From assembly GCA_014860575.1 (NCBI GenBank), contig JACZJK010000052.1, positions 1 through 64,000 on the forward strand: a DNA stretch of 64,000 nt. Reading direction: 5' to 3'. This stretch comes from Bacteroidales bacterium. Lineage in GTDB: Bacteria; Bacteroidota; Bacteroidia; Bacteroidales; JAAYJT01. Under the pieces are notes generated by a model, which did no database searches, was not told the origin of the DNA, and worked only from the letters and a program-made list of their open reading frames with translations. Made by a program: the position numbers and the translations under genes. The stretch's first letter is position 1. Every line of letters begins with the position of its first letter. Below, in pieces: positions 1-64,000 of the stretch.

Positions 1-2534
1 TTTTTAATCCAGACCATTGCAGCCTGTTTTGCAAGCAGTTCCTCTTTGCCCGCATATCCGCTCATCAGGATATTATCGTCAGGAAAAGAGGCTATCACCC
101 TGCGATCCATGTCAAAATAGGGAATAGAGGTTGTGAAAACCGGGTTTCCACGATGGAAAACTGCAACTTCGTTAGGCATCCCATAAGTGAGGGCGTGGCC
201 TTCATTCAGTTTCATCCTGAGCGCCGCTCCAGGAATTTCCAATTCTTTTTTAGCAAGGTCGCTTCCTATGTTTCGGAAGGGTAACTGAAACTCTTCTTTT
301 TCATTTCCTTCTCCAATGCTAAGCATGCCGGTGAACAAATCAACCGAACGACCCCATGAAAGCACTGTACCTCCCTGTTTTACGAAATTGAGAATATTTT
401 CAACTCCCTTTTTGCCCATGCCTTTTGAAAACGCCGGTTCATAGCGGGCTGGAGAATATGTTCCTTCCGAACCATATTTTCCTTCAAGCAGAACAGATTT
501 GGCCTCATCAGTCAGAATAAGTACATCAAACTGATCCTTAAGATTTAAATCCTGCAATTCGCCGGGTCGTACAACAGTGTATGCAAGATGATAGGTATCA
601 AAAAGATATCGTAGCCAGCCTGCATCCATTGCATGAAACCAGCTTTCAACAAGGGCGATGCGCGGAACTTCGAGTGTAGTGGTCTCGGGAATTTTATCGT
701 CCTGGACAAGAACCGGGCTCACATCAAGCTTGCTGATAAAATCCTCCGAGCTTTTTCCCCGTTTGATTATAAAACTCCCGGCTGGATAAATAACTTCGCT
801 ATAAACAAATGGGCTTTTGGATCGCAAAACCTCCAGGCCTAGCTCATCAGCCATGAAAGCGGCCTTGTAACTTTCGTTGCTGTTAGCAGTAAACAAAATG
901 TGGCTGTAGCGTTGTGGAACCAAATCCATAAGCTGAAAAGGAATTTTGTTTTCCAACATTTGCTTTTCAAATCCCCGAATTATGCTGTTAACTTCAACGG
1001 CTTCCAGCCCTTTATGCAGTGGCAGCGACCATGAAGTCACATCATAGGGTCGGATCATTTCGCCATCGGGTGTATAATGCCTGGCAGGGAATTTCTGGTT
1101 TTCCATCACTTCCTTAATAAAAGCCCTGTAAGGTTGTGCCAGCGGAATCACTATATCGCCTTTTTGATACATTCGTTTCTCAACTGCAATATCCTCAAGT
1201 AGATGATAGGTTTTTATGCCATGCTCGTCCATCAGGTTTACCAATGCCACCAATTCACTTTGGTCGTGCTGTTGCAAAGGCAAAATGTAATAGTGTGGCG
1301 CTTCCTGCTTGCCTCTTTCAATTTCCCGCCGCGTGTAGTCGTTCCTGAAGGTCAAAATCTCTTTCTTATGTATCGCAGCGGTATGCAGATAGCTGAAAGT
1401 GTTCGCACGTTCATACGCAATAATGTCACTCAGCCTCCACCAGCCACCAGGCCAGGGTTCGGGCATGTTAATGCTCTTCGCATATTCGCCAAGGCCTTTG
1501 CCAATGGTTCTGAACTCGTTTGGTTCAACATAAATAGGCGAAGCGGTATTTACTCCGGCAGCTTCCGAAAGCATGCCGATGACACCTTTCCAGATGCTCG
1601 TAGTGGTAGCGCCAGGCCAGTAATCATCGAAAAGGTAATTTACGGAAATGCCCTGCAAACCTTCATTTGTCATGTCAGTAAGGGCGCGCGATCCGAAAAC
1701 ACGCATCCAGTTCCAAATGGCTGCATCAATGTTTTCAGCAATAGGATCGCTGGGCGGAGAAACAAAATACCTGGGCCCGTTTGAACCCATCTGGTGCTTT
1801 TCGACCATTACCTGTGGGAACCATTCGGTGTTGTAGAAAGCAGCAACGGCTTTGTTCTCCTTCTGCGTCAGTGTGATAAAATCGCGGTTAATATTATGAC
1901 CCACGTATTTATGGTAAACACCGGGAAGGGAACTGCCCTCGTAAGCTGTATTTTTTGTTTCATTGTAGTGTTCCACAATCATGTTCATTCCATCAGGATT
2001 GTGGCAAGGAACCATTACACAAACCGTGTTTTCAAGCATGAACCTGATATCCGGCGCATTGGAAGTAAGCAATTCGTAAGCAATTACCGGCGCTGCCTGT
2101 GAAGGCCCCACCTCATTGGAGTGCATGGAGAGTGTGAGATACACAAAAACTTTTCCATCGTTGATCATCGTTTCGCGCTCGCTTGCCGTAAGATCGCCGT
2201 TCATCGCCAATTCGCGGTTAATGACTTTTAGTTCTTCCAGCCGCTGAATATTTTCAACTGACGAGATAAACACAGCATACATCGGTTTTCCCAACCATGA
2301 TTCGCCAATCTGCTCCACATGCATGTTGCCCGAAAGCCTGAACAGCCGCATCATATAATTGGTCAGGTCTTCGTAGTTGAAAAGCATTTTGTCTTCCCCG
2401 GGCTCGAACCCAAAATGTTCTTTGGGCGAAGGCAAAGCGGTTTGCGCTGAGGAAGAAAAGATAAACATAACGCATGCAAACATTACGAGTAATCTTTTTG
2501 ACAAAGAAATTGGGAATAGACTTTTTGTCTTCAT
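1..2534 (-). CDS. M14 family zinc carboxypeptidase-like exported protein (3' end outside window)
   Basis: Reading from the ATG at 2534 the frame is open to the window edge, giving about 844 residues without the C-terminus. A signal peptide (basic start, then a hydrophobic stretch ending SSSAQ) indicates export. The peptidase M14 zinc motif is visible as HSNE (H138, E141), followed by HNPDG, NINRDF and EKHQMGSNGP, where H247 is the likely third zinc ligand. The part beyond about residue 560 looks like the amidotransferase-like tail common in large Bacteroidota M14 proteins; that is an inference. The family removes C-terminal amino acids from peptides, and some members cleave peptidoglycan or amidated peptides; the substrate here is unknown. 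The gene stands alone, with a 248-base gap before the next gene on the other strand, in which no strong signal was found. Confidence 0.88.
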   Translation of the reverse strand, partial: MKTKSLFPISLSKRLLVMFACVMFIFSSSAQTALPSPKEHFGFEPGEDKMLFNYEDLTNYMMRLFRLSGNMHVEQIGESWLGKPMYAVFISSVENIQRLEELKVINRELAMNGDLTASERETMINDGKVFVYLTLSMHSNEVGPSQAAPVIAYELLTSNAPDIRFMLENTVCVMVPCHNPDGMNMIVEHYNETKNTAYEGSSLPGVYHKYVGHNINRDFITLTQKENKAVAAFYNTEWFPQVMVEKHQMGSNGPRYFVSPPSDPIAENIDAAIWNWMRVFGSRALTDMTNEGLQGISVNYLFDDYWPGATTTSIWKGVIGMLSEAAGVNTASPIYVEPNEFRTIGKGLGEYAKSINMPEPWPGGWWRLSDIIAYERANTFSYLHTAAIHKKEILTFRNDYTRREIERGKQEAPHYYILPLQQHDQSELVALVNLMDEHGIKTYHLLEDIAVEKRMYQKGDIVIPLAQPYRAFIKEVMENQKFPARHYTPDGEMIRPYDVTSWSLPLHKGLEAVEVNSIIRGFEKQMLENKIPFQLMDLVPQRYSHILFTANSNESYKAAFMADELGLEVLRSKSPFVYSEVIYPAGSFIIKRGKSSEDFISKLDVSPVLVQDDKIPETTTLEVPRIALVESWFHAMDAGWLRYLFDTYHLAYTVVRPGELQDLNLKDQFDVLILTDEAKSVLLEGKYGSEGTYSPARYEPAFSKGMGKKGVENILNFVKQGGTVLSWGRSVDLFTGMLSIGEGNEKEEFQLPFRNIGSDLAKKELEIPGAALRMKLNEGHALTYGMPNEVAVFHRGNPVFTTSIPYFDMDRRVIASFPDDNILMSGYAGKEELLAKQAAMVWIK

Positions 2535-2782
2535 AGTGATACGATTTAACACTTTACTTAAATATATGCAGAGTGGGTAATAGGACTGAAAAGAATCGTT
2601 AAAAGTAGAATTTAATTTTTATCAAAGAAAATTTATCCTTTTATTTGTTTCAATGCTTCAACACGAGCTCTTAATTTTCAACTTCAGGATTATAATATGA
2701 TTACCGAACCTGTTCTTGCGATTTCGACTGAAACATTCCTTCACCTTTTGTTGTTAAATTCTATGAAAAACAACGTTTAGGA

Positions 2783-3538
2783 ATGAAAAAACCAAACCGA
2801 CTACAGTCACTGATAACATTGATTTTCATCGGGACTTCTTTCGTTAACACATCAGCATTTTCATTTTACTCAAAACATACTGCCATGAACACCAATCCTG
2901 CAGCCGGAAAAATAATCTACGTTTACGACGCCCTCTGTGGATGGTGTTATGGCTTTTCGCCGGTGATAGATCAGCTTTATGATAACTTTGGCAATCAACT
3001 TGAATTTGAAGTAGTTTCCGGAGGTATGGTCACCGGTGAACGCATTGGACCGGTATCGGATATGGCAGATTATATAAGCAAGGCCTACATTGACGTGGAA
3101 AATGCTTCGGGAGTGAAATTTGGGAAAGTTTTCATTGATACAACGCTGTATCGTGATGATGTGGTTTTCTCTTCTGTGGAACCTGCCATTGCTTTATCAG
3201 TTTTTAAAACCTTGCAGCCTCAAAATGCAGTAAAGTTTGCTTCGGCAATACAAAAAGCCATTTATTTTCATGGTGCAGAACCTGCGCTTTTAGCCACATA
3301 CGCTGATCTAGCTATGGATTTTGGGATAAACCGTGGAGAATTTCTCGAAAAAATGAGTGATCCAAAGTCTATAGCTCTTGCCGAAGCTGATTTCCAGCGA
3401 TCGCGCACGCTTGGAGTCAATGGTTTCCCAACAACATTCTATGAAGATTCCAATGGCAATCTCGTTCAGCTCAGCCGCGGGTTTACAAGCTATGAGAAAA
3501 TTTCTGCCCGCCTCAAACCCTTGCTTGAGGCTGAATAA
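2783..3538 (+). CDS. Exported DsbA/FrnE-like thiol-disulfide oxidoreductase
   Basis: The 251-residue protein opens with a hydrophobic signal-like segment (residues 8-26), so it probably works in the periplasm. After it comes a thioredoxin-fold start with CGWC (C52 and C55) and, near residue 217, the GVNGFPTTF loop holding the cis-proline typical of DsbA. The helical insertion between them fits the DsbA/FrnE family, which oxidises or isomerises disulfides or acts on thiol adducts. The exact substrate cannot be read from the sequence. The gene is flanked by intergenic DNA on both sides and appears monocistronic. An ATG at 2885 (residue 35) is an alternative start that would remove the signal segment and give a cytoplasmic protein; the longer form is preferred because the extension looks like a real signal peptide. 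Confidence 0.85.
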   Translation: MKKPNRLQSLITLIFIGTSFVNTSAFSFYSKHTAMNTNPAAGKIIYVYDALCGWCYGFSPVIDQLYDNFGNQLEFEVVSGGMVTGERIGPVSDMADYISKAYIDVENASGVKFGKVFIDTTLYRDDVVFSSVEPAIALSVFKTLQPQNAVKFASAIQKAIYFHGAEPALLATYADLAMDFGINRGEFLEKMSDPKSIALAEADFQRSRTLGVNGFPTTFYEDSNGNLVQLSRGFTSYEKISARLKPLLEAE

Positions 3539-3593
3539 ATTCAATTCTTGATCTCAATCCGAAAAGTCATTTTTCACCACTGTTGCACTAATA

Positions 3594-3614
3594 ACACTTA
3601 GGCTCACTAAGTGT
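3594..3614 (+). terminator. Possible terminator after the DsbA-like gene
   Basis: ACACTTAG and CTAAGTGT form a perfect 8-bp stem with a 5-base loop. A T-rich stretch follows, but there is no uninterrupted T run. It lies 56 bases after the stop codon, so it may end the upstream transcript. Confidence 0.4.
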
Positions 3615-3691
3615 AGTTTATCATTTTCTTTTAGTGATCGTTGACTCTTCGTGCCTTAGCGGTATTTTTCCTGGCGCACCAATGTTTTTCC

Positions 3692-3699
3692 TATCTTTA
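3692..3699 (+). promoter_or_regulatory. Candidate -7 box upstream of hflKC
   Basis: TATCTTTA is one base away from the Bacteroidota TAnnTTTG box. It lies about 100 bases before hflK. No clear TTTG was seen at the expected -33 position, so the call rests on the -7 box alone. Confidence 0.35.
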
Positions 3700-3801
3700 C
3701 CCACTCATTATCTGAGCCTGCAACAGATATCCGGGTCATTTACTTGCCTTAAAACACTGAATAACGGCTTTCTATGAATTATAACTTCAATACAATTAAC
3801 C

Positions 3802-4785
3802 ATGAACAATTATCAACCTGATTTCGATCCGGCAAAAGTCCAGCGCTGGATCAGGAAACACCTGCGAAACGTGATCCTTATCCTGATCGTAGTTGTAGCA
3901 GGCCTCACTTCAGCCCGAACCGTTGGGCCGGAAGAAGAAGGTGTGGTGCTCATCTTCGGGAAATATAACCGGACGGTGCAGCCCGGCTTGAATTTTATCG
4001 CACCATTTGGGGTCGAAAAAATGTACAAGATACCCGTGCAGCGCCAGCTCAAACAAGAGTTTGGCTTTAGAACGGATACACCTGGAACCCGCACAACTTA
4101 CTCAAAAGAAAATTTTTCGGATGAATCGCTGATGCTGACCGGCGATCTTAACCTTGCTGATGTAGAATGGGTGGTTCAGTACCGGATCAGTGATTCCTAT
4201 CAGTACCTTTTCAGGGTTCGTAATGCGGAGAAAACCTTACGCGATATGGCTGAAGCTGCCGTGAGAAAAACTGTTGGCGATCGCACTGTGAACGAGGTGC
4301 TTACTGTTGGCCGTCAGGAAGTTGCATCCAATGTGGAAGTATTGCTTCAGGCCATGTGCACTGAATATGAAAATGGGATTCGTATTGACCAGGTGGTGCT
4401 TCAGGATGTGAACCCGCCGGAATCGGTCAAGCCAAGTTTTAACGCTGTGAACCAGGCACAACAGGAACGCGAAACACTGATCAATCGTGCCGAGTCGGAA
4501 TATAACCAGGTAATTCCACGCGCCCGTGGCGAAGCCGAAGAAACCATTCAACTTGCAGAAGCATACGCTCTGAACCGTGTGAACCGTGCAACCGGCGAGG
4601 CTGACCGTTTCACATCAATTTATGAAGCCTACATCAAAGCTCCTGAAGTAACAAAAAAGCGTATTTACCTCGAAACCATGGAGCGTGTGTTGCCCAAACT
4701 CGAGAACAAAATTATTCTTGACGAAAGGGGCAACAACATACTTCCGCTTTTAAATCTAGGAACCACTAAAAAAACTGCCGAATGA
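3802..4785 (+). CDS. hflK: HflK, FtsH-protease modulator (SPFH/band 7 protein)
   Basis: HflK and HflC form a large membrane-anchored ring that encloses and modulates the FtsH protease. This 327-residue protein has one N-terminal transmembrane segment (about residues 22-41), then the prohibitin-type SPFH domain starting GPEEEGVVLIFGKY, and a long charged coiled-coil region (about 220-300) rich in RAESEYNQ and RGEAEETI-like repeats. HflK rather than HflC is supported by the gene order, by the longer N-terminal cytoplasmic part, and by the QDVNPPESVKPSF segment, which is characteristic of HflK. Its stop overlaps the hflC start in ATGA, so the two are translationally coupled. Confidence 0.95.
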   Translation: MNNYQPDFDPAKVQRWIRKHLRNVILILIVVVAGLTSARTVGPEEEGVVLIFGKYNRTVQPGLNFIAPFGVEKMYKIPVQRQLKQEFGFRTDTPGTRTTYSKENFSDESLMLTGDLNLADVEWVVQYRISDSYQYLFRVRNAEKTLRDMAEAAVRKTVGDRTVNEVLTVGRQEVASNVEVLLQAMCTEYENGIRIDQVVLQDVNPPESVKPSFNAVNQAQQERETLINRAESEYNQVIPRARGEAEETIQLAEAYALNRVNRATGEADRFTSIYEAYIKAPEVTKKRIYLETMERVLPKLENKIILDERGNNILPLLNLGTTKKTAE

Positions 4786-5720
4786 AAAAGATATACATCC
4801 TCATCATCGCAATAGTTGTTATTGCTATAATAGTGATTGGAAGCGGGTTTTACATCCTTGATGAAACCCAGCAGGCCGTTGTGACCCAGTTTGGTAAACC
4901 TGTTGGAGAACCCAGGACAAAACCTGGAATGCAGTTCAAAGTTCCCTTTATTCAGAAAGTACAGTTTTTTGATAAGCGCTACCTCGAATGGGATGGCGAC
5001 CCAAACCAGGTTCCAACCAAAGACAAGCGTTTTATCCATGTTGACACCTATGCCCGCTGGGAAATCACCGACCCCTTGCAGTTTTTTATCCGCTTGCGCG
5101 ATGAGCGCTCGGCACAATCGCGGCTGGATGACATACTCGATGGTGAAACCCGCATAGCAGTGGCCAGTCATGATTTACTGGAAATTGTACGATCCACCAA
5201 CCGTGAACCAGAAGTTGTTGAAGACTTTATGGAAGCATTGGAAAACCTGGAAGATATTAACGTTGGCCGCGATAAAATTGAGGCTTTGATCCTTCAAAAA
5301 GCAAACGAACGCACTACCGATTTGGGCATCCGTATTCTTGATTTCCGTTTCAAACGTATGAATTATGTAGAAGAAGTCCGCGATCGTGTTTATGATCGCA
5401 TGATCAGTGAAAGGAACCGTATTGCCGATCAGTTTCGCAGCGAAGGGCAAGGCGAAGCCCGTAAATTGCTTGGCAACAAGGAACGCGACCTTGCCCAGAT
5501 TCAGTCGGAAGCCGTTCGTGAAGCAGAACAGATACAGGGACGTGCTGATGCTGAGGCAACCAATATTTATGCTGCAGCCTATAACCGCAACCGCCAGACA
5601 CGTGACTTGTACGATTTCCTGCGAACCATGGAAAGCTTTGAAAAATCACTGGATGATAAAACAACGTTGATCATCACAACCAACAGCGATTTTTATAAGT
5701 ATTTGCAGAAGATTGATTAG
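4782..5720 (+). CDS. hflC: HflC, FtsH-protease modulator (SPFH/band 7 protein)
   Basis: This is the partner of HflK in the membrane ring that regulates FtsH. The 312-residue protein has an N-terminal membrane anchor (residues 4-25) directly followed by the SPFH domain (DETQQAVVTQFGKP and PGMQFKVPFIQKV). A conserved region containing GIRILDFRFKRMNY follows, then a coiled-coil rich in EAR, AQIQSEA and ADAEA segments, as usual for HflC. The start overlaps the hflK stop by four bases. A low-complexity gap follows, with no clear terminator. Confidence 0.95.
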   Translation: MKKIYILIIAIVVIAIIVIGSGFYILDETQQAVVTQFGKPVGEPRTKPGMQFKVPFIQKVQFFDKRYLEWDGDPNQVPTKDKRFIHVDTYARWEITDPLQFFIRLRDERSAQSRLDDILDGETRIAVASHDLLEIVRSTNREPEVVEDFMEALENLEDINVGRDKIEALILQKANERTTDLGIRILDFRFKRMNYVEEVRDRVYDRMISERNRIADQFRSEGQGEARKLLGNKERDLAQIQSEAVREAEQIQGRADAEATNIYAAAYNRNRQTRDLYDFLRTMESFEKSLDDKTTLIITTNSDFYKYLQKID

Positions 5721-6082
5721 GGGAAAGGCGAAGGCTGAGGCGAAGGAAAAGCAGGATTCAAAGGTTCGATGGTTCTTCTGTTCAAATGTTCTAATGTTCT
5801 ATTGTTGGTTCGAGGTTTATAAGGTTTAGGAGTTTATAGGTTTAGTTTCGTTTGAGTTCTTTACTCGGTGCTCTACGCTCTTCGCGCTGTGCTTTTTTAT
5901 TCAAAATTTAATATTTAAGATTCAGGGTTTGGGGTTCATAATTCAATTGTTCTATTGTCCCCACCTAATGAACATCGTTCGGGCCTGCATTACTCCATCA
6001 CTCCCATCACTCCATTACACTACTATCTAACCAATCGACTATTTAACCAATTAACCATTCACTGCTCAACTACATCATTGTT
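5721..6082. repeat. Gene-free low-complexity tract with dispersed repeat fragments
   Basis: No gene was found in these 362 bases. The sequence is a patchwork of short degenerate units: GGCGAAGGCTGAGGCGAAGG near 5725, TGTTCAAATGTTCTAATGTTC near 5780, GGTTTATAAGGTTTAGG-like words near 5815, and CATTACTCCATCACTCCC plus AACCAATTAACCATTC words near 5990-6060. Very similar words recur at 7540-7690, in 9975-10110 on the other strand, and inside dnaE. Confidence 0.7.
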
Positions 6083-7318
6083 CTAAGACTTTAAAAGCGC
6101 CCGCATCCGTTGTAGTAGAGTCGGGTGCGAGAAGTGAAAGAAAACATAGAGTGGGTGAGGGGTGAGGTTGCTGAGATTTTTACGGGTCAATTTTTTAAGT
6201 CCTTCGATTAATTCTTTTCCATATCCATATTTCGCTGCGAACCTGTCGGCCTGGTATTCTGCCTTACGGGAATACAGGTTCATAAAAATACCCAGCACAA
6301 AGGAAACCGGACTGTACAAAATACCAAAAGCCACCAGCCCGATATGAAAGGAGTGTTGCTCAACACCAAGCGCAGCGCTGAGTAAAGGACTATTGATAAA
6401 AAGCGAGAGAAGATAAAGCGTAGCCCCTGTTTGGATGATCGAAACTACAAGGTTGGTAAGCACGTGTTTTTTCTTGTAATGCCCTGTCTCATGCGCAAGC
6501 ACGGCTACAATTTCATCATTGCCAAGGTCGTTGATCAGCGTATCGTAAAGAACAATCCGCTTTTTTGGCCCAAAACCCGTGAAGTAAGCATTGGCTTTGG
6601 TAGAGCGTTTTGAGCCGTCAATCACAAAGATATTTTTGAGTTTGAAACCGGCTTTATTTATGAAGCCTGTGATTTTCTCGCGAAGTTCGCCTTCTTCCAA
6701 CGGCGCCTGTTTGTTAAACAAGGGTACAATCAGGTTTGAATAGAATAAGGTCATAAAAACTGTGAAAGCCGTAATCACAATCCAGGCATAAACCCAGAAC
6801 AATTCCGGAACTTTAAGGTAAATATAGATAATGAGTGCCAGCAAACCGCCGCTAATAAGAATACCCAACAACCATCCTTTTAGTTTATCCAATATAAAAG
6901 TTCCCGGACTTGTTTTGTTGAACCCAAAGCGTTCTTCAATTACAAAAGTCTGGTAAACTGAAAATGGCGTTCCAATTAGATCTGAAGCAAACATCAGAAT
7001 TCCAAAGAATAGCAGCGCCATGAGGATTGGGTTTTCGGTTATATTTCGTATGATTGCATCGAGCCACGGAAATCCTCCAGCCAGCAAAAAAACCATCAAC
7101 ACCACAAAACTGAAACTACCGGAAATAAAACCAAATCGGGTATTCACTTTTTTGTATTCCTGCTGTTTCTGGTATTGCTGCTGATCATAAATGCCCTGCA
7201 ACTCTTCGGGAATGCTCGTTTTCCGATGCCTGTAATTCAAATAATCGAGCCACAAACCAAATATAAAATCGAAAACGAGAATGGCAATGATGATATAAAA
7301 GAGTCTTTCGGGAGACAT
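6083..7318 (-). CDS. M48 family (Ste24-type) membrane metallopeptidase
   Basis: This is a zinc endopeptidase embedded in the inner membrane. The 411-residue protein has the order seen in CAAX-protease Ste24 relatives: hydrophobic segments near residues 5-25, 65-90, 95-120, 150-170 and 180-200, then the HEXXH motif as AHETGHYKKKH (H275-H279), two more membrane segments, and a conserved EYQADRFAAKYGYG where the glutamate is the third zinc ligand. The C-terminus ends in HPLYVFFHFSHPTLLQRM, which is normal for the family. Bacterial members are thought to serve in membrane protein quality control; prenyl-protein processing should not be assumed. It lies at the downstream end of the lepB-dapB block but is separated from it by 377 bases of repeats, so it is probably transcribed separately. 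Confidence 0.92.
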   Translation of the reverse strand: MSPERLFYIIIAILVFDFIFGLWLDYLNYRHRKTSIPEELQGIYDQQQYQKQQEYKKVNTRFGFISGSFSFVVLMVFLLAGGFPWLDAIIRNITENPILMALLFFGILMFASDLIGTPFSVYQTFVIEERFGFNKTSPGTFILDKLKGWLLGILISGGLLALIIYIYLKVPELFWVYAWIVITAFTVFMTLFYSNLIVPLFNKQAPLEEGELREKITGFINKAGFKLKNIFVIDGSKRSTKANAYFTGFGPKKRIVLYDTLINDLGNDEIVAVLAHETGHYKKKHVLTNLVVSIIQTGATLYLLSLFINSPLLSAALGVEQHSFHIGLVAFGILYSPVSFVLGIFMNLYSRKAEYQADRFAAKYGYGKELIEGLKKLTRKNLSNLTPHPLYVFFHFSHPTLLQRMRALLKS

Positions 7319-7695
7319 TTTGTGCGTAGTTTAAGTTCCAAATTCCAAATCCCAAGCCCCAAGCCCCAGGGAAGTTCAAAGTTCAAGGTTCAAAGTTCAA
7401 AGTTGGCAGGTGGCAGTCGGCAGTTGGCAAAAGGGAAAGCATAATCCGAAATTATATTGGCAAACGATCAGTCAGACAGAAAATGCAAGTTGTCCGACCT
7501 GGTGGAAATCGGAACCGGAAATCGGAAATCCCAATACTCCGTCACTCCATAACTCCAACCAATTTCCCAATTAATCAATTAACTATTTGACAAATTAACC
7601 AATCAACGCCCCCATTACTCCATTACTCCATCACTCCACTAATCAACTAATTAACCAATTTACCAATTCCACACCGCATCACAGCATCACAACCC
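7319..7695. repeat. Gene-free low-complexity tract with dispersed repeat family members
   Basis: No gene was found in these 377 bases. Units visible are CCAAATTCCAAATCCCAAGCCCC near 7337, repeated AGTTCAAAGTTCAAGG near 7374-7400, GGCAGGTGGCAGTCGGCAG near 7405, a degraded palindrome TCCGACCTGGTGGA at 7493-7506 followed by GAAATCGGAA words, and TCCATTACTCCATCACTCC plus AATTAACCAATT words from 7540 onward. The first and middle parts match sequence inside dnaE (18187-18355). Confidence 0.75.
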
Positions 7696-9201
7696 CTACT
7701 TAACGCTTCTAAAAACCTTGTTCCACCTGATCTTACCCCCGAACCAGGATTTATTCGGATCGAGCGAAAGCCAAACAAAAACTGCCTTGCCAACAATGTG
7801 GTCGTTCGGCACGAAGCCCCAGAACCTTGAATCGGCTGAATTATGGCGGTTATCGCCCATGAGCCAGTAATAGTCAAGCTTGAATTTGTAATACTCTGTT
7901 TCTTCACCATTGATAAAGATGCGGTTGTTGCGAACCTCGAGGTCGTTGAGTTCGTAAGCGGTTATGATTCGCTTGTAGATACTGATGTTTTCAACCGTGA
8001 TGTTCACGCTATCGCCTGCTTTTGGCATGTAAAGCGGCCCAAAATTATCCATGTTCCAGTTGTAGCGGGCATCGAACGGAAATATGAATTCCTGGCGTTG
8101 TCCTGCAGGATGTACAATTTTCTTCACCTCAAGTACTTCAGGGTTATTGGCCAATTCGTCAGCAGCGTGCTGGCTCAGTGTAAGATAGTAATCTCCCGGC
8201 CCTGACATCATCACATCTTCGGTAATGTCAAGGCGATCGAGCAAACGGGTACTTAATCTTGCACCATTGGTCTTAACATAGTATTTCGATTGAGAATTGG
8301 CAGGGTTGTCTTGTGCAGCACCATTGATATGCACAACCTGGTCAATAATCTGCAACGTATCGCCCGGTAGCGCTATGCAGCGTTTTATATAATTTTCACG
8401 CTTGTCAACCGGTCTTGCAACTATCTCACCAAAATTGAATTCATCGGTATGCACGCGTTGCCTTCCATAATCTCTGATCAACGCATAATAGCTCTGGTTC
8501 TGAATTTTAAGCGCCACTGTATCACCGTCGGGATAATTAAAAACTACAGCATCGCCTCGCATTACTTCAGTCAGACCGGGAAAACGGTAAAAAGGCAGTT
8601 TAATCCACTCCACGTAAGATTTACGGTTTTGAGAAAGGGGCATGGTATGATGCACAAACGGGAAAGCAATAGGGGTATTTGGTATTTTGGGGCCATAACT
8701 TATTTTAGAAACAAATAGAAAATCGCCAACCAGCAATGATTTCTCCATGGATGATGTAGGTATCGTGTAGGCTTCGAACCAAAACATGCGTATGATGGTG
8801 GCCGCAATTACTGCAAAAAGGATGGCATCAACCCATTCCCTTACAACAGTTTTCTTAATTTCAGGAAGCTTTGATGGATGTGTGTAAATTTTATCTTTCG
8901 ATCCAAGCCAGGGCAGCACTACTATGGGCAATATCACTCCGGCTGCCTGATGGTGCAGGCCACGCAAACCATAACATTTCAAGATTTCAACAATCATAAG
9001 CATCACCATGAAAACGTTGATAAACGGAAGCAAAATGAAAATATACCACCAAACTGGTTTATCAATTATTTTTAACCAGAAATAATAATTCACGAATGGA
9101 ATTACAGAATAATATCCTTTGTAGCCGGCTTTTTCGTAGGTTGCCCAAAGTAACACAGGGAAGAAGGCAAAAAGAATCAAGAGTAGAGTTAATACGCTCA
9201 T
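7696..9201 (-). CDS. lepB: Signal peptidase I, long Bacteroidota form
   Basis: This membrane serine protease removes signal peptides from exported proteins. The 501-residue protein begins with about 100 residues of hydrophobic sequence (AGYKGYYSVIPFVNYYFWL, resembling the DUF5684-type domain). A further membrane segment at 125-142 leads into the catalytic domain, with the nucleophile in PTSSMEKSL (S151) and the general base in YIKRCIALPGDT (K273). The late motif GDNRHNSADSRFWG is present. A large insertion of about 130 residues between the lysine and that motif makes it longer than the usual 250-350 residues; this is common in the phylum. It follows dapB by 35 bases in the same direction, within the parA-parB-DUF5683-dapB-lepB order. 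Confidence 0.95.
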   Translation of the reverse strand: MSVLTLLLILFAFFPVLLWATYEKAGYKGYYSVIPFVNYYFWLKIIDKPVWWYIFILLPFINVFMVMLMIVEILKCYGLRGLHHQAAGVILPIVVLPWLGSKDKIYTHPSKLPEIKKTVVREWVDAILFAVIAATIIRMFWFEAYTIPTSSMEKSLLVGDFLFVSKISYGPKIPNTPIAFPFVHHTMPLSQNRKSYVEWIKLPFYRFPGLTEVMRGDAVVFNYPDGDTVALKIQNQSYYALIRDYGRQRVHTDEFNFGEIVARPVDKRENYIKRCIALPGDTLQIIDQVVHINGAAQDNPANSQSKYYVKTNGARLSTRLLDRLDITEDVMMSGPGDYYLTLSQHAADELANNPEVLEVKKIVHPAGQRQEFIFPFDARYNWNMDNFGPLYMPKAGDSVNITVENISIYKRIITAYELNDLEVRNNRIFINGEETEYYKFKLDYYWLMGDNRHNSADSRFWGFVPNDHIVGKAVFVWLSLDPNKSWFGGKIRWNKVFRSVK

Positions 9202-9236
9202 GGTTTTTTTATTTAATGTTCTGCGAAAATATAAAG

Positions 9237-9962
9237 TTATTGTTTACGGTCAGGGTTTAAAAGATCACTCATGCCAAAGCATCCCTTTTTGCCGATGATC
9301 CATTCCGCAGCCATTACGGCTCCCACAGCGAATCCTTTGCGGTTTTTGGCATCATGGTGGATTTCAATTTTATCAAACTCGAACTCATAGGTAACCGAAT
9401 GTGAGCCGGTGATATTCCCTTCGCGGATGGATGTAATTGGAATTTCTGATTTGTCCGGTTCCTGTCCGGTCCAGCCTTTCTTATGTTCAATTTCTTTAAT
9501 AATATCATCGGCAAGCCTTATGGCGGTTCCGCTTGGGGCATCGGCCTTTTGAGCATGATGTGCTTCTGTTATCGAGATTTCATATTCCGGGAAATCTTTC
9601 ATGAGTTGAGCCAGCCGGTGGTTAAGCTCGAAAAAAATATTAACACCAATGCTATAATTGGGTGCATAAAAAAACGCCTGGTTCTTTTGAATACAAATAT
9701 TTTTTATTTCGTCTATCCGGTCAAGCCAGGCAGTTGTGCCGCTCACAACGGGTAGTTTTTTTTCAAAGCACCGGAGTATATTATCGGGAGCGCTTGATGG
9801 AATACTGAACTCAATGGCAACATCTGCGGTCTGAAGCAATTCTGCTTGTTTCTCCCAATCTGATACGTCATCAATAAAAGCGACAATCTCATGTCCTTTT
9901 TCAAGGGCTGCAGATTCAATTTCCCTGCCCATCCTTCCGTATCCAATGATTGCTATTTTCAT
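9237..9962 (-). CDS. dapB: 4-hydroxy-tetrahydrodipicolinate reductase
   Basis: DapB catalyses the second step of the diaminopimelate-lysine branch, reducing the product of DapA with NAD(P)H in the cytoplasm. The 241-residue protein starts with the dinucleotide-binding motif IGYGRMGREI (residues 5-14). It has the conserved APNYSIGVNIFFEL and the catalytic and substrate-binding region EAHHAQKADAPSGTA. Its length matches the family. It sits between DUF5683 and lepB on the same strand, while dapA is about 16 kb away on the other strand, so the pathway is split. Confidence 0.96.
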   Translation of the reverse strand: MKIAIIGYGRMGREIESAALEKGHEIVAFIDDVSDWEKQAELLQTADVAIEFSIPSSAPDNILRCFEKKLPVVSGTTAWLDRIDEIKNICIQKNQAFFYAPNYSIGVNIFFELNHRLAQLMKDFPEYEISITEAHHAQKADAPSGTAIRLADDIIKEIEHKKGWTGQEPDKSEIPITSIREGNITGSHSVTYEFEFDKIEIHHDAKNRKGFAVGAVMAAEWIIGKKGCFGMSDLLNPDRKQ

Positions 9963-10111
9963 TTTATTTTTTGTTGATTTAGAGCCCTAAACTCCGCCTT
10001 GTCCTGATTCCTTTTTCTTTGCTTTAGCTCCGCCTTTGTCTCAACATATGCTCTTGTCTTTCCTTCGCCTTAGCCTCAGTCTTTGCCTTGTCTTTCACCT
10101 CAGCCTTAGCC
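9963..10111. repeat. Low-complexity repeat tract between dapB and the DUF5683 gene
   Basis: It consists of degenerate units such as CTCCGCCTTGTCC, CTTCGCCTTAGCCTCAG and CACCTCAGCCTTAGCCTCAG. Read on the other strand they resemble GGCGAAGGCTGAGGCGAAGG at 5725. No gene or hairpin was seen. Confidence 0.65.
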
Positions 10112-10681
10112 TCAGAATTTCAAAGTCAACGCCAAACCCGAAACCTTCCTGGCCGCCAGCGGGTCATGAAGCAATGCAGGTTCCACCTTCAAACTGAGGT
10201 TCTCACCAATATCGTAATCAAATAAATGAGCATCCACTGAGGCATCAAGTATATTGATCAGATACAACACCCCAGCCAGGATATAACCTATTTCAAGGTT
10301 GCGCCTGTAAAGGTTTTTGCCACTAAGCAACTGTTGCTCATTGTAACGTCCGACGTAGTCATTATTTATTGGAACCGTATCCTTGTTTGCAACATAACGA
10401 TATGCCTCCAGAAATTTTCGGTATTCCTTGGTATTTTCGCTGGTGATATAATAGAGTGCTCCAAAACCACCATATAAAATAGGTATTTTCCAGTACTTCC
10501 GGTTGTACGCCTGCCCAAGGCCTGGAAGAACCGCAGAATAAATGCTTGCTTTGCGCGGGGAATGTACTTTTTGAGGTTCGGCAATTGTGTCGTTTAACTG
10601 AGCGGAGACAAAAACGGGAAAAAGCACACAGCAAATTAATATTGAAAATGTTAGTCTTGAAAATGAACGTTTGAACCTCAT
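10112..10681 (-). CDS. DUF5683 family exported protein
   Basis: With the ATG at 10681 the protein is about 189 residues and begins with a clear signal peptide (MRFKRSFSRLTFSI, ending VFVSAQ). A start at 10780 would add 33 residues without signal character and is less likely. After the signal comes SIYSAVLPGLGQAYNRKYWKIP and a hydrophobic PILYGGFGALYYI segment, then a second hydrophobic region near the C-terminus (YILAGVLYLINILDASVDAHL). This is the typical DUF5683 pattern. The function is unknown. In many Bacteroidota it lies between parB and dapB, as here, and is likely co-transcribed with parB (110 bases after it). Envelope location is inferred from the signal and hydrophobic segments. Confidence 0.82.
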   Translation of the reverse strand: MRFKRSFSRLTFSILICCVLFPVFVSAQLNDTIAEPQKVHSPRKASIYSAVLPGLGQAYNRKYWKIPILYGGFGALYYITSENTKEYRKFLEAYRYVANKDTVPINNDYVGRYNEQQLLSGKNLYRRNLEIGYILAGVLYLINILDASVDAHLFDYDIGENLSLKVEPALLHDPLAARKVSGLALTLKF

Positions 10682-10790
10682 GAAATGCCACAAGTTATCC
10701 TTGCTCAGGTATTGGTTCGCAACAAAAGTTGCCTTGTTTGATTTTTGCATCCGTGCGGATGAAAAACAGTTCATAAACAATTTGAAGTAA

Positions 10791-11678
10791 TTATTTTTCC
10801 AGGATCATGGCAATGCGATCAATCTCTGCCTCATTCCGGAACTCAATAACGATGCTGCCTTTGCCTTTATTATCAATATTGACCTCCACCGGCGTACCGA
10901 AACGGCTGAAAAGCGAGTTTTTAAGATTTATTAACTTATCTGGTAATGCCCTGGTTGGTCGGACAGGCTTCAATATTGCTGGTTTGTCCAGGTTGCGAAC
11001 CATTTCTTCTACCTGGCGAACCGATAGCTCGAGAGCCAGGATTTTCTCCAGGATGGCCAGTTGTTTTCCCGGGTCGCTCACATTAATAATAGCTCTTGCA
11101 TGCCCCATGCTGATCTTATTGTCACGCAAAGCCACCTGAATTTCAGCAGGAAGTTTGAGCAAGCGGATATAATTGGTGATGGTGCTTCTGCTTTTACTCA
11201 ATTTATCGCTGAGTTGCTCCTGGGTGATATGGCACTCATCAATCAAACGCTGAAAACTAATAGCGATAGCCAATGGGTTCAGATCCTGACGCTGAATGTT
11301 TTCAACAAGCGCCATTTCAAGCATTTGCTGATCATTGGCAACCCGAATATAGGCCGGGATTCTTTCGAGGCCAGCCATGATTGATGCCCGTAGCCTGCGT
11401 TCTCCTGATATAAGCTGGTAGCGGTCGTAACCAAGTTTCCGGACTGAAACTGGCTGGATAATTCCTTGTTCTGCTATGCTGTCGGCCAGTTCACGCAATG
11501 CGTCTTCTTCAAATTTATCGCGTGGCTGGAAGGGGTTGGCATCAATGTTTTCGATTTTAATTTCAGCAATAGCTCCTGCAACAAATTCGCCTGAAATATC
11601 TCTTGAAGTGATATCGGTGTCCGGACTTTCAAGGATGGCGTTCAAACCACGCCCAAGTGCACGTTTTTTAGTGTTCAT
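10791..11678 (-). CDS. parB: ParB chromosome-partitioning DNA-binding protein
   Basis: ParB binds parS sites near the origin, spreads as a CTP-dependent clamp and stimulates ParA to segregate chromosomes. The 295-residue protein has the ParB/Srx N-terminal domain with the NPFQPRDKFEEDALRELADS and SGERRLRASIMAG motifs. A helix-turn-helix follows (ITQEQLSDKLSKSRSTITNY), then a C-terminal dimerisation region. Its start overlaps the end of parA by 11 bases, so the pair is translationally coupled. No sequence resembling the canonical parS palindrome was noticed in the window. Confidence 0.95.
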   Translation of the reverse strand: MNTKKRALGRGLNAILESPDTDITSRDISGEFVAGAIAEIKIENIDANPFQPRDKFEEDALRELADSIAEQGIIQPVSVRKLGYDRYQLISGERRLRASIMAGLERIPAYIRVANDQQMLEMALVENIQRQDLNPLAIAISFQRLIDECHITQEQLSDKLSKSRSTITNYIRLLKLPAEIQVALRDNKISMGHARAIINVSDPGKQLAILEKILALELSVRQVEEMVRNLDKPAILKPVRPTRALPDKLINLKNSLFSRFGTPVEVNIDNKGKGSIVIEFRNEAEIDRIAMILEK

Positions 11679-12483
11679 CTTGAATTGGAATTTGTTTGTC
11701 AGCGTTTTTGATTGAGGTCATATCGTTTTTCTGAAGAATCTCTCTTGCAAGGTTCAGATAATTGATGGCACCGGTGCTGTTTACATCATGCATCATGATT
11801 GATTCACCAAAACTGGGCGCTTCGCTCAGGCGGATATTGCGGTTGATAACCGTATTGAACACCATTTGCTGAAAATGTGTTTTAACTTCTTCAACAACCT
11901 GGTTTGCAAGGCGAAGACGCGAATCGTACATCGTAAGCAATATACCTTCAATATCAAGTGCCGGGTTCAAACGAGCCTGAACTATCTTAATTGTGTTTAA
12001 CAGTTTGCCTAAACCTTCGAGCGCGAAGTACTCACATTGTACCGGGATGATCACCGAATCTGCTGCTGTAAGGGCGTTTACAGTTATGAGGCCAAGTGAT
12101 GGCCCGCAATCAATAATAATGAAATCATATTCTCTGCGAAGCTGATCGGTAACCTTGCGCATCATCTTTTCGCGGTTGGGCAGGTTGATCATTTCTATTT
12201 CTGCACCCACCAGGTCAATATGCGCCGGGATAAGATCAAGGAAGGGCGTATCGGTATTGAGGATGATGTTTTTTGGCTCAACTTCATCAATGATGCATTC
12301 GTATATGCTGGTTTTAATATTTTTCGGGTCGAACCCAATGCCTGATGTGGCATTGGCCTGGGGATCGGCATCAATGAGCAGTGTTTTGTATTCAAGCACA
12401 GCAAAACCTGCACCCAGGTTAATGGCTGTGGTGGTTTTTCCTACGCCTCCTTTTTGGTTGGCTATGGTAATTACTTTCCCCAT
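11668..12483 (-). CDS. parA: ParA/Soj chromosome-partitioning ATPase
   Basis: ParA is a Walker-type ATPase that binds DNA as an ATP dimer and moves ParB-parS complexes. This 271-residue protein starts directly with the deviant Walker A motif KGGVGKTTTAINL (residues 10-22, signature lysine present). It also has IDADPQANATSGIG and the Walker B-like DFIIIDCGPSLG. The absence of an N-terminal helix-turn-helix fits the chromosomal Soj type rather than a plasmid P1-type ParA. It heads the parA-parB-DUF5683-dapB-lepB set and has a good promoter 77 bases upstream. Confidence 0.96.
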   Translation of the reverse strand: MGKVITIANQKGGVGKTTTAINLGAGFAVLEYKTLLIDADPQANATSGIGFDPKNIKTSIYECIIDEVEPKNIILNTDTPFLDLIPAHIDLVGAEIEMINLPNREKMMRKVTDQLRREYDFIIIDCGPSLGLITVNALTAADSVIIPVQCEYFALEGLGKLLNTIKIVQARLNPALDIEGILLTMYDSRLRLANQVVEEVKTHFQQMVFNTVINRNIRLSEAPSFGESIMMHDVNSTGAINYLNLAREILQKNDMTSIKNADKQIPIQDEH

Positions 12484-12559
12484 TTGTGTTAGAGCTGCTT
12501 TTTCAGGTAGTAAATAATAAGTTGCTGATTGTCAATGCGTATTGAAGAAGTTCGACTTA

Positions 12560-12589
12560 CAAAATTACAATAATAATGAAAGCCCCAAA
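12560..12589 (-). promoter_or_regulatory. Bacteroidota-type promoter for parAB
   Basis: On the minus strand TTTG (12589-12586) is followed after 18 bases by TAATTTTG (12567-12560). This matches the -33/-7 pattern of the Bacteroidota primary sigma factor. The leader to the parA ATG would be about 70 bases. Confidence 0.7.
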
Positions 12590-12674
12590 GACAGGCTTTG
12601 CATTTGTTAATAAGTTTTCACATTGAGATTAGCTCAAGGAATTGCAGGGCAAATAGTTGTGAGTTTGTAGCGGA

Positions 12675-13037
12675 TTAATTGTCGTCATCAGCTCCCAGGT
12701 CTTCGAATTCAATCCCGGATTTTAATTTCGGTGATTCCGGTTCCGGAGCATCAACAACTTCGGGCATGACGCCAGTTTCAATAAATTCAAGCGCTACGTT
12801 AAGACCGTCAATGAATTTCTGAAAGTCTTCCTTATAGAGAAATATCTTGTGTTTTTCGTAGAAGAACTTACCCTGGTCATTGTTAAAACGCCTTTTGCTT
12901 TCGGTGATTGTTAAATACTTTTCTTCTGAACGGGTTTCTTTAACATCGAAGAAGTAGGTTCTTTTTCCAGCGCGTACAGTTTGTGAAAAAATTTCTTCTC
13001 TTCTCTCGTTTTTCTCATTGTTATCCATCTCTTCCAT
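12675..13037 (-). CDS. DUF3276 PUR-alpha-like nucleic-acid-binding protein
   Basis: The 120-residue protein contains the compact PUR-type repeat of DUF3276: EIFSQTVRAGKRTYFFDVKE, YLTITESKRRF and KHKIFLYKEDFQKFIDGLN, ending in a very acidic tail (EFEDLGADDDN). Relatives such as the Borrelia PUR protein bind single-stranded DNA or RNA as dimers, so a role in nucleic-acid regulation is likely but not shown. It is expressed alone, divergent from nusB. A second in-frame ATG at residue 4 (MDNNEK) is about as likely as the first. Confidence 0.85.
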   Translation of the reverse strand: MEEMDNNEKNERREEIFSQTVRAGKRTYFFDVKETRSEEKYLTITESKRRFNNDQGKFFYEKHKIFLYKEDFQKFIDGLNVALEFIETGVMPEVVDAPEPESPKLKSGIEFEDLGADDDN

Positions 13038-13077
13038 TATGCGGTAATTTAATTACACAAACGACTTATGAGTAACG

Positions 13078-13085
13078 CAAAGGTA
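13078..13085 (-). promoter_or_regulatory. Candidate -7 box for the DUF3276 gene
   Basis: TACCTTTG on the minus strand fits TAnnTTTG and lies 41 bases before the start codon. The -33 position holds only a TGTG-like sequence. Confidence 0.5.
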
Positions 13086-13205
13086 AAAATATTATTTTAG
13101 CCACAGTTTGTGGCATATTTTTTAAAAACCAAAGCCAACCGGCTCTGAAATAAATATTTATGATGTTTATTGATTCAAAGAGATCACGGTTTATGATTTA
13201 TTCCC

Positions 13206-13213
13206 TACTTTTG
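13206..13213 (+). promoter_or_regulatory. Candidate -7 box for the nusB operon
   Basis: TACTTTTG fits TAnnTTTG and is followed by GCGGCC. The nusB ATG is 53 bases downstream. No clear -33 TTTG was seen. Confidence 0.5.
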
Positions 13214-13265
13214 CGGCCTGAAAATAGCACCCTAAGTGCGTTAGTTATTAATTTTATTTCATTGC

Positions 13266-14225
13266 ATGTTAAGCAGAAGGCTGATCAGGGTTAAGGTAAT
13301 GCAGGCATTGTATGCCTTTTTTCAAACAGAGGATAACGATTTGCCTGCTGCTGAAAAGCAACTTATCAGAAACATCGACAGGATATACGAACTCTACATC
13401 TGGCAGCTTGCCTTTCTTGTTGATTTGTTCAGTTATTTCAGGCAGCGTGCTGACGAAGCCAAACAGAAGTTTCTACCCACCGAAGAGGATCTCCACCCCA
13501 GTACAAGGTTTATTGATAATAAGCTGATTGCACAGCTTGAGGAAAGCAGGGATTTTCATAAGCAAATCGAGCGCTTTAAAGTAAACTGGGTGGACGAGAA
13601 GGAATTGTTTCGTGTAATGTATAATGATATCCGGGCAGGTGAGGAATACAAAAAATACATGACTGCAGAGAAGAGCAGTTACGAAGACGATCGCAGTATT
13701 CTTATAAAGCTCATCCGTGCTCAATTTTTTCCATCAGAATTGCTCCAGGGATTTTTTGAAGAACGCAATATCCATTGGGTCGATGATTTTGATACCGCCA
13801 TGCTTATGGTGATGAAAACTTTGAAATCGCTTAACATAAAGCAGGATGCTACAGCGCCGCTTCCAGGATTGTATGAAGATGATGAGGCTGAAACCGAAGA
13901 CAAGGAATTTGCGAGGAACTTGCTCCGAATAACGATTTTCTACAGTTCGGAATATGCAGAGATAATTTCGGCAAGGGCAAAAAACTGGGAATTGGAAAGG
14001 ATTGCCATGCTTGACATTATTCTGATGAAGATGGCCATTGCCGAACTGGTTCAGTTTCCATCTATTCCTGTGAAAGTTACGCTGAATGAATACATTGAGA
14101 TATCAAAGCAATACAGCACACCCAAGAGCAAGGTGTTTATCAACGGTTTGCTTGATAAGCTGATTGTTGAGTTCAAACAGGAAAATAAAATCAAGAAAAC
14201 CGGAAGAGGGTTAATTGATAATTAA
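13266..14225 (+). CDS. nusB: NusB transcription antitermination factor, long form
   Basis: NusB binds boxA RNA with NusE to support antitermination on rRNA operons. At 319 residues it is about twice the length of the Escherichia coli protein. The N-terminal half (starting LSRRLIRVKVMQALYAFFQ) carries the Bacteroidota-specific extension. The conserved NusB core is at the C-terminal end, with ELERIAMLDIILMKMAIAEL and PVKVTLNEYIEISKQYSTPKSKVFINGLLD. It is the first gene of a five-gene set with DUF1573, yajC, ybbR and coaE, an order that is common in the phylum. Confidence 0.94.
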   Translation: MLSRRLIRVKVMQALYAFFQTEDNDLPAAEKQLIRNIDRIYELYIWQLAFLVDLFSYFRQRADEAKQKFLPTEEDLHPSTRFIDNKLIAQLEESRDFHKQIERFKVNWVDEKELFRVMYNDIRAGEEYKKYMTAEKSSYEDDRSILIKLIRAQFFPSELLQGFFEERNIHWVDDFDTAMLMVMKTLKSLNIKQDATAPLPGLYEDDEAETEDKEFARNLLRITIFYSSEYAEIISARAKNWELERIAMLDIILMKMAIAELVQFPSIPVKVTLNEYIEISKQYSTPKSKVFINGLLDKLIVEFKQENKIKKTGRGLIDN

Positions 14226-14281
14226 GCTTTTTATGACCCCGGAACCAGCCAGCCTGAAAAACCTGGTGGCCATAAAAATTG

Positions 14282-14289
14282 TAAATTTG
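14282..14289 (+). promoter_or_regulatory. Candidate -7 box for the DUF1573-yajC-ybbR-coaE genes
   Basis: TAAATTTG fits TAnnTTTG exactly and lies 16 bases before the DUF1573 ATG. Only the -7 box is convincing. It may give the downstream genes a promoter separate from nusB. Confidence 0.5.
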
Positions 14290-14305
14290 CACAATTATAA
14301 AAAAT

Positions 14306-14797
14306 ATGAACTTCATTAATACCATACCTAAATTCTTTTCTCTTGCACTTGTTGTGGCTTTAATTGTATTGTCTTCCTGTGGCGGCAATTCTTCCGGCGA
14401 AGGCCGCTTGCCGACTGATCTGATCCAAAACCCACGCAGTGCGGAAGGGAACAAAGAAAACGTAGATATGCCTGCTTTTGAATTTGCCAAGGAATTTCAT
14501 GATTTCGGTAGGATCATACAGGGAGAACAGGTATCATTTGGTTTCAAATTTAAGAATTCAGGCGATGCCATGTTGCTGATCTCAAGTGTGAGTTCTTCCT
14601 GCGGTTGTACAGTTGCATCTTTCCCCGATAAACCCATGAGACCGGGTGAGGAAGGTGTTATTACCGTAAGTTTCGATAGCCGCGGCCGCAGAGGTTCGCA
14701 GGTTAAAACAGTAACCTTGATGGCAAATACACAACCCAACACAAAGCAACTATCGGTTCAGGCTAATATAATCACACCTGAAACATCAAATTTCTGA
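14306..14797 (+). CDS. DUF1573 lipoprotein
   Basis: The 163-residue precursor has a signal peptide ending in a lipobox (IVLSSC, C25), so it should be lipid-anchored in the envelope. The rest is one DUF1573 domain, an immunoglobulin-like fold, with the typical EFAKEFHDFGRIIQGEQVS start, the SSCGCTVASFP segment and GVITVSFDSRGRRG. The function of DUF1573 proteins is not established. In Bacteroidota it often lies between nusB and yajC, as it does here. It ends 80 bases before yajC and is likely co-transcribed. Confidence 0.88.
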   Translation: MNFINTIPKFFSLALVVALIVLSSCGGNSSGEGRLPTDLIQNPRSAEGNKENVDMPAFEFAKEFHDFGRIIQGEQVSFGFKFKNSGDAMLLISSVSSSCGCTVASFPDKPMRPGEEGVITVSFDSRGRRGSQVKTVTLMANTQPNTKQLSVQANIITPETSNF

Positions 14798-14877
14798 TCA
14801 CAAATATTTTAACAGGAATACCTAACATAAACTAACCATTTTAGAACGCTTTAAATTAACACTTTAATTTCAATTTT

Positions 14878-15213
14878 ATGAACATTACAACTTTAAACAG
14901 CATCCTTCTCATGACACCTCAAAGTTCAGAAGGAGGCGGAGGTTTTGGGTCTATGATCTTTCTCTTGCTCATCATTGTTATCTTCTACTTGTTTTTTATC
15001 AGGCCACAAATGAAAAGGTCAAAGGATCAGAAGAAATTTCGTGAGAACCTCAAGAAAGGTGACAAAATTATTACCATTGGTGGATTGCACGGAAAAATTG
15101 TTGAAGTACAGGAAACAACTTTTACTATTGAAGTAGCTGATAACTTGAAGCTCAGGGTTGAAAAATCGGCCATAGCTATGGATGGCACTGCACAAATCGC
15201 AGAACAAAAATAG
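14878..15213 (+). CDS. yajC: YajC, SecDF-associated translocase subunit
   Basis: YajC is a small single-pass membrane protein that associates with SecDF and the Sec translocon. The 111-residue protein has an N-terminal glycine-rich stretch, one transmembrane helix (FLLLIIVIFYLFFI, about residues 27-42), and the signature RPQMKRSKDQKKFRENLKKG followed by the DKIITIGGLHGKIVEV domain. Length and order match the family. The next gene begins 23 bases downstream. Confidence 0.95.
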   Translation: MNITTLNSILLMTPQSSEGGGGFGSMIFLLLIIVIFYLFFIRPQMKRSKDQKKFRENLKKGDKIITIGGLHGKIVEVQETTFTIEVADNLKLRVEKSAIAMDGTAQIAEQK

Positions 15214-15236
15214 TTTCAAACAAAACCTTACTGAAG

Positions 15237-16244
15237 TTGAAAACTGGTTTAGCAAACAATGCCGGAACTAATCCGAACCCTGCGAAAACAAGGTTTAGGA
15301 ACCAGTTTTCAATCTTTTTTGTTTTTGTAGTTTTTTCTGCTACCGTTTGGGTGATTGCCAAACTATCGAAGGATTTCACTTCCGCGATAACTTATAACGT
15401 TGAATACGAAAATCTGCCAGCCGGTAAAACACTGGTGTATGCAAGTGATACAGCTATAACCGTTGGCCTCGATGCAAGTGGGTTTAATCTTATCAACTAC
15501 CATTTATTCAAGAAGAAACCGGTTGTAAGCATTGATCTCTCAGGAATGAGATTATACCCTGATGGGATCAATTTCTACGGTTTACTCCTGACGTCAGGAC
15601 TAACAGGAAAACTAGCCTCACAGGTGGGTTCGCACAATGAACTCATCTTTATCACACCCGATACCCTCAGGTTTGAGTTTAAGGCAGAGCATAGCCGGCG
15701 TGTGCCAGTTTTGCCAAGGGTTCAATATCAGTTGAGCGCCCAACACATGCTTTATGACTCAATACAGGTTGTTCCCGACAGCATCTGGGTTTACGGGCCA
15801 CATGAAATTATTGATACATTATTCTTTGTGGAAACAAGTCTGCAGACCTTGAATGAAATCAATGAAAATCTGCAATTAAATCTTGCACTTCAGAAGAAAC
15901 CTGATTTGCCGTTAACTTACTCGGATAACGAGGTAGAAGTAAGAATAAACGTCGAGAAATTTACTGAGAAATCATTCGATCTGCCCATCATCGTCAATTG
16001 CCCTGACAGCCTTTTTACATTGCGCGTTTTCCCTGAAACGGTGAAAGTACATTGCCTTGTTGCATTGAAGGATTATAAACGTATTGATCCTGCGCTGTTT
16101 GAGGCTGCTATTTTTTGCAGTCCGGGGGAACTGCAATCAAGCAACAAACTCCGTGTTGAGATCAGGCAGCATCCATCGTATGTTCGCATCGCCCGCATAG
16201 AGCCTGAGCGGGTTGAATACATCATGGTAAAAACCCTGCAGTAA
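15237..16244 (+). CDS. YbbR-domain (CdaR-like) membrane protein
   Basis: The 335-residue protein starts at a TTG, 23 bases after yajC. One transmembrane segment (IFFVFVVFSATVWVIAKLS, residues 26-44) is followed by an extracytoplasmic region with YbbR-like repeats, for example DLPIIVNCPDSLFTLRVFPETV. In Firmicutes the YbbR protein CdaR regulates the diadenylate cyclase CdaA. No cyclase gene is in this window, so that link is not assumed. The position between yajC and coaE is usual in the phylum. The TTG start is chosen because the next ATG would fall well past the membrane anchor. Confidence 0.82.
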   Translation: MKTGLANNAGTNPNPAKTRFRNQFSIFFVFVVFSATVWVIAKLSKDFTSAITYNVEYENLPAGKTLVYASDTAITVGLDASGFNLINYHLFKKKPVVSIDLSGMRLYPDGINFYGLLLTSGLTGKLASQVGSHNELIFITPDTLRFEFKAEHSRRVPVLPRVQYQLSAQHMLYDSIQVVPDSIWVYGPHEIIDTLFFVETSLQTLNEINENLQLNLALQKKPDLPLTYSDNEVEVRINVEKFTEKSFDLPIIVNCPDSLFTLRVFPETVKVHCLVALKDYKRIDPALFEAAIFCSPGELQSSNKLRVEIRQHPSYVRIARIEPERVEYIMVKTLQ

Positions 16245-16253
16245 ACATTCTTC

Positions 16254-16832
16254 ATGCTGAAAGTTGGCCTCACTGGAAATATCGGAAGTGGAAAAACCAC
16301 TGTTGCAAAAATTTTCAGCATCCTTGGCACCGCAGTATTTAATGCCGATGAAGAAGCAAAAAAGCTGCTTAATGAACCCTCTCAACAATCCGGATTAGTT
16401 AACTATTTTGGCAACGACATTCTAGGTTCCGACCACAGAATAGACCGCACAAAACTTGCTAACCATATATTCAACAACAAGGGAGCGCTCAGTTTTATCA
16501 ACCAACTGATTCACCCTTTGGTAAGGCAAAACTTCAGTGAGTTCTGCCACTTGCATAGCAATTATCCTGTTTGTATATACGAAGCAGCCGTAATCATTGA
16601 AACAGGCTTTTATAAACAATTGGATAAAATTATCCTGGTCACGGCGCCAGAAGAAGTACGCATTCAACGGGTCGTTCTGCGAGATCATACAAGCGCTGAA
16701 CTTTTGGAACCGCGTATGAAAAACCAATGGCCCGAAGAACTTAAAATTCCACATGCCGATTACGTAATCAACAACGATGGCCTGACACCGCTTCTTGAGC
16801 AATGCCAGGCAATATTTGCTGAAATCTCCTAA
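16254..16832 (+). CDS. coaE: Dephospho-CoA kinase
   Basis: CoaE phosphorylates the ribose of dephospho-CoA, the last step of coenzyme A synthesis, in the cytoplasm. The 192-residue protein has the P-loop GNIGSGKTT (residues 8-16). The conserved ADEEAKKLL (substrate-binding aspartate), IHPLVRQ and YEAAVIIETGFYKQLD segments are present, as is the lid region VVLRDHTSAE. Length matches the family. It ends the nusB-DUF1573-yajC-ybbR-coaE set. The coaBC gene lies about 15 kb downstream. Confidence 0.95.
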   Translation: MLKVGLTGNIGSGKTTVAKIFSILGTAVFNADEEAKKLLNEPSQQSGLVNYFGNDILGSDHRIDRTKLANHIFNNKGALSFINQLIHPLVRQNFSEFCHLHSNYPVCIYEAAVIIETGFYKQLDKIILVTAPEEVRIQRVVLRDHTSAELLEPRMKNQWPEELKIPHADYVINNDGLTPLLEQCQAIFAEIS

Positions 16833-16864
16833 GCTGATTTTCCTACGGCCGCCAGAATCTCTTG

Positions 16865-17362
16865 TTAAGTCTTCGCAACGGCCAATTTATTCCCAATAAT
16901 TTTTTGCCATTTTTCAAGGAGTATCTGCTCTCCGTTCATGTGTAGGCTTGTTGATTCCTCGTAAAACTCCAGCCGGTAGGTGGTATGCATTGCATCGTTA
17001 TGGATCAGTTTCAGGTCAAGGCGGTCTGTTACTGTTTCCTGGTGTTTTCCGTTTCCTGATTGATGCGTTTTCCTTTCAATGCTGCACTTTTCCAGCGTAT
17101 TGAGGTCAACAACCATGACTTTCTCACCGGCTGGTTTATGAGCAAGGTAAAGCAATTTGTTGCTTTTCTCATCAACCCCAATACCATACATATTAGCCCA
17201 AAAATCGGATGTTGAGATTGAAAGTCCTTGGGTTGAAGCGGCTTGTTTAAATGATTTTGATAAAGTTCCTTTGCTTTTGTTTTGAGATCGCTGGATCAAC
17301 CAAATTGGAACTATAAATAATGCAACAAAGAATAATCCTATAATAATTGAAGTAGTATCCAT
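16865..17362 (-). CDS. Unknown single-pass membrane protein
   Basis: Not recognised. The 165-residue protein has one N-terminal transmembrane helix (SIIIGLFFVALFIVPIWLI, residues 5-23) followed by a soluble domain of about 140 residues, with YGIGVDEKSNKLLYLAHKP and VVDLNTLEKCSIE. These read like a beta-rich domain handling stored values, but no family can be named. It is convergent with coaE (32 bases apart) and is separated from the next minus-strand gene by 122 bases. Codon use looks like that of its neighbours. Confidence 0.65.
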   Translation of the reverse strand: MDTTSIIIGLFFVALFIVPIWLIQRSQNKSKGTLSKSFKQAASTQGLSISTSDFWANMYGIGVDEKSNKLLYLAHKPAGEKVMVVDLNTLEKCSIERKTHQSGNGKHQETVTDRLDLKLIHNDAMHTTYRLEFYEESTSLHMNGEQILLEKWQKIIGNKLAVAKT

Positions 17363-17484
17363 GATTAAGTGTATTAAATGTTATAAATATGAATCACTGC
17401 AACAGCATTAAAACCAATGCTGCAATGGGTGATCAGATGAAAAGAAAATTGTTTGTGTGAAACCGGGATGGAAAATTGCCTTAT

Positions 17485-17853
17485 TTACCAGTGATAATCA
17501 AATGGGAAGATGATTGCTGAAATATTTAACTTGAGAAAGATCTGATCGCAAATCCCAAAATATTCAACTGCTGAATGCAACTTTCCATAGGTTTCGAGAG
17601 TAAAAGATGAAAAAGTTGGGCGAATCAGACGATTTTCAGTTACAGGTTTTTTGATGGAATGAAACGGGTTGATTTCGTTTTCCGGAAGCAAACAAGACTG
17701 GAAAATATTTTCGGGAGCGTAAATTATGGCCACATTGCGGTAATTATCCGGTGGGGTTACTGCTAAATCAATGGAAGTACTGCTCAAACCGTTTCGCAGT
17801 ATTGATAGGAGTAAGATGATTACCAGGAATCCGGTGGTGAGAAATTGCTTCAC
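17485..17853 (-). CDS. Unknown small exported protein
   Basis: Not recognised. The 122-residue protein starts at a GTG and has an N-terminal hydrophobic stretch (TTGFLVIILLLSIL, residues 6-19) that looks like a signal sequence or anchor. The remainder is short, moderately aromatic and ends in FPFDYHW. A TAATTTTG box lies at 17858-17865 on the minus strand, only four bases before the GTG. If that is the real promoter, the mRNA would begin at or just inside the start codon. The gene may be lineage-specific. Confidence 0.5.
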   Translation of the reverse strand: MKQFLTTGFLVIILLLSILRNGLSSTSIDLAVTPPDNYRNVAIIYAPENIFQSCLLPENEINPFHSIKKPVTENRLIRPTFSSFTLETYGKLHSAVEYFGICDQIFLKLNISAIIFPFDYHW

Positions 17854-17905
17854 GGCGCAAAATTACACTGAGATTTCACAGCTTTATCAGCTTACTGAAA
17901 ATAAA

Positions 17906-20900
17906 TTAAACGAACCTCGGATCTTTCTTCATTGGTAGTTTTTCCATTTTTTCCACTTCGAGGCTTGCGAAGCCGAATTCCTCTACTACTTTACCGCTGA
18001 GCAGATAAACGCCTTTGCCGCGGAAAGGAAACTTCTTAACAACCGGCGGAAAATGCACCGTATCAAAAAACTGTCCGCTGCGGTCGAAAAAAGTTCCGAA
18101 ATGCATGATCTCTTTGCGAATGGTGCTTACGTATTTGATGCAGACGAAGGAGCCGGCAATTTGCACGCGTTTTCCTGTCTGCTTCGCAGTAAAATTCCAA
18201 ATTCCAAATTCCAAATTCCAAGACCCAAGAGAATCCGACTTGTCCGCCGTGGTGGAAATCCGAAATCGTAAATCCGAAACTCCTTCTCCCTGTCTCCCTA
18301 TCTCCTTTTCTCCTTGTCTTTCCTCATTCGTCCCTCGCCCCTCGTCCCTTGTTTCCAGCATCTCAAAATAACTCAACGTAACCGGAAAACCAAGCAACTC
18401 AATCTCATCATACGCATCCTCAATTTTGCTGTGTTCCAGTTCGGGCAGGGTGAAGGTTTTTTCCTCTTTTTCAAATAATGTGTTGCGGGATATTTTGGGA
18501 GTCGTATTTGCGCCAGCCATGTGGGCTTCCCATAATAATTGCTGTTTGCTTCTTTCTGTGAACCTGAAAGCGCCGGTGCGGATTAGTAAAAGCAACTGCT
18601 CTTTTCCCATCGGAACACGGTTCACAAAATCCTGAAGGTTTTTAAATCCCCCCTTTTTGACACGATCCTCTTCAATGCTTTGGGCCACTTTGCTTTCCAG
18701 ATTCTGAATGTGAATAAAACCGGTGTAAATGGTCTGACCCGAAAGCGATGTCTTGTAATGGCTGTGGTTCACACAAGGCAGCTCAATCTTTGCACCACAA
18801 CGTTTGGCTTCATTAAAATACACCCAGGTTTCGTAAAACCCGCCGAAATTATTGATGACGGCCACATGAAACTCATGTGGGAAATGAGCCTTCAAATAAA
18901 GGCTCTGGAAACTTTCCACGGCATAGCTCGCTGAATGCGCCTTAGAAAAGGAGTAGCCTGCAAACGATTCAATCTGCCGCCACACTTCCTGGGCGATGGC
19001 TTCGGAATGACCACGATCCTTGCAATTTACGAAAAAGCGGTCGCGGATGCGTTCAAATTCCTGTTTGGATCGGAACTTGCCACTCATGGCGCGGCGCAAA
19101 ATATCGGCATCGGAAAGATCCAGCCCTGCAAAATGGTGGCAAACTTTCAGCACGTCTTCCTGATACACCATTACACCGAAGGTTTCCTTCAATTGTTCTT
19201 CCATCACCGGGTGTATGTATTTGAAAACGCCGGGTTTGTGGAAACGCTGGATATATTCTTTCATCATGCCCGAACGCGCCACACCCGGCCTGATAATGGA
19301 ACTTGCTGCCACCAAAATGGGGTAGGTATCGCAACGCAATTTTTTAAGCAGGCCGCGCATAGCCGGACTTTCAATATAGAAGCAGCCAATGGTTTCGCCG
19401 GTTCGCAGTTGGTGTTTAATCTGCGGGTCTTTCATGAATTCATCAACCTTGTGCACATCCAAGGTGATGCCGCGGTTCTGCTGCACAATTTTCGCACATT
19501 CATCAATATGGCCCAGGCCGCGCTGGCTCAGGATATCCAGCTTTTCGAACCCAATGGCTTCGGCCACGTACATATCCCATTGCACGGTAGGAAAATTTTT
19601 GGGCGGCATATCGAGAGCGGTGTAACACGTAATGGGTTCTTCTGAAATCAAGACCCCGCCGGCATGGATGCTGCGGATGTTGGGAAAGTTGGTCATTTGT
19701 GTTCCCACAGCCATTATTTTATTAATAAGCTCGCCTTCCATGTTGGGATTTTTGCGATCCTCAACCAGATCGTCAATTTCGTTTTTGGGCAAGCCATACA
19801 CTTTGCCAAGCTCTCTCAAAATTGATTTACCTTTAAATGTGGACATGGCTCCGAGCAAAGCAGTATGCTTATGCCCGTAACGCTTGAAGATATAATCCAG
19901 CACTTCGTCGCGCTCTTTCCAGGAATAGTCAATGTCAAAATCGGGTGGCGAGGTTCGCAGCGGGTTGATGAAACGCTCAAAATACAGATTAAGGGTGATG
20001 GGATCCACATCTGTAATGCGCAGACAATACGCCACAATGCTGTTGGCGCCGCTGCCACGCCCCACATGGTAAAAACCCCGCGACATAGAATAGCGGATAA
20101 TGTCCCAGGTAATCAGAAAATAAGCCGAAAATCCAAGTTTATCAATAATATCAAGTTCATGTTTTACGCGGCGCAGGGCTTCTTTATTATGCGAACCATA
20201 ACGGTAAGCCAGCCCATCCTTGGCTAGTTTCTCAAGTAGGATGCGATCGTCGTAACTACTGCCGGTAAATGTTTTTTTGTTTTTGACAATTTTGAAATCA
20301 AAGCTCAGTTCGCATTGCTCCAGCAATTTCTTTGCGTTGCTCAGCAGCTGCGGGTATTGGCTAAAAAGCCTTAGCGCTTCTGCTTCCGAAAGAAAAACTT
20401 CGTTTCGATTTGCAAGTTGCGAATCAGACAATTTGCTGAGCAAACAATTATTATCAATGGCCCGTAAATGCCGGTGTAATTCAAATCCGTCAGCATCGGC
20501 GAAAGTGATGTTATGCCATGCCAGCAGCTTTTCAGGATAATTGCGCAGGGGAGAGGTGAGGAATTTGTTCAGTTCGTAGTGGCAGATTCCGATGTATTCG
20601 TTGGGTTTTAGTTGTGATGCAGTGATACTGTGATGCAGTGATGCAGTATTGGAGTCCCGATGGCTATCGGGATGGAGTGATGAACTTTCAAGGGATGCAA
20701 GCCCCGAGGCACGAGGGGATGGCATCCCTGATTGACTTTGAATTTTGAATTTCAAATCTTGAATTTCAATTCTTGAATCTTGAATAAGAAACGAACTCAT
20801 TGGATATACAATGAAAACCGCTTCGAACTCCGGCGCCCTCTCCGGCAGTTCCAGCCCATTGATGTTGAGCTCGCTAAGGAAATCGTTGATATCGCGGAAG

Positions 20901-21142
20901 CCTTGGTTGTTGCTGGCGATGAGGGTGTAGAGGTGGCGGCCTTCGTGGTGACAGCTTACACCGGCAATGGGGCGGATGCCGTACTCATTGCATTCCCGTA
21001 TAAAATCTGTGATGGCCGACGTATTGTTGATGTCCGCCAGCACCAGTGTTTTCAATCCATAGGATTTTGCTCCCGCCACCAACTGTTCCACAGGCATGCT
21101 TCCGTAGCGCAGGCTATAATAACTATGAGCGGTAAAAAGCAT
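17906..21142 (-). CDS. dnaE: DNA polymerase III alpha subunit, short DnaE type, with two in-frame repeat insertions
   Basis: This is a C-family DNA polymerase catalytic subunit of 1078 residues. It has an N-terminal PHP domain (AHSYYSLRYG), the polymerase catalytic PDFDID at about 399-404, the third-aspartate region KLDILSQRGLGHID, a helix-hairpin-helix region (FKNLQDFVNRVPMGKEQ) and a C-terminal OB fold. Two stretches do not look like polymerase: residues about 119-178 and about 931-985. Both are low-complexity and encoded by the same repeat family that fills nearby intergenic gaps. Without them the protein would be about 965 residues, closer to the short, often damage-related DnaE of Bacteroidota than to the long replicative one. 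No imuB or Y-family polymerase gene is adjacent. The first histidine of the usual PHP HxH is a threonine (TAH). Confidence 0.9.
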   Translation of the reverse strand: MLFTAHSYYSLRYGSMPVEQLVAGAKSYGLKTLVLADINNTSAITDFIRECNEYGIRPIAGVSCHHEGRHLYTLIASNNQGFRDINDFLSELNINGLELPERAPEFEAVFIVYPMSSFLIQDSRIEIQDLKFKIQSQSGMPSPRASGLASLESSSLHPDSHRDSNTASLHHSITASQLKPNEYIGICHYELNKFLTSPLRNYPEKLLAWHNITFADADGFELHRHLRAIDNNCLLSKLSDSQLANRNEVFLSEAEALRLFSQYPQLLSNAKKLLEQCELSFDFKIVKNKKTFTGSSYDDRILLEKLAKDGLAYRYGSHNKEALRRVKHELDIIDKLGFSAYFLITWDIIRYSMSRGFYHVGRGSGANSIVAYCLRITDVDPITLNLYFERFINPLRTSPPDFDIDYSWKERDEVLDYIFKRYGHKHTALLGAMSTFKGKSILRELGKVYGLPKNEIDDLVEDRKNPNMEGELINKIMAVGTQMTNFPNIRSIHAGGVLISEEPITCYTALDMPPKNFPTVQWDMYVAEAIGFEKLDILSQRGLGHIDECAKIVQQNRGITLDVHKVDEFMKDPQIKHQLRTGETIGCFYIESPAMRGLLKKLRCDTYPILVAASSIIRPGVARSGMMKEYIQRFHKPGVFKYIHPVMEEQLKETFGVMVYQEDVLKVCHHFAGLDLSDADILRRAMSGKFRSKQEFERIRDRFFVNCKDRGHSEAIAQEVWRQIESFAGYSFSKAHSASYAVESFQSLYLKAHFPHEFHVAVINNFGGFYETWVYFNEAKRCGAKIELPCVNHSHYKTSLSGQTIYTGFIHIQNLESKVAQSIEEDRVKKGGFKNLQDFVNRVPMGKEQLLLLIRTGAFRFTERSKQQLLWEAHMAGANTTPKISRNTLFEKEEKTFTLPELEHSKIEDAYDEIELLGFPVTLSYFEMLETRDEGRGTNEERQGEKEIGRQGEGVSDLRFRISTTADKSDSLGSWNLEFGIWNFTAKQTGKRVQIAGSFVCIKYVSTIRKEIMHFGTFFDRSGQFFDTVHFPPVVKKFPFRGKGVYLLSGKVVEEFGFASLEVEKMEKLPMKKDPRFV
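18187..18355. repeat. Dispersed repeat fragment inside dnaE (codons about 931-985)
   Basis: The tract holds a run of ATTCCAAATTCCA units (18190-18220), the imperfect palindrome TCCGCCGTGGTGGA (18243-18256) followed by GAAATCCGAAATCG words, then a CTCC/CTGTCTCCC polypyrimidine stretch. The segment 18240-18262 matches 7490-7512 at 20 of 23 positions by eye. It keeps the dnaE reading frame open. Confidence 0.75.
20609..20790. repeat. Dispersed repeat and palindrome cluster inside dnaE (codons about 119-178)
   Basis: In order it shows GTGATGCAGTGATACTGTGA-type repeats, the perfect palindrome TCCCGATGGCTATCGGGA (20655-20672), a second hairpin with arms AGGGATGC (20691-20698) and GCATCCCT (20722-20729) enclosing CCCC/GGGG, and then tandem TTGAATTTTGAATTTC words to about 20775. 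The whole stretch is read through in frame by dnaE. Confidence 0.75.
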
Positions 21143-21272
21143 GACGGTAACGATTAGATTGTAGTCAAAAGGCGGGATACAATGTAATCATTTTTACAGG
21201 TGCACGATGTTTTAGAAGAAAAATTTGTAAACCGATTTTGAATTTCAGCGTAATAACAACGTGTATAAAAAT

Positions 21273-21321
21273 TAGCCACGAATGCACGAATGGATTGTCT
21301 TTATTCGTGCATTCGTGGCTA
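21273..21321 (-). terminator. Perfect 19-bp inverted repeat, likely terminator of the S9 peptidase gene
   Basis: Arms 21273-21291 and 21303-21321 are perfectly complementary, with an 11-base loop. On the minus strand the hairpin is followed by ATTTTTAT. It lies 45 bases after the S9 peptidase stop and before dnaE on the same strand. It may also be a dispersed palindromic element, since the CACGAATGCACGAAT core looks repeat-like. Confidence 0.6.
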
Positions 21322-21365
21322 CAAAACGGTAGGTTCAGACTGGAGAAAAGATGTAGTCCGTAGCC

Positions 21366-23420
21366 TTACGGTTTCAGATACCGACCAAGCCAGTCATGAA
21401 CTTCTTTATACCAGAAAATTGAATTTTGTGGGGTCAGAATCCAATGGTTCTCATCGGGATAGTAAACAAGGCGTGCATCAAGCCCCCTGGATTTATATAT
21501 CCCATAAACAAGCAAGGCATGTGCAACAGGAACTCTGTAATCTCCTTCGCCATGAATTACCATCATGGGCGATTTGAAATTTTGTGCAAACTCAGCAGGG
21601 TTGTGCGCATTCAGCTTGTCATAATCCTGCCAGGGCGTTCCACCATACTGGTAGCCGCGATTTCCGGAATAATCGGAGGCAAACTGCAGGTGCAGGTTAT
21701 ACACACCAGCATGATTGATCAGGCAGGCAAAGCGATCGGTTTGGCCGGCGATCCAGCTAACAAGATAGCCACCGTAACTTCCACCGGCAGCAGCCATTTT
21801 ATTTTCATCTACTAATCCGCGATCTATCAGATAATCGGCGGCTTTCATCACGTCTTCAAATGGTTTTGTGGAATGCTCACCATGAATGCTGATGGCAAAA
21901 TCCTGCCCAAAACTGGTGCTTCCATGAAAATTCGGCATTGCAGCTATATAACCTGGTGCAGCAAATAAATGAGCATTCCAGCGGAAATGAAAATAATCGC
22001 CAAAAGTACCGTGCGGGCCACCATGGATCAGCATCACCAACGGGTATTTTTTTGATGGGTCGTAATCCGGTGGATAAACAATAAACATTTGAACATCTGC
22101 ATTGCCGGCTCCCTTGTAATAAACATCTTCCACCTTTCCCCAATTGGTATTACTGACTATTTCATCGTTATGCGAAGTCATTTTTACGGATTTGACGGTT
22201 TTCAGATCAACTTTGTAAAGTTCCGGCGGAGCGCTGATGTTATGATGGTTAAACACCAGATTGTTTGCACCGGCAAATGCTGCGCCGTTATTGGTTCCCG
22301 ATCTGAAAATTTCTTTATGGTTCCCACCTGAAGCAGGAATACTGAAAATGGAATTCATGGCCTTGTCTTCGGCAATGAAATAGATGGTTTTATCATCTGC
22401 TGACCAGAACCATTGCTCACAACTGAGGTCTATGTGGTCTGACAAGCGTTTCATGGTTTTGGACTGTATATCGTAAACTGTCATCACCACCTTATCGGCA
22501 TAAAAATGAGAAATTGCCTGTTGCCCGAACAGTAGATATTTCCCATCATTGCTGAACACGGGGCTTGAATCGCTTGCCTTGTTATCAGGCGTGATATTGG
22601 TCATTTCGCCGCTGCCGTCAGTATTGAGAAGGAAGATATCACTGTTTGTGTCATCATAAGGCGGTTCGGTAACATTCTGGCTCACAGCAATAATTTTCCC
22701 ATCGGGTGAAATATCGTAAGAAACACCGCCCATCATATTGAAATAATTGGAAGTATTGGGCATGAGGTCGGTTACGGTTTTTGTGTTCACATCAATAGAA
22801 AACAAACGCGGATAATATCCATCGGTGAGCCAGCGATCCCAGAACCTATACATTGCATTCTCAGTGACTTTAGCCGTCACTTTGCTCTTTTTCTTTTCGT
22901 CTTGCAGTTTCTTCAGTTTGTCCCAATCACCGCCATATTCAGGAAGGATATTGGCTGCAAATGTTATTCGTTTTCCATCGGGGAACCATTTTGGCGCATA
23001 GATGCCCACCGGCAAATCGCTGACTTTTTGTGCCTCTCCGCCTGAAAGGTTCAGGATATAAAGCTGTGCTGGGCCATCATGGCGTCGGGAAACGAAAGCC
23101 AGCTTTTTCCCGTCGGGGCTCCAGGTAGGTGAGCCTTCTTTGCCGCTGAAAGTTAGTTGTTGCTGAGAACCGGTTTCATTATTCAGAATAAAAATATCTG
23201 TTGAAGATTTGTTTTCATCAGTATCGTATTCGGTTACGGTGAAGGCAGATAGTTTGCCATCGGGCGAAACCACGGGATTACCTACCCGTTTCATCTCCCA
23301 CATTTTTTCGGCAGTGATGGTTTGCTTTTCCGGCGCATTTAAATCACTTGCCAACAAGGATGAAAATCCAATCGCGCTGAAGATGGCCATTATCAAAAAA
23401 ATCGTTCTCATGTTTCTCAT
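21366..23420 (-). CDS. Exported S9 family prolyl oligopeptidase-type peptidase
   Basis: This serine peptidase probably cleaves peptides in the periplasm. From the ATG at 23420 it has about 684 residues with a signal peptide (RTIFLIMAIFSAIGFSSLLAS). A start at 23624 was rejected because it adds 68 residues of non-signal sequence and reaches past a good promoter box. The N-terminal two-thirds is a WD40-like beta-propeller with repeated PDGK motifs (SPDGKLSAFTV, SPDGKKLAFVS, FPDGKRITFAA, SPDGKIIAVSQ). The C-terminal hydrolase domain has HGGPHGTFGDYF, the nucleophile in GGSYGGYLVSW (about residue 547), the acid in GEGDYRVPVAH and the histidine in DENHWI. It is monocistronic, and divergent from the oligopeptide-binding gene. 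Confidence 0.93.
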   Translation of the reverse strand: MRNMRTIFLIMAIFSAIGFSSLLASDLNAPEKQTITAEKMWEMKRVGNPVVSPDGKLSAFTVTEYDTDENKSSTDIFILNNETGSQQQLTFSGKEGSPTWSPDGKKLAFVSRRHDGPAQLYILNLSGGEAQKVSDLPVGIYAPKWFPDGKRITFAANILPEYGGDWDKLKKLQDEKKKSKVTAKVTENAMYRFWDRWLTDGYYPRLFSIDVNTKTVTDLMPNTSNYFNMMGGVSYDISPDGKIIAVSQNVTEPPYDDTNSDIFLLNTDGSGEMTNITPDNKASDSSPVFSNDGKYLLFGQQAISHFYADKVVMTVYDIQSKTMKRLSDHIDLSCEQWFWSADDKTIYFIAEDKAMNSIFSIPASGGNHKEIFRSGTNNGAAFAGANNLVFNHHNISAPPELYKVDLKTVKSVKMTSHNDEIVSNTNWGKVEDVYYKGAGNADVQMFIVYPPDYDPSKKYPLVMLIHGGPHGTFGDYFHFRWNAHLFAAPGYIAAMPNFHGSTSFGQDFAISIHGEHSTKPFEDVMKAADYLIDRGLVDENKMAAAGGSYGGYLVSWIAGQTDRFACLINHAGVYNLHLQFASDYSGNRGYQYGGTPWQDYDKLNAHNPAEFAQNFKSPMMVIHGEGDYRVPVAHALLVYGIYKSRGLDARLVYYPDENHWILTPQNSIFWYKEVHDWLGRYLKP

Positions 23421-23491
23421 ATTCTTTGATTTAGTTTTACGGAAATTGAATGATATCGTCTGAGAATACTTCTGGTAACGAAGCACGATTG

Positions 23492-23499
23492 CAAATTTA
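23492..23499 (-). promoter_or_regulatory. Candidate -7 box for the S9 peptidase gene
   Basis: TAAATTTG on the minus strand fits TAnnTTTG and lies about 72 bases before the ATG at 23420. It falls inside the longer reading frame that starts at 23624, which favours the shorter protein. The -33 position is not clear. Confidence 0.5.
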
Positions 23500-23654
23500 A
23501 TAATTCTATGGAATCTGGCATTAAAGCGTCCTTGGAAGAGTAACTGGTGGCTCTGGCAGCCACGAACAAGTTTCAGCGAGGGAGGGTTCAATGAATCGTG
23601 AGAGCCATAAAATTTGATTTTCAAATCCTGAACACATTTTTGTAGTTTTACGGC

Positions 23655-25307
23655 ATGAAAAATTTTGGCCCGGCATTCACTGCGTTAGTACTTATATCAC
23701 TGCTGTTCAGTTGCCGTGGCCCGTTTGAGCAACTTGATGAAAACACCGTTTTCCGCTACAACGAATCGTCCAACATTACTTCTTTAGATCCTGCCTTTGC
23801 CCGCAATCAGGCCAATATCTGGGGTGTGAACCAAGTATATAATGGTTTGCTGCAACTCAATGATAAACTTGAAGTTGAACCCTGCATTGCTAAAAATTTT
23901 GAGATCTCCGAAGATGGAAAAACTTACACTTTCCATCTTCGAACCGATGTATATTTTCATGATTCACCATGTTTTCCGGCTTCGCAAGGCAGAAGGGTAG
24001 GGGCGGAGGATTTTGTTTACAGTTTTCGCCGGATTCTCGATCCGGCCGTTGCTTCGCCTGGAGCCTGGGTTTTCAGAAATGTGAAACTCATATCCAATGA
24101 CCAACCTGCTATTCTTGCATTGAACGATTCAACGCTGGTAATCGAGCTTGAGCAAGCGTTTCCACCGTTTCCAGGATTACTAACCATGCAGTATTGTTCT
24201 GTAATCCCACATGAAGCCGTAAAATATTTTGGCACTGATTTTCGCAGAAATCCGGTTGGAACCGGGCCATTCCGCTTTGGGATGTGGAAAGAAGGGGTGA
24301 AATTGGTGCTTCTGAAAAACCCTTCTTACTTCGAAACCGAAAACGGAGAGCCTTTGCCATACCTCGATGCAATCGCTATCACTTTTGTTGTTGATAAGCA
24401 CACCGCCTTTCTTGAATTTATCAAAGGCAAGCTTGATTTTATGTCGGGAATTGATGCCAGCTACAAAGATGAATTGCTCACACGTAGTGGCGACCTGAAT
24501 CCCAAATACAACGATCGGATTCAAAAAATAACCCAACCATATCTGAACACCGAATACCTGGCTTTTCAGGTGAATCCTGAACTTGCGGTAAGTAAGGATA
24601 ATCCGTTGATGATCAAGGAAATTCGACAGGCAATTAATCATGGGTTCGACCGCAAAAGAATGATGCGTTTTTTGCGCAATAATATTGGAGAACCAGGCCT
24701 TTTCGGGTTTGTGCCGCCTGGGCTTCCTTCTTTTGACAGCAACGCAGTGAAAGGATATAATTACAATCCTGTTCTTGCACGTGAACTTCTGGCAAAGGCT
24801 GGATATCCAAACGGACGCGGCTTGCCTGATATAACCATTGCAACCAACGCTTCCTATCTGGATCTGACAAGGTATATCCAGCACCAGCTAAACGAATTGG
24901 GCTTTAATATCTGCATTGATGTGAACCCGCCTGCAACTTTGCGCGAAATGATCGCACAGGCGCGCGTTCCGTTTTTCAGGGCTTCATGGATTGCCGATTA
25001 CCCGGATGCCGAGAATTATCTGTCGCTATTTTATTCCCGGAATTTTACACCAGCCGGCCCTAACTACACTCATTTTAATTCCAAAGACTATGACCTGCTT
25101 TACGAAAAAGCAATGACTGAAACAATTGATAGTGTCCGCTACAGCTATTACAGACAAATGGATCAGATAGTTATGGATCAGGCTCCTGTTGTGGTATTGT
25201 ATTACGACCAGGTACTGCGGTTCGCACAAAAAAATATTCGTGGACTTGGAAGCAATGCCATGAATCTGCTGGATCTGAAGAAAGTAAAGAAAACCCGGGT
25301 GAATTAA
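23655..25307 (+). CDS. Oligopeptide ABC transporter substrate-binding lipoprotein (SBP_bac_5 family)
   Basis: The 550-residue precursor has a lipoprotein signal (LISLLFSC, C20). The extracellular solute-binding family 5 fold is indicated by NITSLDPAFARNQANIWGVN, AEDFVYSFRRILDPAVASPG, NPVGTGPFRFGMWKEG, REIRQAINHGFDRKRMM and a C-terminal SRNFTPAGPNYTHFNSKDYD. Such proteins capture peptides for an Opp/Dpp-type importer. No permease or ATPase genes are nearby, so it is an orphan component here. A TAGTTTTA box at 23643-23650 ends four bases before the ATG. Confidence 0.92.
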   Translation: MKNFGPAFTALVLISLLFSCRGPFEQLDENTVFRYNESSNITSLDPAFARNQANIWGVNQVYNGLLQLNDKLEVEPCIAKNFEISEDGKTYTFHLRTDVYFHDSPCFPASQGRRVGAEDFVYSFRRILDPAVASPGAWVFRNVKLISNDQPAILALNDSTLVIELEQAFPPFPGLLTMQYCSVIPHEAVKYFGTDFRRNPVGTGPFRFGMWKEGVKLVLLKNPSYFETENGEPLPYLDAIAITFVVDKHTAFLEFIKGKLDFMSGIDASYKDELLTRSGDLNPKYNDRIQKITQPYLNTEYLAFQVNPELAVSKDNPLMIKEIRQAINHGFDRKRMMRFLRNNIGEPGLFGFVPPGLPSFDSNAVKGYNYNPVLARELLAKAGYPNGRGLPDITIATNASYLDLTRYIQHQLNELGFNICIDVNPPATLREMIAQARVPFFRASWIADYPDAENYLSLFYSRNFTPAGPNYTHFNSKDYDLLYEKAMTETIDSVRYSYYRQMDQIVMDQAPVVVLYYDQVLRFAQKNIRGLGSNAMNLLDLKKVKKTRVN

Positions 25308-25451
25308 AAACTTAACAAACCAAACTTCAAACTATCAGAAAATTCTTCACTACTTTTACGGGCCGTAGATTCAGCAATTTGTTTTAATGTTTTTTGATCC
25401 AAAAACAAGCTGCAATAAGCCGGGGAACATACCATACTTACATTATCTGTT

Positions 25452-25997
25452 GTGAGATTTTTAAAAGAAATACGCCTGAAAATCGGATTATATTTTCTGC
25501 GGAAACATGCAGGGAAAATAATACGCGATAAAAAAACCATTGCTTTCGAAGAGATAACTTCCTTCGTTCTGTTCTTTGAAACCAACGAAGCCAGGGTTCC
25601 CCAGGCAATTGAGCAGTTTTCCCAGATGCTTGTAAAAGAAAATAAAAAGGTTTTCCAGGTAGTATATTTTACCGGCGACTTAAACCGCCTTGAGTATGGC
25701 CCACATGATAAGCGCATCATCCTGACTAAAAAAGACCTGAATCTCTTTTTAATTCCATCAAAAGAGATTCTTGAAAGCTTCGAATACATTGCAGCAGAAT
25801 ACCTGGTTGATCTTAATTTGACAGATTGTTTTCCGCTGCTTTACCTGGCTGCTATTTCATCAGCCCATTTGAAGGCCGGCATACAAAGCGATTTGCGATT
25901 TCCGTGGTATGATCTGATGATCAAGGACGAATCCAACGACCAGCAGGAGTTTACTCAACACCTGCTTCATTATATTAAGATTTTAAACCCACATTGA
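25452..25997 (+). CDS. DUF6913-like protein upstream of dapA
   Basis: The 181-residue cytoplasmic protein starts at a GTG and has no signal or membrane segment. It begins with a basic MRFLKEIRLKIGLYFLRKHA stretch, continues FEEITSFVLFFETNEARV and has TKKDLNLFLIPSKEILESFE in the middle. This looks like the DUF6913 family often found next to dapA in Bacteroidota; the assignment is from memory of the pattern. The function is unknown. Only one base separates it from dapA, so the two are co-transcribed. Confidence 0.65.
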   Translation: MRFLKEIRLKIGLYFLRKHAGKIIRDKKTIAFEEITSFVLFFETNEARVPQAIEQFSQMLVKENKKVFQVVYFTGDLNRLEYGPHDKRIILTKKDLNLFLIPSKEILESFEYIAAEYLVDLNLTDCFPLLYLAAISSAHLKAGIQSDLRFPWYDLMIKDESNDQQEFTQHLLHYIKILNPH

Positions 25998-25998
25998 C

Positions 25999-26883
25999 AT
26001 GACCAATATTTTTAAAGGAACCGGGGTAGCGGTTGTAACGCCATTTCACAAACATGGAACCATTGATTTTGGCTCTTTGGGCAAATTATTGGAACACCTT
26101 ATAGCAAATAAGGTGGATTATATTGTTGTAATGGGAACCACAGGCGAGTCGGTAACGCTCAGCAGGGATGAGAAAAATGCGCTTCTGCATTTTTGCATTG
26201 ACACCATTAATAAAAGGGTTCCATTAGTGGTTGGAATTGGAGGAAACAATACACAGGCAATAATTGATACTATTAAAATAACCCCTTTTGATGAAATTGA
26301 AGGAATTCTGTCTGTTGCACCTTACTATAATAAACCTCAGCAGCGCGGACTTTACCTGCATTACAAAAACATTGCAAGCGCCTCGCCGGTTCCTGTTATA
26401 CTTTATAATGTTCCAGGCCGGACCAGCGTTAATATGACTGCAGAAACCACACTCAAACTGGCGCATGACTTTGATAATATAGTAGCTGTGAAGGAAGCAT
26501 CAGGCAACCTGGCTCAATGCATGGAAATAATTAAGAACCGCCCAAAGAATTTCCTGGTGATTTCAGGTGACGACATTCTTACACTGCCCATCCTTGCGCT
26601 TGGGGGCGACGGTGTAATCTCAGTTGTTGCCAACGCTTTTCCCGCTCAGTTTTCCGAGATGGTCCGCTTAGGGTTAAAGGGTGATTTTGTTAAGGCCCGT
26701 GCGATCCATTATCAACTTACCGGAATCATTGAAACCTTGTTTGCCGATGGCAATCCATCAGGGATTAAAGCAGCCCTGGCAATTCTTGGATTTATCCAGA
26801 ACAACCTCCGGCTGCCTGTTGTCAAGGTCAATCAGATGGTGTACAAACAACTGGAAGCTCAAATACAGGAGTTTGTCAACTAG
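25999..26883 (+). CDS. dapA: 4-hydroxy-tetrahydrodipicolinate synthase
   Basis: DapA condenses pyruvate and aspartate semialdehyde, the first committed step of diaminopimelate and lysine synthesis. The 294-residue TIM-barrel protein shows GTTGES (T47, T48), the catalytic tyrosine in LYNVPGRT (Y136), R141, and the Schiff-base lysine in VAVKEASGNL (K165). All expected active-site residues are present. Together with dapB at 9237-9962 it supplies meso-diaminopimelate for peptidoglycan. It follows the DUF6913-like gene by one base. Confidence 0.97.
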   Translation: MTNIFKGTGVAVVTPFHKHGTIDFGSLGKLLEHLIANKVDYIVVMGTTGESVTLSRDEKNALLHFCIDTINKRVPLVVGIGGNNTQAIIDTIKITPFDEIEGILSVAPYYNKPQQRGLYLHYKNIASASPVPVILYNVPGRTSVNMTAETTLKLAHDFDNIVAVKEASGNLAQCMEIIKNRPKNFLVISGDDILTLPILALGGDGVISVVANAFPAQFSEMVRLGLKGDFVKARAIHYQLTGIIETLFADGNPSGIKAALAILGFIQNNLRLPVVKVNQMVYKQLEAQIQEFVN

Positions 26884-26965
26884 ATTTTATCCTAGCTTAA
26901 AACTCAACTAAACATCACTCTCAACTACTCATTAAACACTTGACTATCGTTAAATTAACATTTTT

Positions 26966-29536
26966 ATGAAAAAGTTTTTATCTCAAAAAATGGTATTGCT
27001 AATATTCAGCAGTTTTCTTTTTACATCACTGAATGCCCAGGACATTGCTTCACAGTTTGAAGCAAAAGGTGAAAAGTATTTCACTTTCCGAACCGTTTCC
27101 GACATTGAAATGACAAAACTCTCAGGTATTATTTCTATTGATAAAATCGTGGGTGATTCAATTATTGCCAATGCGAGCCTTAAGGAGTTCATGGCATTTC
27201 TTGAATTTGGTATTGAGTATAACTTTCTGCCACATCCAGCCGAACAAATTACTGATATAGCCAAAGGTTATGATGAAATAAAGGGTCTCAGCGATTGGAA
27301 CTTTTATCCAACCTACGAGGGATATGTTGCACTCATGAACGACTTTGAAACTGATTTTCCTGCCCTTTGTGAAGTCCATAATATTGGAACCCTGGCAAGC
27401 GGACGCCAGCTATTGGTTGCCCGGATATCAAAAGATGTGGGAGAAGTAAATGAAAAACCAAGGTTCCTCTATACTTCATCCATACACGGGGATGAACTAA
27501 CAGGGTTTGTCAACAGTCTTCAAATGATTGATTATCTGCTTTCCAATTACGGAAGCAATCCATACGTAACGCGGCTGGTTGATAGTATAGATATCTGGAT
27601 CAACCCCAACGCAAATCCTGATGGCACTTACAAAGGCGGCAACCACACGGTATCAGGAGCGGTGCGCAGAAATGCTAACAATGTTGACCTTAACCGAAAC
27701 TATCCGGACCCCGTTGCAGGCCCAAACCCTGATGGCAATGCATGGCAGCCGGAAACCGTCTTCTTTATGGATTTTGCAGAACAATACAAATTCAATATTT
27801 CCGCGAATATGCACGGCGGAGCAGAAGTTTGCAACTACCCCTGGGACACCTGGCAGCAATTAAGTGCCGATAATGCCTGGTGGGTTTACACCATGCGCGA
27901 ATATGCCGACACGGTTCATGCCTTTAGCCCGCCACCTTACTTCCGTGGATTTGACTCAGGTATTACAAATGGCTATGCCTGGTATACAATCACCGGCGGA
28001 CGCCAGGATTATATGAATTACTTTCATCAATGCCGTGAATTTACCCTCGAACTCACCAATACCAAAACACCTCCTGCTTCCCAGTTGCCAACATTCTGGA
28101 ATTATAATTACCGTTCTTACTTTAATTATATGGAGCAATCGCTGTATGGGATTAGGGGAACAGTAACGAACTCAGTAACGGGCGCGCCAATCAGGGCCAG
28201 GGTTGAAATTATAGGCCACGATAACAACAACTCCTTTGTTTACAGCAGTGCCGAGGCCGGCAACTACCATCGCTTCCTTTTTGCCGGAACCTATTCCCTC
28301 ACTTTTTCTGCCCCTTGCTACGAAAGTATAACTTTTCCCAATGTTTCGGTAAGTAACCGGGAAGTTACATGGCAAAATGTGGAAATGCTTGCTTTACCTC
28401 TGCTTGCAGATTTTGAAGCTAGTGCAACAACCATTTCGCCAGGTCAGCAAACAACATTTTCTGATGCAAGTTGTGGCAACATCACATCCCGAAGCTGGTA
28501 TTTTGACGGAGGCAATCCAATGGTGTCAACTGCACAGAACCCAGTGATAACATACCAGAATGCAGGAGTGTATGATGTAATGTTGGTGGTGTCAAGCAGC
28601 ACTGGTACTGACACCATCATCAAACACAATTATATAAAAGTTGCACCTTCGTTTAATATAGCCAACGGAACACATACTACCTGTCTTGCTAATTTTTACG
28701 ACTCTGGTGGACCCAATGGCAATTACAGCAGCAATGAGAATTATACGCTAACTTTTCTTCCGGCCAGCAGCGGTGCAAAAATCAAGGTTGATTTTTCATT
28801 TTTCGATGTTGAGGCCAATGCCAATTGTGCGTATGATTGGCTGAAAATCTATGATGGAGCCAATACATCAGCTACGTTAATGGGAACCTGGTGTGGTAAC
28901 AATTCTCCGGGATTGATTACTGCAACAAATGCCGGAGGCGCGCTTACATTCAGTTTTAAATCCGACAACTCGGTTAATAATGCCGGTTGGAAAGCATTTA
29001 TTGAATGCGAACCTCTGGCTGTGCAACCAGTGGCAGATTTTCAGGCAAGTGTAACCCATATAACTGAAGGTGATACAATTATCTTTTCGAACCTTTCTTC
29101 AGGTTTTCCAACGAATCATTTATGGCATTTTGATGGTGGAACACCTGCCACGAGCACATTAAAAAATCCAATGGTCATTTACGATACGCCAGGATTATAC
29201 TCCGTTACACTTGAAGTCAGTAATAACCAGGGAAGCGATACAAAAACTATCCAAAACTATATTCAGGTTGATGAAGGTGTAGGTATGGCAAGATTCAATT
29301 CAAGGCTTTCACTTAAAGTTTATCCGAACCCGGTTACTAATGGCATACTCCAAATTGAATCCAGCAATGATCTTGGAAATGTAGAACTGTTTTCTTTGAT
29401 GGGTCAGAAAATAATTCATTTGGAAGTTGATTCACCCCGGATATTCATTGACGTTTCCTCGGTAACGGAAGGAATATACTTGTTGAAGGTTCAGAACACA
29501 TTGGGAGTTGCAGTAATGAAAATCTACATTCTTTAA
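26966..29536 (+). CDS. Large secreted M14 carboxypeptidase with PKD, CUB and T9SS sorting domains
   Basis: This 856-residue protein is exported by Sec (signal peptide residues 1-24, ending LNAQ) and then by the type IX system. Domains in order: a pro-region; peptidase M14 (about 110-395) with HGDE (H174, E177), DLNRNYPD (R244), NMHGGAE (H283) and the catalytic glutamate in FTLELTN (E362); a carboxypeptidase regulatory-like beta domain (about 396-475); a PKD domain with FDGGNPMVST; a CUB domain (about 565-685) with the paired cysteines and YDWLKIYDG; a second PKD domain with FDGGTPATST; and a Por sorting tail (LKVYPNPVTNGILQIES to the end). All catalytic residues are present, so it should be an active cell-surface or released exopeptidase. 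It is monocistronic. Its stop overlaps the stop of the opposing gene. Confidence 0.94.
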   Translation: MKKFLSQKMVLLIFSSFLFTSLNAQDIASQFEAKGEKYFTFRTVSDIEMTKLSGIISIDKIVGDSIIANASLKEFMAFLEFGIEYNFLPHPAEQITDIAKGYDEIKGLSDWNFYPTYEGYVALMNDFETDFPALCEVHNIGTLASGRQLLVARISKDVGEVNEKPRFLYTSSIHGDELTGFVNSLQMIDYLLSNYGSNPYVTRLVDSIDIWINPNANPDGTYKGGNHTVSGAVRRNANNVDLNRNYPDPVAGPNPDGNAWQPETVFFMDFAEQYKFNISANMHGGAEVCNYPWDTWQQLSADNAWWVYTMREYADTVHAFSPPPYFRGFDSGITNGYAWYTITGGRQDYMNYFHQCREFTLELTNTKTPPASQLPTFWNYNYRSYFNYMEQSLYGIRGTVTNSVTGAPIRARVEIIGHDNNNSFVYSSAEAGNYHRFLFAGTYSLTFSAPCYESITFPNVSVSNREVTWQNVEMLALPLLADFEASATTISPGQQTTFSDASCGNITSRSWYFDGGNPMVSTAQNPVITYQNAGVYDVMLVVSSSTGTDTIIKHNYIKVAPSFNIANGTHTTCLANFYDSGGPNGNYSSNENYTLTFLPASSGAKIKVDFSFFDVEANANCAYDWLKIYDGANTSATLMGTWCGNNSPGLITATNAGGALTFSFKSDNSVNNAGWKAFIECEPLAVQPVADFQASVTHITEGDTIIFSNLSSGFPTNHLWHFDGGTPATSTLKNPMVIYDTPGLYSVTLEVSNNQGSDTKTIQNYIQVDEGVGMARFNSRLSLKVYPNPVTNGILQIESSNDLGNVELFSLMGQKIIHLEVDSPRIFIDVSSVTEGIYLLKVQNTLGVAVMKIYIL

Positions 29537-30354
29537 TGTCCTGATCTGATCCCAAATTCAAAAATCAGCCGGAAGATAAGGGTGAATATGATGGCGAGTA
29601 TAACATAAATCCATTCCAATCGGAGCACGATGGGTTTGTTGTCAAAATACATTTCAGGGAAATGATACCGTCTCATAAATATTGGCAGAATCACTAAGAG
29701 AGCAGTGAACGGAATCATTTGGTCTTCAAACGATGCCGGGATCCTTAGCAGCACGAGCATACCGAGGCCGATGATTGCAGGCAGTATCGCCTGAGCCAAC
29801 AGAAAACGGTTGCGTGATTGATCGGGCAGGAAATTAAGATAGTAATTGGCAGAGATCAGTGTTGGCCTCGCGATTATAAACCCGCCAAAGAATAACATGA
29901 ACAGCGAAACCAGGTTGGTGGTTAACCTGGCGGTGTCGTTGAGGTAAAGCCAGGTCACCACATGTCCGAACCCGGTATTGGTGAGGGTTCCAACAAACAC
30001 TGAACCGAAAAAACCTGTCCAGCCATGAATAAAGCCCCATAAAAACACAAGCTTCAAAATACCATCAAGATCCATTACGCTGTAATATGCAACAAGGCAG
30101 AGCAAGGCAAGTATGAGGCTAATAACAGGCGCTCCCGAAAATGTTAGCTTTACCAGGTCGGCATTCCAGAAAGACTGCGGGATCATGAAATCAATACGAT
30201 GATAATACCAAACAGTTGGTATTTCAAGCCCATTGGCGATGAGCACTGTTGTCAGATCCTTCAAAAACCAGATAATCAGGTATGCGATCAGAAAAAAGGC
30301 CAATGAATGCATGATTGCAATGAATGTTGCGCGCGTGTCGAGTTTATTCAGCAT
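29533..30354 (-). CDS. Unknown multi-pass membrane protein
   Basis: Not recognised. The 273-residue protein is very hydrophobic, with about seven transmembrane helices (for example residues 9-31, 70-90, 98-112, 145-165, 185-205, 212-226 and 245-267). Polar features within the membrane region are HGWTGFFGSVFVG and GFGHVVTWLYLND, whose histidines could be functional. The C-terminus is short and cytoplasmic or periplasmic. It ends tail to tail with the T9SS peptidase, the two stops sharing TTAA, and is divergent from bamD. It has its own well-formed promoter. Confidence 0.7.
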   Translation of the reverse strand: MLNKLDTRATFIAIMHSLAFFLIAYLIIWFLKDLTTVLIANGLEIPTVWYYHRIDFMIPQSFWNADLVKLTFSGAPVISLILALLCLVAYYSVMDLDGILKLVFLWGFIHGWTGFFGSVFVGTLTNTGFGHVVTWLYLNDTARLTTNLVSLFMLFFGGFIIARPTLISANYYLNFLPDQSRNRFLLAQAILPAIIGLGMLVLLRIPASFEDQMIPFTALLVILPIFMRRYHFPEMYFDNKPIVLRLEWIYVILAIIFTLIFRLIFEFGIRSGH

Positions 30355-30374
30355 TTGGATAGTTTAACCGGGTG

Positions 30375-30405
30375 CAAAATTAGCCGCTTTATATGAGTTC
30401 GCAAA
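30375..30405 (-). promoter_or_regulatory. Bacteroidota-type promoter for the membrane protein gene
   Basis: On the minus strand TTTG (30405-30402) is followed after 19 bases by TAATTTTG (30382-30375). Both boxes match consensus. The ATG is 21 bases after the -7 box. Confidence 0.72.
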
Positions 30406-30455
30406 AATAACATTGCTTCATCGCCGTTGTTGTTAATTCTGTATGAATAAAGTAT

Positions 30456-30463
30456 TAATTTTG
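30456..30463 (+). promoter_or_regulatory. -7 box directly before bamD
   Basis: TAATTTTG fits TAnnTTTG and ends four bases before the bamD ATG. The transcript would then start at or next to the start codon. No clear TTTG was seen at -33. Confidence 0.55.
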
Positions 30464-30467
30464 CCGC

Positions 30468-31280
30468 ATGTTTAAAAAAATCTTCGCTTTAGCTTTGTTA
30501 ACCGGATTGATTGCCACTTCCTGCAGTAAATACCAGCGTTTGCTAAAAAGTACTGATTACGAAGAGAAGTATCAAAGTGCATTTGTTTATTACAATCAGG
30601 GCGATCATTACAGGGCTATTCAGCTTTTTGATCAGGTAATTCCCTTTTACAGGGGAACCGATCGTGCTGAAACCATTGCCTATCATTATGCTTACGCGCA
30701 TTACAAGCAGAAGGATTACGTTCTTGCAAGTTTTTATTTCAAACGCTTCATCTCTACATTCCCCCGCAGCCAGTATGTTGAGGAATGCACATTTATGAGC
30801 GCCTATTGCAAATATCTTGACTCACCTAAGCATACCCTGGATCAAACCAACACCAGGGAAGCCATTGATGAACTCCAGCTTTTTATTAACAAATATCCGC
30901 AAAGCGAAAGGGTGAGCGAGGGCAATAAGTTAATTGACGACCTACGCTCAAAACTTGAGATCAAGGAAGTAGAAATTGCCCGGCTTTACTACAAAATGGA
31001 GAACTATACAGCAGCCATCACAGCTTTTAAAAATATTCTGAAAAACTTTCCTGATACTGATTACCGCGAGGAAATCATGTTCACCAAACTCAAGGCCCAC
31101 TATGATTATGCATCAAAGAGTATAGACGAGAGAAGGGAAGAACGTTATAAGGAAGCCCTCGAAGCTTATGATAATTTCATTGCCCAATTCCCGGCCAGCA
31201 GTTATTTGCGCGAAGCAAACCAGATTCAGAAAAATGTGCTTCGGCAGTTAAGTTCACAAGCTAATCAATCAATACAATAA
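30468..31280 (+). CDS. bamD: BamD-like outer-membrane assembly lipoprotein
   Basis: BamD is the essential lipoprotein of the BAM complex, which inserts beta-barrels into the outer membrane. The 270-residue precursor has a lipobox (IATSC, C19), then tandem TPR helices typical of the YfiO fold: SAFVYYNQGDHYRAIQLFDQ, YHYAYAHYKQKDYVLASFYF, and LYYKMENYTAAITAFKNIL. Length and repeat number match the family. It is followed after one base by the omega subunit gene, in the phylum-typical bamD-rpoZ-coaBC-DUF4835-recN order. Confidence 0.93.
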   Translation: MFKKIFALALLTGLIATSCSKYQRLLKSTDYEEKYQSAFVYYNQGDHYRAIQLFDQVIPFYRGTDRAETIAYHYAYAHYKQKDYVLASFYFKRFISTFPRSQYVEECTFMSAYCKYLDSPKHTLDQTNTREAIDELQLFINKYPQSERVSEGNKLIDDLRSKLEIKEVEIARLYYKMENYTAAITAFKNILKNFPDTDYREEIMFTKLKAHYDYASKSIDERREERYKEALEAYDNFIAQFPASSYLREANQIQKNVLRQLSSQANQSIQ

Positions 31281-31281
31281 T

Positions 31282-31605
31282 ATGGATTATAAAAGATTAA
31301 AGGTTATTCCAACAACTGTTACACGCAACCTCTCCGATTTGCACGATCCAACCGGTAATATTTACGAATCGGTTGTTGTTTTATCCAAACGTGCCAATCA
31401 GATATCGCTGGAAATGAAAGAAGAACTTGATCGGAAACTATCAGAGTTTGCATCTCCTACCGATAATCTTGAGGAAGTTTTTGAAAACAGGGAGCAGATT
31501 GAAATTGCCCGCTTTTACGAACAACTTCCCAAACCTACACTCATTTCAATCAATGAGTTTATCAACGATAAAATCTACTATCGCAATCCCTTGAAGCAAC
31601 TGTAG
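31282..31605 (+). CDS. rpoZ: RNA polymerase omega subunit, Bacteroidota type
   Basis: Omega binds the beta-prime subunit and aids polymerase assembly. The 107-residue protein is a divergent Bacteroidota form: NIYESVVVLSKRANQISLEM corresponds to the conserved region of omega (the family's AxxRAxQL-like helix), and the rest is lineage-specific, ending SINEFINDKIYYRNPLKQL. The identification relies mainly on this helix and on its place between bamD and coaBC, where the gene is regularly found. Confidence 0.85.
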   Translation: MDYKRLKVIPTTVTRNLSDLHDPTGNIYESVVVLSKRANQISLEMKEELDRKLSEFASPTDNLEEVFENREQIEIARFYEQLPKPTLISINEFINDKIYYRNPLKQL

Positions 31606-31638
31606 CATTTTATCCGGTTCGCACCAAATTACAACCTG

Positions 31639-32841
31639 ATGTCACTGAAAGGGCGAAGGATTCTGATCGGTATTACTGGTAGCATTGCTGCCTATAAAAT
31701 ACCTTTGCTGATCCGTTTGCTTAAAAAATCCGGCGCTGAATTCAAAGTTATTATGACTGAAGCCTCTACTGATTTTGTGACCCCACTCACGATTTCAACG
31801 CTCTCAGAATCTCCGGTATTTATTGATCCATTTGATAAACGTACTGGTGTATGGAACAGCCACATTGAATTGGGAAATTGGGCTGATATCTTCCTGATCG
31901 CGCCTGTTTCGGCCAATACACTGGCAAAAATGGCGATGGGTATCGCTGATAATCTTCTGATGACAACCTATCTCGCGACCCGTTGCCCTGTTTTCTTTGC
32001 ACCGGCAATGGACCTGGATATGTACAAACATCCGACAACTCAACGTAACATCGAAATTATCAGAACCTTTGGTCACCGACTGATTGAACCACGCGAAGGC
32101 GAATTAGCCAGTGGTTTGTGTGGAGCAGGCCGAATGGAAGAACCGGAAGAGATGGCAAAAATCATAGCAGATTTTTTTAAGCCGTTAAAATCATTTGAAG
32201 GAAAAAAAGTGTTGATCACTGCCGGGCCAACTTTTGAAAATATTGACCCTGTACGTTTTATTGGAAATTATTCTTCGGGTAAAATGGGATTTGCCCTTGC
32301 AGAAACCATGGCACAGAGAGGAGCAACGGTGACACTAATCTCAGGACCGATTCATTTATCAACAAATTCAAATGAGATAAACCGCATTGATGTTACTTCT
32401 GCTGAGCAAATGCTTGATGCCTGCCAGCAATATTCAGGACAAGCTGATATTATCATCATGGCTGCTGCAGTTGCCGATTACCAGCCTGTTCAAATGAGCG
32501 ATCAGAAAATAAAGAAAAGCGAAAGTAATCTGAGTATTGATCTGAAACCGACTACTGATATACTGAGCCAGCTATCGAAAAACAGGAAACCCGGACAGAT
32601 CATCGTTGGGTTCGCACTTGAAACTGAAAATGAGCTTGCCAATGCCCGCAAGAAGTTGCAAAATAAAAACGCTGACATTATCGTTCTAAACTCATTACGC
32701 GAACCAGGTTCCGGATTCAAAACTGAAACAAATAAAGTAAGCATCCTCGACCGTTCGGGTAATGTGAAGGAATACGACCTAAAAGCCAAATCTCAGGTGG
32801 CCGCTGATATTGCGGATTTTATTTATGATTTCAAGGCTTAG
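31639..32841 (+). CDS. coaBC: Bifunctional phosphopantothenoylcysteine synthetase/decarboxylase
   Basis: This enzyme makes 4'-phosphopantetheine in two steps of coenzyme A synthesis. The 400-residue protein has the flavoprotein CoaC half at the N-terminus (GITGSIAAYKIPLLIRLL, then the N-rich SANTLAKMAMGIADNLL and PAMDLDMY), followed by CoaB (KKVLITAGPTFENIDPVRF, NYSSGKMGFALA, AAAVADYQP, KPTTDIL). The active-site histidine lies in NSHIELGNWAD and the cysteine in SGLCGAGRM. Full length and intact. Confidence 0.96.
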   Translation: MSLKGRRILIGITGSIAAYKIPLLIRLLKKSGAEFKVIMTEASTDFVTPLTISTLSESPVFIDPFDKRTGVWNSHIELGNWADIFLIAPVSANTLAKMAMGIADNLLMTTYLATRCPVFFAPAMDLDMYKHPTTQRNIEIIRTFGHRLIEPREGELASGLCGAGRMEEPEEMAKIIADFFKPLKSFEGKKVLITAGPTFENIDPVRFIGNYSSGKMGFALAETMAQRGATVTLISGPIHLSTNSNEINRIDVTSAEQMLDACQQYSGQADIIIMAAAVADYQPVQMSDQKIKKSESNLSIDLKPTTDILSQLSKNRKPGQIIVGFALETENELANARKKLQNKNADIIVLNSLREPGSGFKTETNKVSILDRSGNVKEYDLKAKSQVAADIADFIYDFKA

Positions 32842-32878
32842 TTCTGCTATCCGAAAACGCATACATAACTCGTCCATT

Positions 32879-33778
32879 ATGAAGAATTTAATAGTCATCC
32901 TGCTGGTTCTCATTAGCTTTTCATCAAAATCGCAGGAACTCAATATTACTGTTTCAATTAATTCGCAGCAACTGGAAGGCACTGATCAACGGGTGTTTCA
33001 AAACCTTCAGACAGCTATTTCTGAATTTATGAACCAGCAAAACTGGACGAGTTTTCAATATAAACCCGAAGAGCGGATTGAAGGTACGATAATGATCACA
33101 CTTTCCGAGCGGGTTGCCAGCGATGAATTCAAGGGAAGGATCAATGTGATTCTACGTCGCCCGGTTTTTAACACCAATTATAACAGCATACTTTTTAACT
33201 GGGTTGACCGCGATTTTCACATCAAATATGTTGATCAGCAACCTCTGGAGTTTTCTGAAGGTTCCCATACTTCGAACCTGACGTCTATTCTGGCTTATTA
33301 TGCGTATGTATTTCTAGGCTTCGACGGCGATTCGTTTGCCCGCTTTGGTGGAACACCATTTTTTGAAAAGGCGATGGCTGTGGTCACGGCTGCTCAAAAT
33401 GCACCTGAGAGAGGCTGGAAAGCCTTTGAAAGCCAGCGTAACCGTTACTGGCTTATGGAAAATACACTCAACAGTGCTTATGGTCAAATACGGGAAGCCA
33501 ACTATGTATATCACCGCAGGGGAATGGATGCGATGTCAGAAAATCTTGAAATGGGACGCCTTGCCATAACCGAAAGTCTTGAATTGTTGCAACGTGCTCA
33601 CAGAAACCGTCCAGGACTGTTTGTGCTGCAACTTTTCATGGAATCAAAGCGCGATGAGTTTGTGAATGTTTACTCACAGGCAAGCCAGATGGACAAACCC
33701 AGGGCAGTGAATATCCTGAAAGAATTGGATCCTTCGCAGGCCTCAACATACGATCGCATTTTAACCACCAAAGAATAA
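32879..33778 (+). CDS. DUF4835 exported protein
   Basis: From the ATG at 32879 the protein is 299 residues with a signal peptide (NLIVILLVLISFSSKSQ). An upstream start at 32810 would overlap coaBC and add no signal, so it was not used. Conserved-looking segments are LNITVSINSQQLEGTDQRVF near the N-terminus, TIMITLSERVASDEFKGRI and FVYHRRGMDAMSENLEMGR-like helices towards the C-terminus. It is probably periplasmic or outer-membrane associated. The function is unknown. The position between coaBC and recN is regular in Bacteroidota. Confidence 0.83.
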   Translation: MKNLIVILLVLISFSSKSQELNITVSINSQQLEGTDQRVFQNLQTAISEFMNQQNWTSFQYKPEERIEGTIMITLSERVASDEFKGRINVILRRPVFNTNYNSILFNWVDRDFHIKYVDQQPLEFSEGSHTSNLTSILAYYAYVFLGFDGDSFARFGGTPFFEKAMAVVTAAQNAPERGWKAFESQRNRYWLMENTLNSAYGQIREANYVYHRRGMDAMSENLEMGRLAITESLELLQRAHRNRPGLFVLQLFMESKRDEFVNVYSQASQMDKPRAVNILKELDPSQASTYDRILTTKE

Positions 33779-33809
33779 CACGGTTTTCGTTTCCGGTTCA
33801 TGTTTTTCA

Positions 33810-33817
33810 TAACTTCG
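33810..33817 (+). promoter_or_regulatory. Candidate -7 box for recN
   Basis: TAACTTCG is a one-base variant of TAnnTTTG, 22 bases before the recN ATG. The -33 position holds only a TTTC-like sequence. Confidence 0.35.
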
Positions 33818-33839
33818 CCGCTGCCATAATCTTATCCGC

Positions 33840-35492
33840 ATGTTGCAGCAACTTACCATTGAAAATTATACGCTGATCCAGCAACTCTCTATCAGCTTCA
33901 ACAATGGATTTACAGTTATTACCGGCGAAACCGGCGCAGGAAAATCAATCCTGATTGGTGCATTATCACTTATTCTGGGTCAGCGGGCCGATTCAAATGT
34001 ATTGCTTGATAAAGATGCAAAATGCATTATCGAAGGGTTATTTTACGGAAAAGATTATAATCTGCGAAGCTTTTTTGACCACAATGACCTGGATTATGAT
34101 GATTCAATAGTTATTCGGCGTGAGATTACACCTGCAGGTAAATCGCGGGCTTTCATCAATGATACTCCTGTGAACCTGAACCTGGTTCGCGAACTGGGTG
34201 AAAAGCTTGTCGACATTCACTCACAGCATGCCATTCTTGCCCTAAACGATCCTGCTTTTCAACTCAGCATCGCCGATGAATATGCAGGTCATAACAGCTT
34301 ACTGAAAACCTATCAGGCAGAATATAAAGGTTTGCAATTACTGACAAATGATTTGCGACATCTGCAACAGGACGAGATAAATGCAAAAAAGGATCAGGAT
34401 TATCTTAATTTCCAGCTAACCGAAATCAACAAGGCGCGCCTGCAACCAGGAGAAAAAGAAGAACTTGAAGAACAGCTGGAGGTTCAGACCCATGCTGAAG
34501 AAATAAAAACATATTTGCTTCAGGTAAAACATTTGTTTAGCAATGAGGAAAACAGTTTACTTGGCAAAATTGCTGAATCTGCGAGTCTTTTAAAAAAAGT
34601 AAGCGCATACTATTCTGAGGGTGCGAACCTCTTGCAAAGGTTAGAGTCGGTGTTTATCGAACTCAAAGATATTGACCAGGAAATCAACCAGCTAGAAACA
34701 TCGGTGGTTTATGAACCCGAAAAGCTTGAGCAGTTAAACCAACGCTTAAGTTTAATTTATCAGCTTGAGCAAAAGCATCATGTTTCGGGCATTGAAGAAC
34801 TGCTCAGGATCGCTTCTAAACTCAATGAGAAGCTGAACAATATTGTTTCGCTTGAGGATAAAATTCCTCTTGTAAAAGCCGAAATTGCTAAAAAGCTGGA
34901 TCAATTAACTCTTCTGAACCAACAACTCAGCGCAGGAAGGCAGGCAACCACCCAACTGGTTTCAGATGAACTGACCACAATGGTCAGGCAACTTGGTATG
35001 CCTGATGCAAAAGTTCAGCTTATTATTGAACCGTTGCAAGAACCCGGTCCTGATGGTTCTGAAAAAGTCAAACTGCTTTTTAATGCGAACAAAGGTGGGA
35101 ACCTCAAGGAAGTTTCGTCCATTGCTTCCGGTGGCGAATTATCAAGATTGATGCTGGCGGTAAAATACCTTTTGTCAAGCAAGAAGAAACTTCCAACCCT
35201 GATCTTCGATGAAATTGATGTGGGAATATCAGGCGAAATTGCGGCAAAAATGGGCTCGATGATGCTGAATATGTCCAAAACCCTGCAGTTGCTCACCATC
35301 ACTCACCTGCCCCAGATTGCGGGCAAGGCATCAAATCATTTATTGGTTTACAAGGAATCCGGAGATCACGCAACACTTTCAAATATAAGGACGCTGAACC
35401 ATGAGGATCGCATTTTGGAAATTGCGAAAATGCTTAGCGATGAGAATGTATCCGAAATTTCGATGATGAAGGCAAAGGAATTGTTGGAATGA
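33840..35492 (+). CDS. recN: RecN DNA repair ATPase
   Basis: RecN is an SMC-like ATPase that acts early in double-strand break repair. The 550-residue protein has the N-terminal Walker A GETGAGKSILIGAL (from residue 29) and a long coiled-coil centre (about 155-360). At the C-terminal end are the ABC signature SSIASGGELSRLMLA and Walker B TLIFDEIDVGISG. It is intact and of usual length. It has about 60 bases to the previous gene and its own candidate -7 box. Confidence 0.96.
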   Translation: MLQQLTIENYTLIQQLSISFNNGFTVITGETGAGKSILIGALSLILGQRADSNVLLDKDAKCIIEGLFYGKDYNLRSFFDHNDLDYDDSIVIRREITPAGKSRAFINDTPVNLNLVRELGEKLVDIHSQHAILALNDPAFQLSIADEYAGHNSLLKTYQAEYKGLQLLTNDLRHLQQDEINAKKDQDYLNFQLTEINKARLQPGEKEELEEQLEVQTHAEEIKTYLLQVKHLFSNEENSLLGKIAESASLLKKVSAYYSEGANLLQRLESVFIELKDIDQEINQLETSVVYEPEKLEQLNQRLSLIYQLEQKHHVSGIEELLRIASKLNEKLNNIVSLEDKIPLVKAEIAKKLDQLTLLNQQLSAGRQATTQLVSDELTTMVRQLGMPDAKVQLIIEPLQEPGPDGSEKVKLLFNANKGGNLKEVSSIASGGELSRLMLAVKYLLSSKKKLPTLIFDEIDVGISGEIAAKMGSMMLNMSKTLQLLTITHLPQIAGKASNHLLVYKESGDHATLSNIRTLNHEDRILEIAKMLSDENVSEISMMKAKELLE

Positions 35493-35603
35493 AAACCATA
35501 TATTCAAATAAGCGAATGTGATTTTTTGCTATTTTTACGCCCGCAAATCCTGTTTCATGACTTTACATTCATGATTATCTATTAGTGAATTAATACGAAC
35601 ACA

Positions 35604-36476
35604 ATGGCAAACAATTTATTACAAGGGAAAAAAGGTTTGATTTTTGGAGCGCTCAACGAATTGTCCATTGCCTGGAAAGTGGCCGAACGCGCCCACGAAG
35701 AAGGCGCAAGCCTTGTTCTCACAAACACGCCCATCGCCCTCAGAATGGGAACCATTGACGAACTTGCCGAAAAAACTTCAAGTAAGTTGGTCGCCGCCGA
35801 TGCCACCAGCGTCAGCGATCTGGAAGCTTTATTTGAGCAGACACTGGATCATTTTGGTGGAAAGTTTGACTTTGTACTGCATTCCATCGGCATGTCGCCC
35901 AATGTACGCAAGAAAATACCTTATCATGAAATCAATTACGAGAACTTCCTTAAAACAATGGATATTTCTGCAATATCATTTCACAAAATGATACAAACGG
36001 CCAAGAAGCTGGATGCCATCAACGATTGGGGTTCTATCGTAGGCCTTTCCTATATTGCTGCTCAACGAACCCTCTATGAATACAACGATATGGCCGATGC
36101 CAAGGCAGCGCTGGAATCCATTGCGCGTAGCTTTGGCTACATTTATGGTCGTGAAAAGAAAATCCGTATCAACACCATTTCACAATCACCAACGCCAACC
36201 ACGGCCGGTTTGGGCGTAAAAGGATTCGGTGGATTGATGGATTTCACCGAACGCATGTCGCCCCTGGGAAATGCAACTGCGCTGGAATGTGCGGATTATT
36301 GTATCACTTTGTTCTCGGATCTGACCCGCAAGGTTACCATGCAGAACCTTTTCCACGATGGCGGTTTCAGCAGCATGGGTATGAGCGCAAGGGCCATGGA
36401 AATGTATAACAAAAGTCTGGAATGCAAGGACTGTCATGAGAATCCTTTGAATGACCCATCCGAGCCTGAATCCTGA
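35604..36476 (+). CDS. fabI: Enoyl-[acyl-carrier-protein] reductase (NADH)
   Basis: FabI carries out the last reduction of each fatty-acid elongation cycle. The 290-residue short-chain dehydrogenase-like protein starts MANNLLQGKKGLIFGALNE, typical of Bacteroidota FabI. It has FVLHSIGMSPN, the catalytic Tyr-x6-Lys as YNDMADAK, and INTISQSPTPTTAG near the end. A TATTTTTA box lies at 35530-35537. The tail (CKDCHENPLNDPSEPES) is characteristic of the lineage. Confidence 0.95.
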   Translation: MANNLLQGKKGLIFGALNELSIAWKVAERAHEEGASLVLTNTPIALRMGTIDELAEKTSSKLVAADATSVSDLEALFEQTLDHFGGKFDFVLHSIGMSPNVRKKIPYHEINYENFLKTMDISAISFHKMIQTAKKLDAINDWGSIVGLSYIAAQRTLYEYNDMADAKAALESIARSFGYIYGREKKIRINTISQSPTPTTAGLGVKGFGGLMDFTERMSPLGNATALECADYCITLFSDLTRKVTMQNLFHDGGFSSMGMSARAMEMYNKSLECKDCHENPLNDPSEPES

Positions 36477-36508
36477 TTTGGGCGATTGCTTCCATCTTGC
36501 TATTTTTG
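36477..36508 (+). promoter_or_regulatory. Bacteroidota-type promoter for the etfBA-acyl-CoA dehydrogenase genes
   Basis: TTTG (36477-36480) directly follows the fabI stop and is followed after 20 bases by TATTTTTG (36501-36508). Both boxes fit consensus. The etfB ATG is 39 bases downstream. Confidence 0.72.
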
Positions 36509-36546
36509 CACCTTCTTCGAAACAAAATTCCACTAAAAAACAGACT

Positions 36547-37416
36547 ATGAGTTTTCGCATTATCTGCCTGGCCAAACAGGTGCCTGATACACGAAATGTG
36601 GGTAAGGACGCCATGAAGGCCGACGGCACTGTTAACCGTGCTGCTTTGCCTGCAATTTTTAACCCCGAGGACCTTCACGCACTTGAACAAGCTTTGCGCA
36701 TCAAGGACATGCATAAGGATGCGGAAGTAATATTGCTTACCATGGGACCCGCTCGTGCTGCCGAAATTATCCGTGAGGCAATGTATCGTGGTGCCGACAG
36801 GGGCTATCTGGTCACTGACCGCAAATTTGCCGGAAGTGATACACTGGCTACTTCCTATGTGCTTTCGCAGGCGATAAAGAAATTGGCTCCATACCACCTC
36901 GTGATCAGCGGGCGTCAAGCCATTGACGGCGACACAGCCCAGGTAGGTCCGCAAACGGCTGAAAAACTTGGAATTCCACAGGTTACTTACGCCGAAGAAA
37001 TCATTTCACTAACTTACAAAGAAATTGTTATCAAACGCAGGCTGGAAAGGGGAGTGGAGACGGTGAAAGCGCCGCTGCCACTTGCAATTACGGTGCACAA
37101 TTCCGCACCGCACTGCAGGCCAAGGGTCGGTAAACTTTTGATGAAATACAAGCATGCCCGCACCATTACTGAACTGCAATCGGAAATACGCGACTATACT
37201 GAGCTTTATCAGAACCGTCCTTACTTGCAGATTGATGAATGGGGTGTTGATGAGATTGATGCCAGCCAGGAATTTCTGGGTTTGTCCGGCAGCCCCACCA
37301 AGGTAAAGAAGATTGAGAATGTAGTGCTGCAACATAAAGAAACACAGGTCATCCATAACGATGAAGGCATTGAAGAACTAATGAAAAGCCTGATTGAAGC
37401 CCACATAATCGGATAA
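36547..37416 (+). CDS. etfB: Electron transfer flavoprotein subunit beta
   Basis: EtfB pairs with EtfA to accept electrons from acyl-CoA dehydrogenases. From the ATG at 36547 it is 289 residues (MSFRIICLAKQVPDTRNVG). A start at 36451 would overlap fabI and lie upstream of the promoter, so it was rejected. Conserved segments are FNPEDLHALEQALRIKD, VILLTMGPARAAEIIREAMY, the AMP-region GRQAIDGDTAQVGPQTAEKL and the recognition-loop region around PLPLAITVHNSAPHCRPRV. It is 26 bases from etfA. Confidence 0.95.
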   Translation: MSFRIICLAKQVPDTRNVGKDAMKADGTVNRAALPAIFNPEDLHALEQALRIKDMHKDAEVILLTMGPARAAEIIREAMYRGADRGYLVTDRKFAGSDTLATSYVLSQAIKKLAPYHLVISGRQAIDGDTAQVGPQTAEKLGIPQVTYAEEIISLTYKEIVIKRRLERGVETVKAPLPLAITVHNSAPHCRPRVGKLLMKYKHARTITELQSEIRDYTELYQNRPYLQIDEWGVDEIDASQEFLGLSGSPTKVKKIENVVLQHKETQVIHNDEGIEELMKSLIEAHIIG

Positions 37417-37442
37417 AATTTTAATAACTAAAATTACTTAAA

Positions 37443-38468
37443 GTGAACAGTGTTTTTGTTTATTGCGAAATAACAGAAGAAGGCCATGTTGCCGAAGTAA
37501 GCCTCGAACTGCTTTCAAAAGGCCGCAAACTTGCAAATCAGCTTAAAACAAAGCTTGAAGCTGTGCTGATTGGAAATGATCAGGTAAGCAAAGCTGCAGA
37601 ATCAGTTTTTCCATTTGGTGTTGATGTGGCACATATTGCCATTGATGAACGCCTCTTTCCTTACCTCACGCTGCCTCATGCCGCAATCGTTTCCAATGTG
37701 TTCAAACAGGAACAACCCGATGTGGCAATCTTTGGTGCGACCTCAATCGGGCGCGACCTTGCACCAAGGATCGCATCAGCGTTGAGATGCGGGTTAACAG
37801 CCGATTGCACCAGCCTCGAAATTGGCGATCACACTGAAACACGTACGCAAAAGGAATTTAAAAACTTGTTGTATCAGATCAGGCCGGCTTTTGGTGGGAA
37901 TATCATTGCCACCATCATCAATCCCGAAACCCGCCCGCAAATGGCTACCGTGAGGGAAGGGGTGATGAAAAAAGAAATTTTTGACGCAGAATATAAGGGA
38001 GAAATAAAGGAAATTGATGTGGCATCCATTCTCAGCAATGACGATTTCGTCGTGAGCATTATTGAGCGCCACATGGAAAAAAGCAAGATTGACATCAAGG
38101 GTGCGCAAATCCTCGTGGCCGGCGGATATGGAGTTGGTTCAAAAGCCAATTTCGATCTGCTCTTTCAGCTTGCCGATGTGTTGGGAGCGGAAGTGGCTGC
38201 TTCACGTGCTGCTGTTGATGCGGGCTTTGTTGAACACGAACGCCAGGTTGGACAAACTGGGATTACGGTTCGGCCAAAACTTTACATTGCTTGCGGTATT
38301 TCAGGAGCAGTGCAACACCGAGCCGGGATGGACCAATCGGGCCAGATCATTTCTATAAACACCGATCCGAACGCTCCGATCAATAGCATCGCTGATTATA
38401 CTATCATTGGTGATGTGGCGGATATCATCCCAAAAATGATCAAATACTATCGCGCAAATTCAAAGTAA
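37443..38468 (+). CDS. etfA: Electron transfer flavoprotein subunit alpha
   Basis: EtfA binds the redox-active FAD of the flavoprotein. The 341-residue protein starts at a GTG (NSVFVYCEITEEGHVAEVS). It has the FAD-binding C-terminal domain with LVAGGYGVGSKANF, ASRAAVDAGFVEHERQVGQT, VRPKLYIACGISGAVQHRAG and SINTDPNAPINSIADYTIIG. It is intact and lies between etfB and an acyl-CoA dehydrogenase, 26 bases from each. Confidence 0.95.
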   Translation: MNSVFVYCEITEEGHVAEVSLELLSKGRKLANQLKTKLEAVLIGNDQVSKAAESVFPFGVDVAHIAIDERLFPYLTLPHAAIVSNVFKQEQPDVAIFGATSIGRDLAPRIASALRCGLTADCTSLEIGDHTETRTQKEFKNLLYQIRPAFGGNIIATIINPETRPQMATVREGVMKKEIFDAEYKGEIKEIDVASILSNDDFVVSIIERHMEKSKIDIKGAQILVAGGYGVGSKANFDLLFQLADVLGAEVAASRAAVDAGFVEHERQVGQTGITVRPKLYIACGISGAVQHRAGMDQSGQIISINTDPNAPINSIADYTIIGDVADIIPKMIKYYRANSK

Positions 38469-38494
38469 TCAGGATCACAAAAATTAATTGAACG

Positions 38495-40210
38495 ATGGCA
38501 AATTTTTTTAACGATAACGAACACCTGCAATTTCATCTCAATCACCCTTTGATGAAAAAAATAGTCCGGCTCAAGGAAAATGATTTCAAGGAAAGGGACG
38601 AATTCGACCATGCACCGCTGGATTTCGAAGATGCCATGGACAGTTATGAAAAAGTGCTTGAAATTATTGGCGAAATAGCCGGTGAAACCATACATCCCAA
38701 TGCCGAAGGTGTTGACCGCGATGGCCCGGTGCTGCTCAACAACGAAGTCCGTTATGCAGCCGGAACTCAGGAAGATCACGAAGTGCTTGTAAAAGCTGGT
38801 TTGGTTGGCATGTCGCTGCCAAGAAAGTACGATGGCCTGAATTTTCCGATGGTTCCTTATGTTATAGCCGCTGAAATTGTTTCCCGTGCCGATGCAGGGT
38901 TCGCAAATATATGGGGCTTGCAGGACTGTGCTGAAACCATACACGAATTTGCCTCGGAAGAAATAAAGAACAAATATCTGCCGCGCTTTAACAAAGGCGC
39001 TACGGCAGCCATGATCCTTACCGAACCTGATGCCGGTTCCGACTTGCAATCGGTTCAGTTGAAAGCTACTTTTGATGAGAAAAAGAGCACCTGGTTTCTT
39101 AATGGTGTGAAAAGATTTATCACCAATGGCGATGCGGATATATCGCTGGTGCTGGCAAGATCAGAAGATGGAACCAGCGATGCCCGTGGCCTTTCACTGT
39201 TCGTTTACGACCGCAAAGAAAAAGCAGTGAACATTCGCCGGATTGAGAATAAACTTGGTATCAAAGGATCGCCAACCTGCGAAATGGTTTTTAACAATGC
39301 CCCGGCAACGCTTATTGGCGATACACGAATGGGCTTGATAAAATATGTGATGTCGCTCATGAATTCTGCCCGTCTTGGGGTTGGTGCCCAATCTGTTGGC
39401 ATTGCTGAAGCCGCATACCGTGAAGCCTTGAAATATGCCTACGAACGCGAGCAATTTGGTAAACCTATAATCCAGTACCCGGCAATTTACGAATTGCTGA
39501 CCATGATGCAGGCAAAGATCCATGCCACACGCACACTTCTATACGAAACGGCTCGATTTGTAGACGTTTACAAAGCTTACACATTTCTGGCCGAAGAGCG
39601 CAAACTGGATGCGGAAGAGCGAGTCGACCAAAAGTATTATTCCCGCAATGCTGATATTCTTACTCCCCTGGTCAAATTATTCGCCAGCGAGTATTGCAAC
39701 CAGGTGACCTATGATGCTTTGCAAATTCATGGCGGAACCGGCTACATGAAAGATTTCCCGGTTGAAAGACTTTACCGCGATGCCCGGATCACAACTATTT
39801 ATGAAGGCACATCACAGTTGCAGGTGGTTGCTGCAATAAGAGGTGTTGGTAACGGCGCTTATTTGAAGCTAATGCAGGAATATGCATCCAGGCCGGTTCA
39901 CCCCGAACTTGATTACCTCAAAAATACGCTCTTGAAAATGACCGACCAGTTTGAAAAAACGGCTGCCCGTGTTACTGAAAGTGACGAAAACGAAATGCTT
40001 GATTTCCATGCACGCCGTCTTGTTGAAATGGCCGGAAATACAATCATGGGATATCTCTTATTGCTCGATGCCGAAAGAGATCGCAAGTACGTGCAGTCTG
40101 CAGAAATTTTCGTAAGAAAAGCCAGGGCCGAAAATGTTTCGGCCGTTAGCTTTATCAATAGTTTTGATTCAAAAGACCTGGGAGCTTACAAAAGGCTGAG
40201 TGATTTGTAA
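38495..40210 (+). CDS. Acyl-CoA dehydrogenase (ETF-linked)
   Basis: This FAD enzyme oxidises acyl-CoA thioesters and passes electrons to EtfAB encoded just upstream. The 571-residue protein carries the family motifs MILTEPDAGSDLQSVQL, RRIENKLGIKGSPTCEMVF, a central AREQFGKP-like YEREQFGKPIIQYPAIYEL, YDALQIHGGTGYMKDFPVER and the catalytic-base region RITTIYEGTSQLQVVA. A C-terminal extension of about 120 residues makes it longer than the 380-residue medium-chain type, closer to the VLCAD-like class. The substrate chain length is not known. Fatty-acid or amino-acid oxidation is likely. Confidence 0.93.
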   Translation: MANFFNDNEHLQFHLNHPLMKKIVRLKENDFKERDEFDHAPLDFEDAMDSYEKVLEIIGEIAGETIHPNAEGVDRDGPVLLNNEVRYAAGTQEDHEVLVKAGLVGMSLPRKYDGLNFPMVPYVIAAEIVSRADAGFANIWGLQDCAETIHEFASEEIKNKYLPRFNKGATAAMILTEPDAGSDLQSVQLKATFDEKKSTWFLNGVKRFITNGDADISLVLARSEDGTSDARGLSLFVYDRKEKAVNIRRIENKLGIKGSPTCEMVFNNAPATLIGDTRMGLIKYVMSLMNSARLGVGAQSVGIAEAAYREALKYAYEREQFGKPIIQYPAIYELLTMMQAKIHATRTLLYETARFVDVYKAYTFLAEERKLDAEERVDQKYYSRNADILTPLVKLFASEYCNQVTYDALQIHGGTGYMKDFPVERLYRDARITTIYEGTSQLQVVAAIRGVGNGAYLKLMQEYASRPVHPELDYLKNTLLKMTDQFEKTAARVTESDENEMLDFHARRLVEMAGNTIMGYLLLLDAERDRKYVQSAEIFVRKARAENVSAVSFINSFDSKDLGAYKRLSDL

Positions 40211-40217
40211 TCTAGCC

Positions 40218-42755
40218 TTACTTTGATTCTACAGATTCTTTTACAACCGTTGTAATCTTCAGTTTTTCTTCCTCACCTTCATGGTCAACCAGGATCTGAT
40301 CGCCTGATTTGGTCTTGGAAGAAATAATTGATTCTGCTAATTCATCTTCAATGTATTTCTGAATAGCTCTTTTCAGAGGCCTTGCTCCATACTGCGAATC
40401 CCATCCTTTTTCAACAATGAAATCTTTGGCTTTCTCTGTAACTTCAATGGAGTATCCCATTTGGTTCACACGTTCAAATAAATGTGAGAGCTCAAGGTCA
40501 ATGATTTTATGAATTGCTTCGCGTTCAAGCGGATCAAAGATTACAATATCATCAATACGGTTGATAAACTCCGGCGCAAAGGTTTTCTTCAATGCATTTT
40601 CAATAATGCTGCGGGCATAATCAGAACTGGCGTCACGCCTTGAAGTTGTTGCAAAACCTACGCCCTGACCAAAATCTTTCAATTGCCGCGATCCGATATT
40701 GGAAGTCATAATAAGAATTGTATTCTTAAAATCTACTTTCCTTCCCAGGCTATCGGTAAGTTGTCCGTCGTCAAGAACCTGTAGTAAAAGGTGGAAAATA
40801 TCAGGATGTGCCTTTTCGATTTCATCGAGCAACACAATGGAATAGGGTTTACGCCTTACTTTCTCAGTAAGTTGTCCGCCTTCTTCATAGCCAACATATC
40901 CGGGAGGCGCTCCTACCAGGCGCGATACGGCGAATTTCTCCATGTATTCACTCATGTCAATGCGAACCAGTGCATCGGTTGTATCAAACAAATATTTTGC
41001 AAGCACCTTGGCAAGGTGAGTTTTACCTACGCCGGTCGGACCCAGGAAAATAAATGTTCCAATTGGTTTGTTTGGATCCTTCAAGCCAGCGCGGTTACGC
41101 CTGATGGCTTTTACCACTTTCTTGATCGCTTCATTTTGCCCGATAACTGAATTTGCCAGTTCATCTTCCATTTTAACAAGGCGTTCGCTCTCGTTCTGAG
41201 CAATTCGCTGAACCGGAATACCTGTCATCATGGCAACCACTTCGGCAACATTATCTTCCGAAACTGTTTCGCGATGTATTTTTGAGTCCTCTTCCCATTG
41301 GCGTTTAGCATTTTCCAACTCATGCTGAAGTTTGCGTTCCATATCGCGAAATTCGGCAGCTTCTTCAAACTTTTGACTTCCAATTGCCCTGGTTTTCTTT
41401 ACCTTAACTTCTTCTATCCGTTCTTCAATGGTGATTATTTCGCTGGGAACCCGGATATTTGTGATGTGCACCCTCGATCCGGCCTCGTCAAGCGCATCAA
41501 TAGCCTTGTCAGGTAAATACCTATCGGTAATGTAGCGTTGTGTCAACGAAACGCATGATTTGATTGCATCATCAGTGTATTGAACCAGATGATGGTCCTC
41601 ATACTTTTCTTTGATATTATGAAGAATTTCAACAGTTTCTTCCGGGGTTGTAGGATCAACCATGATCTTCTGAAAACGGCGTTCCAAGGCCCCATCTTTT
41701 TCTATATACTGACGGTATTCATCAAGGGTAGTTGCTCCAATGCATTGAATTTCACCACGGGCCAGTGCAGGTTTAAACATATTGGATGCATCAAGCGAAC
41801 CTGATGCATTGCCTGCGCCAACAATTGTGTGGATTTCATCAATAAAGAGTATAATGTTCCTGTTTTTCTCCAGCTCGTTCAGCACCGCCTTCATGCGTTC
41901 TTCAAACTGGCCGCGGTATTTTGTACCAGCAACTATTGAAGCAAGATCAAGTGTAAACACACGTTTGTTGAAAAGCGCCCTGGAAACCTTTCGATTTATT
42001 ATTCTCAATGCTAAACCTTCAGCAATGGCTGATTTTCCAACTCCGGGTTCACCAATAAGGACAGGGTTGTTTTTCTTGCGACGACTAAGTATCTGGGCAA
42101 TTCTTTCCAGTTCTTTTTCCCTTCCAACAATAGGATCCAAACGACCTTCTTCAGCGGCACGCGTAAGGTCGCGGCCGAAATTATCCAAAACTGGTGTCTT
42201 TGATTTCGATTCAGTTGGTTTCTTTGCGCTTCCGCCAAATGCCCTGTCTTCTGGATCGTCATCGGCTGTATTGCCCGGGAGTTCAGAAAAAATGTCTGGT
42301 TTGATCTCTCCTTTGTCGTTGGCTATCATATTGGTCAATTCTTCTTTAATCACATGATAATTAATGCCAAAACGACTGAATGACTGTGAAACCACATTGT
42401 CTTCATCTTTCAGAATAGCAAGCAGAAGGTGTTCAGTTCCAATTACTTCGCTACTAAAAACCTTGGCTTCAAGGTAGGTGATTTTCAGCGCGCGTTCGGC
42501 TTGTTTTATGAGTGGCAGATTATCGTTGAGGCTGATCTTCTTGTTAGGGATCATCACAGCGCTTTCAATTGACTTGCGAAGTGATTGAAGATCTACTCCA
42601 AGGCCGTTGAGTATGTGTATTGCTTTGCCATCACCTTCCCGAATAATTCCTAACAGTAAGTGTTCAACCCCCACAGCATCATTGCCAAGCCGCATTGCTT
42701 CCTCACGACTGTATGTCAAAACGTCTTTTACTCGTTGCGAAAATTTTGCTTCCAT
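40218..42755 (-). CDS. clpC: ClpC, AAA+ unfoldase of the Clp protease
   Basis: ClpC unfolds proteins and feeds them to ClpP. The 845-residue protein has the double N-domain repeat (SREEAMRLGNDAVGVEHLLL, FSSEVIGTEHLLLAILKDE), first AAA domain with GEPGVGKSAIAEGLA and FIDEIHTIVGAG, a middle coiled-coil with a UVR-like KKTRAIGSQKFEEAAEFRD, and the second AAA domain with GPTGVGKTHLAKVLA and LLDEIEKAHPDIF. The middle domain distinguishes it from ClpA. It is convergent with the acyl-CoA dehydrogenase (7 bases apart) and divergent from gyrA. Confidence 0.96.
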   Translation of the reverse strand: MEAKFSQRVKDVLTYSREEAMRLGNDAVGVEHLLLGIIREGDGKAIHILNGLGVDLQSLRKSIESAVMIPNKKISLNDNLPLIKQAERALKITYLEAKVFSSEVIGTEHLLLAILKDEDNVVSQSFSRFGINYHVIKEELTNMIANDKGEIKPDIFSELPGNTADDDPEDRAFGGSAKKPTESKSKTPVLDNFGRDLTRAAEEGRLDPIVGREKELERIAQILSRRKKNNPVLIGEPGVGKSAIAEGLALRIINRKVSRALFNKRVFTLDLASIVAGTKYRGQFEERMKAVLNELEKNRNIILFIDEIHTIVGAGNASGSLDASNMFKPALARGEIQCIGATTLDEYRQYIEKDGALERRFQKIMVDPTTPEETVEILHNIKEKYEDHHLVQYTDDAIKSCVSLTQRYITDRYLPDKAIDALDEAGSRVHITNIRVPSEIITIEERIEEVKVKKTRAIGSQKFEEAAEFRDMERKLQHELENAKRQWEEDSKIHRETVSEDNVAEVVAMMTGIPVQRIAQNESERLVKMEDELANSVIGQNEAIKKVVKAIRRNRAGLKDPNKPIGTFIFLGPTGVGKTHLAKVLAKYLFDTTDALVRIDMSEYMEKFAVSRLVGAPPGYVGYEEGGQLTEKVRRKPYSIVLLDEIEKAHPDIFHLLLQVLDDGQLTDSLGRKVDFKNTILIMTSNIGSRQLKDFGQGVGFATTSRRDASSDYARSIIENALKKTFAPEFINRIDDIVIFDPLEREAIHKIIDLELSHLFERVNQMGYSIEVTEKAKDFIVEKGWDSQYGARPLKRAIQKYIEDELAESIISSKTKSGDQILVDHEGEEEKLKITTVVKESVESK

Positions 42756-43227
42756 TTATTTGTATAATATGTTAATTCCTTATAATCATCTGTTTAGCAA
42801 TTATAGCAAATCAGGTGTTTGCAGTTTTGCCTAAGAGCAGTCATCCAATCAAACGCGATGCCATAATAGTAAAGGTTTTATAGCACTTTGCTATTTACCC
42901 GCGAAATTATAACAAAAATAGGCTGGCTATGTTTCATTTTCGCACTATAAGATTAGTCAGTTATCCACAATTTCGGAGAGATTCATTTTTGTCATGGTTT
43001 TCAGACACTCATTTTATGTCAAATTACAGTATTATCAACAATTTCCTGTTAATAAGATGCCCTATTTTGTTGCTTGGGGCAAAGAAATAAATCGTATCTT
43101 CGTAAACTCTTAGCGAACTTTGTAAGTTGCTAATTATAAGCAATTTAATTGGATTTTAATGCGCAACTGAAACGATTATACCAGGAGTATATTTTTTAAT
43201 AACAGTATCAGCGAACGAACAGGCAAT
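42756..43227. other. Divergent intergenic region between clpC and gyrA
   Basis: No gene was found in these 472 bases. The region is A+T-rich with no obvious repeat-family words. It must contain the promoters for clpC (minus) and gyrA (plus); a candidate for gyrA is listed separately, and none could be chosen for clpC. A TTATCCACAATTT sequence near 42961 resembles a DnaA-box core; a single copy is not enough to call a site. Confidence 0.6.
43073..43103 (+). promoter_or_regulatory. Candidate promoter for gyrA
   Basis: CTTG (43073-43076) is followed after 19 bases by TATCTTCG (43096-43103). Each box differs from consensus by one base. The leader would be about 120 bases. Confidence 0.45.
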
Positions 43228-45780
43228 ATGAGTGAAGAATTCAACCGAACAGGTGAAAAAATTGTAAAGGTCAATATTGAGAACCAGATGAAATCAGCCT
43301 ACATTGATTATTCAATGTCGGTGATTGTGTCACGTGCCCTTCCCGATGTACGGGATGGCTTAAAACCCGTTCACAGAAGGGTATTATATGGAATGCTGGA
43401 TTTGGGATTGCTCGCAAACCGGCCTTATAAAAAATCCGCAAGAATAGTAGGGGAGGTGCTCGGAAAGTATCATCCACACGGTGATACCTCTGTTTATGAT
43501 GCGATGGTGCGTATGGCCCAGGATTGGTCACTGCGCTATCCACTGGTTGACGGGCAGGGTAATTTTGGTTCGATTGATGGCGATAGCCCTGCAGCAATGC
43601 GGTATACCGAGGCCAAGCTCAAAAAGATAGCTGAAGAGCTTTTATCTGATATCAACAAAGAAACTGTTGATTTTAAGCTCAATTTTGATGATACGCTTTA
43701 CGAACCGGTTGTTTTGCCAACCCGTATCCCGAACCTGCTAATAAATGGAGCCTCCGGTATTGCTGTCGGTATGGCAACCAATATGCCACCACATAACCTA
43801 ACGGAAGTTGTAAATGGAACAATCGCATTGATTGAAAATCCGGAAATCACCATCGCAGAACTCATGAAAATTATCAAAGGTCCTGATTTCCCGACCGGTG
43901 GTGTTATTTATGGCTACGATGGCGTGAGAGAGGCTTATGAAACAGGCAGGGGTAGGGTAGTGGTTCGTGGTGAAGCGAAGATTGAAGAGGACAAGAACGG
44001 GCGTGAAACAATTATTGTTACCTCGATCCCATACCAGGTTAACAAGGCTGAGATGATCCGCAAAACCGCAGATCTTGTCGAAGAAAGAAGAATTGAAGGA
44101 ATTTCTGATATTCGTGATGAATCGGACCGACAGGGAATGCGCATAGTTTATGAACTCAAACGGGATGCCGTTTCTAACGTGGTTTTAAACAAGCTTTACC
44201 AATATACTGCGCTGCAATCGTCATTTAGCGTGAACAATGTTGCATTGGTCAAAGGAAGGCCAATGACTCTCAATCTCAAGCAAATAATTGTCTATTTTGT
44301 TGAGCATCGCCACGAAGTTGTTGTTAGGCGAACACGTTTTGAGTTACAGGAAGCAGAGAAACGCGCTCATGTGCTGGAAGGTTTGTTAATAGCGCTTGAC
44401 CATCTTGATGAAGTTATCGCTTTAATTCGTGGCTCAAGGACTCCTGATGAAGCTAAAAATGGCTTGATGGGGCAGTTCGGGCTTTCGGAAATTCAGGCGA
44501 AAGCAATACTTGACATGAGGTTGCAAAGGCTTACCGGGCTTGAAAGGGATAAAATAAAAGAAGAATTTGAGGAGATAATGAAACAGATCGAGTACCTGAA
44601 AAGCATACTTGCTGATGAGGGGCTTCGAATGGAAATCATTAAAAACGAATTAATTGAGATTCGTGACAAATATGGTGATGAACCAAAAACTGATATTGTT
44701 TACACTGCTAAAGATTTTAGAATAGAAGATACCATTGCCGATGAAAGCATGGTTGTTAACATTTCGCATCTTGGCTATATTAAGAGGACTTCGCTGATGG
44801 AGTACCGGGTACAAAATAGGGGAGGACGTGGAGCCAAAGGCAGTGAAATGAGAAACGAGGATTTTGTAGAACATTTATTTGTTGCAACTGCCCATAATTA
44901 CATTTTATTTTTTACTGAAAAGGGTAAATGCTACTGGCTTAGGGTTTTTGAAATTCCGGAAGGAACAAAAAATTCAAAAGGCAGGGCGCTGCAAAATCTG
45001 ATCAATATTGAGCCGGGTGACAAAGTGAAGGCTTTCATTAATGTAAAGAATCTGAAAGATGAAGATTACATTAATAATAATTTTATAATCCTCTGCACCA
45101 AGAGGGGCATTATTAAGAAAACCTCATTAGAAGCTTACTCGCGCCCAAGGGTGAATGGTATTAATGCCATTACAATCAGGGAAAACGACGAGTTGATAGA
45201 AGCACGACTTACCAATGGGCAAAATGAGATACTTTTGGCTTCTAAAGCGGGTCGGGCAATTCGCTTCAATGAGCAAACCGTTCGGCCTATGGGTCGTAAT
45301 GCCAGTGGAGTGAAAGGAATTACCCTTTTGTCTGCAGATGATGAAGTGATTGGCATGATTTGTATCGAAAACGGCAGGTATGATATCCTGGTAGTTTCAG
45401 CCAATGGTTATGGTAAGCGATCCAAGATAGATGACTACCGGATAACCGGCCGTGGAGGAAAAGGAGTGAAGACTATAAACATCACAGATAAAACTGGCAA
45501 GCTTATTGCTATTAAGGATGTTTTTGATGACAACGACCTGATGATCATAAGCCGCTCAGGATTACTCATAAGGCTACCGGTAGCATCACTGCCGGTAATC
45601 GGAAGGGCAACACAAGGAGTAAGGCTTATCAATCTGAAGGGAGTGGACAGCATCGCTGCAGTTACTAAAGTAGATAAAGAAGAGGATGAAAAAGTAGATG
45701 ATGAAATCATTGAGAATCTGAATGAAACTGAAAATATAGCTGATGACTTGCAAACTGATATTAATATCCAAAACGAGTAA
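43228..45780 (+). CDS. gyrA: DNA gyrase subunit A
   Basis: GyrA is the DNA-cleaving subunit of gyrase, which introduces negative supercoils. The 850-residue protein has the catalytic tyrosine in [10 protein letters not shown] (Y126) and the quinolone-determining region [18 protein letters not shown], with Thr87 at the position equal to E. coli Ser83 and Asp91 equal to Asp87. The C-terminal beta-pinwheel carries a GyrA-box-like [10 protein letters not shown], which supports gyrase rather than topoisomerase IV ParC. It ends in an acidic tail. It is intact. Confidence 0.97.
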
Positions 45781-45781
45781 G

Positions 45782-45813
45782 CTTGTAATTAATAACCAAA
45801 CGATGTAGATTTG
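45782..45813 (+). promoter_or_regulatory. Candidate promoter for the TPR protein gene
   Basis: CTTG (45782-45785) is followed after 20 bases by TAGATTTG (45806-45813), which fits TAnnTTTG. The ATG is 34 bases downstream. Confidence 0.55.
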
Positions 45814-45847
45814 CAACCAACATCGTCAACCTAAAAACTCAAAAACA

Positions 45848-47032
45848 ATGAAAAGATTCGCATTATTGATGATTCTGGCCATTACATGCACTGTGGTCTT
45901 TGGCCAACGAAACAACCGAACTTCTGCTTTCAACGAATTACGCAATGGCAGGCTCGACCGCGCTAAAGAATACATTGACAAAACAGTTCAACATGAGCAA
46001 ACGATTAAAGATGCCAGGTCATGGTTCTACCGCGGTAATATTTACCTTTCCATACACATGAGTGAGAATCCTGAATATAAAGCACTAGATGACAAGGCTT
46101 TGGATGAAGCACTTGCTTCTTACATTAAAGCACAGGAATATGATGAGAAAAAGGAATACTACACCGATATTTTAACAAATTTGTTCGTTATTAGTGAGCA
46201 ATATTATAATTTGGGTGTCTCCAGCTACAATACCAACGACTATAAAGCAGCGATGAATGCATTTAAGCAATCGCTGGATGTTACAATCGCAATGGGCAGC
46301 CTCGATACTATGGCAATGTACAATGTTGGGCTTACCGCAGAAATTGCCGGCGAAACTGCTGAAGCTAAGAAGTATTACTCTGATTTGCTTGAAATGGAAT
46401 TTGAAAATGCGGAAATTTTTGGCTCAATGGGAAGACTATACATGGCAGAAGGCGATACAGCAACTGCACTTACTTATATTAAGCAAGGAAGGGAAATATA
46501 TCCTGACGATTTTAACCTGTTAATCAGCGAGATAAATATTTACCTGCTTACAGGAGATGTTGAAAGAGCTGTTGAAAACCTCGAACTAGCCGTTCAAAAG
46601 GATAGTACAAATCCGACCATATTCTTTGCTGTTGGTGTTGCATATGACCAACTTAAAAGTAAGCACCCGGAAGCCCCTGATGAGTATTTCTCAAAGTCTG
46701 AAAATGCCTATTTAAGGGCTATTGAACTCGATTCCTCGTATTTTGATCCCATCTATAACCTGGGCGCACTTTATGTTAATGCTGCTGCAGTTCTTATTGA
46801 AGAAGCCAACAAATTACCATTATCAGAAGATAAAGAGTATAATATGCTCATAGAAAAGGCAAATTTGAATTTGTCTGCATCATTGCCTCATCTTGAAAAA
46901 GCATTAGAACTCCAGCCAAATGATTTCAATACAATGGTTTCGCTAAAGGAAATCTATACCAGGCTTAACAAAATGGATAAATTACAGGAAATCAATCAAA
47001 AAATAAAAGAACATCAGGGGGAGGAACAATAG
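45848..47032 (+). CDS. Exported tetratricopeptide-repeat protein
   Basis: The 394-residue protein has a signal peptide (RFALLMILAITCTVVFGQ). The rest is helical TPR repeats, for example SWFYRGNIYLS, YYNLGVSSYNTNDYKAAMNAF, MYNVGLTAEIAGETAEAKKY, IFFAVGVAYDQLKSKHPEAP and YDPIYNLG-like units. TPR domains mediate protein contacts, and the partner is not known. It is common directly after gyrA in Bacteroidota. A strong hairpin 25 bases after the stop likely ends its transcript. Confidence 0.88.
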   Translation: MKRFALLMILAITCTVVFGQRNNRTSAFNELRNGRLDRAKEYIDKTVQHEQTIKDARSWFYRGNIYLSIHMSENPEYKALDDKALDEALASYIKAQEYDEKKEYYTDILTNLFVISEQYYNLGVSSYNTNDYKAAMNAFKQSLDVTIAMGSLDTMAMYNVGLTAEIAGETAEAKKYYSDLLEMEFENAEIFGSMGRLYMAEGDTATALTYIKQGREIYPDDFNLLISEINIYLLTGDVERAVENLELAVQKDSTNPTIFFAVGVAYDQLKSKHPEAPDEYFSKSENAYLRAIELDSSYFDPIYNLGALYVNAAAVLIEEANKLPLSEDKEYNMLIEKANLNLSASLPHLEKALELQPNDFNTMVSLKEIYTRLNKMDKLQEINQKIKEHQGEEQ

Positions 47033-47056
47033 TTTCACCTCATAAGATTTTATATT

Positions 47057-47088
47057 CAAATAGAGAATCCAACAAGATTCTCTATTTG
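47057..47088 (+). terminator. Strong terminator hairpin after the TPR gene
   Basis: Arms 47057-47069 (CAAATAGAGAATC) and 47076-47088 (GATTCTCTATTTG) form a perfect 13-bp stem with a 6-base CAACAA loop. The T-rich TGTATAAAATTTG follows. Confidence 0.72.
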
Positions 47089-47321
47089 TGTATAAAATTT
47101 GTTATTTAACATAATATTAATTATAGGAATACTTTCAATACTTTGATGATTAATTAAATTGCTTCGTAAGTATTTCAAAAACAAGTAAAGGAAAGGCAGG
47201 TTTCAGAACACTTGTAAAAACCACTTTTGATGTGAAAAACTAAATATTAATGAAAATAATGAGATTCAGTAATTCATAGGTTTTATTACTTTACCGTCTA
47301 AACCAACAAAACAAAGTAATT

Positions 47322-47834
47322 ATGAAAACATTTAAGGTAGTTTTAATAATTTTCCTTGCGGTTGCTATCACCGCAGTTGCCGTAGCATTCCTGTTACCGC
47401 GGGAAATAACGGTTGAACGGTCTGCTTTAATTCCTGCGTCGCAGGAAGTGGTATTTGAACAAGTCAATGTCTTGAAAAATTGGGAAAAATGGTCGCCATG
47501 ACACGAAATTGATCCTGATATGATTATTACTTATGCAGGCCCGGAATTGGGTACAGGTGCATCATATTCCTGGACCAGTGATGATCCTGCTGCAGGAAAT
47601 GGGAAACTTACTATTATTGAAAGTATTCCTTACAGCCTGATAAAGACCGAAATTGATTTCATGGAACGTGGCACTGCCAATGCAGAATACAGGTTTCATG
47701 CTGAAGAAGGCGGAACTATGATGACCTGGTCAATGAAAAGCGATATGGGAAATAATCCTATTGGCCGCTATATGGGATTGTTTATGGACAAATGGTTGGG
47801 CAATGATTTTGAAAAAGGAATGGCGAAACTCTAG
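47322..47834 (+). pseudogene. SRPBCC-family protein gene interrupted by one in-frame TGA
   Basis: Reading from the ATG at 47322, the frame encodes a membrane-anchored start (VVLIIFLAVAITAVAVAFLL) and then EITVERSALIPASQEVVFEQ, NWEKWSP. A TGA at 47499-47501 follows, and the same frame continues HEIDPDM, ITYAGPELGTGASYSWTSDD to a TAG at 47832. The polyketide-cyclase/SRPBCC family usually has WSPW followed by xxDPxM here, so the TGA replaces a tryptophan TGG. The total is 170 codons. All other inspected genes use TGA as stop, so recoding is unlikely. The gene is either recently inactivated, makes a 59-residue and a downstream fragment, or reflects a sequencing error. The family binds hydrophobic ligands; this member's role is unknown. 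Confidence 0.75.
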
Positions 47835-47889
47835 ACACTTACTGCCTCAGCACCTTAATAAAGAAGTGAATAGTCCTCTTTACGATTTC

Positions 47890-49092
47890 TTAGAAATTAT
47901 AACCAACTGCAAACGTCAGAGGAACCTTTACCCCGGCATTTTGCGGGAATAAATTGCCATTTGAATAATGGCCGATTTTAAATTCCGCGCTCAATTTACG
48001 TGAAGGGCCGGCAAAGCTTCCTATTCCTAAATAGTCATGAAATGTAAATCGTGTGCCGGTGTCAATCCCATCAACCAGTGACTTAGATATATATGTTGGT
48101 CCAGCAACCGAGTAAAAGAAAAAGAGATCGGCTGGCTTGGTTCGCAATAAGGTGAATCTTAGAACAGGATAAACTGCCAGTGTGAAGAAACTGGTATGAG
48201 CACTTTCGGTTTCCCAATATGAAAGACTTGCTCCAAAGTCGAGTGAGAATATTTTGCGGCCATGAAAAACATTTCGCTGGTAGCTGGCTGAAATGCCCCT
48301 CTCCACATGAAGGTCGCCACCCCAAAAAACAGGAATGGCTCCTTCGGCAAAAAAAGCATTGACACCATAACCCGCAGCATTAGTAGTAAAACCGAGTGTT
48401 ACCTGATTTATTGGCCAAATATATCCGGTATTTGAGTTCGCCAGTACCTTATCGGCGGTTAGTGGTCGCATATTATATTGGAAACCCGGCGAAATAAAAA
48501 CAGTATGAGGTTGCTTCACTTTTCGGTTGGGCGGCGAGTAAACTCCATGAAGCGTTAAATCCCAGCTTCTGTTAAGATGATATTTCATACCTGTCCCTAT
48601 CAATAAAGAGGCATAATTTGCATCTTTCACAATAGTTTCCTGGTTTATCCGGAAGCCATGCCGTGTAATGATTGAGAGGCCAAATTCTCCGGACATTATT
48701 AGGCTTTTATTAATAGGAAGTTGTGGCTTAAGCGTTAGTCCGGCAACGTTCATCCATACCGAATGTCTTGTTTGTGCACCATTTACATTGCGGTACACTA
48801 CCCAGAGTACAGGCCGCATATAACTGATCTGCATTGCCAGATAGTCGTTGAAATGCCTTCCATACAGCATTAGCCTCACCCCTGTATGCGGCACAGATAC
48901 TGACTCAGCCTGGAAGCCAGGCTCCAAATGCTGGTTCGAAAAAGGATAGTTGATACGACCGATATTAATGCTGAAATATGAATCAGCCAGAAAAGGTGGG
49001 TATTGAGCAGGGTTTCTTTGTGAAAAGCCCGTCAGGTTTATTAAGAACAGGAAACTAAAAATAATGGATCGCACAATAGTGGTCTGAGTCAT
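47890..49092 (-). CDS. PagL-like (acyloxyacyl hydrolase family) outer-membrane beta-barrel protein
   Basis: The 400-residue precursor has a signal peptide (IIFSFLFLINLTGFSQ). The C-terminal 60 residues show the PagL/lipid A 3-O-deacylase pattern: GTRFTFHDYLGIGSFAG, then the catalytic-type HYS in KIGHYSNGNLFPQNAG and VPLTFAVGYNF at the terminus. PagL removes an acyl chain from lipid A. The usual family member is about 170-230 residues, so the additional N-terminal half, which also looks like a beta-strand-rich outer-membrane domain, is unusual. The activity is inferred from the motif only. It lies next to an unknown exported protein on the same strand (34 bases). Confidence 0.75.
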   Translation of the reverse strand: MTQTTIVRSIIFSFLFLINLTGFSQRNPAQYPPFLADSYFSINIGRINYPFSNQHLEPGFQAESVSVPHTGVRLMLYGRHFNDYLAMQISYMRPVLWVVYRNVNGAQTRHSVWMNVAGLTLKPQLPINKSLIMSGEFGLSIITRHGFRINQETIVKDANYASLLIGTGMKYHLNRSWDLTLHGVYSPPNRKVKQPHTVFISPGFQYNMRPLTADKVLANSNTGYIWPINQVTLGFTTNAAGYGVNAFFAEGAIPVFWGGDLHVERGISASYQRNVFHGRKIFSLDFGASLSYWETESAHTSFFTLAVYPVLRFTLLRTKPADLFFFYSVAGPTYISKSLVDGIDTGTRFTFHDYLGIGSFAGPSRKLSAEFKIGHYSNGNLFPQNAGVKVPLTFAVGYNF

Positions 49093-49125
49093 GTTAGTGA
49101 TGGTTTTATAAGTTATGTTGAGATG

Positions 49126-49641
49126 TTAGCGTAAAACTACCCTTTCATATAGCCTTGCAATTTCAACAGGCTCTTTGATCCGCTTCAATTCGTCTTCGAA
49201 AGCAGTTGTTGATTGTGTAAAAACTGAGATAGCCACATCAAGTAAGTGATTCACTTTTTCTTTTGCTTCAACTTCAGTGATCTGCTTCTGCTTGAGCAAT
49301 TTCCTGTAATACCTGCTGGTTTTTTTTACTGAATTGAAAATAACAGGCTTGCCTACAACCACCTGCTGACCAGTGGTGGTTACATGACCTGAAACCATAT
49401 AGCTATAGAGGTCGTGAAATACAGCATCTTTTTTACCGAGTTCTTCACCAAGGAAGTGAGATTTCGGGGTAATACTATTAAAAGATGAAATCATCAAGTC
49501 AACCCGGTTTTCGAAATAAAATACTCCATCGCCAGCTTCTTGTGCAAATCCTGCGGGTAGAATTGCAAAAAGCACTGTCACAAGTGTTGTGAGTGCAGAC
49601 TGACACCGCCATCCGATAGCTTGACTCTGTTGCTTACTCAT
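49126..49641 (-). CDS. Unknown exported protein upstream of the PagL-like gene
   Basis: Not recognised. The 171-residue precursor has a signal peptide (SALTTLVTVLFAILPAGFAQ). The mature part contains DLMISSFNSITPKSHFLGEE, a lysine-rich KKTSRYYRKLLKQKQ helix and an acidic VNHLLDVAISVFTQSTTAFE helix. It may form one unit with the PagL-like gene 34 bases downstream. Start codon is the first ATG of the frame. Confidence 0.65.
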   Translation of the reverse strand: MSKQQSQAIGWRCQSALTTLVTVLFAILPAGFAQEAGDGVFYFENRVDLMISSFNSITPKSHFLGEELGKKDAVFHDLYSYMVSGHVTTTGQQVVVGKPVIFNSVKKTSRYYRKLLKQKQITEVEAKEKVNHLLDVAISVFTQSTTAFEDELKRIKEPVEIARLYERVVLR

Positions 49642-49862
49642 TAATATTGGGTCGTAACGGCTGATAATTCATAGATTATAATTCGGGCATAAAAATATAC
49701 AAAACATTATTTCCTCACAACATTCTACCAATCTCTCCGTTGTTAGAGCGTTTTCTAAAATAACGAAGCCATGCATCAGATTTTTTATAAAAAATTAATA
49801 TCTGGCGCTGCCAATGTTCAATAACTTGCGTATAATTGCGCGAAAATTTTTCATGCCGTACC

Positions 49863-50183
49863 ATGAATACAAAGAAAAAAATCGTTGTAAGTTATGAAAA
49901 CCTCGATTCTGAGGTTAAAATGGCTATTTTAAAGAAGTATCCTAATGGATATACGAACCACGTTTTCAAAGTTACCTTGCCCAATAATAACTTTTTTCAC
50001 GCAATCACTGTTGATACCGACGATGCCAGCTACCTTGTAAAAGTAAAGGTAAAGCTTGATAAAGCAGACAAGCTTGAAGAAGATCTGTTCAACAATGAAC
50101 TGGATAAGGTGTCTGATGACGCGGATACCGATAATGATACCGATACTCAGAATGATGTTGATGAATCCGGCAAAGCGGAGTAG
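49863..50183 (+). CDS. Small unknown protein with acidic tail
   Basis: From the ATG at 49863 the protein is 106 residues (MNTKKKIVVSYENLDSEV). The TTG at 49836 seems less likely. The first 75 residues have a compact look with AILKKYPNGYTNHVFKVTLP and YLVKVKVKLDKADKLEEDL. The last 30 are strongly acidic (DNDTDTQNDVDES). No signal or membrane part is present. Similar short proteins occur in Bacteroidota but their function is not known to me. It ends five bases before the EamA gene. Confidence 0.7.
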   Translation: MNTKKKIVVSYENLDSEVKMAILKKYPNGYTNHVFKVTLPNNNFFHAITVDTDDASYLVKVKVKLDKADKLEEDLFNNELDKVSDDADTDNDTDTQNDVDESGKAE

Positions 50184-50188
50184 CACAC

Positions 50189-51106
50189 ATGAGTGGCGGT
50201 AATAGGCTGGCCTCCAACAAAAAGGCTTATTTTTTCGCGTTGGTATCCGTGCTTTTTTGGTCTACGGCAGGATCCGCATTTAAGCTCACCCTTTTTTACC
50301 TTCATCCACATCAACTTTTATTTCTGGCAAGTTTCTTCTCATTCCTTGCACTGTTTATACTTTACGCTTTCACTAATAAGTTTAAGATTAATGAGTTGGC
50401 ACAACCCATCCACCTGGCCAGGTCTGCTTTTCTGGGTTTCTTAAATCCATTTTTATATTATGTTGTCCTGTTTCGTGCGTATTCCTTACTTCCTGCGCAG
50501 GAAGCCGTTGCACTGAATTATTTGTGGCCGGTAGCACTTGTTTTGCTGTCCATTCCGTTGCTAAAACAAAAACTTAGCTGGATATCACTTCTTGCGATCC
50601 TGATTAGTTTTTCCGGAACTATTGTGATTGCAATGCGTGGTGATTTTTCAAGCTTTGTTTTATCTGACCCGTTAGGCGTTTCTCTCGCTGTTGGAAGTTC
50701 TCTGGTGTGGGCTTTATACTGGATTTTTAACATGAAGGATACGCGTGAAGCACTAGGCAAACTGGTGTTGAACTTTACCTTTGGTACGCTTTATATTACG
50801 ATCCTGATTGTATTTACCTCCCCTACCCTATCGTTTGAATGGCAAGGTTTTGCCGGAGCCGGCTATATTGGGCTTTTTGAAATGGGTTTTACTTTTTTCT
50901 TCTGGTTATTGGCTTTAAAATATTCTGATACCACTGCCCGAATCTCAAATCTTATATTCCTGTCACCCTTTTTGTCGCTCATTTTTATACGGATTATTGT
51001 GAAAGAAACGATTATGCTTTCAACTGTTATTGGTCTGGTCCTCATTATCACCGGGGTGCTGATGCAGCATTACTTTTCAGAGAAAGTGGCCGTGCAAAAA
51101 AGCTAA
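50189..51106 (+). CDS. EamA/DMT-family transporter
   Basis: The 305-residue protein has about ten transmembrane helices in two EamA halves, starting KAYFFALVSVLFWSTAGSAF. The second half begins GVSLAVGSSLVWALYWIFN. The hallmark EAVALNYLWPVALVLLS-type segment is present. DMT transporters export or import small metabolites, amino acids or drugs; the substrate cannot be predicted. It lies five bases after the small acidic protein gene and 60 bases before mtaB. Confidence 0.9.
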   Translation: MSGGNRLASNKKAYFFALVSVLFWSTAGSAFKLTLFYLHPHQLLFLASFFSFLALFILYAFTNKFKINELAQPIHLARSAFLGFLNPFLYYVVLFRAYSLLPAQEAVALNYLWPVALVLLSIPLLKQKLSWISLLAILISFSGTIVIAMRGDFSSFVLSDPLGVSLAVGSSLVWALYWIFNMKDTREALGKLVLNFTFGTLYITILIVFTSPTLSFEWQGFAGAGYIGLFEMGFTFFFWLLALKYSDTTARISNLIFLSPFLSLIFIRIIVKETIMLSTVIGLVLIITGVLMQHYFSEKVAVQKS

Positions 51107-51152
51107 GCAATTCCTATTATAGTTTCATCGGCCCTTAGCGAAACAAAACCAT

Positions 51153-51160
51153 TAACTTTG
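51153..51160 (+). promoter_or_regulatory. -7 box directly before mtaB
   Basis: TAACTTTG fits TAnnTTTG and ends six bases before the ATG at 51167, so the transcript should start at or close to the start codon. The -33 region is not clear. Confidence 0.55.
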
Positions 51161-51166
51161 CACCCC

Positions 51167-52459
51167 ATGAACAAGAAACGTGTCGCATTTCATACACTGG
51201 GATGTAAGCTTAACTTCGCTGAAACATCCGGTTTATCGCGTGAACTTCAGGACGAATGCGATGTAGTAGATTTTTCTGAGCCTGCAGACTATTACGTGGT
51301 ACAGAGCTGTGCAGTAACTGCAACTGCCGAGAAAAAATGCCGGTCAGCAATCCGTCAGGCACATAAAAGGAACCCGGGAGCTTCAATTATTGTTACAGGT
51401 TGCATGTCGCAATTGCGGGCCGAACAATTGGCCGGAATGGAGGGTGTAAGTCTGGTTTTAGGAAATGCTGAAAAGTTTCAGTTGAAAGAAATTATTCAGG
51501 AACAATCAGTTGAACCATCGGACAAGATAAGAACATCCAACATCCTTAAAGACAAAACATTTCATCCGTCTTATTCAGGTTCTGACCGGACAAGAACTTT
51601 TGTGAAGATACAGGATGGCTGTGATTATTTTTGTTCTTTTTGTACAATCCCGTTTGCCCGTGGCAGGAGCCGGAGTAACAGTATTGCAGAGACAATCAAC
51701 TTTATTAAAACAGCCTTGCGTGAACAAGCACGGGAAATTGTACTTACAGGTGTGAACATCGGAGACTTCGGTAAATTGAACGATGAATCATTGTTTGGGC
51801 TTCTAAAAGAAATTGAGAACCTTAAACCAGAAGTACGTTTCAGGCTTTCTTCCATTGAACCAGATCTGCTCACCAAACAGTTGATCGAATTTGTCGCAGA
51901 CTCTAAATGGCTTTTGCCACATTTTCATATTCCGCTTCAATCAGGTTCAGACACGGTGCTTAAAAGAATGAACAGGCGGTATCTTTCTGATATTTTTGTC
52001 AGCAAGCTAAACCTGATCAAGGCAAAGCTTCCGTTTGCCTGCATTGCTGCTGATGTAATTGTAGGTTTCCCTGGCGAAACGGAAGAAGAATTCCATGAAA
52101 CCTTTTCACTTATTGAAGGCTTGCCCCTCTCCTACTTGCATGTTTTTCCATATTCGGAGCGACCCGGAACCAAGGCAAAGATGATGGATGACAAAGTCAG
52201 GCCAGAAATAATTCACGAGCGTGTGGGCAGTCTGATCCGACTTTCTGAAACCAAAAAGCTTGATTTTTTGAATTCCAATATTGGCAGGGTCGAAGAAGTA
52301 CTTTTTGAAGCGGAAAATTCAAGTGGCAATATTGGCGGTTTTACAAATAATTACATCAGGGTGAGCGCTCCATTTCAGCATGAATTTATTAATAGTGTGA
52401 AAAAAACCCGGCTTACTTCCTTTGATAAAGATGGAATATTTGCGTTCGAACCGATATGA
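51167..52459 (+). CDS. mtaB: tRNA ms2t6A37 methylthiotransferase MtaB
   Basis: MtaB is a radical-SAM enzyme that adds a methylthio group to t6A at position 37 of some tRNAs. The 430-residue protein has the N-terminal UPF0004 domain (RVAFHTLGCKLNFAETSG, SCAVTATAEKKCRSAIRQ, VTGCMSQ), the radical-SAM cluster motif CDYFCSFC, PFARGRSRS, and a C-terminal TRAM-like region. The ATG at 51167 was chosen over a TTG at 51158 because it matches the usual N-terminus. MtaB rather than MiaB is supported by the HTLGCKLN start. Confidence 0.93.
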   Translation: MNKKRVAFHTLGCKLNFAETSGLSRELQDECDVVDFSEPADYYVVQSCAVTATAEKKCRSAIRQAHKRNPGASIIVTGCMSQLRAEQLAGMEGVSLVLGNAEKFQLKEIIQEQSVEPSDKIRTSNILKDKTFHPSYSGSDRTRTFVKIQDGCDYFCSFCTIPFARGRSRSNSIAETINFIKTALREQAREIVLTGVNIGDFGKLNDESLFGLLKEIENLKPEVRFRLSSIEPDLLTKQLIEFVADSKWLLPHFHIPLQSGSDTVLKRMNRRYLSDIFVSKLNLIKAKLPFACIAADVIVGFPGETEEEFHETFSLIEGLPLSYLHVFPYSERPGTKAKMMDDKVRPEIIHERVGSLIRLSETKKLDFLNSNIGRVEEVLFEAENSSGNIGGFTNNYIRVSAPFQHEFINSVKKTRLTSFDKDGIFAFEPI

Positions 52460-52497
52460 CCGATCAAATGAGTGAAAAACTAGCACAAATCTATAAC

Positions 52498-52505
52498 TAT
52501 CTTTG
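52498..52505 (+). promoter_or_regulatory. Candidate -7 box for the lgt-like gene
   Basis: TATCTTTG fits TAnnTTTG and lies 48 bases before the ATG. No clear -33 TTTG was seen. Confidence 0.5.
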
Positions 52506-52553
52506 CCAGCCTAAAACCTGCGATTTCTATTATTAACTAACTACTACCCCACG

Positions 52554-53717
52554 ATGTACCCCCGAATCAGTGATATGATCAACGATCTTCTCGGCACCTC
52601 TATTAAATTACCGATTCAAACTTATGGCTTTTTCGTAGCAATGGCTTTTGTAGTAGGTGGTTTGATCTTAAGTCTTGAGTTAAGACGAAAGGAAAAAAAC
52701 GGGCTTTTAAAGCCGCAGAAGAAGACTATCACCAAAGGCAAGCCTGCCAGTATCAGGGAATTATCGTTTAGCGGGATTTTGGGATTCTTACTTGGTTATA
52801 AAGGAGTAGACATGATTATGAACTATTCCGCTTTTGTGGATGATCCGCAAAGATTTTTACTTTCGGGAGATGGTAGTTTTTTAGGAGGCATTGCCCTGGC
52901 TGCTCTTTCGGTTTTTGCAACCTGGCGTGGCGCTGAAAAGGAGAAACTGCCAAAACCCAAAACTGAGGAAATTGAGGTGCGCCCTCATGAATTGACTACA
53001 ACTTTTATGACCATTGCTGCCGCTGCTGGTATTGCCGGAGCTAAGCTATTCGATATCCTGGAAAATCCTCCTTCTTTCTTTGCTGATCCGATTGGCACAA
53101 TATTTTCTTTTCAAGGACTCACTTTTTATGGTGGACTGATTGTTGCCGCCATCACAATTATCTGGTATGCACGCCATAACGGAATTCCATGGAGAGTATT
53201 GGCCGATTCCGCCGCACCTGCATTATTGCTCGGTTATGCGGTTGGTCGCCTGGGCTGTCAGATTTCGGGGGATGGTTGCTGGGGTATCGAAAATTTGAAC
53301 CCTAAACCCGAATGGCTGGCATTTCTGCCTGATTGGGCCTGGGCATACGATTTTCCGAATAACGTAATCCGCGAAGGAGTTCCTATTCATAACTGCAGCG
53401 GTCAATATTGCCGCGTGCTCGAAAATCCGGTGTATCCCACGTCATTGTACGAAAGCACATTATCGGTGTTTTTCTTTGTCATCCTTTGGCTGCTCAGAAA
53501 AAAGATTTTAATCCCTGGAATGATCTTTTCCATTTACCTGATCATGAATGGTACAGCCCGTTTCCTGGTAGAAAAAATTCGTGTAAACCCACCCTATCAT
53601 TTCCTTGGAATAGAAATTACACAGGCAGAAATTATTTCTACGACACTTATCCTGATAGGCGTGGCAGGGATGATCTATTTGTTTATAAGCAATAGGAAAA
53701 TTACGCATAAATCGTAA
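52554..53717 (+). CDS. lgt: Prolipoprotein diacylglyceryl transferase (Lgt) family protein, divergent active site
   Basis: Lgt attaches diacylglycerol to the cysteine of prolipoproteins in the inner membrane. The 387-residue multi-pass protein has family landmarks: IQTYGFFVAMAF, GAKLFDILENP, FQGLTFYGGLI, GYAVGRLGCQISGDGCWG, YPTSLYESTL and RFLVEKIRVNP. Compared with E. coli Lgt, the HGG histidine (H103) is a tyrosine, N146 is a cysteine and E151 an aspartate by my alignment, while R143 is kept. Several Bacteroidota sequences appear to share this form, so it may be a functional lineage variant or a paralogue. An insertion with C-S-G-Q-Y-C precedes the YPTSLYE motif. Confidence 0.8.
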   Translation: MYPRISDMINDLLGTSIKLPIQTYGFFVAMAFVVGGLILSLELRRKEKNGLLKPQKKTITKGKPASIRELSFSGILGFLLGYKGVDMIMNYSAFVDDPQRFLLSGDGSFLGGIALAALSVFATWRGAEKEKLPKPKTEEIEVRPHELTTTFMTIAAAAGIAGAKLFDILENPPSFFADPIGTIFSFQGLTFYGGLIVAAITIIWYARHNGIPWRVLADSAAPALLLGYAVGRLGCQISGDGCWGIENLNPKPEWLAFLPDWAWAYDFPNNVIREGVPIHNCSGQYCRVLENPVYPTSLYESTLSVFFFVILWLLRKKILIPGMIFSIYLIMNGTARFLVEKIRVNPPYHFLGIEITQAEIISTTLILIGVAGMIYLFISNRKITHKS

Positions 53718-53731
53718 AAGTCTTTTATAAA

Positions 53732-54529
53732 ATGGATTACCAGCAACTAGAAACAATCTGTGCCAGTGCGTGCAACCTGATCAAACAAACAGGTTCTTAT
53801 ATCAAAGAGCAACTTGATGACCAGAATTCGGTTGAGTTTTTTGAAAAAGGCATCCACGATTTCGTGACCCATGTAGACAAGAATTCTGAACGCATGCTCA
53901 TTGATGGCCTTTCTGAGATACTTCCTGGGTCAGGTTTTTTAGCTGAAGAAAATATTGCCAACACGGATCCAAAAGAATTTATGTGGATTATTGATCCGCT
54001 CGATGGCACAACCAACTTTATACATTCCATTCCCTTATATTGCATCAGCGTTGCCTTGAACCATAACAACCAGACTATTCTTGGGATAATTTATGAGATA
54101 AACATGCAGGAGTGCTTTTATGCATGGCATGGCAGTAAAGCATTCTTAAATGGAAAGGAAATTTTGGTTTCAACAACAGGAAACATGGATCATGCGTTGT
54201 TTGCAACAGGATTTCCTTACTATGATTACAGCCGCATAGCTCCATATATGGGTTTATTTTCATACCTGGTTCAAAATACATCCGGGGTGCGGCGCCTGGG
54301 TTCTGCGGCAGTTGACCTTGCATTTGTAGCCTGTGGCCGCTTTGAAGGTTTTTATGAATACGGACTGCATCCCTGGGATGTTGCAGCCGGTGCCTTTCTT
54401 GTAAAACAGGCTGGCGGAAAAGTATGCGATTTTAAAGGACAGGATAATTACATCCAGGGCAGGGAGATTATTGCCACCAATAGTGCTATCTTTAACGAGT
54501 TCATGGAATTGACAGGAAAATATTTTTAA
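53732..54529 (+). CDS. Inositol monophosphatase family protein
   Basis: The 265-residue protein is a Mg-dependent phosphatase with the signature metal sites: GFLAEENIAN, the IDPLDGTTNFIHSIP loop and YGLHPWDVAAGAFLVKQAGG. RRLGSAAVDLAFVACGRFEG is also present. It hydrolyses inositol-1-phosphate or related sugar phosphates, and SuhB-type members also bind RNA polymerase; the specific role is not clear. It lies 14 bases after the lgt-like gene and 24 bases before nfeD, likely in one transcript. Confidence 0.93.
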   Translation: MDYQQLETICASACNLIKQTGSYIKEQLDDQNSVEFFEKGIHDFVTHVDKNSERMLIDGLSEILPGSGFLAEENIANTDPKEFMWIIDPLDGTTNFIHSIPLYCISVALNHNNQTILGIIYEINMQECFYAWHGSKAFLNGKEILVSTTGNMDHALFATGFPYYDYSRIAPYMGLFSYLVQNTSGVRRLGSAAVDLAFVACGRFEGFYEYGLHPWDVAAGAFLVKQAGGKVCDFKGQDNYIQGREIIATNSAIFNEFMELTGKYF

Positions 54530-54553
54530 CAATTAACAATAATTGCAAAAAAA

Positions 54554-55924
54554 ATGAAAAGTAGTGTTTTAACAATGCTTTTACTCATCGCTTCGGCACT
54601 TGGGAGTTTGGCTTCCGATGAGTCGGATCTGAGGACAAAAATTGACAGCGGGAAACTCATAAAAGTCTATAAATTTGATATTAAGGAACCGATAGCTCCT
54701 CCAGTCTGGAGGGCTACGCAGAAAGCGATGGATGAAGCCCACGAAAAACAAATGGATCTGATCCTAATTCATATGAATACCTATGGTGGAACGCTGGAAG
54801 CTGCCGATAGCATCAGAACACGCTTGCTGCAATCCAGTATCCCTGTTTTTGTGTTCATTGATAACAATGCTGCATCAGCAGGTGCACTTATTTCAATTGC
54901 CTGCGACAGTATTTACATGCGACCCGGCGCCAACATTGGAGCAGCAACCGTTGTGGATCAGTCAGGTGCAGCGTTGCCGGATAAATACCAGTCATACATG
55001 CGCTCGATGATGCGCTCTACAGCCGAAGCCAAGGGTCGCAACCCAGATATTGCACAGGCAATGGTTGATCCCAGGATAGTTATTGAAAATGTCGTAGATA
55101 CCGGACAAGTGCTGACGTTTACTGCTTCGGAAGCATTGCTCAATGGTTATTGCGAAGGCAAAGCCGAAAGCATTGATGATCTGCTTACCAACATAGGAAT
55201 TGAAGAATACGAGATTACCGAATTAGTGCTCACCGCCATGGATAGAGTCATTGGGTTCCTGATACATCCAATAGTCAGTGGCATACTTGTCATGCTAATA
55301 ATCGGGGGCTTATATTTTGAGCTTCAGACTCCGGGTATCGGTTTCCCGATTGCGGCTTCAATTGTTGCTGCTTTGCTCTATTTCGCGCCACTCTATCTCG
55401 AAGGGATAGCGGCCAATTGGGAAATCCTCCTTTTTGTTATTGGTATAATACTAATAGCTGTTGAAATATTTGCAATTCCAGGTTTTGGTGTCACAGGCAT
55501 TGCCGGGGTTATACTGGTGATGACTGGTTTGATCCTCGCTATGGTTGATAATATGGGCTTCAACTTCGGTGCTCAGTATTTTCATGAGATTGTTCAGGCA
55601 TTTTTTATTGTTGTAATTGCTTCATTTGTTTCGTTAGTCAGCTCGTTTTATCTGAGCCAGAAACTCTTTACCACAACGGCATTTGGCGAATTAGCGCTGA
55701 GCACGGTTCAGAATGCCAGCGAGGGTTTCACCTCTGCAGATAAGAAGTATCGCAGTATGGTTGGAAGAAATGGGCTGTCGCACACAGTACTGCGCCCGTC
55801 AGGCAAAGTTATAATTGATAGTGAGATTTATGATGCAACTGCCGAAAGTGGTTATATCGAGAAAGGCGAAAACGTTATTGTTATCAAGCATGAAACGGCG
55901 CAGTTGTTTGTGAGGAAGTTTTGA
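54554..55924 (+). CDS. nfeD: NfeD-type membrane serine protease
   Basis: The 456-residue protein has a signal peptide (LTMLLLIASALGSLAS), then a ClpP-like protease domain with the nucleophile in NNAASAGALISIA and the lysine-region RSTAEAKGRNPDIAQAM. Four to five transmembrane helices follow (about 225-370), and a C-terminal NfeD OB-fold (VGRNGLSHTVLRPSGKVII, YIEKGENVIVIKHE). In archaea and bacteria such proteases cleave the stomatin-type SPFH protein usually encoded beside them. Here no SPFH gene is adjacent; hflKC is far away. Confidence 0.92.
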   Translation: MKSSVLTMLLLIASALGSLASDESDLRTKIDSGKLIKVYKFDIKEPIAPPVWRATQKAMDEAHEKQMDLILIHMNTYGGTLEAADSIRTRLLQSSIPVFVFIDNNAASAGALISIACDSIYMRPGANIGAATVVDQSGAALPDKYQSYMRSMMRSTAEAKGRNPDIAQAMVDPRIVIENVVDTGQVLTFTASEALLNGYCEGKAESIDDLLTNIGIEEYEITELVLTAMDRVIGFLIHPIVSGILVMLIIGGLYFELQTPGIGFPIAASIVAALLYFAPLYLEGIAANWEILLFVIGIILIAVEIFAIPGFGVTGIAGVILVMTGLILAMVDNMGFNFGAQYFHEIVQAFFIVVIASFVSLVSSFYLSQKLFTTTAFGELALSTVQNASEGFTSADKKYRSMVGRNGLSHTVLRPSGKVIIDSEIYDATAESGYIEKGENVIVIKHETAQLFVRKF

Positions 55925-56065
55925 AGCCCCAAGCCCCAAGCCTTAAGACACAAGACTCAAGAGACAAGACTCAAGATACAAGAGGCAAGAAACCAGAAAG
56001 AAAGAGCAGGAAACAAGGAACCCGGAACTTTGAACCTTGAACCAGCAACCTGTAACCAGCAACCA
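55925..56065. repeat. Low-complexity repeat tract between nfeD and kynU
   Basis: It consists of GCCCCAAGCCCCAAGCC, repeats of AAGACACAAGACTCAAGAG and then GGAACCCGGAACTTTGAACC. The last unit is the reverse complement of the AGTTCAAAGTTCAAGG words at 7374-7400. No gene was seen. Confidence 0.7.
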
Positions 56066-57355
56066 TTAGGTGATAGCATTGCGTCCTAAAGCAAAGTTAT
56101 CATAAGCCTTCGTATGCATGATGTCTGCAAAAATTTCAATTGCAGTATACACTTCCTCAAAAGTATTGTAAAGCGCCACAGGAGCCAACCTGATGATGTT
56201 GGGTGGTCTATAATCGGGAATGATGCCCCAGTCTTTAAGCGCCTTGCAAATCCTTAAAGCTTCGATATGTTCAATGGCAATATGTCCTCCTCTTTGCTCT
56301 GCTTTCAATGGAGTTGCGATCCTGAAACCATCGAAATGTTTCATTATTCTTTCCCTGAACAATGCCACTAGGTAATCGGTGAGCATTAAGGATTGGCGGC
56401 GAATGTTCGTGATGCCGGCTTCCAGCATGATCGTCATCGCGCCTTCAATGGGTGAAGTGCCAAGGATACCTGGCGAAGATATTTGCCAGCGTCCGGCATT
56501 GTCAGCAGGTATAAAGGTGTTGAGCATGTCGAATTGCTTTTCCTTATTGCATCCAAACCAGCCTGCCATCAAAGGGTCCTTGCCGAAATGCTTTTGGTTC
56601 GCATAAAGAAAAGCAGCACAGCCCGGACCGCCATTGAGGTACTTGTAACTGCACCAAATGGCGAAGTCAACCTCCCAATCATCAAAAAAGTGGGGAACAG
56701 CGCCTACTGAGTGGCTGCAATCAAATCCGATTGTAATACTGCGCGAATGGGCAGCTTTGGTGAGTTTTTTCATATCCAGGAGTTGACCGCTCCTATAAAG
56801 TACTGAGGGTAAAAAAACGAGTGCAATTTCATCATTCATTTGTTCAATGATGTCATCTTCGTCAAGCAAACCCTGATTGTTTGCTTTTACAAGAACCAGG
56901 TTTTTTGCAGGATCAACGCCTTTCAGCTTTAGCTGGCCTTGCAGTGCGTAAATATCAGATGGGAAATTTAACTCATCGACAAGTATTTTGACCCTTTTGC
57001 CTTGTGGCTGATAAAAACTGCTTACCAACGCGTGAATATTGATAGTTGTCGTTCCGGTGAGTACAACTTCATCAGACCTGGCTCCAACAAGTTGTGCAGC
57101 CATTGCTCCTATTTCTTCTGCGAACCAGAACCAGGGTCTCTTTCCGTGAAGCCAACCATCAATACCGAGGGTTTTCCACTCATCAAGAACCCTTAGCAAA
57201 GATTTTTCTGCATCAACGGAAAGCAAACCAAGCGAATTCCCATCCAGGTAAATTTTATCTTCAGGAAGATAAAATCTCTGTCGGAAGCTGGAGAGTGTGT
57301 TGTTTCGATCCAGTTCCCTTGCATGATCAATCGTAAGCGAAAAATCAATATTCAT
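56066..57355 (-). CDS. kynU: Kynureninase
   Basis: Kynureninase is a PLP enzyme that splits kynurenine into anthranilate and alanine. The 429-residue protein has YLDGNSLGLL near the start, LVDELNFPSDIYALQG, the FDCSHSVGAVPHFF aspartate loop and the Schiff-base lysine in SYKYLNGGPG (K238). The C-terminus has IIPDYRPPNIIRLAPVALYN. No other kynurenine-pathway gene is in the window, so it stands alone. A TACATTTG box lies upstream. Confidence 0.95.
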   Translation of the reverse strand: MNIDFSLTIDHARELDRNNTLSSFRQRFYLPEDKIYLDGNSLGLLSVDAEKSLLRVLDEWKTLGIDGWLHGKRPWFWFAEEIGAMAAQLVGARSDEVVLTGTTTINIHALVSSFYQPQGKRVKILVDELNFPSDIYALQGQLKLKGVDPAKNLVLVKANNQGLLDEDDIIEQMNDEIALVFLPSVLYRSGQLLDMKKLTKAAHSRSITIGFDCSHSVGAVPHFFDDWEVDFAIWCSYKYLNGGPGCAAFLYANQKHFGKDPLMAGWFGCNKEKQFDMLNTFIPADNAGRWQISSPGILGTSPIEGAMTIMLEAGITNIRRQSLMLTDYLVALFRERIMKHFDGFRIATPLKAEQRGGHIAIEHIEALRICKALKDWGIIPDYRPPNIIRLAPVALYNTFEEVYTAIEIFADIMHTKAYDNFALGRNAIT

Positions 57356-57396
57356 AGCTGATTTATTAAAAATGCAATTTATTGCTTTTGCGACCG

Positions 57397-57404
57397 CAAA
57401 TGTA
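57397..57404 (-). promoter_or_regulatory. Candidate -7 box for kynU
   Basis: TACATTTG on the minus strand fits TAnnTTTG and lies 41 bases before the kynU ATG. No clear -33 box was seen. Confidence 0.45.
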
Positions 57405-57449
57405 GGAAGAATGGAAATTTTTCCGCGTTAAGGGATCGCGAACCCGGAT

Positions 57450-58280
57450 TTAGTCCTCGGTACTAACTGAGAAAGTCTGTCCATCCGGTGTGACTGCCTG
57501 AACCGAAGTTTGGTGGATGAACTCAATGGATAAATCATTGAAGATCGCTGCTTTTTCAATATTCACTACATGTCCGCATTTTTCAACCACCTCAAGTGTC
57601 TGGTTCTTAAACTTTTTTACCCGCTCTCTGATTGGTTCCAGAAACATATGGTCTTGCTCACCCATAACATACAGCACGGGAATGTCAACGTTGTCCTCAT
57701 CCATCTTCTTCAGTTTTGAAGTAAGGCGGCTGGTTAGTTTGAACCAGCGGATAAATTCTTTACGGGCAAGTTTTTGAGCTTCTTTAACAAAAATATTTCT
57801 TGATTCCTGGGCTTCATCGTGCGGCATAATAATAAAAGCAAAAAATCTGTAAAGCCACATAAAGGGCATGATGTTGTGGAATAAGCGCCCCAGTTCTACA
57901 AAAAAGCGGGATTTAAAATTCAGACGGGTAATGGCGCCCACCATGATCATTGATTTCACATATTCTTTGTGAAGATCAGCCAGTTTATGAATGATAATCG
58001 TGCCCAGGGAAACACCAACAAAATGTGCCTGCCTGATGTTGAGGTGATCCAATACTTCAATAATATCAAGCGCGATGGATTCAAATGAGTAAACATTGCG
58101 ATTCATTTCGGGTCCCTGAACAGAACGCCCGTGACCGCGAAGATCAATGAGCAAGAGGTTGAAATGCCTTAAGTATGACTGGATTTGTTTATACCAAACC
58201 ACGGAGCTGCCTCCGGCACCATGGATGAATACCACCCACTCGTTGGAGCTGTCGTTCAAGTATGTTTTATGGTAGAGCAT
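57450..58280 (-). CDS. Alpha/beta hydrolase
   Basis: The 276-residue cytoplasmic protein has HGAGGSSVVWYKQI, the DLRGHGRS loop, the nucleophile in GVSLGT, the acid in GEQDHMF and the histidine in CGHVVNIEKA, so it has a full triad. The ATG at 58280 is preferred over the TTG at 58295, which lies inside the promoter -7 box. The family covers esterases, lactonases and C-C hydrolases; the substrate is unknown. It is adjacent to kynU on the same strand, but 94 bases upstream of it. Confidence 0.87.
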   Translation of the reverse strand: MLYHKTYLNDSSNEWVVFIHGAGGSSVVWYKQIQSYLRHFNLLLIDLRGHGRSVQGPEMNRNVYSFESIALDIIEVLDHLNIRQAHFVGVSLGTIIIHKLADLHKEYVKSMIMVGAITRLNFKSRFFVELGRLFHNIMPFMWLYRFFAFIIMPHDEAQESRNIFVKEAQKLARKEFIRWFKLTSRLTSKLKKMDEDNVDIPVLYVMGEQDHMFLEPIRERVKKFKNQTLEVVEKCGHVVNIEKAAIFNDLSIEFIHQTSVQAVTPDGQTFSVSTED

Positions 58281-58292
58281 ATTTTGAGTGTG

Positions 58293-58300
58293 CAAATTTA
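58293..58300 (-). promoter_or_regulatory. -7 box close to the alpha/beta hydrolase start
   Basis: TAAATTTG on the minus strand fits TAnnTTTG. It ends 12 bases before the ATG at 58280, so the leader would be only a few bases. The TTG at 58295 that opens the longer frame lies inside this box. Confidence 0.55.
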
Positions 58301-58476
58301 GTGCTATTTTTCCATTCTCAGGCTTGATGATTGGATGTTAGCATGAAAGGTAACATGAGATAGCATGGGTAAATACATTCAGAAGGAATCAAGGTTAGAG
58401 CAATTTGCCAGGCATGAGAATCATGCCCCCACCTGCTGATGTTAATTTCAGTGTGGAGTGTGCATGTTGAAATGGT

Positions 58477-58552
58477 TGGAGCGGAAAACGGGATTCGAAC
58501 CCGCGACCCTCAGCTTGGGAAGCTGATGCTCTACCAACTGAGCTACTTCCGC
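58477..58552 (-). tRNA. tRNA-Gly (anticodon CCC)
   Basis: The minus strand reads GCGGAAGTAGCTCAGTTGG and folds into a full cloverleaf. The acceptor is GCGGAAG with TTTCCGC, the anticodon stem TCAGC/GCTGA with loop TTCCCAA, and GGTTCGAATC is the T loop. Discriminator U73 and CCA are encoded. The CCC anticodon reads GGG glycine codons. No terminator was seen, and the gene is not part of a cluster. Confidence 0.93.
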
Positions 58553-58588
58553 AAATGTTATGTTGTTATTAATTCCCCCAGCCTGGAA

Positions 58589-58602
58589 TCCGCCGCGGCG
58601 GA
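58589..58602. repeat. Perfect palindrome TCCGCCGCGGCGGA abutting the tRNA fragment
   Basis: A 14-base perfect palindrome. Degraded relatives are TCCGCCGTGGTGGA at 18243 in dnaE and TCCGACCTGGTGGA at 7493. The tRNA fragment begins at the next base. Confidence 0.65.
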
Positions 58603-58626
58603 CTACCAACTGAGCTACTTCCGCAA
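58603..58626 (-). pseudogene. Truncated copy of the tRNA-Gly 5' end
   Basis: These 24 bases are identical to 58531-58554, the first 22 bases of tRNA-Gly plus two upstream bases, in the same orientation. The copy includes the acceptor 5' strand and most of the D arm, and stops at the palindrome. It cannot fold as a tRNA. It may be a relic of a duplicated tRNA or of an integration event. Confidence 0.8.
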
Positions 58627-58669
58627 TTTGTATCTTCGCATTGGAATAACTATCGCAAAATTAAGAAAA

Positions 58670-59032
58670 ATGACTCCTTTAATACAAACACGCATGAAAA
58701 GTTTCGCTCAGGCATTTTCCGGATTATTATTGGTTTTCAAAACCCAAGTAAATGCCCGTATTCACCTGCTTGCTGCATTGGTTGTTATAATCCTTGGATT
58801 TTATTTCAGGGTAACAACCGAGGAATGGTGTATCCTCATTGTTTGCATTTGCGGCGTCATTGGCTTTGAAGTAATAAACACAGCTATTGAAAGACTGGCC
58901 GATGAAGTATCAGCTACGTATAACAAAAATATTGGAATCGTGAAGGATATTGCAGCCGCCGCTGTGCTTGTGGTTGCCATTAGCGCTGCTGCCATCGGGC
59001 TGTTGATTTTTATTCCGTATCTTGCGCGATAA
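58670..59032 (+). CDS. dgkA: Diacylglycerol kinase family (undecaprenol kinase-like) membrane protein
   Basis: The 120-residue protein has three transmembrane helices and the DgkA signature FEVINTAIERLADEVS. In most bacteria outside Proteobacteria this family phosphorylates undecaprenol, recycling the lipid carrier; the true substrate is not decided by sequence. The start at 58670 is used because the frame further upstream runs through the tRNA-Gly gene. An ATG at 58694 (MKSFAQ) is possible. A TATCTTCG box lies at 58631-58638. Confidence 0.88.
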   Translation: MTPLIQTRMKSFAQAFSGLLLVFKTQVNARIHLLAALVVIILGFYFRVTTEEWCILIVCICGVIGFEVINTAIERLADEVSATYNKNIGIVKDIAAAAVLVVAISAAAIGLLIFIPYLAR

Positions 59033-59044
59033 ATTCATTGCATC

Positions 59045-59902
59045 ATGCTGATAGTTGCCGATAGTGGATCAACCAAAACAGATTGGAGGCTTTTTGACAA
59101 AAGACATGGGGTTCAGGAATTACAAACAATTGGTTTGAACCCATATTTTCTGACAGGAAGCGAAATAAGTTCAGTTCTTGAAAAGGAACTGCATCCTATT
59201 TTAAACAAGGCTGAAGTCAGTGAGGTCTATTTTTATGGGTCGGGCTGCAGCCACGCGGATAAGATCATGGAAATAGAAAATGCGCTTTCTGATTTCTTTT
59301 CGAACGCTAACATTATTGTTGAATCAGACCTCCTTGGAACTGCAAAAGCGCTGTGCGGGAACAAGCTCGGAATTGTTGCAATACTGGGAACAGGGTCAAA
59401 CAGTTGCGTTTACGATGGTGAAAAAATCACAGATCAGTTGCTATCGCTGGGCTATGTTCTTGGTGATGAAGGTAGCGGGGCTGTGCTCGGCAAAAAAGTT
59501 CTGAAGGCTGCTTTATCAGGCAATATGCCTGAATCTTTATTAAAAGATTTTCAGGAAGCATTCTCAATCCGACCCGATGTGGTTCTTCAAAAAATATACC
59601 GCAAGCCTTTTCCGAACCGTTACCTGGCTTCATTTGCACCTTTTGCAACAAAGCACATGGCTGATGCATGGATGAATGCCCTGCTCAAAGAGCATCTTGT
59701 TGATTTTTTCAAAGAAATGGTAATGATTTATGATGGTTATAAAGAATACAATCTGAACCTCACCGGATCACTCGCATGGCATTTGCTTCCACTGATTGAA
59801 GAGCTGTGCAAAAAATATGAAATCCAACTCGGCAAGGTGCTGAAACAACCTATTGATGATCTGTTGAATTATCATCTGAGTCTTTATCAGGCTGGAAAGT
59901 AA
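59045..59902 (+). CDS. BadF/BadG-type ATPase, probable amino-sugar kinase
   Basis: The 285-residue protein has the ASKHA fold: phosphate-1 motif [11 protein letters not shown] at the N-terminus, [17 protein letters not shown] (phosphate-2) and [20 protein letters not shown]. This matches the N-acetylglucosamine/MurNAc kinase-like BadF family, which phosphorylates amino sugars from cell-wall turnover. It follows dgkA by 12 bases. Its last 53 bases overlap the msrB gene on the other strand. Confidence 0.88.
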
Positions 59903-60395
59903 TTGCACCCGAATTAATGCAATAACGCTTTCCGGTTGGCTTCGGACCATCGTCAAAAACATGCCCGAGATGGCCGCCACAATTGGCGCAAAGCACTTCG
60001 GTGCGGATCATACCATGCGTCATATCCTTTTTATATTCAATGCTGCCTTTGCTTGCCGATTCAAAAAAGCTGGGCCAACCACAACCTGATTCAAACTTGG
60101 TATCGGAACGGAACAAAGCTGCCTCGCAACCCGCGCAATGATATACTCCGGATTCAAAATGGTTATCATATTCTCCTGTGAATGGCCTTTCGGTTCCTTT
60201 CTGGCGTAATATATTAAACTGCAGCGGCGTAAGCTTCTCGCGCCATTCGTTTTCTGTTAATTTCAATGGATCGGACATGGTTTTTTGGTTATTTGGATCA
60301 CTTTTATGACTTCGGGCTTGACACGATGCGAGCAGTGGGAAAAGAATAATCAAAGCAAATAAAAACATAGAATAGGGTCTCGGAAGCATAAACAT
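59850..60395 (-). CDS. msrB: MsrB methionine-R-sulfoxide reductase, lipoprotein form
   Basis: MsrB repairs oxidised methionine. The 181-residue precursor has a lipoprotein signal (FPLLASC, C25), so it should act in the envelope. The MsrB fold shows zinc cysteines in CAGC (C87, C90) and CANC (C136, C139), [18 protein letters not shown] and the catalytic cysteine in RYCINS (C159). It is intact. Its 3' end overlaps the sugar kinase gene by 53 bases, convergent. The ATG at 60389 is an alternative start. Confidence 0.95.
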
Positions 60396-60482
60396 AAACC
60401 TGGATTTTTCTTAATTAACAAATACATACGAAGTTTGTTGAGAGAATTGTTAATTCAAAATGCCTCAAACAAGCTGATTCAT

Positions 60483-60513
60483 TTTGTTACGAACGCATTT
60501 TTGAGTAGGTTTG
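60483..60513 (+). promoter_or_regulatory. Bacteroidota-type promoter for the DUF6265-DUF456-patatin genes
   Basis: TTTG (60483-60486) is followed after 19 bases by TAGGTTTG (60506-60513). Both boxes match consensus. The GTG start is 25 bases downstream. Confidence 0.72.
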
Positions 60514-60538
60514 CAACAAGCAACAAATATTTTACAAA

Positions 60539-61027
60539 GTGAAAAATCTCTCAATCTTATTCACAATTCTTGCAGGCATTTCAGTGATGATGTTTTCAAA
60601 TTGTATAAACCGGCCTTCAGCATCTGATTTAAAATCAGTAAAACGACTGGAAGGCGATTGGGTCAGCACACCTGAGAGCGGCTTTTATGAATCCTGGATA
60701 TTGAAGAATGATAAACAGATGTTTGGGCTGGGATTTTCAATGGATCAAACAGATACGCTCTTTAGCGAACAACTTGAAATATTTGCCAGTGATAGTGGCG
60801 TCTATTACAAAGCGCTGGTTCAAGGGCAGAATGAAGAATTGCCCATGTATTTCAAGCTCACTCATCAGGAGGATGACTCGCTGGTATTTTCAAACCCAGC
60901 GCATGATTTTCCCCGGTTCATTATCTATAAAATTTTCCATGAAGATAGCCTGAGGATTGATGTCCGTGACGGGATCGGAGAAACGTCAAAGGGTTTTCAA
61001 TTGATAATGATAAAAATGGCCTGCTAG
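60539..61027 (+). CDS. DUF6265-like lipoprotein
   Basis: The 162-residue precursor starts at a GTG and has a signal with a lipobox-like MFSNC (C22). The mature part is a single domain with VKRLEGDWVSTP, a conserved-looking YESWILKNDKQMFGLGF and NPAHDFPRFIIYKI, resembling DUF6265. This family looks like a lipocalin-type beta barrel, which is an inference. It begins a three-gene set: DUF456 follows two bases later and patatin overlaps DUF456 by four bases. Confidence 0.72.
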   Translation: MKNLSILFTILAGISVMMFSNCINRPSASDLKSVKRLEGDWVSTPESGFYESWILKNDKQMFGLGFSMDQTDTLFSEQLEIFASDSGVYYKALVQGQNEELPMYFKLTHQEDDSLVFSNPAHDFPRFIIYKIFHEDSLRIDVRDGIGETSKGFQLIMIKMAC

Positions 61028-61029
61028 CT

Positions 61030-61509
61030 ATGGATTTGTTGCTTATTTCAATTGCAGTTATTTTGTTGTTATTAGGGATTGTCGGTTGTTTGGTGCCGAT
61101 GTTGCCCGGCCCTCCCCTATCTTTTGCTGCATTGTTGTTATTGCAATTCACTTCGCATTCACCATTTACTGAAGAATTCCTTATCATGTGGGGTCTTATC
61201 ACTGCAGCTGTCACCGCAGTTGACTACTGGGTTCCTATATATGGTACAAAAAAACTTGGGGGAACCAAATGGGGTGTTTGGGGAGCCGCCATCGGGCTGA
61301 TTATTGGCTTGTTTGTTTTTCCACCTTTCGGGATCATTACGGGCCCCCTGATCGGAGCGTTGCTGGGAGAATTAATTGCCGGTCAGGAATTTTCACGGGC
61401 GCTGAGATCAGCGCTTGGAACATTCGTTGGTTTTGTTGCCGGAACCATCATGAAACTTGTTGTATCGCTTATTCTTAGTTATCACTTTATCATAAACTTA
61501 CGAACATGA
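61030..61509 (+). CDS. DUF456 membrane protein
   Basis: The 159-residue protein is nearly all transmembrane, with glycine-rich helices typical of DUF456: LLLLGIVGCLVPMLPGPPLS, GTKWGVWGAAIGLIIG, FPPFGIITGPLIGALLGELI. Function unknown; small membrane-associated roles have been suggested for the family. The stop overlaps the patatin start in ATGA. An ATG at 61079 in another frame was dismissed. Confidence 0.87.
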   Translation: MDLLLISIAVILLLLGIVGCLVPMLPGPPLSFAALLLLQFTSHSPFTEEFLIMWGLITAAVTAVDYWVPIYGTKKLGGTKWGVWGAAIGLIIGLFVFPPFGIITGPLIGALLGELIAGQEFSRALRSALGTFVGFVAGTIMKLVVSLILSYHFIINLRT

Positions 61510-62297
61510 GAAAATATAAATTAGGCATTGTATTAAGTGGTGGTGGCGCCAGAGGCATTGCGCACCTTGGAGTGCTTGATGCCCTTCACAAGCATGGAAT
61601 TGAACCCGAAGTGGTTTCCGGGTCAAGTATTGGTGCCATTGTTGGTTGCTTCTATGCTGCTGGCGTTGAACCGTCATTTATCCTTGATGAAATTAAAAAG
61701 GAGAAACTGACCAGATTTTTTTCCTGGAGCTTTCCGTTGAGTGGCTTTCTTGATCTTGACTACATGCAGGAATGGTTTGCCAAGCATATCAGTGAAGACA
61801 ATTTCAGAGCGCTCAAAAAGCCGTTTTTCATCTCAGTTACTAACCTTAACTCCGGTAAAAATGAGATAATCAACGAAGGACCTCTATTTGATTTTGTTAT
61901 TGCATCTTCTACAATTCCGTTAATATTCAAGCCGCGGATTATCAACAATAATACTTATGTTGATGGTGGCATTCTCAATAATATGCCTGCCATTGCAATA
62001 CGGGATTTTTGTGATACAATCATTGGAGTTAATATCAATCACAGCGGACCACTTGAGAAAATTCATGGAATGAAAGAGATCGTTGAAAGATCCCTTCGGC
62101 TTGCGATTGAAAGCAACATAAAAGAGAATATGAGAGTTTGCGATATAATGATTCAACCGGAAGAAATGAAAGGAATAAGCACCTTCGAATTTCGCAGGGC
62201 CGATGAGATTTACCAGATTGGTTTTGATGCTACCGAGGAAATGATGCCGGAAATTCGTAACAAACTTGGCCAAAGTCATTCAGAGATTTCCATTTAA
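61506..62297 (+). CDS. Patatin-like phospholipase
   Basis: The 263-residue protein has the patatin motifs: oxyanion glycine loop SGGGARGIAHLG (residues 11-22), nucleophile in GSSIG (S41) and catalytic aspartate in VDGGILNN (about residue 156). These give a Ser-Asp dyad. It has no signal, so it is cytoplasmic or membrane-associated and may hydrolyse membrane lipids. It is coupled to the DUF456 membrane protein by a four-base overlap. Confidence 0.92.
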   Translation: MRKYKLGIVLSGGGARGIAHLGVLDALHKHGIEPEVVSGSSIGAIVGCFYAAGVEPSFILDEIKKEKLTRFFSWSFPLSGFLDLDYMQEWFAKHISEDNFRALKKPFFISVTNLNSGKNEIINEGPLFDFVIASSTIPLIFKPRIINNNTYVDGGILNNMPAIAIRDFCDTIIGVNINHSGPLEKIHGMKEIVERSLRLAIESNIKENMRVCDIMIQPEEMKGISTFEFRRADEIYQIGFDATEEMMPEIRNKLGQSHSEISI

Positions 62298-62309
62298 TTC
62301 CCATGAAGA

Positions 62310-63386
62310 TCAGCTCTTCAAGTCGGCAATAAATTTAATCGTATCTACTCCATCAGCGTAATCCTCAAGCCCGGGTTGCTGGGTTTGACCAAAAGCAATC
62401 GTAGCAAACGGCAGTTTCATCTCACTTACAATACATTGGATCTGATCCTGGCATTCCTCAAGGTTTTGAACCAATTCATCCAGACTTTCATAAAACTCAT
62501 AATTGAGCGTGGCCACCGGTGATGCAATTGCAGTTGAGTTTTTCAGGATCAAAAAACCATTATCAAGGAAAACACCCTGTTGCAAGTTGTACAATGCCAT
62601 GTTATGCTTATAATTGTTCATATACGGTTCATGCTCCTTAACATAAGAAGATGCTTCAAAAGCCTTGATTAAGTTTGAAAAATTGTACCCTACAGGTACT
62701 AACAACTTTGAAATATTCCTGCAACCCAGCCCGAAATACAAAAAAACATCTTTTGCAAGTGCATCAAGCTGGTCTTGGGTTTCGTTTCCGAACAACACCG
62801 CCAAACCATTGCGGTTATTCCTGAAAATATGCGGCAAGCTGCTATAGTGATATTCAAAATACCGCAAGGTGTTATTACTGCCGGTGGCGATGATTGCTGT
62901 TGCATTTGCAATCGGTTCGCTAGTAAATTCAATTCTATCTTCAAATGAATTATCAATAGCAGACAAGATTTTCGCCAGTGCCGGAAGCAGGTAAGGATCA
63001 TCGGAAGATAACTTTCCTGTAAAATTGGCTCCCGACATCAATACGCACAAAAAATCATGAAATCCCACTGCCGGGATATTTCCAGCCATAATCACACCAA
63101 TTCTGATTCTTCGTTCTTCTGATGGTTCAATAATCTGGTACTGGTTTAACCATAAGTTCAGGTTCTGCTCCGTAAGCATCTGACCAATTGCTTGAATGGC
63201 ATGTTCAATATGCTTTTTGGTGAACCAGGGATTATGCTCCAATGATTGCTCAATGCTGTCATTAAGAATCTTGTGCATGCCTGAATATTTACCCGCCTGT
63301 TTTGGTTCTTCCTGCAATTGAAAATGTTCGGTGATAAATTCACCAAGTAAGGTAAAGGCCTTTATGTTTTGATTGTGGTCTGACAT
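62310..63386 (-). CDS. LuxC-like acyl-CoA reductase
   Basis: The 358-residue protein resembles the acyl-CoA reductase (LuxC) family: GVIMAGNIPAVGFHDFLCVL, NFTGKLSSDDPYLLPALAK, the NRNGLAVLFGNET region and YFGLGCRNISKLLVP with the likely catalytic cysteine. The family reduces fatty acyl-CoA to aldehyde. In Bacteroidota it often lies next to serC, as here (divergent); the link to serine biosynthesis is unknown. Confidence 0.83.
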   Translation of the reverse strand: MSDHNQNIKAFTLLGEFITEHFQLQEEPKQAGKYSGMHKILNDSIEQSLEHNPWFTKKHIEHAIQAIGQMLTEQNLNLWLNQYQIIEPSEERRIRIGVIMAGNIPAVGFHDFLCVLMSGANFTGKLSSDDPYLLPALAKILSAIDNSFEDRIEFTSEPIANATAIIATGSNNTLRYFEYHYSSLPHIFRNNRNGLAVLFGNETQDQLDALAKDVFLYFGLGCRNISKLLVPVGYNFSNLIKAFEASSYVKEHEPYMNNYKHNMALYNLQQGVFLDNGFLILKNSTAIASPVATLNYEFYESLDELVQNLEECQDQIQCIVSEMKLPFATIAFGQTQQPGLEDYADGVDTIKFIADLKS

Positions 63387-63417
63387 TGCAATGAACCCGT
63401 TATAATTGTTTTGCTTG

Positions 63418-63425
63418 CAAAGCTA
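63418..63425 (-). promoter_or_regulatory. Candidate -7 box for the acyl-CoA reductase gene
   Basis: TAGCTTTG on the minus strand fits TAnnTTTG and lies 31 bases before the ATG. No properly spaced -33 box was seen. Confidence 0.45.
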
Positions 63426-63595
63426 AGCATCATGAGCCAAAGCGCTTACATTTATTATCCTGGAATATGGCTGGCTGAAAAGAATTATCTTTTGAAGTTC
63501 CAATCGGTATTCACAGAAAACATATATTTTTGCTTATGGTTTGAAACGGCTAAAAAGCTCACATACATTTATAAACCCTTAATTTTTATTAGTCA

Positions 63596-64000
63596 TGAAG
63601 AAACATAATTTTAATGCCGGGCCTTCAATCTTACCGCGCATCGCCATCGAAAACACTGCTAATGCAATTCTTGATCTTAACGGCAGTGGACTTTCCATTC
63701 TTGAGATCTCACATCGCAGTAAGGATTTTCAGGCCATTATTGATGAAGCAGTAGCCTTATTCAAAGAATTGTTGAATATTCCTGAAGGCTATCATGTGCT
63801 TTTCCTGGGTGGTGGTGCAAGCATACAATTCTGCATGCTGCCTTACAACCTGATGAAAACCAAAGCTGCCTACCTCGAAACCGGTGTTTGGGCGAAAAAA
63901 GCAATAAAAGAAGCCAAACTTTTCGGAGAAGTGAAGGTGGTTGGTTCGTCATCTGACAAGAATTTCAACTACATACCAAAGAATTATGAGATCCCGGCTG
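63596..64000 (+). CDS. serC: Phosphoserine aminotransferase (3' end outside window)
   Basis: SerC is a PLP enzyme that transaminates 3-phosphohydroxypyruvate in serine synthesis, and the analogous step in pyridoxal-phosphate synthesis. The 135 visible residues start [20 protein letters not shown] and contain [14 protein letters not shown] and [19 protein letters not shown], which are conserved in SerC. The frame is open to the window edge. The ATG at 63596 follows a TAATTTTT-like box. It is divergent from the acyl-CoA reductase gene. Confidence 0.93.

Follow-up and report, generated by a model that had tools for sequence, protein, structure and literature searches.

What produced the incomplete tRNA-Gly copy that lies against a GC-rich palindrome, beside an intact tRNA-Gly gene, in this Bacteroidales genome? 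The window analysed here, that is, the whole stretch of 64,000 nucleotides, holds a single detectable tRNA according to both ARAGORN and Rfam, a tRNA-Gly with anticodon CCC on the minus strand (58477–58552; RF00005, 72 bits). The first 22 bases of this gene recur unchanged and in the same orientation 72 bases away (58603–58624, minus strand), directly abutted by the 14-base palindrome TCCGCCGCGGCGGA (58589–58602), as the original prediction had it. The further claim that the copy ends at the palindrome did not survive an ungapped comparison of copy and gene. Past the palindrome the tRNA sequence resumes in decayed form (58575–58588, minus strand), TTCCAGGCTGGGGG in the copy agreeing with TCCCAAGCTGAGGG in the gene at 11 of 14 bases, a level of agreement that 0 of 20,000 segments of 14 bases drawn at random from the window reached, and a spacer (58553–58574, minus strand) then leads to the intact gene. 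Read on the tRNA strand, the gene has GGTAG-AGCATCAGCT-TCCCAAGCTGAGGG and the copy GGTAG-TCCGCCGCGGCGGA-TTCCAGGCTGGGGG; the part swapped out, AGCATCAGCT (58521–58530 in the intact gene, minus strand), comprises ten bases (AGC-ATCA-GCT). Because the tRNA match resumes, the copy is longer than 22 bases and swapped internally, and truncation by the palindrome was rejected. As judged from the sequence, the palindrome substitutes 14 bases for a ten-base mini-hairpin inside a longer, decayed tRNA-Gly copy.

Palindromes of this length are not rare as such in the window, where two of 14 and two of 16 bases are present. In predicted single-stranded-DNA stability, the window copy is no better than shuffles (z 0.10) and the gene stretch is better (z -2.71). 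The gene neighbouring the locus had no match in the two same-genus genomes searched, an absence that carries no weight by itself.

The palindrome in this genome and across Bacteroidota

The palindrome had been called dispersed, which is true of the genome and not of the window: the 4.4 Mb genome has 14 copies of TCCGCCGCGGCGGA and none of the pattern read backwards, and the 64 kb of the window contain one copy. Three of the 14 sit in partial tRNA copies that each adjoin an intact gene, namely the tRNA-Gly copy described above, a tRNA-Val copy on contig C37 that has lost AGCGCTTGCT, and a tRNA-Met copy on contig C42 that has lost ACCCAAAGGT and shows a second swap, read by eye, of the D arm for TTCGCCGCGGCGAA. 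The other 11 are located outside RNA copies, within dispersed repeats of two kinds. In the kind written GTCATTCTGA-ACGAAGT-GAAGAATCT and similar, the tip is the part that is replaced, and in 9 of 56 such repeats the palindrome stands there, either exact or with point mutations; the mutated copies speak for an old and real sequence. Inspection by eye found no constant tag, such as REP elements have, in the flanks of the 14 palindromes. A general CCGCC...GGCGG hairpin family was also considered for this genome and rejected, with 42 sites compared to 24 for the reversed pattern and the exact palindrome core making up 15 of the 42. As a separate observation, dispersed repeats of the form GTCATYCTGA...GAAGRATCT occur in pairs that face each other about 16–20 bases apart (for example C1:18222-18297 and C16:175818-175888), with 56 single repeats in the genome.

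In a set of 60 genomes drawn from relatives, the genome studied here included, two carry the palindrome: this one, with its 14 copies, and a member of another family of the same order, with 10, mostly in the tip of a different repeat. The two genomes of the same genus had none. Across 395 genomes of the phylum the palindrome was detected in 41, with at most 14 copies each, and the reversed-pattern control, counted from the listing, matched in six genomes once each. We inspected 43 of these sites from 19 phylum genomes, which include partial tRNA copies as well as many sites in repeats or other stretches. At one locus (L098), a partial 5S rRNA copy, identified by eye, adjoins an intact 5S gene and carries two swapped hairpins (TCCGCCGCGGCGGA and TCCGCCGAGGCGGA).

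A small GIY-YIG gene beside structural-RNA genes

In some arrays of partial copies, a small open frame between the copies encodes a single-domain protein of about 80–90 aa. Three of these array proteins match the Pfam family PF01541 (GIY-YIG) with 50–64 bits against a cut-off of 22.6 (E 4e-13 to 2e-17), from which the small proteins are predicted to be nucleases. The nuclease profile matches the UPF0213 structures 1zg2 and 1ywl and, more weakly, SLX1, a likeness that gives the fold family only and bears on neither RNA genes nor palindromes. NCBIfam returned no family for the three proteins, and PHROGs one weak, unnamed match for one of them.

The profile matched in 37 of 61 phylum genomes. Gene neighbourhoods were examined in a sample of 70 nuclease loci, made up of the best locus of 30 genomes and 40 places ranking high among the matches listed, those in or beside stretches already sampled being passed over; several of the loci share a genome. 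A tRNA or tmRNA on the same strand lies at the stop codon or no more than 900 bases upstream in 55 of the 70, and no locus has an antisense tRNA or tmRNA as its only such neighbour. ARAGORN found neither at 15 loci, including L248, where an RNase P RNA gene directly follows the stop codon of the small GIY-YIG gene (Rfam). A palindrome is present within 60 bases past the stop of 40 of 90 nuclease genes (33 of the 70 loci), as opposed to 126 of 1035 control windows. The nuclease was found in 36 of the 41 palindrome-bearing genomes, leaving 5 of the 41 with no match, and in 35 of 59 without the palindrome, the latter being the 61-genome draw minus two palindrome carriers (Fisher p 0.003, with kinship ignored).

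The placement of these genes relative to the RNA gene takes several forms. Small GIY-YIG genes lie directly 3' of tmRNA at L247 and, in the genome studied here, at L225 (C31:75414-75647, minus strand; both by Rfam). Several nuclease genes end in a TAG that resembles the tRNA's own sequence; at L240, L243, L249 and L308 this stop lies inside the following intact tRNA (Arg, Pro, Pro and Val, respectively), and the coding sequence overlaps the tRNA 5' end by about 20 bases. Two tandem arrays stand out, one of eight small GIY-YIG genes about 365 bases apart (G112:C34:6988-9769) and one of five exactly 450 bases apart (G295:C1:120132-122171).

The genome of the window has six Pfam GIY-YIG matches, two in long frames and four small. 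On C42, a small GIY-YIG gene with one internal stop lies beside the tRNA-Met unit and is followed by a decayed palindrome (by eye); on C61, a small gene with a Pfam match lies between partial tRNA copies, together with TCCCGACTTCACGTCGGGA. A further small gene (L223; C36:2227-2466, minus strand) is located inside an integrase-like gene whose reading continues in frame past the nuclease stop codon, and at its junctions lie ACCCCGTTGGAT and ATCCTACGGGGT, which form an inverted repeat of 12 bases with 11 of 12 matching (both by eye). On the window's own contig (C52) no gene matches PF01541, and the window unit is gene-free.

tRNA-Met swaps in named genomes

A scan of named genomes for the palindrome behind TCATA, which is part of the tRNA-Met anticodon region, yielded at least 118 stretches with at least 174 sites, mostly from Bacteroidota and including many isolates. 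Since TCATA was part of the query, the left boundary of the swap in these stretches is set by the search; the right boundary is free of it, and two tRNA-Met loci found through the nuclease (L229 and L260) agree. Seven of the 118 listed stretches (L108, L122, L161, L164, L168, L199 and L219) carry titles that point beyond Bacteroidota, lack a tRNA-Met in range and resemble chance matches; the count of 174 includes them.

Of the checks that came with the original prediction, the search for an intact tRNA near such a fragment succeeded among the matches listed, in which 117 of the 174 sites have a tRNA with a CAT anticodon on the same strand within 1500 bases. The partial copy lies upstream of the tRNA in 41 of these 117 listed sites and downstream in 76. 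The lost segment is ACCC(GAA/TGA/AAA)GGT in all 90 listed sites where it was resolved (ACCCGAAGGT in 41, ACCCTGAGGT in 31 and ACCCAAAGGT in 18), and 27 of the 117 listed sites are without a resolved swap. Some of the listed stretches have two to four partial copies in a row.

A GIY-YIG gene is present in 57 of the 118 stretches among the matches listed. In 48 of the 174 listed sites a nuclease stop codon precedes the palindrome by at most 100 bases, and in 43 of the 48 the spacing is 13–23 bases; these 48 comprise 36 of the downstream type and 12 for which no tRNA was recognised in range. Among the matches listed, 41 copies are of the upstream type, the kind seen in the window, and none of them directly follows a nuclease gene. 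Terminators were compared in three stretches. In L112 the unit's terminator follows the intact tRNA and a different one follows the last leftover copy, an arrangement to be expected had the unit made the tRNA complete again and pushed the native 3' half away. In L142 and L184 the terminator of the leftover copy resembles that of the intact gene, and plain duplication would have the same outcome.

Hairpins exchanged for hairpins

For 73 nuclease genes that had a tRNA in range, this range being looser than in the 70-locus sample, the leftover copy was compared with the adjoining tRNA, which resolved the swap for 22 and gave none for 51. A script attributed the 20 combinations of lost segment and new palindrome to tRNAs for Ala, Asn, Asp, Cys, Gly, Met, Phe, Pro and Val, and the lost segments include whole anticodon arms (for example CTTGAATGGCATTCAAG) and T-loop pieces (for example CGAGTTCG). 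Pairing ends of at least two bases were found in 19 of 20 lost segments, compared with 1.3 expected from random tRNA segments of the same lengths, the 20 not being all independent because several are variants of one tRNA site. This set consists of 15 of the 16 distinct segments from the nuclease comparison and five from the genome of the window and named loci; with the omitted segment, which has three bases and no pairing ends, the count would be 19 of 21. In three segments the lost and the new hairpin share an outer pair, which was possibly counted once too often; with this shared pair removed by hand, 19 of 20 segments still have two pairs. The new palindromes are mostly of two kinds, TCCGCC...GGCGGA and TCCCGA...TCGGGA. 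As lost segments and new palindromes are both hairpin-like, the event reads as the exchange of one stem-loop for another of unrelated sequence.

We built a tree of 97 nuclease proteins in which each locus is represented once. On this tree the neighbouring RNA changes type 28 times, against 53.5 in shuffles (none of 300 as low), and nuclease lineages therefore keep to their own RNA gene. The kind of palindrome changes 3 times against 7.9 (none of 300 as low); when the tRNA-Met rows are left out, it changes 3 times against 3.8, with 53 of 300 shuffles as low, and does not follow the tree.

Origin of the window unit

We consider it probable that the window contains a gene-free, decayed unit, of the upstream or 5' type, of selfish elements that reside in structural-RNA genes of Bacteroidota and whose full form includes a GIY-YIG nuclease. 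The sequences show a precise replacement, intact genes paired with partial copies, tandem arrays, an adjacent nuclease gene and nuclease lineages faithful to their type of RNA gene. A full element would consist of a small, single-domain GIY-YIG nuclease gene in or beside an RNA gene (tRNA, tmRNA or RNase P RNA), arranged so that one RNA gene stays complete and a partial copy is left over, in which a stem-loop of the RNA gene is replaced by a GC-rich hairpin, here TCCGCCGCGGCGGA. The nuclease, for which the neighbouring RNA gene would be the target, may cut that gene, and repair may then insert or amplify the unit in the way described for SegB of phages; the swapped hairpin could serve to remove the nuclease target from the leftover copy. 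The new hairpin might, as a guess, be written by hairpin-specific exchange or by template switching on single-stranded DNA. The tight spacing between stop codon and palindrome, like the RNA-gene fidelity, links the swapped tRNA copies to the nuclease unit, and the window unit would derive from the same system despite the lack of a nuclease gene on its contig. If this system made the window unit, the unit has either lost its gene or been acted on by an enzyme encoded elsewhere.

Several observations count against this explanation. They are the nuclease-free contig of the window, the upstream-type copies without a nuclease among the matches listed (0 of 41) and the predominance of dispersed repeats among the palindrome sites of this genome (11 of 14), together with the 51 of 73 nuclease genes without a resolved swap, the 15 of 70 loci at which ARAGORN detected no tRNA or tmRNA and the 5 of 41 palindrome-bearing genomes with no nuclease match. 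The palindrome kind, which departs from the nuclease tree without the tRNA-Met rows, and the like terminators of L142 and L184 also weigh against it, and an empty site was not seen. The main rival accommodates part of this by separating two processes: short tandem duplications would give rise to neutral, incomplete copies of tRNA genes, and a mobile palindrome of the REP kind would be written into small hairpins free of selection, the GIY-YIG nuclease possibly being the mobiliser of the palindrome as RAYT is for REPs, or as the Ssn nuclease of Neisseria is reportedly tied to its repeat. The gene-free dispersed repeats that hold those 11 palindromes, the 9 of 56 repeats of one hairpin type with the palindrome or a mutated form in the tip and the nuclease-free upstream copies among the matches listed (again 0 of 41) speak for this reading, and the tight spacing of 13–23 bases in 43 of the 48 listed cases and the faithfulness of nuclease lineages to an RNA-gene type speak against it. 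We regard it as rather unlikely in this form. It is also not exclusive of the selfish-element explanation, and both could hold.

Selection for the rewritten copies would be a very improbable cause. It would keep them, for instance, as tRNA-like decoys against phage or plasmid nucleases that cut the anticodon or variable loop; the frequent swapping of the anticodon arm, or of the anticodon or variable-loop region, and the maintenance of arrays fit such a role, which is hard to reconcile with copies that lack one tRNA end and with swaps in non-tRNA repeats that decay freely. Lower still is the probability that we attach to an attachment-site remnant of a tyrosine-recombinase element at tRNA-Gly. 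Although tRNA genes are common attachment sites, the window copy is the 5' part of the gene and ends inside it, where such a site would have the 3' end duplicated, and the array units examined span a few hundred bases, with space for one small gene only; an integrase site was rejected. An assembly or library artefact, which 66 contigs and an exactly recurring 14-mer might suggest, has a negligible probability: the palindrome occurs in many named isolate genomes (for example Flavobacterium, Algoriphagus, Belliella and Kaistella), on which this explanation was rejected, one genome has its copies on a 4.2-Mb contig, and point-mutated copies exist. The original prediction was right in linking palindrome and duplicated tRNA, which belong to one recurrent, mobile-looking phenomenon distinct from the usual integrase pattern; the cutting-off of the copy gives way to the replacement of an internal mini-hairpin. 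Its observation is thus partly confirmed and its interpretation partly supported.

A more far-reaching reading, possible but tentative, is that a process in Bacteroidota precisely swaps small stem-loops, in tRNA arms and in the tips of dispersed repeats, for a specific GC-rich palindrome of as few as 14 bases, which would then behave as a minimal mobile sequence; small GIY-YIG nucleases parasitising tRNA, tmRNA and other RNA genes would spread it in trans. If the selfish-element explanation is true, these common and little-studied small GIY-YIG genes parasitise RNA genes across the phylum and leave a recognisable scar. This would account for many of the partial tRNA genes next to real ones and for part of the GC-rich palindromes in these genomes. 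It would also supply numerous naturally occurring targets, each with an altered counterpart, for the study of GIY-YIG specificity, and raise the testable question of how a stem-loop is precisely replaced by one that shares no sequence with it.

Comparison with known systems

REP elements are short dispersed palindromes that can depend on RAYT transposases and carry a constant tag such as GTAG. The Bacteroidota palindrome is likewise short, dispersed and possibly dependent on a nuclease gene, but it is smaller, at 14 bases, has no constant flanking tag in its 14 sites, is associated with another enzyme family and replaces sequence where REPs add to it. Ssn of Neisseria is reportedly a small, single-strand-specific GIY-YIG nuclease tied to a short multi-copy repeat. 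It is not known to involve insertion into RNA genes or replacement of one hairpin by another, and the work on it could narrow the novelty of the present system. No description of the palindrome, or of a hairpin swap linking GIY-YIG genes and partial tRNAs in Bacteroidota, was found in the open-licence papers searched, in which searches combining GIY-YIG and tRNA with Bacteroidetes or Flavobacterium led to fungal mitochondria and similar topics instead. Of the titles listed for the palindrome string, none dealt with bacterial repeats. Excerpts of a 2006 survey of the GIY-YIG superfamily (PMC1564403) contain none of the terms Bacteroides, UPF0213, COG2827 or palindrom-.

The closest described system, going by excerpted accounts of it (PMC13096335, PMC2988022), is SegB, a free-standing GIY-YIG homing endonuclease of T-even phages that is encoded beside tRNA genes, and is reported to cut within them at the motif RAWTSGAAC and to drive tandem amplification of tRNA and its own gene, relying on a short stretch of homology that the tRNA 5' end shares with the 3' end of segB. 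The nuclease-bearing units of Bacteroidota share with SegB kinds a GIY-YIG domain, a position in or beside an RNA gene and lineage fidelity; as in those accounts of SegB, the genes adjoin tRNA genes and form tandem arrays, and several end within tRNA sequence. Unlike the phage enzyme so described, the Bacteroidota enzymes are chromosomal and about 80–90 aa long, their partial RNA copies have a hairpin swapped for a GC-rich palindrome, and gene-free units exist, such as that of the window, which lacks a nuclease gene (no PF01541 match on C52). We think that the chromosomal enzymes may act like SegB, by cutting tRNA genes and promoting amplification.
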